Assembly (NCBI GenBank): GCA_938006875.1
Contig: CALLMJ010000041.1
Span: forward strand, 1 to 32,039
DNA length: 32,039 bases
Direction of reading: 5' to 3'
Source: an uncultured Bacteroidia bacterium
GTDB lineage: Bacteria > Bacteroidota > Bacteroidia > J057 > CALLMJ01
The position numbers were made by a program, and so were the translations under genes. Below the pieces are notes generated by a model, which had not been told where the DNA came from, searched no databases, and saw nothing but the letters and a program-made list of their open reading frames with translations. Positions 1 to 32,039 of this stretch are shown here, piece after piece (position 1 is the first letter of the stretch; each line of letters opens with the position of its first letter).

Positions 1-3000
1 ATTCATAATAATCAGTTGAATAGAAGTTATGTATTTAGATGTAATAAAAAACTCATCATTAATACCATCGTTATTCGGAGTAAATGCAGAAGGAATTAAC
101 ACACGCAAATCTTTTAGTACATGTACTAACTGATTTTTAACTACGGAATTAATACAACCGTTAGAGTCCACTACTGTTAAAGTTACGTTGTAATTACCTT
201 CCTGCGTGTATTGATAAACAGGATTAGGATTAGTAGATTGAGCTCCATCTCCAAATGTCCATAACCAAGTTTTTACGTTATTGGGTACGTTCGCATTGAA
301 TTGAACAATTGCATTGGGTAAATAAACACTATCCTCTGAGACAGTGATTTGAATTGAAGGAGATGGATAAACTTTTACTCTCAATGGAGTTCTTGTTACA
401 CTTCTACAACTATCAGAATTAATGGTTCCTAAATAGTACGTAACTGAATTATTCAATTGTGGAGTATAATATTGATTACCAATAAAGAATGGAGTTTGTG
501 CACTATTAGAAGTAAACCATTCAATGAGTAGATTAGGGTCATTAGAATTAGCAAAAATTACCGTTGCATAACCTTGGCAAATACTATCCTCAGTAACCGT
601 TGGAGCATCAGGAGTAGGATAAACAACTATATTGTTAGTTACTACATTAGAGGTACACCCATTTTCAATTACATAAAAGGTTATAGGATAAGTACCAGGG
701 GAATTAAATCTCACATTTTGTGGATTTTCCTGAGTAGAAGTTTGAGGAGTAGCATTCGTACCAAATTCCCATCTAAAATTGGGATTACTACCCCAAATTC
801 CTTGCCCATCAAAATCAAAAGCATGACCAGCAAAGCATTGAGGATTTGGAACCGGGAAAGTTACTTGAGGTTTAGGATTTATTACAAAATTTCTTCTTAC
901 TGTATCACTTATACAACCATTACTATAAGCAACTAATTTTACTTCTTTCGGTCCGGGACTTAAATAAGTTACATTAACAGAAGATTGAGTGGATACAGCA
1001 GGTAAAGCACCATATCCTAAATCCCAAAAATAACTATCTCCACCAGTTGCCGTAAACGTAAAACTATTACCTTCAATACACTGGTCTGCTACGTTAGCAG
1101 GAATAACATTAGGAGTGGGTACATTATAAAAATATATAGTTTTAAAAACTGTATCTCCGGGGCAACCATTATTGATAGGTATAACCCAATAAGTTGAGCC
1201 ATTTGAAGAAGGTGTTACATTAATAGTTGGAGTCGTTGCACCCGTGCTCCATTCATAATTTTGTGCTCCAAATGCTGTTAATATAATACTTTGATTAGGA
1301 CATATAGAATCAGAACCAGCAATACTTGCGGTAGGACGTGGATAAACTTGAACAAAATAACTAACATAAGGACTTAAACATGCTCCATTATCAGCAACAG
1401 CTAATGAAACACTAACGGAGTTAGTTGCAATAAATTCAATAACTTGTGTTGTATCACCTGTATTCCATATATATGAAGACATACCAGCAGGTCCTTCTAA
1501 TCTCACTGTTTCGCCGATACAATAAACTGATTGATTTGCAGTTATCGTAGCTTGTGGAACAGGATATACCGTTACATTAACAGTATCTGTCACAACACAG
1601 TTGAATTTCGTAACGGTTAAAACATAATCAACAGAAATTGGTGAGCCCGTTAAATTGGATAAATCCACTAATGGATTTGCTATTGTTGGATTGCTAAGTC
1701 CAGTTGTTGGAGACCATGAATAAGTTTGATTAGGAGTTGGATTAGAACCTATTGAAAAAGGACCAGTACCGGAACAATAAGATAAATCAATACCAGCATT
1801 AATAAACACACCATCATCTGGTGTAATTGTTACTGTATCATTTATTACAAAAGTACAACCAGCATTATCAGTAATAATCAGTTGAATGGGATAATCCCCA
1901 GGACCTCCATAGGTAAATGTAGGATTTTGATTAGAACTTGTTCCGTTACTAGTTACCCAGTTATAGGTATAAGGTAAAATACCACCTGATGGTACTACAT
2001 TAAAGAGTACATCATTACATTGAACAGTGGTTGAATAAGACAAAGTATCAAGTTTAGGAGGCACAACAATAGTATAAGCAAATTGATTAGAACCTTGCAA
2101 AGGACAATGGTTATCCGTAACATTCACAACAAAAGTAAAAGTACCTGGTGTGGTTGGTGTCCAACTAAAATATGCAATATTACTATCCACAAAAACGTTA
2201 GAAGTTATAAATGATGCACCAGGTATAGCATTATTCCAATTCATTAAAACTTTATCACTATCAGGATCAAAAGCTCTAATAAAAAAATTTATATTATCAC
2301 CTACACAAACAGTGTCTGTATATTGATTGGTACCATTAATACCTGATGCAACAGGAGGTGTTTGAGGACCATAACCAAATGATGCAGATAATGCATTACA
2401 ATCAATAACGGTTACCTGCATATCCCTAGAAATTGTACCAATCAAAACACCGTTTCTATATTCATCAACACAAATCGCAAAAACACCGTTCCAATTGTTT
2501 AAAGTAGGAGTTAGTGTGATAGTTCCCGTTACAGGGTCTAATACCGCTCCAAATGCCGCAGGAAAAGGATTATTAAAACTTAATGGAGGATTAAAAGGTA
2601 CTCCTGTAAAATTATCAGTTTGAGGAGCACAAAAACGAAATACTAAACTATCACCATCTGGGTCTATAGCACCTTGATTTATCGATGCTAAAACATTTCT
2701 ACATAAATAGGGCGTTGGTCTCTCTGTAAAGTAAGGAGAACTATTACAAGAAGCTAGTTGTCTATTGATTACTAAAGAATAACCAATACCTTGGCTACCA
2801 GGATTTTGAAGATTACTAATAGCATCATTTCTACAACAACCACCCATTCTAATTTCAAACCTACTACAATTAGATAAATTAAAATCTCTATAAAAAATAA
2901 TTTCTCTTGTTCCAGGAATAGGACTGGTTGGGCTTGCACATCTTGTAGGAACTGGTGAACCAGGGCAAATTGGAGTAACATCAGGATAAATTGCAGAATC

Positions 3001-3288
3001 AGGCGGTACTGTATTAGGAATTTGAGAAGGTAGTTTAACCCAAGGACCTAAAGGAACTGCACAGTTTGCTGGGGTCATAATAAAAGTTTGACTTAGACCA
3101 CCTGAACCGGGAGGATCGTCCACTGTTAAAGAAGATGCACAATCACCATAAACTCTAACATATACTCTGTAAATGCCATTTCCTAAACAAGTGTACCATG
3201 CATCTAAACCTTTATAATGCGTTGCTTCAATACTTTGAAAAATAAGCAAAAAAAGCAAGGCTTTTTGAAAAATTTTATACATCTTCAT
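1..3288 (-). CDS. Giant secreted PKD-rich protein with T9SS type B sorting domain (C-terminus off the window)
   Basis: The reading frame is open from the ATG at 3288 to base 1, giving 1096 codons without the natural stop. Residues 1-22 are a signal peptide (hydrophobic LLFLLIFQ core). The N-terminal region (YTCLGNGIYRVYVRVYGDC) and the later YRNGVLIGTISRDMQVTVIDC segment are typical of large Bacteroidota surface proteins. Many Cys-containing immunoglobulin-like or PKD repeats follow; the last clear PKD unit has TWLWTFGDG and NVTLTVVDSNGC. At about bases 43-97 the frame reads IPSAFTPNNDGINDEFFI, the hallmark of the gliding-motility-associated C-terminal (CHU_C, type B) T9SS sorting domain; I estimate about 45 residues are missing. 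Family knowledge predicts export by T9SS to the cell surface or medium, probably as an adhesin; the ligand is unknown. A second Met is three codons in (3282). Confidence 0.85.
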   Translation of the reverse strand, partial: MKMYKIFQKALLFLLIFQSIEATHYKGLDAWYTCLGNGIYRVYVRVYGDCASSLTVDDPPGSGGLSQTFIMTPANCAVPLGPWVKLPSQIPNTVPPDSAIYPDVTPICPGSPVPTRCASPTSPIPGTREIIFYRDFNLSNCSRFEIRMGGCCRNDAISNLQNPGSQGIGYSLVINRQLASCNSSPYFTERPTPYLCRNVLASINQGAIDPDGDSLVFRFCAPQTDNFTGVPFNPPLSFNNPFPAAFGAVLDPVTGTITLTPTLNNWNGVFAICVDEYRNGVLIGTISRDMQVTVIDCNALSASFGYGPQTPPVASGINGTNQYTDTVCVGDNINFFIRAFDPDSDKVLMNWNNAIPGASFITSNVFVDSNIAYFSWTPTTPGTFTFVVNVTDNHCPLQGSNQFAYTIVVPPKLDTLSYSTTVQCNDVLFNVVPSGGILPYTYNWVTSNGTSSNQNPTFTYGGPGDYPIQLIITDNAGCTFVINDTVTITPDDGVFINAGIDLSYCSGTGPFSIGSNPTPNQTYSWSPTTGLSNPTIANPLVDLSNLTGSPISVDYVLTVTKFNCVVTDTVNVTVYPVPQATITANQSVYCIGETVRLEGPAGMSSYIWNTGDTTQVIEFIATNSVSVSLAVADNGACLSPYVSYFVQVYPRPTASIAGSDSICPNQSIILTAFGAQNYEWSTGATTPTINVTPSSNGSTYWVIPINNGCPGDTVFKTIYFYNVPTPNVIPANVADQCIEGNSFTFTATGGDSYFWDLGYGALPAVSTQSSVNVTYLSPGPKEVKLVAYSNGCISDTVRRNFVINPKPQVTFPVPNPQCFAGHAFDFDGQGIWGSNPNFRWEFGTNATPQTSTQENPQNVRFNSPGTYPITFYVIENGCTSNVVTNNIVVYPTPDAPTVTEDSICQGYATVIFANSNDPNLLIEWFTSNSAQTPFFIGNQYYTPQLNNSVTYYLGTINSDSCRSVTRTPLRVKVYPSPSIQITVSEDSVYLPNAIVQFNANVPNNVKTWLWTFGDGAQSTNPNPVYQYTQEGNYNVTLTVVDSNGCINSVVKNQLVHVLKDLRVLIPSAFTPNNDGINDEFFITSKYITSIQLIIMN

Positions 3289-3305
3289 TCAGCTATAAAA
3301 GACCA

Positions 3306-3336
3306 CAAATATAAAAAATTAAACGAAAATTTCAAA
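3306..3336 (-). promoter_or_regulatory. Bacteroidota-type promoter of the PKD adhesin
   Basis: Read on the minus strand: TTTG (3336-3333), 19 bases, then TATATTTG (3313-3306). This fits the sigma-ABfrA-type consensus TTTG...TAnnTTTG and lies about 20 bases before the ATG. Confidence 0.6.
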
Positions 3337-3409
3337 AAAAAATCAATTATTTTTTACACTGAATGGAATTACCCAAAATTATAATGTAAATAAATTGAAA
3401 AATGTAAAA

Positions 3410-3443
3410 ATGTAAAAAACCCCTTTACAGGGGCTTTTTACAT
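3410..3443 (-). terminator. Hairpin terminator after the GldJ/K-like gene
   Basis: CCCC-TTTACA-GGGG (3420-3433) is extended by the complementary arms ATGTAAAAA and TTTTTACAT with one mismatch between. It lies 20 bases past the stop of the lipoprotein gene. Because A/T tracts flank both sides it could work in either direction; the minus strand is the useful one here. Confidence 0.7.
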
Positions 3444-3462
3444 TTTATTACTCATAAATATA

Positions 3463-4650
3463 TTAGAAAGGACTACCAACTCTAATCATTGCACATCTGA
3501 AACCTACAGTTGCAGCAGAAGAATCAGCGTACATCCATCTTCTAGAACCACAAGTTAAATAGTAAGCAATATCTGCCCAAGAACCACCTCTATAAACTTT
3601 TACGTTATCACTAGATGAATTTGTATAGGTAGGGAATGGATTATAAAACAATGACTGCCCAGAAAACTTATCATCATGATTAATTAAAGAATACAACTTA
3701 TCATATTTATCATCATTCTCGTAAGGATCTAGTGTAACACCATGACGACGGCAAGGATTTAAATCTTCAACATCTTCATATGACATTTGTCTATAAGTAT
3801 CTAGAGTCCATTCAGCTACATTACCAGCCATGTTATACAAACCAAAATCATTAGGGTAGAAAGCTTTTACTGGAGCACAAATCATATAAGCATCATTCAA
3901 ACCACCAGGCAAATTAGAACCACCTTTATTGGATCTACCCGCATAATCACCTCTTCCTCTTTTATGATTTGCTCTAAAAAAACCATTCGCATCTCTCAAA
4001 GACTTTCCTTCCCAAGGATAATTTTCTTGTTCTAAACCACCACGAGCAGCATATTCCCACTCAGCTTCTGTTGGTAGGCGATATGCAGGCCATTGAACCG
4101 CATCAGGGTCTTTTGCTAATAACGCCTCGTTTACTTTAGAAGTTCTCCATACACAATACTCATTTGCTTGATGCCAATTAATACCTACAACAGGATAAGT
4201 ATTAAAACCATCATGTTGAAAATAATAATCACGATAGGGGTCATTAAATGCCAAATCTCTCATCCATACGTTTGTATCTGGTAATAACGACTCCCATTTT
4301 TGTTGTCCAGAATCTTTATTAATGTAGAATAAAAATTCTTTCCAGTCTACATTTGAAATTTCCGTTTCATCTATATAGAAACTAGCAACGGTTACTTGTC
4401 TTTCGCGGTTATCCATAGCATAAGCTATATCTTTTTCTCCACCGCCCATGTGGAACGTACCACCTTCAATGAATACAAGACCGGGTGCTGTTTCCTGACC
4501 TTTATAATTCTTTACCTCAAAATTTCCATCGTTGTACTTTAAGCCAGTTTTGGTACTGGACTTACCTACCATGTTGATGTTGTCTTGTTTACATCCAACG
4601 ATGTTTAAAATTGCTAATACTGCTAGAACAGTCCAAAGACTTTTTCTCAT
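3463..4650 (-). CDS. gldJ: T9SS/gliding lipoprotein, GldJ/GldK-like (FGE-sulfatase fold)
   Basis: 395 residues. The N-terminus has a lipoprotein signal with lipobox IVGC, so Cys20 is the likely lipidation site. A STKTGLKYND stretch and the APGLVFIEGGTFHMGGG opening lead into a formylglycine-generating-enzyme-like domain (about 55-390) with FYIDETEISNVDW, YRLPTEAEWEYAARGG, NMAGNVAEW, VYRGGSWADIAYY and a final VGFRCAMIRVGSPF. This is the pattern of GldJ and its paralogue GldK/PorK, which form outer-membrane-linked ring components of the type IX secretion and gliding machinery; they are not known as active FGE enzymes. I favour GldJ from the N-terminal TGLKYND region, but GldK/PorK is possible since the protein is short for GldJ. 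It sits beside a PorP/SprF gene, with its own promoter and terminator; gldL, gldM and gldN are not in the window. Confidence 0.8.
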   Translation of the reverse strand: MRKSLWTVLAVLAILNIVGCKQDNINMVGKSSTKTGLKYNDGNFEVKNYKGQETAPGLVFIEGGTFHMGGGEKDIAYAMDNRERQVTVASFYIDETEISNVDWKEFLFYINKDSGQQKWESLLPDTNVWMRDLAFNDPYRDYYFQHDGFNTYPVVGINWHQANEYCVWRTSKVNEALLAKDPDAVQWPAYRLPTEAEWEYAARGGLEQENYPWEGKSLRDANGFFRANHKRGRGDYAGRSNKGGSNLPGGLNDAYMICAPVKAFYPNDFGLYNMAGNVAEWTLDTYRQMSYEDVEDLNPCRRHGVTLDPYENDDKYDKLYSLINHDDKFSGQSLFYNPFPTYTNSSSDNVKVYRGGSWADIAYYLTCGSRRWMYADSSAATVGFRCAMIRVGSPF

Positions 4651-4676
4651 GATTATTAAGAGTGTTTTATTGTTTG

Positions 4677-4703
4677 CAAAAATAATATGTTTTTTAATTC
4701 CAA
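4677..4703 (-). promoter_or_regulatory. Promoter of the GldJ/K-like gene
   Basis: On the minus strand TATTTTTG (4684-4677) matches TAnnTTTG. A TTG at 4703-4701 is 16 bases further upstream, slightly short for the class. Confidence 0.45.
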
Positions 4704-4742
4704 TGACAATTACGTTAATTTTTTTTTAATTTCATCCTAAAT

Positions 4743-5729
4743 TTAGAATCTAGGACAAGGTAATGTTCTGTGTCTCATTTTTTTAGCTCTTTGAGATTGT
4801 TCAAATTCATAGATAACTGAAATCTCATGAGAACCTGTTGTTACACGATTGGTTAATCTTGAAATGGTATAATCGTAGGAATAACCAAAGCTAAATTGGT
4901 TGTATCTTAAACCTATTAATCCAATTACTGCATCTTGATTTCTATACCATAGACCTACTACTAATGGATCAAAATTAACATAGCAACCTAAATCTAATTG
5001 CCAGAAAGGTCTTTGTGTTTTAAATAAGAATGCTGGCGTTATACTGGTTTTACTATTTTCACCTCCCATTGGGAATTGGTATCCACCAAATACTTGCATT
5101 TTCATGGGTAATTTTACAATATCCTTATCCGATACACCACCCAACATAAATTTTTGTTTAGGTTCAGTAATGTGATCAGCATTGAAACCCAACCAAGCTC
5201 TTTTAGTAAAATAGGTAACACCTGCTCTAATATCTTCAATAATACGTGAATCGACAGGCTTAACTTCACCTGTGGGATTTACAAAGCCAAAGTTAGGGTC
5301 AATTTGGTCACTAAAACGAAGCTTATAAAAATCTAATGAGGCTTGTTGAATACCACCACCTAATCCAAAACGAAGAGCATGGTTGTCTCCTAAGTCTAAT
5401 TCATAAGCATAATGTAAAACAGCATCTAATTTTGATAAATTCCCTTCACCTGCTTGGTCAGCCATAATAGAAAGACCTACACCATGGCGAGTATTACCAA
5501 ATTGTAATGGCATGTCATAAGATGCAGCTATTGTTCTGTAGTATCCAGGAATATTTGCCCATTGTCTTCTATAATTTAAGGCTATTCTTGGACCCACTCC
5601 TGTTCCCGCAAAGGCTGGACTCAATAATAATTTGTTAGAATAAAATTGAGAAAACTGCGGATCTTGTGCTTTTACATTTCCACCTACTAAACATGATAAA
5701 GTTAGCAGTGTAAATAATATTTTCTTCAT
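4743..5729 (-). CDS. PorP/SprF-family T9SS outer-membrane protein
   Basis: 328 residues from the ATG at 5729. An ATG 24 bases further up is in frame but would put polar residues before the signal peptide, so it is not preferred. Signal peptide MKKILFTLLTLSCLVGGNVKA is followed by the family signature QDPQFSQFYSNKLLLSPAFAG and then alternating beta strands to the end (for example GIGYSY-like FGYSYDYTISRL near the C-terminus), as expected for a beta barrel. PorP in Porphyromonas is an essential T9SS part, while SprF paralogues in Flavobacterium help export particular giant adhesins. Because this gene lies two genes from a type B-sorted giant protein, an SprF-like partner role for that substrate is an inference worth considering. 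Confidence 0.88.
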   Translation of the reverse strand: MKKILFTLLTLSCLVGGNVKAQDPQFSQFYSNKLLLSPAFAGTGVGPRIALNYRRQWANIPGYYRTIAASYDMPLQFGNTRHGVGLSIMADQAGEGNLSKLDAVLHYAYELDLGDNHALRFGLGGGIQQASLDFYKLRFSDQIDPNFGFVNPTGEVKPVDSRIIEDIRAGVTYFTKRAWLGFNADHITEPKQKFMLGGVSDKDIVKLPMKMQVFGGYQFPMGGENSKTSITPAFLFKTQRPFWQLDLGCYVNFDPLVVGLWYRNQDAVIGLIGLRYNQFSFGYSYDYTISRLTNRVTTGSHEISVIYEFEQSQRAKKMRHRTLPCPRF

Positions 5730-5787
5730 ATCGCAAGAGTTACTAATTATCATTTTGTTTGAACAGTTATTTTTTCTGTATGAATTG

Positions 5788-5817
5788 CAAATATATAAAC
5801 ATTTTCAGTAATACAAA
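5788..5817 (-). promoter_or_regulatory. Promoter of the PorP/SprF gene
   Basis: Minus strand: TTTG (5817-5814), 18 bases, TATATTTG (5795-5788). Full match to the Bacteroidota consensus, about 60 bases before the start. Confidence 0.6.
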
Positions 5818-5837
5818 TATTTTTTTTAAAAATTTTT

Positions 5838-6914
5838 TTAGGTTATTGGAAAAATCCAATGAAAACGGTCTGGAATTTCTGATATTCTAATTGCATTTAA
5901 CTCATTTTGTAACTTAGGAACAAATTTCCATTCACTCGGGTCAATTAATTGAATATTAGTATCTTGGTCATATCCAATTTTTACAATTGGGGAGATAGAA
6001 GCAGCTGTGCCTGTACCAAAACATTCTTGCAATTTGCCTTGTTGATAACTTTCTAAGATTTCTTCTTTGGATAATTTTCTTATCTCTACATTAAAGCCTA
6101 AATCCTTTGCTAATTCAATTACACTTGCTCTAGTAATCCCCTCCAAAATGGTTCCGCTTGTAGGTGGAGTAATTATTGTATCATTGATTACAAAGAAAAT
6201 ATTCATGGTTCCACATTCTTCTACATATTTATATTCTTGGGAGTCTAACCAAATTACGTTATCATAACCGTCAGATTTCGCTAATTCGGTAGCCAACATA
6301 GAGCGAGCGTAATTCCCTCCCATCTTAACATAGCCTACCCCACCCGGAGTTGCCCTAATAAAGTTTTTTTCAAATTTTACTTTTACAGGATTTGCATAAT
6401 AAGCAGCTACAGGGCAGTTAAAAATCATAAATAAATACTCAGAAGATGGACGCATTCCCACAAAATTATCGGATGCTATATAAAATGGTCTTATATATAA
6501 AGACTCTCCTCTACGCGATGGTACCCAGTTTTGGTCAATTTTGAGTAATTCTAATAAACCTCCCATAAAAATTTCTTCAGGTACAGGAGGCATAGCCAGT
6601 CTCTCCGCTGATACATTCATTCTTTTCCAATTATCCAAAGGCCTAAAAAGTTGAATTTTTCCATGAATATTTCTATAAGCTTTCATTCCTTCAAAAATGG
6701 TTTGTCCATAATGTAATGCAGACATAGCAGGACTAACCGAAATTTCTCCATAAGGAACTATTTCATTGCTTATCCAAGCACCATCTTTGTATTTTGCAAT
6801 AAACATATGGTCAGCGAAGTATTTTCCAAATCCTAATTCTTGAAAGTTAACTTCATCAATTCTAGATTTGGGTATTAAATTTTTTTGAATTGCGATTGAG
6901 TATTGAGTATTCAT
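5838..6914 (-). CDS. ilvE: Branched-chain amino acid aminotransferase
   Basis: 358 residues from ATG 6914; this start lies 10 bases after the stop of the upstream FKBP gene, while an in-frame ATG at 6935 would overlap it. A PLP fold-type IV transaminase that moves the amino group between Leu/Ile/Val and 2-oxoglutarate in the cytosol. Diagnostic segments: SALHYGQTIFEGMKAYR (66-81), GESLYIRPFYIASDNFVGMRPS, and GGVGYVKMGGNYARS with the Schiff-base lysine at K197; then VEECGTMNIFFV, SGTILEGITRASVIELA and FGTGTAASISPI in the PLP-phosphate region. Length and motif layout match the longer, eukaryote-like BCAT group common in Bacteroidota. Probably co-transcribed with the FKBP gene. Confidence 0.93.
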   Translation of the reverse strand: MNTQYSIAIQKNLIPKSRIDEVNFQELGFGKYFADHMFIAKYKDGAWISNEIVPYGEISVSPAMSALHYGQTIFEGMKAYRNIHGKIQLFRPLDNWKRMNVSAERLAMPPVPEEIFMGGLLELLKIDQNWVPSRRGESLYIRPFYIASDNFVGMRPSSEYLFMIFNCPVAAYYANPVKVKFEKNFIRATPGGVGYVKMGGNYARSMLATELAKSDGYDNVIWLDSQEYKYVEECGTMNIFFVINDTIITPPTSGTILEGITRASVIELAKDLGFNVEIRKLSKEEILESYQQGKLQECFGTGTAASISPIVKIGYDQDTNIQLIDPSEWKFVPKLQNELNAIRISEIPDRFHWIFPIT

Positions 6915-6924
6915 GGCTATTAAA

Positions 6925-7608
6925 TTATTCAGCACTTATAATTTCTACTTCAAAAATCAAAGTAGCATTAGGAGGAATAATATTCCCTGCCCCTGCGCTT
7001 CCATAACCTAAATCTGCTGGAATTTTTAATATTCCTTTGCCACCTACATTGAATAAAGGAATGCCTTCATCCCAGCCTTTTATTACTCGCCCCATACCTA
7101 ATGGAAATTCAAACGGTTGTCCTCTATCATAAGAACTATCAAACACAGTTCCATCTTCAAGGCTTCCTTTATAATGAACTTTCACATTTTTACCTTTCTC
7201 TGGTTTTTTGCCATTTCCTTGTTGTATAATTTTATAACCTAACCCTGAAGCTGTGATTTGAAATCCAATCATTTTTTGGGCTTTTTCCCATTGTTTCAAA
7301 CCTTCATTAATAAAAACAGCTTCTGAAGCAGTAATTTTACTTTTTTTATTCACTTCTAACCATTCAATATAAGTTTTTGTATCTAAATTTTGTGGAAAAC
7401 TTAATAAAACCTGATTTTTGGGCGTGCAATCTCTGCATAAATAAAAACCTGTTTCTTTTTCAAAAAACATTACGCAATAACCCTTCATTGCTTCGTTTTG
7501 ATATACGTAATCTGGTGATTTTCCATTAATTTTGCATTCGCATTTTTGTGAATAAACCATGTTGAAACTAAAAATCAACATCATTACAAATAATAACTGA
7601 ACTTTCAT
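6925..7608 (-). CDS. Exported FKBP-type peptidyl-prolyl isomerase
   Basis: 227 residues. Residues 1-20 are a signal peptide ending VYS-Q. The first half (about 21-115) carries several Cys residues (KCECK, GYCVMFF, LCRDC) and is not a domain I recognise. Residues about 116-227 are a complete FKBP domain: VKVHYKGSLEDGTVFDSSYD, PFEFPLGMGRVIKGWDEGI, LKIPADLGYGSAGAGNIIPP and TLIFEVEI, with the usual aromatic pocket residues. It should speed cis-trans proline isomerisation of exported proteins in the periplasm or at the outer membrane. It is first in a two-gene unit with the aminotransferase, with no obvious metabolic link. Confidence 0.9.
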   Translation of the reverse strand: MKVQLLFVMMLIFSFNMVYSQKCECKINGKSPDYVYQNEAMKGYCVMFFEKETGFYLCRDCTPKNQVLLSFPQNLDTKTYIEWLEVNKKSKITASEAVFINEGLKQWEKAQKMIGFQITASGLGYKIIQQGNGKKPEKGKNVKVHYKGSLEDGTVFDSSYDRGQPFEFPLGMGRVIKGWDEGIPLFNVGGKGILKIPADLGYGSAGAGNIIPPNATLIFEVEIISAE

Positions 7609-7638
7609 TGATTTATAAACTTTTTAATTAATTACTGC

Positions 7639-7669
7639 CAAAATTATAACATTTATCATGAATTTCCAA
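7639..7669 (-). promoter_or_regulatory. Promoter of the FKBP-ilvE unit
   Basis: Minus strand: TTG (7669-7667), 20 bases, TAATTTTG (7646-7639). The -33 element lies inside the first codons of the divergent xerD gene, so the two divergent genes share about 50 bp. Confidence 0.5.
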
Positions 7670-8557
7670 GAATTATTTCAAAACTACTATTTTTTTCTAC
7701 AAATTGAAAAAGGTTTATCTACTCACACTTTAAATGCCTATCAGTCTGATATAGAGAAATTTATTAAACATTTTCACGTTCAAAATATTGAGGATTTAAA
7801 ATCTTTGAATTATTTACAAATTCAAGAATATTTAATGAATTTGGAAGTCAATTATGAACTCAACAACTACTCTATTCATAGAAATTTAAGCAGTTTAAAC
7901 TCCTTTTTTAAATGGCTGGAATTAGAGGAATGGATTTCTAAAAACCCTTTTGAGTTAATTGATAGACCTAAAATCTATCGTCATATTCCAGAAGTTTTAT
8001 CTCTTTATGAAATAGACCAAATTTTAGAACAATGTAATATGAACGAACCTCTCGGCATTCGTAATCGTGCTATGTTAGAACTGGCTTATTCTTGCGGTTT
8101 ACGTGTCTCTGAATTAGTAGAATTTCCTTATCAAAATTATTTTCCTGAAGAAGAATTTATCCGTATAATAGGTAAAGGGAATAAAGAAAGGCTTATTCCG
8201 TTAGGTCAATCTGCAATAAAATACATTCAACTTTATTTAATAAACGTTAGGAATCATCAAACTGCTGAAAAAGGAAATGAAGGTTATTTATTTTTAAATC
8301 GCAGAGGAAAAAAATTAACCCGAAACATGTTTTTTTTAATTATCAAAGACTTAGCCCTAAAAGCGAATATTCAAAAGTCCATTAGTCCGCATACTTTTAG
8401 ACATTCGTTTGCTACGCATTTAATTGAGAACGGAGCAGATTTAAGAGCGGTTCAAGAAATGTTAGGGCATTCTTCTATCACAACCACAGAAATTTATTTA
8501 CATTTAGATAAAAGCTACTTAAAAGAAGTTCATAAAACTTTTCATCCAAGAAAATAA
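7658..8557 (+). CDS. xerD: Tyrosine recombinase XerD/XerC
   Basis: 299 residues, the usual Xer length. The N-terminal SAM-like core-binding domain (about 1-95) includes EKGLSTHTLNAYQSDIEKF. The catalytic domain has R149 (CGLRVSEL), K174 (GKGNKERLIPL), H245 and R248 (SPHTFRHSFATHL), H271 (MLGHSS) and the nucleophile Y280 (TTEIYLH), so the full catalytic set is present. Xer recombinases resolve chromosome dimers at dif during division. No integrase-like N-terminal arm-binding domain or adjacent prophage is seen, so the housekeeping role is likely; XerD is chosen over XerC on overall look and is less certain. Confidence 0.9.
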   Translation: MNFQELFQNYYFFLQIEKGLSTHTLNAYQSDIEKFIKHFHVQNIEDLKSLNYLQIQEYLMNLEVNYELNNYSIHRNLSSLNSFFKWLELEEWISKNPFELIDRPKIYRHIPEVLSLYEIDQILEQCNMNEPLGIRNRAMLELAYSCGLRVSELVEFPYQNYFPEEEFIRIIGKGNKERLIPLGQSAIKYIQLYLINVRNHQTAEKGNEGYLFLNRRGKKLTRNMFFLIIKDLALKANIQKSISPHTFRHSFATHLIENGADLRAVQEMLGHSSITTTEIYLHLDKSYLKEVHKTFHPRK

Positions 8558-8627
8558 AAAACATATAGTTTCCTTAAAATCAATTTCAGATTTATTTTGT
8601 ATCAAGGTTGAAAAAACTCAATTTACG

Positions 8628-9086
8628 CTATTTAATACTTAAAGTTACTAAATAATGGGCACCACTTCCTGTCATAGAAAAAATGTAATCATTTCCATTT
8701 TGTTCTTTTAATTTGGTATTTTTCCCTTCATTAATTTTTTTATTACCTTCAGAATCAGCAACAACTGTTATTTCTCCTATATGGTCATCAATCAATTCTT
8801 GAATAGCTTTATGAATTAAAAGACCCGTAACATCTTCTTCAATAAAATTGATTTTTATGGAAATTCCATGCTGAATTTTATCAACAAATAAAATTTCATC
8901 TAAATCTAATTTATCACCATTTTTAATACTCCAATATCCATCTTTATTTTTAGGACAAGTTGTAATTAAATCAATACCACCTTTTATGTTTTCTTTCGCA
9001 TGAATTTGAACGAATAACTCATCTTTTCCTGTTTCATTGGTTTTGATACACTCAATTTTTTTTAATGTTATGGAAACGGACTTCAT
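8628..9086 (-). CDS. Uncharacterised 152-residue protein
   Basis: I do not recognise the family. There is no signal peptide or membrane segment, so it is probably cytoplasmic. The sequence is rich in alternating hydrophobic/polar strands (SVSITLKKIEC, ISIKINFIEED, YLVTLSIK at the C-terminus) with one likely helix (LIHKAIQELIDDH), which suggests a compact beta-sandwich with a charged surface (many Lys, Asp, Glu). The C-terminal GSGAHYLVTLSI could be a small-molecule or protein contact loop, but nothing supports a specific role. It has its own good promoter and lies convergent to xerD, so it is likely a real, singly transcribed gene. Confidence 0.75.
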   Translation of the reverse strand: MKSVSITLKKIECIKTNETGKDELFVQIHAKENIKGGIDLITTCPKNKDGYWSIKNGDKLDLDEILFVDKIQHGISIKINFIEEDVTGLLIHKAIQELIDDHIGEITVVADSEGNKKINEGKNTKLKEQNGNDYIFSMTGSGAHYLVTLSIK

Positions 9087-9106
9087 CGTTTTTTAATTTT
9101 AATTAG

Positions 9107-9136
9107 CAAAGTTAGAAGTTTTTTTCATTAGACAAA
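9107..9136 (-). promoter_or_regulatory. Promoter of the 152-residue protein gene
   Basis: Minus strand: TTTG (9136-9133), 18 bases, TAACTTTG (9114-9107), about 20 bases before the ATG at 9086. Near-perfect consensus. Confidence 0.6.
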
Positions 9137-9197
9137 ATGTTTCATTCTTTTTTTTTAACAAAATGTTTATTTTAATTTATTTAACATTCATAAATAA

Positions 9198-9225
9198 TTG
9201 CATTCCAAATTAACATTTATATTTG
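9198..9225 (+). promoter_or_regulatory. Promoter of the M16 peptidase gene
   Basis: TTG (9198-9200), 17 bases, TATATTTG (9218-9225). The expected transcription start is near 9232, which supports the ATG at 9248 over the TTG at 9233 as the start codon. Confidence 0.6.
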
Positions 9226-9247
9226 CTTTTGTTTGAAATTTTATAGA

Positions 9248-12166
9248 ATGAAGCAATATATCATTTTCTTTTTAATCTTAGTATTGAGCATAAATATAGA
9301 AGCTCAAATTCAAAAAGCCCAATCAAAAGATGGCAAATATGAGTATAGTTTTGTAACCAATGACCCTCTTGGAGTAAGAATCTATACTCTTTCTAATGGT
9401 TTACAAGTTTGGACAAGTGTGAATAAGTCTAAACCCAGAATTTTTACAGCGGTAGCGGTTAAAGCAGGTTCCAAAAATGACCCAGCAGATAATACTGGTT
9501 TAGCCCATTACTTAGAACACATGCTTTTTAAAGGAACAGACCAATTTGGTACTAAAAACTTCGATAAAGAAAAAATTTATTTAGACCAAATTTTTGCTCT
9601 TTATGAAAAGTATAATCAAACCAAAGATGAAAATCTTAGAAAAGCTATTTATAAACAAATTGACTCCGTTTCTAATTTAGCTGCTGAATATGCAATTCCT
9701 AATGAATTTGATAAAATGTGTTCTATTATCGGAGCTGAAGGTACAAATGCTTTTACTTCTGTTGAACAGACAGTTTATATTAACGATATTCCTTCTAATG
9801 AATTAGATAGATGGCTTACTTTTGAAGCGGAAAGATATAGAAAGCCTATTATGAGGTTATTTCATACAGAACTTGAAGCGGTTTATGAAGAAAAAAATAT
9901 TTCTTTAGATAACGATAATCGTAAAATTTTTGAGACTTTATTATCCGAAATTTTCAAGAATCATGCTTATGGTACTCAAACTACAATTGGTACAGTAGAA
10001 CATTTAAAAAATCCTTCATTAGTAAAAATTATGGAATATTTTAATCAGTATTATGTCCCTAATAATATGGCTGTAATATTATGCGGTGATTTTGACCCTG
10101 ATGAAGCAGTTGCAAAAGTAGACAAAGCTTTCTCTTATATGAAACCTAAACCCGTTAAACCTTATACTTTTCAACCTGAACAACCCATTCAAAAACCTAT
10201 TGTAAAAACTATTACCGGCCCAAGTGAAGAAAGTATTTATATTGCATTTAGAATTCCCGGTGTCAATCATAAAGACATGCTTACTATTCAACTGATTGAT
10301 ATGATTTTGAGTAACTCTTCCGTGGGTATCATAGATTTAGAATTAAATAAAAAACAAAAAGTTTTATCTGCTGGCTCTTCAGTTTATGAAATGAAAGATT
10401 ATGGTATGTTTTATTTAAGTGGGAAACCTAGAAAAGGACAATCCCTAGAAGAAGTAGGAAAATTATTGTTAGAATCTATTGAAAAAGTAAAAAAAGGAGA
10501 ATTTGATTATAGTTTAGTATCTGCTATTATCAAAAATATGGAAATTAATAAAATTAAAGAAGCGGAGGATAATCGTTCTCGTTTTTATTCTTTAATGAAT
10601 GCTTTTACACAAGAGAAAAACTGGTATGAATCAGTAAACGAATTAAAGGAAATGCGTAAAATTACCAAAGAACAAATTATTAAAATTGCTAATCAATATT
10701 TTGGAGAGAATTATGTAATGGTAATGAAAAAAGTAGGCCCTAAAATGGAAGTAGTAAAAGTTGAAAAACCCCCTATTACACCTGTTGCTTTAAACAGAGA
10801 TGATAAATCTCCTTTTTTACAAAATGTTGAAAACATGAAATCTCCCAGTATCAAACCTTTATTTTTAGATTTCCAAAAAGATATTATTTTTAATGATTTT
10901 CAAAAAATTAAAGTTCATTCCGTCTTAAATAAAGAAAACCAACTTTTCAGTTTGTATTATATTTTACCATTTGGTACAGAAAATTTACCCAAAATACGAT
11001 TAGCCGTCAATTATTTAAAATATCTCGGGACGAAAAATCAAACTGCTGAAGACATAGCAAAAGAATTTTATAAATTAGGTTGCCAATTCAATGTATTTGC
11101 TTCTGATGACCAAGTATATGTAAATTTAAGTGGTTTAGATGAATCCTTTGAACAAGGTGTTCAATTGTTTGAAAACTTAATAAAAAATTGTGTTGCTAAT
11201 GAAGAAGCACTAAAAAATATGATAGCCGATGAACTAAAAAAACGTCAGGATAATAAATTAAATAAAAATTTTATTTTTAGAAACGCAATGTATAATTGGG
11301 CAATTTATGGAAATAAAAGCCCATTCTTAACTGCATTAACTAATTCAGAATTAGAAAAAACTTCCGCTGCTGAACTTCTCAATATGGTTCAACAACTTAC
11401 CAATTACCCTCACAAAATATTATATTACGGTCCAAGAGATTTTGCTAAATTAAAACCCGTTTTAGATAAATATCATAATGGAAATCCTACATTAAGTATC
11501 CCTCCTAAAAAAGAATATATAAGACTAAAAACCACTGAAAACCAAATCTTTTTTGTTCATTTTGATATGGTACAAGCAGAAATTATGTGGATACATAATG
11601 CAGGAGCTTATAATCCTGATTTAATTCCAACGGTTCGTGCTTATAATGAATATTTTGGTGGGGGCATGTCTTCAATTGTATTTCAAGAAATTAGAGAATC
11701 TAAAGCCTTAGCTTATTCTTCATATTCTTATTTTCAAACACCATCAAGAAAAGATATACCTTTTTATAATATTGCTTATGTAGGTACACAAGCTGACAAA
11801 ATTCATGATGCTATAAAAGCGATGAACGAACTATTAAATAATATGCCTAAAACTGAAATTTCCTTCCAAGCTGCATTAAATAATTTAAAAACTTCCATTG
11901 AAGCAGAAAGAATCATCAAGTCAGATATTCTCTTTCAATATGAAAATGCTCAAAAACTGGGTTTAAATTATGATATCAGAAAAAATATTTATGAACAATT
12001 AGGTTCGATAGATTTAAAAAAAGTTGGTGATTTTGCTAACCAATACATTAAAAATAAACCCAATACTTATATCATTTTAGGTTCAAAAGATAAAATTGAT
12101 TTAAAAAGTTTAGAACAATATGGCAAAGTTACCGAATTAACTATGGAACAAATCTTTGGTTATTAA
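9248..12166 (+). CDS. Exported M16 (insulinase/pitrilysin) zinc metallopeptidase
   Basis: 972 residues from ATG 9248; a TTG 15 bases upstream is in frame, but the ATG begins a clean signal peptide (MKQYIIFFLILVLSINIEAQ). The inverted zinc motif HYLEH lies at about residues 87-91 (GLAHYLEHMLFKGT), with the downstream acidic ligand likely in the ELEAVYEEKNIS segment near 210-220. There are two tandem M16 halves: the first (to about 500) is active, while the second (about 560-972) has no HxxEH and carries the usual FGGGMSSIVFQEIRESKALAYS signature. This is the standard single-chain M16 layout, predicted to degrade peptides in a clamshell chamber in the periplasm or at the outer membrane. It stands alone behind its own promoter, followed by a large inverted repeat. 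Confidence 0.92.
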   Translation: MKQYIIFFLILVLSINIEAQIQKAQSKDGKYEYSFVTNDPLGVRIYTLSNGLQVWTSVNKSKPRIFTAVAVKAGSKNDPADNTGLAHYLEHMLFKGTDQFGTKNFDKEKIYLDQIFALYEKYNQTKDENLRKAIYKQIDSVSNLAAEYAIPNEFDKMCSIIGAEGTNAFTSVEQTVYINDIPSNELDRWLTFEAERYRKPIMRLFHTELEAVYEEKNISLDNDNRKIFETLLSEIFKNHAYGTQTTIGTVEHLKNPSLVKIMEYFNQYYVPNNMAVILCGDFDPDEAVAKVDKAFSYMKPKPVKPYTFQPEQPIQKPIVKTITGPSEESIYIAFRIPGVNHKDMLTIQLIDMILSNSSVGIIDLELNKKQKVLSAGSSVYEMKDYGMFYLSGKPRKGQSLEEVGKLLLESIEKVKKGEFDYSLVSAIIKNMEINKIKEAEDNRSRFYSLMNAFTQEKNWYESVNELKEMRKITKEQIIKIANQYFGENYVMVMKKVGPKMEVVKVEKPPITPVALNRDDKSPFLQNVENMKSPSIKPLFLDFQKDIIFNDFQKIKVHSVLNKENQLFSLYYILPFGTENLPKIRLAVNYLKYLGTKNQTAEDIAKEFYKLGCQFNVFASDDQVYVNLSGLDESFEQGVQLFENLIKNCVANEEALKNMIADELKKRQDNKLNKNFIFRNAMYNWAIYGNKSPFLTALTNSELEKTSAAELLNMVQQLTNYPHKILYYGPRDFAKLKPVLDKYHNGNPTLSIPPKKEYIRLKTTENQIFFVHFDMVQAEIMWIHNAGAYNPDLIPTVRAYNEYFGGGMSSIVFQEIRESKALAYSSYSYFQTPSRKDIPFYNIAYVGTQADKIHDAIKAMNELLNNMPKTEISFQAALNNLKTSIEAERIIKSDILFQYENAQKLGLNYDIRKNIYEQLGSIDLKKVGDFANQYIKNKPNTYIILGSKDKIDLKSLEQYGKVTELTMEQIFGY

Positions 12167-12178
12167 TTATAAAAACTG

Positions 12179-12239
12179 CCTCAATAATTTTCATATTCAA
12201 ACAAATTTTATTTTTAAACAATATGAAGATTTTTTGAGG
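12179..12239 (+). repeat. Long imperfect inverted repeat after the M16 gene (possible terminator)
   Basis: The left arm (12179-12197, begins CCTCAATAATTTTCATATT) pairs with the right arm (12220-12239, ends TTTTTTGAGG) over about 19 bases with a few mismatches around a 22-base AT loop. It begins 13 bases after the stop of the peptidase gene. It could act as a terminator, though it lacks a clean trailing T run, or be the end of an old mobile element bordering the foreign island. Confidence 0.45.
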
Positions 12240-12380
12240 AATACTTGATTTTGAATTTTAGTATTATTGTTTATTTCTAAACATAAGTAGCTATATAGAA
12301 AAGCAGCTAAGAATTAAGAGTTCAAGCAATCAAAGTTATTGAAAAAACAATTAAATACGGAGTAACAAAGAACAAATAAA

Positions 12381-12968
12381 ATGGCAGAATTACTATCCAT
12401 AAAAGAAGCAAGCCAGTGGGCTAGTGAATATTTAGGAAAAAATGTTACCACTTCTAATATCTCCTATCTTATTCAATACGGAAGAATAAAAAAAATAGGT
12501 GAGAATGGCTCAATTCAAGTTATTAAAGAAGAATTAATCAATTATTATAAAAACCAAAAGAAATCACGTCAAGAAGAATGGAAGGAACAGCTTGGCGAAG
12601 ATTTGAACTGGGCTTTGTCATTTGAGCAATACAAAGAAGCCGAGACTACAAAGCACGTCCATAGACTTCATCCATACAAAGGAAAATTTATTCCGCAGTT
12701 AGTTGAATATTTCCTTGACAACCACACCGATAAATTCAAGACGGAAGTTTATTTCAAGCCGGGGGACATTGTTTACGACCCGTTTTCAGGGAGCGGAACC
12801 ACTATGGTTCAGGCTTGCGAGTTGGGAATTCATGCCGTTGGTAATGATGTTTCTGCCTTTAATGCTATGATTGGAAATTGCAAGGTTACGAAATATGACT
12901 TAGTGGATGTTCAAACTGAAATAAACAGAACAGTATATTTAGAATCAAAATATAAATTTGCAGTATAA
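12381..12968 (+). pseudogene. Truncated HTH-containing DNA methyltransferase (N-terminal third)
   Basis: 195 residues. Residues 1-58 look like an excisionase/MerR-type helix-turn-helix (SIKEASQWASEYLGK, NISYLIQYGRIKKIG). Residues 92-141 carry HVHRLHPYKGKFIPQLVEYF and the S-adenosylmethionine motif DPFSGSGTT (133-141). Proteins with this arrangement normally run to about 500 residues and hold the catalytic SPPY motif later; here the recognisable sequence stops near residue 183 (base 12929) and a short AT-rich tail ends at a TAA. With motif IV missing it should not methylate DNA. Composition supports a junction: 27 of 60 bases from 12721 are G+C, against 13 of 60 from 13141 (hand counts). It may still be translated, since its stop overlaps the next start (TAATG). 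It is probably the methylase half of an older R-M system whose nuclease tail is at 14958-15151. Confidence 0.75.
12953..12960 (+). promoter_or_regulatory. Candidate internal promoter (-7 element) of the R-M cassette
   Basis: TAAATTTG fits TAnnTTTG and lies 7 bases before the ATG of the 71-residue gene, so transcription would begin almost at the start codon. No clear -33 TTG is visible at the proper distance. It lies just inside the inserted AT-rich segment. Confidence 0.4.
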
Positions 12969-13183
12969 TGAAAACTTTTGAAGTTACTTTATTAAAATCA
13001 TACATTGTGAAGATTCAAGCTGAAAATGAATTGAATGCAAAGAAGTATTCTGAATTTTTTACAAATGACATTAAAAATATATCAACCAATTTTGATGAAA
13101 TAATATATAATTTTAAAATTGAAAACATTGATTGTAAAGTTAATGAAGCAATTGAAGTTAACGAAATTTATGAAAACAATTGA
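12968..13183 (+). CDS. Small 71-residue protein of the R-M cassette
   Basis: Starts on the A of the preceding TAA (TAATG) and overlaps the methyltransferase start at 13170 by 14 bases, so it is positioned for translational coupling on both sides. The sequence begins MKTFEVTLLKSYIVKIQAEN, then an amphipathic stretch (NELNAKKYSEFFTN) and a second strand region (NFKIENIDC), a beta-alpha-beta look with acidic ends. There is no visible helix-turn-helix, so it does not look like a classical C-protein controller. I do not know its function. Its base composition and codon use match the two genes that follow, so it probably arrived with them as one unit; a role tuning or assisting the R-M pair is inference only. 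Confidence 0.6.
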   Translation: MKTFEVTLLKSYIVKIQAENELNAKKYSEFFTNDIKNISTNFDEIIYNFKIENIDCKVNEAIEVNEIYENN

Positions 13184-14045
13184 TACAAAAATCTTATTAG
13201 GTGATTGTAAAGATGTTTTAAAAACAATTGATGACAACTCAATAGATTTAATTGTAACATCACCGCCATATGCAGATAGAAGAAAAAATACATATGGAGG
13301 CATTAAGCCTGAAAAATATGTTGATTGGTTTTTAGGTATTTCAAAAGAATTATTAAGAGTTTTAAAACCAACAGGAACATTTATTTTAAATATTAAAGAA
13401 AAAGCAGAAAACGGAGAACGACATACATATGTGATTGAATTAATTCTAGCGTTAAGAAAGCAAGGGTGGTTATGGACAGAAGAATATATTTGGTGTAAAA
13501 AAAATTCATATCCTGGGAAATGGCCTAATAGATTTCGAGATGCATGGGAAAGATGTATTCAATTTAATAAGTCAAAAAAATTTAATATGTATCAGGATGA
13601 AGTTATGGTGCCTATTGGGGATTGGGTAAACGAAAGATTAAAAAAACTTAGTGAAACTGATAAAATTAGAGATAATTCAAAAAATGGGAGTGGCTTTGGA
13701 AAAAAAATTTCTAATTGGATTGGTCGTGAAATGGTCTATCCAAATAATGTTTTGAATTTTGCTACAGTTTGTAATAATAAAAATCATAGTGCTGCTTTTC
13801 CTGAAGAATTACCAGAATGGTTTATTAAATTATTTACAAAAGAATTTGATACTGTCTTAGACCCTTTTGTTGGTTCTGGAACAACTTTACATGTTGCAAG
13901 AAGAATGAAACGAAATTCAATTGGAATTGATATTATTCCGGAATATATTGAAATGATCAAAAAAGAAATAAATGAAAGTGAATCTATCTTATTTGAACCA
14001 AAAATAGAATATGACACAATTAAAGAAAAGAAAAATGAAATATGA
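13170..14045 (+). CDS. Type II DNA methyltransferase, beta-class (SPPY motif)
   Basis: 291 residues from ATG 13170; the frame is open further up, but homology starts at MKTIDTKILLGDC. Motif IV is TSPPY (30-34) and the SAM-binding motif I DPFVGSGTT (231-239) lies at the C-terminal end, so the motif order is that of beta-class amino-methyltransferases. A TSPPY motif is most often seen in N4-cytosine enzymes, though N6-adenine is not excluded. Between them is a conserved block (YPGKWPNRFRDAWERC, SGFGKKISNWIGREMVYPNN, NHSAAFPEELPEWFIKLFT) shared by Type II methylases that protect against a linked nuclease. The gene overlaps the 71-residue gene in front and the nuclease gene behind (11 bases). It is complete and looks functional; the target site cannot be read from sequence. 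Confidence 0.9.
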   Translation: MKTIDTKILLGDCKDVLKTIDDNSIDLIVTSPPYADRRKNTYGGIKPEKYVDWFLGISKELLRVLKPTGTFILNIKEKAENGERHTYVIELILALRKQGWLWTEEYIWCKKNSYPGKWPNRFRDAWERCIQFNKSKKFNMYQDEVMVPIGDWVNERLKKLSETDKIRDNSKNGSGFGKKISNWIGREMVYPNNVLNFATVCNNKNHSAAFPEELPEWFIKLFTKEFDTVLDPFVGSGTTLHVARRMKRNSIGIDIIPEYIEMIKKEINESESILFEPKIEYDTIKEKKNEI

Positions 14046-14952
14046 TGAAGAAAATTTGATTGTATATCTCTGTAAGAAAGTTCAAAAAATTGGGAACACA
14101 TCTGCGAAAGCAATTGCCGATCATTTTGATTGTTCTTTAATCAAATTTACCAGTTTTGAAAATAATTTTACGCATTTTAAGAATTCAAGTGGAAACCCTA
14201 AACTTTCAAATGAACAAATAAGTGAACTAAAAAAGATTGTAAGCCTATACATTAAAGATAGTTATAAACCAATTAGTGAACTCTGGATATCAGTTTTAAT
14301 CAGAGATTTTGTTCGTCATAGTATTGAAGAATTACAAAAAACTCAATTAGAAAGTTTGCTTATTAATCCTTTTTTGGTAAAAGCATTTGGCTTTGATGAT
14401 CATAAAGAAGTTGTAACTTTTTATTTTTATCAGAAAATTACTCGTTCAATTGTAACTTCTTGGGGTTTTACCGTTGAAGGATTATTATTATGTAGTGGTG
14501 CCGAACATTCTGATATTCCTGGTTTTGATATGAAAGTTAAAAGAAACAATAAGAATTATCAATTTCAAATAAAATCAAGTCCTAATACAATGAGTATTGA
14601 ACAAGTGAGACAATTGAATACACACATAAAAAACATAAAAGATAAAATTTCAAATATTCCTATTCTAGGTATGACTTACGGGACAAAAGAACAAATAAAT
14701 TCACAAATTCAATCTACTTTAACTGGTTACCCAAAATCAACTATGATAGGAAAAGAATTATGGGATTTTATTGCAGGTGAAGTAGGTTATTGTGATAAAT
14801 TATTGAATCTTATTGATGAAATAATGAAAGAAGAACCAACGAAATTTTCCGAGGAAATTGAAGTTAAACGTCAAACATTAATATCAGACTGGGAGTCTAG
14901 TTTTGGTACTGGTAAAGATTCTATTGATTTAGTTTTACAAAAATATTTGTAA
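14035..14952 (+). CDS. Type II restriction endonuclease, PD-(D/E)XK-like
   Basis: 305 residues from ATG 14035, which overlaps the methyltransferase stop; an upstream in-frame ATG at 14011 is less likely. The N-terminal part (about 1-140) is helical with no motif I recognise and may bind DNA. The probable catalytic core is VEGLLLCSGAEHSDIPGFDMKVKR... with E157, D165 and a Q178-I179-K180 triad on the strand YQFQIKSSP, followed by TMSIEQVRQLNTHIK. This resembles a PD-(D/E)XK site in which the usual acidic residue of ExK is Gln. Position next to and overlapping a Type II methylase makes a restriction enzyme the natural reading. The specificity is unknown. A Mrr-like or repair nuclease is a less likely alternative. 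Confidence 0.8.
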   Translation: MKYDEENLIVYLCKKVQKIGNTSAKAIADHFDCSLIKFTSFENNFTHFKNSSGNPKLSNEQISELKKIVSLYIKDSYKPISELWISVLIRDFVRHSIEELQKTQLESLLINPFLVKAFGFDDHKEVVTFYFYQKITRSIVTSWGFTVEGLLLCSGAEHSDIPGFDMKVKRNNKNYQFQIKSSPNTMSIEQVRQLNTHIKNIKDKISNIPILGMTYGTKEQINSQIQSTLTGYPKSTMIGKELWDFIAGEVGYCDKLLNLIDEIMKEEPTKFSEEIEVKRQTLISDWESSFGTGKDSIDLVLQKYL

Positions 14953-14957
14953 GACTT

Positions 14958-15151
14958 TTCGGTAAAGACAGAATGGCTTTGTTTTCATTTATACATTCAT
15001 TAAACACCATGAATTAAAAGTAGCAGCAGAGTTTTGGGACTTTCTTGGTGGACAAGGTGCATATACAGACCTACTTGACATCTTTGAACGTATTGGTTTA
15101 GAACTAAGACCGGAAATTGATGATTATTTTGCAAGATATAACAGACAATAA
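14958..15151 (+). pseudogene. Frameshifted C-terminal remnant of a TdeIII-like restriction enzyme
   Basis: Two reading frames join into one protein tail. The first (14958 to about 15013) reads FGKDRMALFSFIHSLNTM then hits a stop; the second (from about 15014) reads LKVAAEFWDFLGGQGAYT, then DLLDIFERIGLELRPEIDDY and FARYNRQ before TAA at 15149-15151. The EFWDFLGG...LLDIFE...LRPEID pattern resembles the end of TdeIII-family Type II enzymes (from memory, not a search). G+C here is high (25 of 60 bases from 15001 by hand count), like the truncated methyltransferase at 12381 and unlike the cassette between them. It is best explained as the other end of the same disrupted R-M system, with an internal deletion. 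Confidence 0.65.
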
Positions 15152-15269
15152 GTATTCAAGCAGATTAACAGAACTTATATACCAACTACAATCATTTTAT
15201 AAAACGAACAAGATTTTTGTTTATTGCAAAATTGAGTATTCATTCAAAAAATAAGAATATTGATAACCA

Positions 15270-15400
15270 GTGAGATACGAAGATATACGTAATTATCCAC
15301 AACGCTTCAAAGCACTCACATCCTATGATGTGAAAAAATTTGATGAGCTTTTGCTCTACTTTGAAAGTGAACTTGAAGATTACTTCCACTTTTATATCTT
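15270..15400 (+). pseudogene. N-terminal stub of an IS transposase
   Basis: From a GTG at 15270 the frame reads MRYEDIRNYPQRFKALTSYD and continues VKKFDELLLYFESELEDYFHFY, then loses sense and runs into the next gene. This opening matches the HTH region of DDE (Tnp_4-type, IS5-like) transposases known in Bacteroidota, from memory. Only about 42 residues remain; no catalytic DDE part or paired terminal repeats are visible. The stretch 15152-15269 before it holds no gene that I can see. The stub ends the foreign island and may mark how it arrived or was trimmed. Confidence 0.5.
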
Positions 15401-15417
15401 TCCTTTTTACAAAAAAA

Positions 15418-15448
15418 TTGGTCTTTTATTACATTATTCCCAATTTTG
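15418..15448 (+). promoter_or_regulatory. Candidate promoter of the PAP2 gene
   Basis: TTG (15418-15420), 20 bases, CAATTTTG (15441-15448), one mismatch from TAnnTTTG. The expected start near 15454 favours the GTG at 15461 as start codon. Confidence 0.4.
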
Positions 15449-15460
15449 CATAAAAAATTC

Positions 15461-16033
15461 GTGAACTATATTGACTATTTAGACAAAAAAATGTTGATTT
15501 TTTTTCATCAAAATCATTGGATTGAACCTCAAATTGTTTGGCATTTTTTTTCTCAAAAATACCTTTGGTTTGTCTTTGGATTGACTATTCTGTGGAAAAT
15601 TCGTAAAAACTCTTATCAACAAATTTTTTTTATTATTTTAACTTTTGGTATTTGCATTCTATTGACTGATAGAATTTCTTCAGGTTTTTTTAAGCCTTTT
15701 TTTCAACGTTTAAGACCTTGTCATCAAGAGGAATTAAGACCTTTTTTGGTACTTTATGAAAATCATTGTGGAGGTCAAATGGGATTTATTTCCTCTCATG
15801 CAGCCAATATTTGGGGATGGGTCATTCTTTATTTTCAGCTTTTTGGTTTGAATAAATGGGAAAAAACTTTTTGGATATTTATAGGTATTATGATTACAAT
15901 GAGTAGATTTATGTTGGGTGTTCATTTTTTAACGGATTTATTAGTAGGAATGATTGTGGGAATGATTGTAGCGGTTTTTGTAAATTCAATTTATAAAAAA
16001 ACTATGAAGTCAATCATCAAGATGAAATTATAA
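15461..16033 (+). CDS. PAP2-family membrane phosphatase
   Basis: 190 residues from the GTG at 15461; a TTG at 15446 and the first ATG at 15491 are alternatives, and there is no upstream ATG. The three PAP2 signatures are present: KPFFQRLRP (K-x6-RP), SSHAAN (S-x-H), and SRFMLGVHFLTD (SR-x5-H-x3-D), separated by several hydrophobic membrane spans. Such enzymes remove phosphate from lipid phosphates such as undecaprenyl pyrophosphate or phosphatidic acid at the outer face of the inner membrane; the exact substrate is not shown. The first codons abut the transposase stub, so the original promoter and perhaps an ATG may have been lost. The stop overlaps the convergent oxidase gene by 6 bases. Confidence 0.88.
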   Translation: MNYIDYLDKKMLIFFHQNHWIEPQIVWHFFSQKYLWFVFGLTILWKIRKNSYQQIFFIILTFGICILLTDRISSGFFKPFFQRLRPCHQEELRPFLVLYENHCGGQMGFISSHAANIWGWVILYFQLFGLNKWEKTFWIFIGIMITMSRFMLGVHFLTDLLVGMIVGMIVAVFVNSIYKKTMKSIIKMKL

Positions 16034-17116
16034 ATACTTCACAAAATTCTTCACTTCAAAATCCAATTCTTGATTTTTCAAAAGCTTGATAAAGTTTTTA
16101 GCAAATAAAGGCGATAAACAAAATCCGTTTCTATAAAAACCATTCATGTAAAATACATTTTTTTGATGAGCTTTTAAAATAAAAGGATGTCTGTCATGGG
16201 TGGAGGGTCTTAATCCGACCCAAATTTCCAAAATTTCTAGATCGTAAATAGTAGGTACAGCTGCGTAACATTTTCTTAAAATATCCATAATTCCTCCTGC
16301 TGTAATGTTTTTATCATTACCCATTTCTTCGTTAGTTGCTCCTAGAATAATTCTATCCAATTTAGGTACAATATAGCCATTGCCTAATGTGCGAGTTTTG
16401 AAGCGAATGACATGTTCTAATTGTAATAATTTTTCATTGGGTTTTACACTTAACATTTGACCTTTTATAGGATACACCACATAAGGTAAAGGGAAAAGTT
16501 CTTCGGGTACAAATCCCATACTAAAAACCAAATTTTGTGTATCCCAAGTTTGATTAATAGAAGATACGGATAAATGTGTTTTATGGAATTTCCAATCCAT
16601 AATTTTTTGATATTCTATAATTTCAGCATCATGCTCTAAAGCCCAAGACTTTAATCTTTTTAATAAAAGGCGATTATCAACTTGCCATTCAGAATCTGAA
16701 TATATTCCACCATAGAGATTAGGACTTAAAAAAGGTTCTTTTTCTAAAAGTTCATTTTTATTGAACCATTGAACATTTAAACCTAAATTTTTTCGATATT
16801 CAAATTCCCGTTTTAAATATTGAGCATCTTGAGCCGTCAAAGCAACCTCTAATGTACCATTACGGTTTAACCCAATATCGCCTAATATTTTTTCATATTC
16901 TAAGTAAAAAGGAACACTTTTGATACCTGCAAAAAGCAAGTCTTCTTCACCATGTTCTAATTCGTTGATAGGAGCTAACATACCCGCCGCTGCATAAGAA
17001 GTGCTTTTTCCTACTTCTTGTGCATCAATTAGCAAAACTTTTATTGAATTTTGAATAGCTTCTTTTAATATGGTTAATCCAACAATTCCACCGCCTACAA
17101 TGATAAGGTCATACAT
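16028..17116 (-). CDS. FAD-dependent amino-acid/glycine oxidase (ThiO/DAO-like)
   Basis: 362 residues. The N-terminus is a Rossmann FAD-binding fold, DLIIVGGGIVGLTILKEA, with the acidic ribose-binding residue at LLIDAQ. SYAAAGMLAP and IKGQMLSVKP are typical of ThiO/glycine oxidase and related D-amino-acid oxidase family members, as is the late WVGLRPSTHDRHPFI and NGFYRNGFCLSPLFA near the C-terminus. ThiO makes iminoglycine for thiazole synthesis in thiamine production, but no other thi gene is near, so the substrate is uncertain and a general D-amino-acid or sarcosine-type oxidase is possible. It is cytosolic. A TATTTTTG element at 17141-17134 (minus) fits a promoter, without a clear -33 box. 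Confidence 0.85.
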   Translation of the reverse strand: MYDLIIVGGGIVGLTILKEAIQNSIKVLLIDAQEVGKSTSYAAAGMLAPINELEHGEEDLLFAGIKSVPFYLEYEKILGDIGLNRNGTLEVALTAQDAQYLKREFEYRKNLGLNVQWFNKNELLEKEPFLSPNLYGGIYSDSEWQVDNRLLLKRLKSWALEHDAEIIEYQKIMDWKFHKTHLSVSSINQTWDTQNLVFSMGFVPEELFPLPYVVYPIKGQMLSVKPNEKLLQLEHVIRFKTRTLGNGYIVPKLDRIILGATNEEMGNDKNITAGGIMDILRKCYAAVPTIYDLEILEIWVGLRPSTHDRHPFILKAHQKNVFYMNGFYRNGFCLSPLFAKNFIKLLKNQELDFEVKNFVKYL

Positions 17117-17203
17117 CTCATTCTTTGAAAGTACAAAAATAGTTTTTTTATAGTGTTTTAGATTTAAAAATCTTCATAGTTTGAGTCTATTTATAGCTCC
17201 ACA

Positions 17204-17866
17204 TTACAAATATCCAAAGGCTTCTTCAAAACCTTTTTTCCGCAATTCGCATGCAGGGCATGTACCACAACCATATCCCCAAACATGTTTTTGGCTTCTT
17301 TCCCCTTTATAACAAGTATGTGTATTTTCAATAATAAAATCTAATGCACCTAAATCTTGTGAAACTTTCCAAATTTGAGCTTTATTTAAAAACATCAAAG
17401 GTGTATGAATTTTGATTTTAGGCTGGTCTAAAGCTAATTGTAAAGTCATTTCAGCGGATTGAATAAAAGTATATCTACAATCAGGATAACCAGAATAATC
17501 TGTTTGGCAAACTCCAGTAACGATGTTAAATACATCATTTAAATACCCCCATCCGGCGGCAAGGCTTAAAAAAATCAAGTTTCTTCCCGGGACAAAAGTA
17601 TTCGGAAGTTGAGTTTTTTCAGAATTTTTGATTTCTTGGTTATCGGTTAAAGCAGTTTTACCGATTTCATTTAATGCTGGTGCTGATAAAATATGATGTT
17701 CAATCTCTAGAATTTGGGTAATTTTTTTTGCTTGTTTTAATTCAACAGAATGTCTTTGACCATAATCAAAACTTATAGCTATGACTTCATCAAAATGTTT
17801 TAAAGCCCAAAATAAACAAGTTGTAGAATCCTGCCCTCCACTAAATAATACAATTGCTTTTTTCAT
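17204..17866 (-). CDS. queC: 7-cyano-7-deazaguanine synthase QueC
   Basis: 220 residues, the normal length. An ATP pyrophosphatase PP-loop SGGQDS is at 9-14, followed by AISFDYGQRHSVEL. Further signatures are FVPGRNLIFLSLAAGWG (91-107), DYSGYPDCR and the C-terminal zinc site C185, C200, C203, C206 (THTCYKGER, GYGCGTCPACELR). QueC turns 7-carboxy-7-deazaguanine into preQ0 using ammonia and ATP, a step to queuosine in tRNA (or deazaguanine in DNA). It starts 3 bases after cysS ends, so the two form a transcription unit. No other queuosine gene is in the window. Confidence 0.95.
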   Translation of the reverse strand: MKKAIVLFSGGQDSTTCLFWALKHFDEVIAISFDYGQRHSVELKQAKKITQILEIEHHILSAPALNEIGKTALTDNQEIKNSEKTQLPNTFVPGRNLIFLSLAAGWGYLNDVFNIVTGVCQTDYSGYPDCRYTFIQSAEMTLQLALDQPKIKIHTPLMFLNKAQIWKVSQDLGALDFIIENTHTCYKGERSQKHVWGYGCGTCPACELRKKGFEEAFGYL

Positions 17867-17869
17867 AAA

Positions 17870-19351
17870 TTAAATTTTTCCATTTACCCAAATAGTTCCT
17901 TCGGGTGTATCTCTTAAAGTAATTTGAACGGCTTGTAATTTATCACGAATAGCATCAGAAAGTGCATAATTTTTTTGGGCACGAGCTTCATTTCTTAATT
18001 CAATTAAAATTTGCATAATTTCTTCTAATTGTTCATTAGAACGATTTTCAGGAACTATACCCAGAATATTTTCTAACCAATTATTCAAAAGTTCTTTGAT
18101 AGCTAAAGCTTCTGTTTGGGTTAAAGTTTCTTGTTTTAAGTCAACAGCATGGATTTTGTCTATGACTTGAAAAAGTTCTGCAATAACTTTTGCGGTATTC
18201 AAATCATCATTCATGGCTTGATATAATTGACTTTCAATTTCTTGAGCTGTAAAAGAGGATTTTCCAGCATATTTAAGGGTATCTAATTTCTGAATTCCTT
18301 GTAATAAACGGATTAAAGCTTTTTCAGCGGCTTGTAAAGCTTCATTAGAAAAATCTAAGGTACTTCTATAATGAGCTTGTAAAATAAAAAAACGAATCGT
18401 TGTGGGAGAGTAAGGTTGAGTTAGCATAGGATGACTACCTGAAAAAAATTCGTTTAAGGTAATAAAATTTCCTAAGGATTTACCCATTTTTTTTCCATTA
18501 ACGGTAATCATATTGCAGTGAAGCCAATATTTTGCTTGATTCAAAGGATTTTCTAAACATTCACAAGCGTTAGTTTGAGCAATTTCTGCTTCATGGTGAG
18601 GAAAAATCAAGTCTAATCCGCCTCCATGAATATCAAATGGAGAACCTAAATATTTGGTGGACATAGCAGAACATTCAATATGCCAACCAGGGAAACCTTC
18701 ACCCCATGGAGAGTCCCAACGCATAATATGTTCAGGATTTGCTTTTTTCCACAATGCAAAATCTTCAGGGTGCTTTTTTTCTTGAATACCTTCTAATTCA
18801 CGAGAAATCGCTAAATTTTCTTCAGAATCTAAACGACCGGAAAGTTCTCCATAACGATATTTTTTTTTGTAGGCTTGAATATCAAAATAAACAGAACCAT
18901 TTACTTCATAAGCAAATCCATTTTGCTGGATTTTTTGAATCATTTTGATTTGTTCAAGGATATGCCCTGTTGCTCTGGGTTCAATGGAAGGTCTTAAAAC
19001 ATGGAGTTTATCCATAGCAAAATGATAAGCATCGGTATAAAACTGGGCAACTTCCATAGGTTCTAATTGTTCTAACCTAGCTTTTTTTGCAATTTTGTCT
19101 TCTCCTTCATCAGCATCATTTTCTAGATGTCCAACATCGGTTATATTCCTTACGTATCTTACTTTATAACCTAAATGTTTTAAGTAACGATAAAGAATAT
19201 CAAAACTAATAGCAGAACGTGCATGACCAAGATGAGGTTCTCCATAAACAGTTGGTCCACAAACATAAAGCCCTACAAATGGAGGATTTAAAGGTTGAAA
19301 TAATTCTTTTTGGTGTGTATAAGTATTGTAAAAATATAATTCATTATTCAT
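17870..19351 (-). CDS. cysS: Cysteinyl-tRNA synthetase
   Basis: 493 residues from ATG 19351 (an in-frame ATG at 19366 would only add five residues). It charges tRNA-Cys in the cytosol. The class I signatures are GLYVCGPTVYGEPHLGHARS with the HIGH-type HLGH at 40-43, and KMGKS at 288-292 in VNGKKMGKSLGNF. The zinc ligands match the Escherichia coli spacing: C31, C227 (HIECSAMS), H252 and E256 (FPHHEAEIA). C-terminal residues about 330-490 form the anticodon-binding helical part. A repeat copy lies directly upstream and an open frame across it ends in ATGA overlapping this start. Confidence 0.96.
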   Translation of the reverse strand: MNNELYFYNTYTHQKELFQPLNPPFVGLYVCGPTVYGEPHLGHARSAISFDILYRYLKHLGYKVRYVRNITDVGHLENDADEGEDKIAKKARLEQLEPMEVAQFYTDAYHFAMDKLHVLRPSIEPRATGHILEQIKMIQKIQQNGFAYEVNGSVYFDIQAYKKKYRYGELSGRLDSEENLAISRELEGIQEKKHPEDFALWKKANPEHIMRWDSPWGEGFPGWHIECSAMSTKYLGSPFDIHGGGLDLIFPHHEAEIAQTNACECLENPLNQAKYWLHCNMITVNGKKMGKSLGNFITLNEFFSGSHPMLTQPYSPTTIRFFILQAHYRSTLDFSNEALQAAEKALIRLLQGIQKLDTLKYAGKSSFTAQEIESQLYQAMNDDLNTAKVIAELFQVIDKIHAVDLKQETLTQTEALAIKELLNNWLENILGIVPENRSNEQLEEIMQILIELRNEARAQKNYALSDAIRDKLQAVQITLRDTPEGTIWVNGKI

Positions 19352-19399
19352 GCTGCAAAGTTGCAAAAAATTCTTATGATAATCGGAATGATGTAATAA

Positions 19400-19561
19400 T
19401 TTATAAAGCAGAAGTTATGCGTAGGGCACAATTCGATAAAACTTATTGACCACAGAATGGCACTGTCTTTTTCCATTTTTGAAAAAAGTGGAAAAAGGAT
19501 TGTGTTATTTTGAGCTTGCCGAAATGCAGAAAAGAAATGGAAGCCGATGCAAGCGATACCC
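19400..19561 (-). repeat. Dispersed structured repeat, copy 1 (decayed)
   Basis: Reading the minus strand from 19561 (GGGTATCGCTTGC...) this matches the plus strand of 28780-28935 over about 150 bases. Near-identical cores include GCATTTCGG, CACAATCCTTT, CAGTGCCA, TGGTCAAT and ATCGAATT. The centre is a hairpin with arms TTTTTCCA and TGGAAAAA; a second small stem is CCA...TGG. It has lost the terminal hairpins of copy 2. It lies between the HupE gene end and the cysS start and reads toward cysS. Function unknown; REP/MITE-like non-autonomous element is the likely class. Confidence 0.7.
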
Positions 19562-19576
19562 ATTAAAAATTATAAA

Positions 19577-20134
19577 TTAAAAAGGTATTCTTTCAAATGC
19601 CCAGATGGAACTCACGATTAAAGTTAAAATGTACAGAATTTTCCTAAATTTAAGAGGATATGATATGAAAGCATTTATAAGTAAAATGGTAGTAATCCAA
19701 AGAATTTGAGCTATTTCTAAGCCTAAATTAAAAGGCAATAAAGTATTCCATACCATAAATTCCGTATTTTCTAAAAGGCTTTTTAGTAGACCCGAAAATC
19801 CGTAACCATGAATAAACCCAAAAAACAATACCAATAAATAAAGACTTTTTTTTAGTGAAATTTGCAGTAAATTAAAAATAGCAGTTAAACCAATAGAAAA
19901 AGCTATCAAAAATTCAATCCAAGAGATAAACTGAGGGTTTGTTTGAGTATAAACAGCGATAGCCAAAGTAAGGGAATGTCCTAATGTAAAAGCGGTAGCT
20001 AACCAAAAAAGTTTTTTCCAATGATGAATGGAATAAGGTAAGGCTAACATTAAGATAAAGAGGATATGGTCGGGTGCTTTAATATCCAACAAATGTTCAA
20101 AACCTAATTTGAGGTAAATCCAAAATTCTTGCAT
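19577..20134 (-). CDS. HupE/UreJ-family membrane protein
   Basis: 185 residues with about six hydrophobic spans. Family signatures are GFEHLLDIKAPDHILFIL at the N-terminus, FTLGHSLTL, FGFIHGYGFSGLL and FNLGLEIAQ; the repeated His residues inside membrane spans are typical of HupE/UreJ proteins. Relatives have been linked to nickel or cobalt uptake for hydrogenase or urease, but in Bacteroidota they are often found alone, and no hydrogenase or urease gene is here. Metal transport is therefore plausible but not shown. The start at 20134 follows a hairpin terminator, and no consensus promoter was seen. Confidence 0.85.
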   Translation of the reverse strand: MQEFWIYLKLGFEHLLDIKAPDHILFILMLALPYSIHHWKKLFWLATAFTLGHSLTLAIAVYTQTNPQFISWIEFLIAFSIGLTAIFNLLQISLKKSLYLLVLFFGFIHGYGFSGLLKSLLENTEFMVWNTLLPFNLGLEIAQILWITTILLINAFISYPLKFRKILYILTLIVSSIWAFERIPF

Positions 20135-20151
20135 CTTTAATTCTTGATTAC

Positions 20152-20183
20152 TAAAAAAAGCAAGGCTACTTATGAAAGTAGCC
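20152..20183 (-). terminator. Intrinsic terminator after the Asn-rich secreted protein gene
   Basis: Perfect 8-bp stem GGCTACTT-ATGA-AAGTAGCC (20164-20183). Read on the minus strand it is followed within three bases by a run of seven T (20159-20153). It lies 31 bases beyond the upstream stop and separates that gene from the HupE gene. Confidence 0.85.
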
Positions 20184-20214
20184 CAGAAAGTTTGTTAATT
20201 AAATTAAAAATAAA

Positions 20215-21159
20215 TTATTCAGTTTTTAAGAAACTTGGAATTTGTGTTAAGTCAATTTTTGGAGCGTTTTCAGTACAATCAATATCTGTTTTAAACTCAA
20301 AATAAGTAATTTGGTCCATGGGTAAAGAATTATATTGAAGACCCATAATAATAGGACCAACAACGTTTGTAACTTTATCAGAGTTTGTATTGAAGATTCT
20401 ATAACCTTTAACTGTACCGTCTTTAGCTACTGAAATTTCCGCTAAAACATGTGCTAAACCACAAATACCTGCTTTTCTTAAAGAGGATTTAAAGTAAATA
20501 GCCATTGCAGTTTCACCTTGTTTATAAGAAGGAATAACAGCAGAAGGGCCAGGTGCATCTAATTTAGATTTTATGTGAGACTCGTCAGGTTTTCTATCAC
20601 CAGCACTTACATATTTAGGTTTAGGAAGGGGTTGAGCTAAACCATCATGAAGAGGTTGTTCGGTGTTATTATTTACTGTTTGGTTGTTATTGGATACAGC
20701 TGCCTTATTGTTGTTATTTACAACCACTTGATTATTACCACCTTTGGGAGCTGGTACTTCTACGTACTTATTGTCATCAGGTTGATTTGCGCAAGCAAGA
20801 ATAGGTTTAACTTCTAGATAAACAGATTTAGGAGACTTAATGTTGCTTGTATTCCATTTAATATGTTTGACAATATCAACGATAGATTTTTTGTAACATT
20901 CATTTTTTCCGGTTAAGGCTTTAGCTGCAATAGTAGAGCCGTTAGGGTCAATTTTAATTTCTAAATATACTGCATCATTACCACAACATTTAGTATTCTT
21001 TTCTAATGATGAATAAATATACCCTTGAACAGTGTTCGTTCCATCATTAAAAATGAAGGTAAAAGGATCTGCAACAGATTGGGTTACATCAAAACCTTGC
21101 GCTTGTGTTTGTATATATAAACAAAAACCTAGAAATAATACGCTCAATATTTTTTTCAT
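20215..21159 (-). CDS. Secreted two-domain protein with Asn-rich linker (TonB-C-like halves)
   Basis: 314 residues. Signal peptide MKKILSVLFLGFCLYIQTQAQ. Domain 1 (about 30-125) has several Cys (KCCGNDAVYLEIKID, KNECYKKSIVDIVKHIKWN) and a strand-helix-strand pattern. Residues about 135-185 form a low-complexity Asn/Gln/Val linker (VVVNNNNKAAVSNNNQTVNN). Domain 2 (about 205-305) repeats the pattern: LAEISVAKDGTVKGYRIFN, then NVVGPIIMGLQYNSLP. Both halves resemble the carboxyl domain of TonB-like proteins, a common periplasmic module in Bacteroidota, but there is no membrane anchor, so it is unlikely to transduce energy by itself. Function unknown. It is a single-gene unit with a clear promoter and terminator. 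Confidence 0.75.
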   Translation of the reverse strand: MKKILSVLFLGFCLYIQTQAQGFDVTQSVADPFTFIFNDGTNTVQGYIYSSLEKNTKCCGNDAVYLEIKIDPNGSTIAAKALTGKNECYKKSIVDIVKHIKWNTSNIKSPKSVYLEVKPILACANQPDDNKYVEVPAPKGGNNQVVVNNNNKAAVSNNNQTVNNNTEQPLHDGLAQPLPKPKYVSAGDRKPDESHIKSKLDAPGPSAVIPSYKQGETAMAIYFKSSLRKAGICGLAHVLAEISVAKDGTVKGYRIFNTNSDKVTNVVGPIIMGLQYNSLPMDQITYFEFKTDIDCTENAPKIDLTQIPSFLKTE

Positions 21160-21181
21160 TACTTACAATATTTCTAAACTG

Positions 21182-21211
21182 CAAAAATAAATCACTATTT
21201 CACAAAAACAA
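21182..21211 (-). promoter_or_regulatory. Promoter of the Asn-rich secreted protein gene
   Basis: Minus strand: TTG (21211-21209), 19 bases, TATTTTTG (21189-21182), 22 bases before the ATG. Confidence 0.55.
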
Positions 21212-21230
21212 CAACTTGCGTAAATTTTTT

Positions 21231-22502
21231 TTACAAATTTTCATTTTCACTTACCCAATGATAGTTTTTTCCTATCTTTTGCCCCATAATAATTTTATCT
21301 TCAAAGCAAAAAGGTTGATAGCAATTTAATAAAGAATGTAAATACAAATCATTCTGAACATTGACCCAAAACTCTTCGGTTAATAAATTTTGAAATTCTT
21401 TGTTTCTTGTATTATGAAATTCCAAACATAATTGTAAAGAAATAGCAGAGGATTGAACTAATAGTACTTTTACTCCAGCTTTGGTAGCATAATTATAAAC
21501 CGTTGAAGTCCAAGTTTCATCCATAAAAGAAAAATCTTTAGGTTGAATGTTAAAAACTGTAACATTCTTTTTGATAATTCTAATAGAAGTATTTTGGTTA
21601 GAATGCCCTGGGATACCTATCCAAGTACCATTAGCATCAACATCAAGGAAACATTTTACTTCTAAGGGGATATTAGCATTTTTTAAGGGTTTAATAGTTT
21701 TGGGGTGGATAACCGTAGCTCCGTAGAAGGTCATTTCAATAGCTTGTTCATAACTTAAATAATCAATTTTTTGGGCATCAGGAAATTTTTTGGGGTCTCC
21801 GCTCATAATACCAGCAACATCTTTCCAAACTACTACTTTTTCAGCATCCAGAATTGCGCCTAATATAGATGCAGTATAATCAGAACCTTCTCTTCCTAAA
21901 GTAGTAGTAATGCCTTCAGGGGTTGAACCAATATATCCTTGGGTAATGGTCAAAAAGCCTTTTTTTAAATTTTGAAAATTTTCTTTAACTTTTTGGTTCG
22001 TTAATGAACCAATAATATCTGCTTGTCTATATTGATGGTCAGTTATAATAAAGGTTCTAGCATCTTTCCATTGATTTTCGATACCAATAAAAGATAAATA
22101 AGAAGCTATGATTTTTGTAGATAATAATTCTCCAAAAGCCATGACTTTATCCCAAATTCTATTAGGATAATCCCCTAACAATAAAATTCCTTTTGTAATG
22201 GCTTCTAGTTCAATAAAAAAGGGTTCTATTTCTTTTTTGATTTCCTCGGATTGGTTTTTGAATAAATCATCAATAATTTGATAATGAAAATCTTGAATTT
22301 TTTTAAACTGATTCCAAGTATCTTCTTTTAAGTTTTGAGTAGCAAATTTTGCTAAATCTTCTAAAGCATTGGTAGTTTTATCCATAGCAGAAATTACAAC
22401 CACAATTGCTTGTTGATGATAAAATTTTTTAAGAATTTGAGCTACATTTATAATACTATTTGCATTTTTGACAGAAGCACCACCAAATTTAAAAACAATC
22501 AT
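21231..22502 (-). CDS. lysC: Aspartate kinase (monofunctional)
   Basis: 423 residues. It phosphorylates aspartate as the first step to lysine, threonine, methionine and diaminopimelate. Signatures: VFKFGGASV (3-11), VVVISAMDKTTNAL, GELLSTKIIASYL, TTTLGREGSDYTASILGA with KDVAGIMSGDP, and SYEQAIEMTFYGATVIHPKTI. The C-terminal 130 residues should hold the ACT regulatory domains but are divergent (STVYNYATKAGVKVLLVQSS is recognisable), so feedback control cannot be judged. Starts 6 bases after the stop of the histidine kinase gene, so both are likely on one mRNA. There is no fused homoserine dehydrogenase. Confidence 0.93.
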   Translation of the reverse strand: MIVFKFGGASVKNANSIINVAQILKKFYHQQAIVVVISAMDKTTNALEDLAKFATQNLKEDTWNQFKKIQDFHYQIIDDLFKNQSEEIKKEIEPFFIELEAITKGILLLGDYPNRIWDKVMAFGELLSTKIIASYLSFIGIENQWKDARTFIITDHQYRQADIIGSLTNQKVKENFQNLKKGFLTITQGYIGSTPEGITTTLGREGSDYTASILGAILDAEKVVVWKDVAGIMSGDPKKFPDAQKIDYLSYEQAIEMTFYGATVIHPKTIKPLKNANIPLEVKCFLDVDANGTWIGIPGHSNQNTSIRIIKKNVTVFNIQPKDFSFMDETWTSTVYNYATKAGVKVLLVQSSAISLQLCLEFHNTRNKEFQNLLTEEFWVNVQNDLYLHSLLNCYQPFCFEDKIIMGQKIGKNYHWVSENENL

Positions 22503-22508
22503 AAGTAT

Positions 22509-24233
22509 TTAAAAAACGAGTTCAAAATTAGCACCATTTTCGTTATACCAATCTAATTTTCCATTAATTTGTTTGGTTAAAATATTGACTAAACTTAAAC
22601 CTAAAGTTCTAACTTTTTTCATATCAAAATTTTCAGGTAAACCAATCCCATTATCTTTAAATCTTAAAAAATGTTTTCCTTCACGAATTTGATATTGAAT
22701 TTTTAGTTCTAATAAATCATTCCAATATTTTTTAGCATGAATTAATGAATTTGAAATCAATTCATTCATAATAATAGCAATAGGAGATGCATGTTCTATA
22801 TCTAAAATAAAATATTCTAATTGAAAATCTAATTTTATAGATGTACTCGGTACATTATAAGAATGAATAAGGTTTTTAGTCAAAATTTGAACATAATCTG
22901 ACATAATCACTTGGTTCAAACTATTGGATTTGTATAATTGGTCGTGTAGTAAAGCAATAGAATGAACACGGCTTTGTGTAATTTTAAAGGTATCAAAAGT
23001 TTCCTTATTTTTAATATGACTCATTTGTAAACTCAACAAAGAAGAAATTACTTGTAAATTATTTTTTACGCGATGATGAATTTCTTTGATTAAGCTTTCT
23101 TTTTCTTTTAGAGCTTCTTGCATAAATTGTTGGTTTCCTTTGATTGCAGTTACATCAACAAAATAGGCTAATAAATATTGAGTAATCCCCAGCGAATTAG
23201 ATACAGTATTAATTTTTAAATTTATGTAAATAGTTTCATTTTTTGAACTTAAAAAAGGTAAATCCATTTCAAAAGGGTTATGAGAACTCAAAAATTGATT
23301 GATAAAATGAATAAAAACCTCATCTTTGCTTTCTTGTAAAAAATCAAAAATACTTTTGCCTATTAACTCCTTTTCTTCATAACCTAATAATTTACATAAA
23401 GCAGGGTTAACTTTTTGGAAAATAAAATTTTGAGTTAATTGAGCTATTCCATTAGGTGCATTAAAAAATAAAGATTTATACCTAGCCTCTGAGGCTTCAA
23501 TTTTTTTAATAGACTGATATTTTTCTGTTATATCTTTAATGATACAAATGATTTGCTCTTCTTTGAAAGGAACAATTTTAATTTCTAATCTTTGATTCAA
23601 ATAGTCAATTTCAAAGGTAAAAATTTCATTTTTGATATAATTTTTTTTGTACTCATTTTTGATTTTTTGATAATCTAAAATAGGAATACAATCTTTTAAA
23701 CTTTTGTTTACAATGGGGATAAACCCTTTAATAGAAAATTTAGGATTAGCTTCTAGAATGATACCATTTTTATCAAAAATTAAATAATAATCAGGAAAAG
23801 ATTCTAATATTTTTTGAAGTTCTTCTTTACTTTTTTGAAGTTCATGTTCATATTTTTTTCTTTCAGATATATCACGTGATATAATAATTAACCCTTTTAT
23901 TAACGGATTATCAAATTGATTGTTAGAAGTTGATTCCATCCATGTATAAGAACCATCTTTGTTTTTATACCGAAATTGAACATAAACTTTTTCTTGTGGG
24001 TTTTTGATAATGTAATTCATGGTGTCTAACATTTTTTGTCTGTCATCGGGGTGCATCAAATCAAAAGTATTTAACCCTATTAATTCTTCTTCAGAATAAC
24101 CATGAATTTGTTCAATAGACTGGGATTTATAAATAATATTTCCTTCCTTATCCAGAACAGTAATGATATCAGGAGATAATTCAATTATATTTGCTAAAAG
24201 TTCAACAAGGCTTTCTTTGGAAAAATTACTCAT
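22509..24233 (-). CDS. PAS-domain sensor histidine kinase (HisKA_2 type)
   Basis: 574 residues from ATG 24233; the TTG 15 bases before is less likely. No signal peptide or membrane span, so a soluble sensor. Three PAS units: about 10-125 (DIITVLDKEGNIIYKS, QIHGYSEEELIG, PAC end IIISRDISERKKYE), 140-240 (DYYLIFDKNGIILEAN) and 250-365 (NGIAQLTQNFIFQKVNPAL, GYEEKELIGKSIFDF). The phosphoacceptor box is IKEIHHRVKNNLQVISSLL with the His at about 386. The ATPase part has the N box MNELISNSLIHA and G box DNGIGLPENF. HisKA_2 kinases often act in phosphorelay or stress networks; no response regulator is adjacent. A TAATTTTG element at 24253-24246 gives a very short leader. Confidence 0.92.
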   Translation of the reverse strand: MSNFSKESLVELLANIIELSPDIITVLDKEGNIIYKSQSIEQIHGYSEEELIGLNTFDLMHPDDRQKMLDTMNYIIKNPQEKVYVQFRYKNKDGSYTWMESTSNNQFDNPLIKGLIIISRDISERKKYEHELQKSKEELQKILESFPDYYLIFDKNGIILEANPKFSIKGFIPIVNKSLKDCIPILDYQKIKNEYKKNYIKNEIFTFEIDYLNQRLEIKIVPFKEEQIICIIKDITEKYQSIKKIEASEARYKSLFFNAPNGIAQLTQNFIFQKVNPALCKLLGYEEKELIGKSIFDFLQESKDEVFIHFINQFLSSHNPFEMDLPFLSSKNETIYINLKINTVSNSLGITQYLLAYFVDVTAIKGNQQFMQEALKEKESLIKEIHHRVKNNLQVISSLLSLQMSHIKNKETFDTFKITQSRVHSIALLHDQLYKSNSLNQVIMSDYVQILTKNLIHSYNVPSTSIKLDFQLEYFILDIEHASPIAIIMNELISNSLIHAKKYWNDLLELKIQYQIREGKHFLRFKDNGIGLPENFDMKKVRTLGLSLVNILTKQINGKLDWYNENGANFELVF

Positions 24234-24245
24234 AATAAAATTTTG

Positions 24246-24253
24246 CAAAATTA
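24246..24253 (-). promoter_or_regulatory. Candidate -7 element of the kinase-lysC unit
   Basis: Minus strand TAATTTTG fits TAnnTTTG, 12 bases before the ATG; no clear -33 box. The leader would be only about six bases. Confidence 0.35.
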
Positions 24254-24379
24254 ATTAAGACTTTGTTTATAAAAAATTTAAGAAGATTAACATAGAATCA
24301 AATTAAACAATTTTAAGAGGTTATTTATTAAAATGAATAACTTTATAAAAAAATTTTCTAATTTGCGTTCAAAATATAT

Positions 24380-25249
24380 ATGCGTTTTTTTGTATTGCTT
24401 TTCATCAGTTTGATAAATTTTTATGTTTCTTATGGTCAGTTAGAACGTTTAGCAGGTGCAAGAACATTGGGTTTAAATGGCTGTAATACTGCATTATCAT
24501 CCGATATATGGGGATTATTTAGTAACCCTGCTAATATTGGAGGTATAGAAAGTCCTGAAATTAATACTTATTTTGAAAGGAGATATAACATGCCAGAACT
24601 TCAATATTTAGCTTTTGCTGGTGTTTATCCTGTAAAAAATCAACATTATACAGGCATATCATTTTCGTCTTTTGGTTGGGAATTTTATAAAACCAATTTG
24701 GTAGGTTTAAATTATGCTTATCATCTTTTAAAAATTATACATTTAGGAATTCGATTAAATTATGCCAACACTGCTATACCTAATTACGGTAATTGGAACA
24801 GTCTTTTAGTAGATATAGGTGGAAATGCTATTATATCCCAAAAAGTAAATATTGCATTTAAAATATTGAATGCAAATCAAGCTGAAATTTTAGAAGATAA
24901 ATTACCCACAGAAATTGCTATAGCATTAAAATATCAACCTTCTAAAAAAGTAAAAATTTTAACAGAGTGGAAAAAAAGTCATTTATTTCCTGTAAGTTTT
25001 TGTGGTGCATTAGAATATCAACCAGTTGATTATTTAATTTTTAGAACAGGTAGTGCAATTAGTTCTAATCGTTTACCAGCCCCCAATAATTATTTTGTTA
25101 CTTCTGCTTTTGGGGTTGGTGTTTTATGGCAAAATATTGTTTTTGATTTAGCTGCTCAATGGCATGATAGGTTAGGGATTACTCCTGCAATTGCATTAGG
25201 ATATCAGTTTGCAAAAAAGAAAGCAGAAACTCCAATTTCTCAAAAGTAA
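24380..25249 (+). CDS. Outer-membrane beta-barrel protein, PorV/PorQ-like
   Basis: 289 residues. Signal peptide MRFFVLLFISLINFYVSYG, then QLERLAGARTLGLNGCNTAL, LSSDIWGLFSNPANIGGI, an opening typical of the PorV/PorQ/UPF0164 group of FadL-like barrels. The rest alternates amphipathic strands (GISFSSFGWEF, LGIRLNYANTAI, VNIAFKILNANQA, FGVGVLWQNIVFDLAAQWH) and ends near GYQFAKKK. PorV and PorQ work with T9SS cargo on the cell surface; whether this one does is inference from resemblance and from other T9SS genes in the window. It could be a general outer-membrane protein of unknown role. Confidence 0.75.
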   Translation: MRFFVLLFISLINFYVSYGQLERLAGARTLGLNGCNTALSSDIWGLFSNPANIGGIESPEINTYFERRYNMPELQYLAFAGVYPVKNQHYTGISFSSFGWEFYKTNLVGLNYAYHLLKIIHLGIRLNYANTAIPNYGNWNSLLVDIGGNAIISQKVNIAFKILNANQAEILEDKLPTEIAIALKYQPSKKVKILTEWKKSHLFPVSFCGALEYQPVDYLIFRTGSAISSNRLPAPNNYFVTSAFGVGVLWQNIVFDLAAQWHDRLGITPAIALGYQFAKKKAETPISQK

Positions 25250-25319
25250 TTAGAAATAAAATAGATTTCTATCGTTTTCAATATTGACCAACTTAATAAA
25301 TTTCATAAACAAAAATTCT

Positions 25320-25327
25320 TAATTTTG
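25320..25327 (+). promoter_or_regulatory. Candidate -7 element just before the rodA GTG start
   Basis: TAATTTTG fits TAnnTTTG. It ends only 4 bases before the GTG start, implying a leaderless or near-leaderless mRNA if used. No good -33 box at the right distance. Confidence 0.35.
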
Positions 25328-25331
25328 CGTT

Positions 25332-26591
25332 GTGAACAGGCAGTCCATTAAAATTGATTGGGTTTCTTTTATCCTTTATTTGATATTTATTTTAGCAGGC
25401 TGGTTAAATATTTATTCTTCTTCTTCTGGTTCAGGTAATCCAGAGATATTTGATTTCACTCGTAACTTTGGTAAACAATTTTTATTTATTGTTATAACAC
25501 TTTTACTGGGAATAGCAATTTTATATTTAGACCCTCGTTTTATTGAATTTGTTACTTATGGCATTTATGGATTATCTGTTTTGATGCTTATTTTGGTGTT
25601 ATTGTTTGGTTCTACTATTAATGGCTCTTTATCATGGATTAAAATTGGAGGCTTTCAAATACAACCCTCAGAATTTTCTAAAATAGCTGTTTGTTTATCA
25701 TTAGCCAAAGTAATGTCTAAACCCAATTTTTCTCTTGATAAAATTTTAGATAGAACAAAAGTTGCATTGGTAGTTATGATACCTGTAATTCTTATTCTAT
25801 TGCAAAAAGATACTGGTACCGCAATGGTATTTTTAGCATTAGGATTAATGTTTATTCGTGAAGGGTTATCTTTGTTTTATTTAGTTTTAGCCATAATTTT
25901 TCTTACTGTTTCTTTATTGTCACTCATATATGGACCCACTATAGCTGTTGCTAGTGTTTGGGTTTTAATGTTACTTTCTTTATATTTTATCTTTAAAAAA
26001 CAGGCTTTTGCTTTGCACTTTGTAATGGCATTTGGATTTAGTTTTTATGCTTTTTTTGTGGATTACGTAGTTTTTTCTTATTTAAAACCTCATCAACAAG
26101 CAAGGGTTATGGCTTTTTTAGATCCAGAAATTGACCCCAAAGGAATTGGTTGGAATATTACACAATCCAAAATTGCTATTGGTTCTGGTAGCTTTTGGGG
26201 CAAGGGTTATTTAAAAGGTACGCAAACCAAATATGATTTTGTTCCAGAACAAGATACAGACTTTATTTTTTGTACCGTTGGAGAAGAATTAGGTTGGGTG
26301 GGAAGTTCCTTATTGTTAATTGCTTTCTTAGTATTTTTATACCGATTAATTTTTATGGCAGAAAACTCCAAAACCAAATTTGCCCGTATTTATGGTTATT
26401 CCGCTGCTTCTATTTTCTTTTTTCATATTATGGTAAATGTAGGAATGACCATTGGACTCATGCCCGTTATTGGGATTCCTTTACCTTTTTTCTCTTATGG
26501 AGGTTCTTCTTTACTTTCTTTTTCTACTCTATATTTCTTGTTACTCAATTTTTATAGCAACCGAATGAATGTTTTTGCAACGGAAGATTAA
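25332..26591 (+). CDS. rodA: Rod-shape SEDS peptidoglycan glycosyltransferase RodA
   Basis: 419 residues from a GTG start. About ten membrane spans. SEDS signatures: GSLSWIKIGGFQIQPSEFSK, ILLQKDTGTAMVFLALGL with the conserved Asp, RVMAFLDPEIDPKGIGWN and QSKIAIGSGSFWGKGYLKGT, KYDFVPEQDTDFIFCTVGEE and IGLMPVIGIPLPFFSYGGSS. RodA polymerises peptidoglycan for side-wall growth with a class B PBP; the linked mrdA (PBP2) and mreBCD genes usually upstream in Bacteroidota are not seen here, since the gene before is an outer-membrane protein. RodA is favoured over FtsW by the YDFVPEQDTDFIF form. The stop overlaps the next gene by 23 bases. Confidence 0.92.
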   Translation: MNRQSIKIDWVSFILYLIFILAGWLNIYSSSSGSGNPEIFDFTRNFGKQFLFIVITLLLGIAILYLDPRFIEFVTYGIYGLSVLMLILVLLFGSTINGSLSWIKIGGFQIQPSEFSKIAVCLSLAKVMSKPNFSLDKILDRTKVALVVMIPVILILLQKDTGTAMVFLALGLMFIREGLSLFYLVLAIIFLTVSLLSLIYGPTIAVASVWVLMLLSLYFIFKKQAFALHFVMAFGFSFYAFFVDYVVFSYLKPHQQARVMAFLDPEIDPKGIGWNITQSKIAIGSGSFWGKGYLKGTQTKYDFVPEQDTDFIFCTVGEELGWVGSSLLLIAFLVFLYRLIFMAENSKTKFARIYGYSAASIFFFHIMVNVGMTIGLMPVIGIPLPFFSYGGSSLLSFSTLYFLLLNFYSNRMNVFATED

Positions 26592-28710
26592 ATTTTTATT
26601 TTTGGCTTTATTCACTAATTTTTTATGTACTTATTCACAAGTAGATACCACTTTTTATTTTCGTCAATGGGTACAAGGAATAAACCTTTTAGACAAAGAT
26701 TTTACAACCGCTCATTTAATAATTGAAAATGCTATTTTTGGTTTTGCTAACCAAAAATATTGGAAGTCTGCTACTTACAAAGCTTTACAATATTCTAAAA
26801 TCTTAATAGAGAAAAAACAAAATCTCCACGCTCAAAAATGGATTCATTATGCAGGGGAATGGGGAGCTGAAAAATTAGGTAATTTTAATATTCATTATTG
26901 CCAAGTTTTAGAAAATGCTTCTTTACTAAATTTTTTAAATGGGGATTTTTTTTCCGCTTATAATTTATTGAAGAAAAGTATCAAAATTTATCAAAAATGT
27001 GAAACTACGGATCAATCCTATTTATTAAAATTGCACCAAAATATTGCAACTTGGTCTGAAAATCTTGGAAATTGGGAAGATGCTTATGCTTCTTATCATT
27101 TTTTGTATCATTACGCAGAAAATCCTAAAGATTATTTAGTTAAATTAGCCCACATTGCTTATGAAAATATGGATTATTGGAACGCAAAAGATTACTTACT
27201 TTTATTACAAAAAGAAAATTACAGAGATTCAACGCTTTATTTAAAACTTACTGAATGTTATTTACATTTTGGTAAAGCCGATAGTGCTGAATACTATTTT
27301 CAAATTTATTATAAAAAGGTCAAAGATTTACCAATTGAGTCTTTTTCACTAAAATATTTTGAAATTAAAGCATGGATGGCAAAACAAGCTCAAGCGTACC
27401 AAGAATCTATTGATGCTCTACAACTTGGCTTACAGCACCCAAAAATTTCATCACTCCAAAAAATCCAATTTTATTGGAATATTGGTAAAACCTGGTCGGA
27501 TTTAGGATTATTAGAAAATGCTGAAAACCAATTTAAAAATGCAATTGAACTATCCTCCGATACATTATTTATAAAATATTTAATTTCCAAAGATTTATCG
27601 GAACTTTACCTCAAAAAAGCTCAATGGGTCAAAGCAGAAGAGTTGCTATTACCTGTTCACCATAAATTTCATAAATTTTTAAGTCGTTTTCATACAGAAA
27701 CTTTAAATGTAGATGAACTTTTAGGAAAATTATACTTTCAAAAAAAAGAATATGACAAAAGCCTATATTTTTACCAATTAGCTTTGGATAATTCTAAATA
27801 TCACCATGATTTACAAATCAGAACCTTAAAAATTTACCGTAAAATTATTCAAACTTGGCTTAAAATTTACCATCAAAAACAAAATTTTGCGGTGCTAAAA
27901 GAAGTACTTTCTATTTGGAAATCTTACATCAAATTTTTAGAATTTACTTTACAGTATCCTCATCAAGAAGAAGAATTATTTTTTGAAATTCAAAATGGTT
28001 TATTTGAAGCAACCGATTCCTATTTAGAAGCTTACTTTAGAAAAGGCCAAAATCAACATTTACATATAGCATATTATTGCCATTGGCTATGGAAAAAAAT
28101 CAAACAAAAATCTTTACAACAAACCTTTCAAAATTCTGAGACTTATCAAAATTTAATAATCAGAAAAAAAATGTTACAAAACCTTATGGTTAAAGAAACT
28201 TCTAATCCTGATTATTCCCCAATGAAATTAAATTATTGGAGTTTAATGATTGATTCCTTGAATCAGCAAATTCATAAAACCTCTATTCAAAAGCCTGTTG
28301 GATTTGACCCTTTCTCAAAAAGCCTTTTTTCAACTGACATAGAAGAATGTCAAATTTCTTATTTTATTGGTAGCCAACAGTGGTTGATTTTTGTTCATTA
28401 CCAAGATCAACTATTTTTTAAGTTTTACCCTGATAACTATGACTTAAAAAATCATTTATATTTACTCAAAAAAGGTAATGAAAATCCAGATAATGTTAGT
28501 CCTTTAGTGATTCAAGAAAAAATATCGGAGATGTTATTAGAATTTCCTTTGAATAAAATACGAAATTTTAAGAAAATCAAAACTTTAAATTTTAGTTTAG
28601 ATGAACCTATGTTTCATATAGAATTAGAAAAACTTTATGTTCCGAATACTCAACGTAAAACATTTCTTACACAAAAATACAACTTTCAAAAGAAATTAGT
28701 ACCTTTTTAA
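26569..28710 (+). CDS. Secreted TPR protein with truncated CHAT-like domain
   Basis: 713 residues. Signal peptide MFLQRKIKFLFLALFTNFLCTYS. Residues about 60-430 are helical TPR-type repeats (for example NWEDAYASYHFLYHYAENPK, LLENAENQFKNAIELSSDT, KEYDKSLYFYQLALDNSKYH). Residues about 500-700 look like the start of a CHAT domain: a coiled lead-in, then CQISYFIGSQQWLIFVHYQD and KIKTLNFSLDEPMFHIELEK, which matches the pattern where CHAT proteins have an IIPDGxLxxLPFE strand. The protein then ends at LVPF, before the catalytic His and Cys that normally follow over 150 or more residues. It may be a non-catalytic scaffold or a decayed protease. The gene overlaps rodA by 23 bases and is probably co-transcribed. 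Confidence 0.75.
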   Translation: MFLQRKIKFLFLALFTNFLCTYSQVDTTFYFRQWVQGINLLDKDFTTAHLIIENAIFGFANQKYWKSATYKALQYSKILIEKKQNLHAQKWIHYAGEWGAEKLGNFNIHYCQVLENASLLNFLNGDFFSAYNLLKKSIKIYQKCETTDQSYLLKLHQNIATWSENLGNWEDAYASYHFLYHYAENPKDYLVKLAHIAYENMDYWNAKDYLLLLQKENYRDSTLYLKLTECYLHFGKADSAEYYFQIYYKKVKDLPIESFSLKYFEIKAWMAKQAQAYQESIDALQLGLQHPKISSLQKIQFYWNIGKTWSDLGLLENAENQFKNAIELSSDTLFIKYLISKDLSELYLKKAQWVKAEELLLPVHHKFHKFLSRFHTETLNVDELLGKLYFQKKEYDKSLYFYQLALDNSKYHHDLQIRTLKIYRKIIQTWLKIYHQKQNFAVLKEVLSIWKSYIKFLEFTLQYPHQEEELFFEIQNGLFEATDSYLEAYFRKGQNQHLHIAYYCHWLWKKIKQKSLQQTFQNSETYQNLIIRKKMLQNLMVKETSNPDYSPMKLNYWSLMIDSLNQQIHKTSIQKPVGFDPFSKSLFSTDIEECQISYFIGSQQWLIFVHYQDQLFFKFYPDNYDLKNHLYLLKKGNENPDNVSPLVIQEKISEMLLEFPLNKIRNFKKIKTLNFSLDEPMFHIELEKLYVPNTQRKTFLTQKYNFQKKLVPF

Positions 28711-28717
28711 ATGCTCC

Positions 28718-30820
28718 ATGAAAATAGAAGAATTAGAATATAAAGGAATATATAGGCATGTTTCTCATGCTGCTCATTCGGGTCGCGCTGTTTCAAGTTT
28801 CACTTCGTTTCAGCATTTCGGTGAACTCTATGTATCACAATCCTTTGAATGCTCATACTTCACGATTAAAGGCAGTGCCACTTCGTGGTCAATGAGTATT
28901 ATCGAATTAAGTCCTTCGTATCCTTCACGCACACCACGCAATAAAATTGCGATTAAAGATTTACATCATACCTTAATCACCATCATACTGTTATTATTTT
29001 CCTTACTTCACGCCCAAGAAAAACCTGATTCTATTAACCCACGAGTAGTTCAATTTACTCAACAAAATATTGATTTTCATAATTTTTATTCAGATAGTTT
29101 TAAGTTTAATCCCTCAGAATTAATTTTTTGGGATAATGCCGATATTATGCTCTACGATTATGTAAGAAGCCTTGGGCAGGTCGGTAAACCCCATGAAGTT
29201 TATCAAAATAGCCTTCCTATACGCTATAACAACGACCCATTCTTACAACAAAATCAAGTGTATTTTTGGGATATTGAAAAACAATCCTTATTTTTAAATA
29301 CTCGTACTTCGTTTATTCGTGCTAAATTTAATCAAAGCGGTTTTAAAACTCAAAATTTAGGATTAATACTTTCACGAAACATCAATCCATTTTGGAACGT
29401 AACTATAAAATCTCAAAGAAGAACTTCTGTGGGTGCCTATTTGAATAATGTTACAGATCATTGGAATATTCATTTAACTACCCATTTTTTAAGCAGAAAT
29501 CAAAGACATTTTCTGGGTTTAGCAACTATGCTTCATGATTTAAAAGATAACCTGAATGGGGGTACTTTTCAAGATGGTTCTTACTCCTATGAAAACTCTT
29601 TTAATCAAAACGCTCAACCTATATTGCTGAGAGATGCTTCTTGGGTTCGTAAAGAAAAATCTTTGTTATCCCATTATTCTTACTTATTAAATCCCGATAC
29701 CACTAAACTGTATTTTGCATTACAAGCTCAACTAGGTTATCAATGGTACAAATGGACTATGCGGGATGAGCAAGTAGATAGTCTTTTGCTAACGAGAAGT
29801 ATTTTACATAATCCCTTTGGTTTTCGTATTATTAATACTTTGTTTCAAGAATACGAATTAGAAAAATATTTTGGAACAATGGGTTTTATAGTAAAAATTA
29901 ACTCTTTAAGAAATCGATTAGCTTTAAAAGTACTTCAAAATCAATATAAAGGTCAATTAATCGTTCAGCAGCAAAGAAATTTTCAATTAGAAAATCTTAC
30001 GCACTTTCAATGGTCTAACTTTTACATAGAATCACGCCAATGGGTTCAAAATAGCGATATTTTTTCTTTATCCAATGAGCATTATGCCAAAGCAACCTAC
30101 CAAAACCAAGATAGTTTAAAAAATTGGAATTTAAGTTTTTGTATGGATTTTCAAAATCAAAATCCAAGTTTAAGAGACCGATATTCTATTTTTCAGTATT
30201 TTGAACGCAAACAAGATTTGAAAAATTTTCAAAAGATGTCATTTTTTTTAGAAACAGGTTTGGACAAAAAGAGTTGGCAAATTGAAGGAAAGTTTTTTTA
30301 TCATCAAATTTTTGGTGCAATTTATTTTAATTCACAAACAAAATTAGTTCAAAATTCTAATATGTGGATAAATTTTGGAAATGACATTAAGGCTCGTTAT
30401 CAATGGAAAAGTTACTTCATTAATGTACAATACACGGGATTTATAAATTCTCAAAATGTGTTAGGTTTATCTGATAGACTTCCCAAACATATAGTTTCTA
30501 TGAATTTGTTATACAATAAGTTACACTTCAAAAATCAAATAGAATTAAACTTTGAGTTAAAGAATAAATGGTTCTCAAAAACCCAAGCGTATTTATTTGA
30601 CCATTCAGGATTTTTTTGGTATCCTTATTTAGATGTAACACAAAAAGCAGTTTTAGTAAGTGATATTTACGGCTCCGCAAAATTCAAAAAAGCGGTTATC
30701 TTCATAAGATTCAATAATTTATGGGATGGTATTTTGTATCCAGGTTATTATACTTCCTATTATCATCCCATGGTTAATAGAAGTTTGAATTTTGGAGTAG
30801 CTTGGGATTTTACAGATTAA
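28718..30820 (+). CDS. Putative porin (Porin_10-like) with repeat-derived 5' end
   Basis: The open frame is 700 codons from ATG 28718, 7 bases after the TPR gene stop. Codons 13-78 lie inside the dispersed repeat (28755-28951). The real signal peptide is residues about 80-102 (IKDLHHTLITIILLLFSLLH-AQ), so either the protein starts at the repeat's ATG 28892 (residue 59), giving a 44-residue basic-headed signal peptide, or at 28718 with a long N-terminal extension. The mature part has the layout of Bacteroidota putative porins: DNADIMLYDYVRSLGQVG, then YFWDIEKQSLFLNTRTSFIR, then strands such as LGLILSRNINPFWNVTIKSQ, FLSRNQRHFLGLATMLHDLK, and a final LNFGVAWDFTD barrel end. Predicted to sit in the outer membrane as a channel; substrate unknown. 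Confidence 0.8.
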   Translation: MKIEELEYKGIYRHVSHAAHSGRAVSSFTSFQHFGELYVSQSFECSYFTIKGSATSWSMSIIELSPSYPSRTPRNKIAIKDLHHTLITIILLLFSLLHAQEKPDSINPRVVQFTQQNIDFHNFYSDSFKFNPSELIFWDNADIMLYDYVRSLGQVGKPHEVYQNSLPIRYNNDPFLQQNQVYFWDIEKQSLFLNTRTSFIRAKFNQSGFKTQNLGLILSRNINPFWNVTIKSQRRTSVGAYLNNVTDHWNIHLTTHFLSRNQRHFLGLATMLHDLKDNLNGGTFQDGSYSYENSFNQNAQPILLRDASWVRKEKSLLSHYSYLLNPDTTKLYFALQAQLGYQWYKWTMRDEQVDSLLLTRSILHNPFGFRIINTLFQEYELEKYFGTMGFIVKINSLRNRLALKVLQNQYKGQLIVQQQRNFQLENLTHFQWSNFYIESRQWVQNSDIFSLSNEHYAKATYQNQDSLKNWNLSFCMDFQNQNPSLRDRYSIFQYFERKQDLKNFQKMSFFLETGLDKKSWQIEGKFFYHQIFGAIYFNSQTKLVQNSNMWINFGNDIKARYQWKSYFINVQYTGFINSQNVLGLSDRLPKHIVSMNLLYNKLHFKNQIELNFELKNKWFSKTQAYLFDHSGFFWYPYLDVTQKAVLVSDIYGSAKFKKAVIFIRFNNLWDGILYPGYYTSYYHPMVNRSLNFGVAWDFTD
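28755..28951 (+). repeat. Dispersed structured repeat, copy 2 (fuller)
   Basis: About 197 bp with hairpins at both ends: GCATG-TTTCT-CATGC (28756-28770) and CGCAAT-AAA-ATTGCG (28937-28951). Inside are CCAC-TTC-GTGG (near 28879-28889) and a CCTTT...AAAGG stem (near 28842-28872) at the place where copy 1 has TTTTTCCA...TGGAAAAA. Higher G+C than the flanks. Homologous to 19400-19561 on the other strand. It lies across the 5' end of the porin frame and has no stop in that frame. Confidence 0.7.
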
Positions 30821-30865
30821 ATATTCCTTTATTAAAGTTTTTAAATACTTTTCAAATCTTTGTTC

Positions 30866-30889
30866 TTATTGTTATAAAATCTACAATAA
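30866..30889 (+). terminator. Weak AT-rich hairpin after the porin gene
   Basis: TTATTGT (30866-30872) pairs with ACAATAA (30883-30889) around a 10-base loop, followed by AT-rich sequence with a T run. Weak because the stem has only one G-C pair at its base region. Confidence 0.3.
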
Positions 30890-30909
30890 TAAAAATTTTT
30901 AAAAAAAAA

Positions 30910-30941
30910 TTTGCATTTTAAAAATTTGTCATTTATTTTTG
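30910..30941 (+). promoter_or_regulatory. Promoter of the right-end secreted protein gene
   Basis: TTTG (30910-30913), 20 bases, TATTTTTG (30934-30941), 24 bases before the ATG at 30966. One of the best consensus matches in the window. Confidence 0.65.
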
Positions 30942-30965
30942 TTTCACAATTAAAATTTTAGATTT

Positions 30966-32039
30966 ATGAGAAAAACTGTATTCAAAACTTTTCTTGCTGG
31001 AATAATTTTATCAAATTTTGCGAATGCGCAATTATTTACGAATAATGGTGCTTTAGTATATGTTCAGTCTGGAGCTGATGTTCATGTTTATGGTAGTGTT
31101 TTATCCCGTGATAATGGAGCATTTCAAGGAGAACTTGTAAATAATGGTAATTTTTGGTGTCGTAATGGTAGTCTTGGTTTTGATGGTCATTTCACTAACA
31201 CTAATGGTTCAGAAGTAAACCTCAATAACGGTTCTGGATTATATATTGCTGGAGATTACACCAATGATGCTACTCTCTATGCAAATTTTGGTAGTAACGT
31301 TTATTTCAATGGTAAAACGAAGCAAGTATTTACAAGAACAGGTAGCGCTAACATTGATGATGATTTTTATCGTGTTTATATCGATAATATTGCAACGGGA
31401 AATAATGGTGTTCAGTTAGCCTCTGGAAGTACCATTTCAAACATGATAGTAAGAAATCAACTTCATTTTGATAATGGTATCATTATTACGGATTTACCTA
31501 CAACAGATGCTTATCCTTACGTTCCTGGTGCGCCAGGAAGCGGTAATTTCGTAGAAGTTTGGGGAACCATCACAGGAACAGACCCAAATGTAACATATTC
31601 TGATAGATATATTGCAGGGATTTTAAGAAGACAAAATCCTTTTAGCGCAGCCCTATTAGAATTCCCTGTAGGTGGACTAAGAGCAAATCCTGCAACAGAA
31701 AAAGAAATGAACCAAATCGGTATTGACTATACTGATATCCCTGATTATGGGAAATATCTAACGGTTTATTTTAGACCTTCACATACTGGAACACCTAATA
31801 ATATTGCTGAATGTGGTAATGATGGTTATGATGCTTGGATTGGAAATGGTAGATGGATTGTTATACCTGATAATAATACCGGTACTGCAGGTTACAACGT
31901 AAGAACACATCCTCGTAACTATACTGCGGCTTATGCAAGTTTAAATTATACGCAGTATACGGGAGATGCCTCTGCAACTGTTCAAAAAGCTACTACTGGA
32001 AATACAGATTGGAACGTTTATGGGAATTGTAATCCTACT
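30966..32039 (+). CDS. Large secreted surface protein (N-terminal part, runs off the window)
   Basis: 358 codons are visible with no stop. The signal peptide is about residues 1-22 (KTVFKTFLAGIILSNFANAQ). The next 90 residues are Gly/Asn-rich short strands (NNGALVYVQSGADVHVYGSV, then NNGNFWCRNGSLGFDGHFTN, NLNNGSGLYIAGDYTNDATL), the parallel-beta repeat look seen at the start of many T9SS-exported proteins of Bacteroidota. Later comes a compact region with AGILRRQNPFSAALLEFPVG and an ASLNYTQYTGDASATVQK segment. No enzyme motif was recognised. A C-terminal T9SS sorting domain is expected but lies outside. Its strong promoter suggests good expression; a surface structural or adhesive role is inference. 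Confidence 0.75.
   Translation, partial: MRKTVFKTFLAGIILSNFANAQLFTNNGALVYVQSGADVHVYGSVLSRDNGAFQGELVNNGNFWCRNGSLGFDGHFTNTNGSEVNLNNGSGLYIAGDYTNDATLYANFGSNVYFNGKTKQVFTRTGSANIDDDFYRVYIDNIATGNNGVQLASGSTISNMIVRNQLHFDNGIIITDLPTTDAYPYVPGAPGSGNFVEVWGTITGTDPNVTYSDRYIAGILRRQNPFSAALLEFPVGGLRANPATEKEMNQIGIDYTDIPDYGKYLTVYFRPSHTGTPNNIAECGNDGYDAWIGNGRWIVIPDNNTGTAGYNVRTHPRNYTAAYASLNYTQYTGDASATVQKATTGNTDWNVYGNCNPT

Follow-up and report, generated by a model that had tools for sequence, protein, structure and literature searches.

The locus considered here raises the question of what kind of sequence can recur, together with its hairpins, on both strands of one genomic stretch and at the same time lie within the 5' end of a putative porin gene. 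The window (the whole stretch of 32,039 nucleotides that was analysed) carries one such segment near its end and a second, more diverged one on the reverse strand, and the original prediction had described them as a two-copy dispersed repeat of REP/MITE-like or structured RNA character.

Two copies of a structured element in the window

The similarity on which that description was based is real: 28755-28951 on the forward strand matches 19400-19561 on the reverse strand over 54 nt at 80% and 49 nt at 78% complementarity, and the long identical words CACAATCCTTT, CAGTGCCA and TGGTCAAT are present in both copies. The central stems also differ as had been reported, with CCTTT/AAAGG in copy 2 and TTTTTCCA/TGGAAAAA in copy 1. 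The interval proposed for copy 2 does contain the repeat, but its 3' boundary overshoots the end of the covariance-model match by 20 nt and takes in a CGCAAT/ATTGCG hairpin that is missing from the alignment of other copies. Thus, of the two terminal hairpins assigned to this copy, GCATG/CATGC is confirmed as the 5' arm of the element, occupying the slot of the family's CCC..GGG arm, while the other stands outside it. Copy 2 begins with GGCATG, a degenerate form of GGGCGTG, and ends with TTCACGC. In its central arm, 85.6% of alignment cells are paired, the apical part varies among copies, and the innermost pair switches between UA and GC in 16 copies. The small CCAC-TTC-GTGG hairpin opens a module missing from short forms of the element (e.g., L011, L017, L027, L028, and L030).

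Table 1. Features of the two element copies and their surroundings in the window
Feature	Position	Strand	Evidence or remark
Element copy 2 (the finding)	28752..28931	+	R1 model match 144.9 bits, E 1.7e-35
Element copy 1, more diverged	19407..19596	-	R1 model match 93.9 bits, E 7.5e-22
5' hairpin arm GCATG/CATGC	28756..28770	+	sequence, predicted fold, helix 2 of alignment A2
Central arm of copy 2, CCTTT 28842-28846 with AAAGG 28868-28872	28842..28872	+	helix 5 of A2
Central arm of copy 1, TTTTTCCA 19496-19489 with TGGAAAAA 19475-19468	19468..19496	-	sequence
Small hairpin CCAC-TTC-GTGG	28878..28888	+	sequence, alignment of copies
Hairpin CGCAAT/ATTGCG, just outside the element	28937..28951	+	private to copy 2
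Putative porin gene (Porin_10) with frame through the element	28718..30820	+	Pfam PF14121, E 5e-23
In-element ATG in the porin frame, candidate alternative start to 28718	28892..28894	+	40 nt before element end
Filled versus empty site interval	28711..29014	+	304 bp here vs 62 bp in G001

Copy number, boundaries and genomic context

The count of two copies proved far too low. BLASTN gave 40 matches in the own genome (2.87 Mb, one MAG), the second best with E 4e-31, and a covariance model (R1) built from 26 own-genome copies finds 113 copies at E<=1e-3, so that the repeat match is far from chance. The search of genome and relatives that had been proposed therefore yields 113 own copies, and it adds further copies in other Bacteroidota. 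Defined ends are sharp in the flank profile of the 71 best copies, which reads TTATTT, then GGGCGTG...CTCACGC, then WTA, with flanks flat past about 10 bases from the element and element lengths of about 125-210 bp. The arms between the ends comprise CCC..GGG, a GCCGAAG/CTTCGGC-based arm, a CCTTTT/AAAAGG-based arm with a variable tip, and the CCAC/GTGG module. The terminal inverted repeat is GCGTG/CACGC only (helix 1, 75.8% of cells paired), and the own copies are old, with a median best-pair identity of 82%.

More than 100 copies adjoin unrelated genes in both orientations. The stop codon of a gene pointing at the 5' end of an element is usually 3-20 nt away, and among elements with co-directional neighbours 31 lie along the genes and 10 against them (p=0.0015, 71-copy context). 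A preference for T-rich left flanks may lie behind both this orientation bias and the signal-peptide sites described below.

Kinship with Flavo-1

R1 also matches copies in G001, the sister species, and in three f46 genomes, which belong to another family, and the frame common to these relatives was searched as the pattern GGGCGTGYCCCT N5-24 GGGTCGGGCT ... ATCCCTCACGC. In full, the end frame consists of GGGCGTGYCCC, a hairpin, and GGGTCGGGCT...ATCCCTCACGC; it occurs across Bacteroidota (Flavobacterium, Epilithonimonas, Chryseobacterium, Pedobacter, Aquimarina, Odoribacter, Tannerellaceae, Cytophagaceae, and others) and also in Treponema and other Spirochaetes. A reversed control pattern gave 0 matches in 395 genomes. 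SKYG108 (G098) holds dozens of copies that are up to 99% identical. Eleven IMG/VR viral contigs (L243-L253) carry the frame as well, several of them with almost identical flanks and an end that reads CCCTCACGTG, and a search of plasmids for copies gave no match.

Neither the window nor four own copies had a credible Rfam match, and a literature search by sequence word returned unrelated matches only. The Rfam model RF01705 has 0 matches in the window, and its best score in the own genome is 17.6 bits against a gathering threshold of 42 bits. In Flavobacterium, however, RF01705 matches locus L124 at 1409-1513 with 50.3 bits, other copies in the genus scoring 32-40 bits, below the 42-bit cut-off. 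R1, built without Flavobacterium copies, matches L124 at 1413-1535 (E 1.3e-7). Because the two models meet at the same site and the frame is common, the own copies are homologous to Flavo-1 loci. The Flavobacterium versions are Rfam's orphan Flavo-1 RNA (RF01705), and the own copies are a branch of the Flavo-1 superfamily beyond the reach of the Rfam model. The two share the end sequences and the inner block (reverse strand TGCGTGAGGGAT...AGCCCGACCC), whereas the own-genome copies have extra arms and score under the Rfam cut-off, and the element behaves as a mobile repeat rather than an RNA gene. In the Flavobacterium copies examined, the Rfam match covers CTCACGC to the inner GGGTCGGGCT block and omits the GGGCGTG end and the first arm. 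One Flavobacterium copy (L123) has an extra stretch, CCCGAGCGAAGCGAATAGACGAGG, near its 3' end, placed after the last arm and ahead of the conserved CCCTCACGC end, which we regard as another sign of modular growth. Neither this kinship nor the in-frame insertions described below were foreseen in the original prediction.

Filled and empty sites and differing arms at fixed sites

Seven Flavobacterium element sites were searched in 250 genomes of the genus, and four of these sites were aligned in detail, the comparisons being between species rather than strains. At the L115 site, three species carry the element and at least three others (L312, L324, and L327) lack it; in L320 the left junction is empty, and the right side did not align. 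Empty relatives were found for the L117, L120, and L123 sites too. The site of copy 2 itself is empty in G001, where two genes overlap (TAATG); the search for orthologous sites in this species covered about 1.3 Mb of stretches. At a further G001 locus (L372, C14), orthologous to G000 C109:9214, a short remnant GGCGTGCCCTTTTGTGTTTTACACGC keeps both ends while the interior is gone. In the SKYG108 genus, the order of genes is interrupted at the elements tested, so that empty-site comparison is uninformative there.

At two Flavobacterium sites (L120/L318/L332 and L117/L321/L326), species have the same flanks and both ends in common but carry wholly different arms. These interiors could instead stem from independent insertions into a hot spot, for which the target preference for T-rich sequence behind stop codons provides a rationale; yet the species with different arms at the first site (L120/L318/L332) share the flank bases CACGCATTTACGT, which other species with an empty site either lack or replace by unrelated sequence, and independent insertion is accordingly considered an unlikely explanation, with arm exchange preferred.

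From these sites we infer that the element has moved at the DNA level by the action of an enzyme. No offset or length stands out as a target-site duplication in three copy sets. A repeat unit of about 600 bp in SKYG108 was considered as an autonomous form and rejected, as no ORF longer than 98 aa lies inside it. In the f46 genomes (L125:4940-5540 and 7424-8000 in SKYG108; many G131 contigs), such units of about 600 bp are ended by the element and lie in inverted pairs separated by AT-rich noncoding spacers; they fill the intergenic gaps at which the order of genes is interrupted between species.

Folding, covariation and the RNA question

The view of the element as a non-autonomous, structured, dispersed repeat was borne out, with paired substitutions in excess of shuffled controls. 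Positions paired in the model form standard pairs in 81% of cases, compared with 29-45% for slid partners. Both-side changes number 94 cells against 56 +/- 5.8 after shuffling (0 of 500 shuffles reach 94), in an alignment that was fitted to the model and hence leans towards structure; RNAalifold, run without model fit, gives -24 against -11 +/- 2.5 for shuffled columns.

Such structure invites the reading of Flavo-1 as annotated, namely that copies are kept for their fold as functional regulatory or small RNAs; Rfam classes RF01705 as gene/sRNA. The excess of compensatory changes agrees with this reading, as does the better RNA folding of the minus strand, relative to the plus strand, in SKYG108 and other genomes, the Flavo-1 strand being the better folder in these copies. 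An RNA role is therefore conceivable in those genomes. Flavo-1 was also scored as a likely RNA by Weinberg et al. 2010 (PMC2864571). The own copies, however, show no clear preference for G.U over A.C on either strand: the model alignment contains 208 G.T and 155 A.C cells, 34 of the former at one fixed position, and a fold scoring both wobbles alike contains 186 and 172. Near-equal departures of this kind are expected from the decay of DNA structure, and a folding-energy test found no difference between strands in these copies; a structured-RNA role, as had been suggested for them, is thus not borne out. The presence of more than 100 copies beside unrelated genes in both orientations and the filled and empty orthologous sites likewise speak against it. 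In the F. psychrophilum transcriptome, moreover, Flavo-1 matches lie sense or antisense indifferently, and many fall outside transcribed regions (PMC9723704). Retention as a functional RNA is consequently judged improbable, and the repeat is classed as mobile DNA, not as an RNA linked to a gene.

Relation to REP elements

Movement by a REP-associated Y1 transposase (RAYT), as proposed originally, would fit the palindromic arms, the lack of a target-site duplication, and the T-rich left flank, all of which resemble HUH/Y1 insertion, as well as the paired inverted copies in f46 genomes. High copy number and a position as extragenic palindromes close to stop codons are likewise shared with REP/BIME sequences. 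The search for an autonomous partner, which covered Y1 only, nevertheless found no PF01797 protein in G000, G001, G059, G098, G131, or G349 (including this genome, the sister species, and the SKYG108 genome with its recent copies), although controls were detected. Furthermore, REPs are defined by a 20-40 bp palindrome with a GTAG/CGTC tag, while the element lacks the tag, is several times longer, and has fixed asymmetric ends (GGGCGTG/CTCACGC). A REP/BIME-type origin is therefore very improbable.

Insertion into N-terminal coding sequence

Among the own-genome copies, 28 have a clear same-direction downstream gene, and 11 of them, including copy 2, interrupt N-terminal coding sequence, an interruption being defined by the lack of any ATG of the gene within 150 nt past the element; these in-frame interruptions were observed in one genome, a single MAG. 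All 11 elements are open in the frame of the gene throughout, with an in-frame ATG 1-65 nt upstream, whereas of the 22 alternative frames, two per element, just 3 are open (Fisher p=1.9e-6). Ten of the 11 genes have a hydrophobic signal-peptide core, as judged by eye and hydropathy, that comes after the element end or overlaps it. The interrupted genes encode Porin_10 (window), M28 peptidase, di-haem peroxidase (CCP_MauG), LysM, DUF4249, and NHL proteins. The window porin reads MKIEELEYKGI, then the element, then TPRNKIAIKDLHHTLITIILLLFSLLHAQEK..., and its G001 ortholog has no element; junctions in other genes, with the element at the gap, are MRKL..FFISLASFLLLLLLNSC, MIKI..CLKVLLSFFLFFPFVNAQ, and MKRNIKTEARNVLKI..LTPKLRFLLFISSLFLISC. 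In the M28 peptidase gene, MIIGLINFFIVL precedes the element, and the G001 ortholog, without it, starts MIIGLIKYF...; the agreement of the MIIGLI start with MIIGLINFFIVL indicates that the sister species shares the start codon located upstream of the insertion. At C56:9343, the element end CTCATGCA also supplies an ATG giving MHPKNFVSILIFFSYSFAQ, in addition to the upstream ATG. Judging from the reading frames, in-element ATGs may serve as alternative starts in some genes, including this one and the window gene (28892).

All three frames are used on element entry and exit, which implies that no particular peptide is selected. The earlier statement that the repeat is not conserved as protein thus holds for the family, although copy 2 lies within the ORF 28718-30820 and is probably translated. 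More generally, the open frames suggest that the element is translated in the interrupted genes, as with Rickettsia palindromic elements, though without a conserved peptide; on the simplest reading, insertions that close the frame would have been purged and open ones translated. Removal of the element at the RNA level (intron-like) or ribosomal bypass, which would restore ordinary signal peptides (MRKL joined to FFISLASFLLLLLLNSC, MLKSI joined to LTLCFAFLFPFYSFAQ) and could draw on the multi-arm fold, is very improbable, since removal would not need the open frame found in 11 of 11 genes against 3 of 22 other frames, and an Rfam search of the window and four own copies gave no match to a known ribozyme family. 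No such interruption was seen in SKYG108 and Flavobacterium, where only 19 copies have a clear downstream gene. The G001 orthologs of C34:3413, C36:1947, and C1:12282 (L353, L396, and L403) have unusually long N-termini before the hydrophobic core, which are possibly decayed insertions.

Comparison with other mobile repeats and proposed mechanism

Rickettsia palindromic elements are mobile sequences of 100-200 bp, found both in intergenic DNA and as in-frame fusions within unrelated protein genes (PMC2229807, PMC10969869). The element resembles them in its in-frame insertion within protein genes, a likeness in behaviour without membership. It differs in that all three frames are in use here, while the Rickettsia elements are reported to code for a conserved peptide, and in that the inserts lie at N-termini, mostly of signal peptides. 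Bacterial MITEs (e.g., RUP, Correia, ERIC, and YPAL) are also small, non-autonomous, and sometimes fused to ORFs, with filled and empty orthologous sites, as found here; one predicted signal peptide is partly made up of a YPAL repeat (PMC2229807). The assignment to a classical MITE finds no support, however: the element has no target-site duplication, its terminal repeat is only 5 bp, and its arms vary while its ends persist.

We consider it probable that the repeat is non-autonomous mobile DNA of 100-200 bp, that it forms a diverged and enlarged branch within a Bacteroidota superfamily that includes Flavo-1, and that its in-frame insertions are translated. Directly observed are the copy number, the ends, the frame common with Flavo-1, the occurrence of both filled and empty sites, the difference in arms at fixed sites, and the open frames. 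The fixed parts would be the ends GGGCGTG...CTCACGC and the inner block (GGGTCGGGCT in the family consensus), with interchangeable hairpin arms. Insertion would take place behind T-rich TTATTT, mostly a few bases past a stop codon and without target-site duplication. As many genes here overlap or abut and signal-peptide codons are T-rich, some insertions would fall within the first codons of the downstream gene. Surviving insertions would keep the frame open, and translation would turn the element into an N-terminal stretch placed after the start and before the hydrophobic signal-peptide core, or the element would supply the start codon. As a bolder and tentative proposal, the element may be phylum-wide, with chromosomally fixed ends between which hairpin arms are swapped as cassettes by an undescribed enzyme or recombination route, and may have become, in one lineage, a portable N-terminal coding segment for exported proteins.

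Implications and further content of the window

Since 2010, Flavo-1 has figured as a likely RNA that lacks a function; if it is read as the core of a mobile repeat, its occurrence on either strand and often outside transcripts would be accounted for. This reading also makes the question testable, as close strains can be compared for the presence or absence of the element at a site and for the arms that it carries there. The signal-peptide insertions represent a natural experiment on how much extra sequence an export signal tolerates, and, like the Rickettsia elements, they show a palindromic repeat incorporated into coding sequence. Elsewhere in the window, a type II restriction-modification locus occupies 12381-14952, with two N6/N4 methylase ORFs (195 and 308 aa) and an EcoO109I-like endonuclease; the 195-aa methylase ORF matches the C-terminal part of the profile only.
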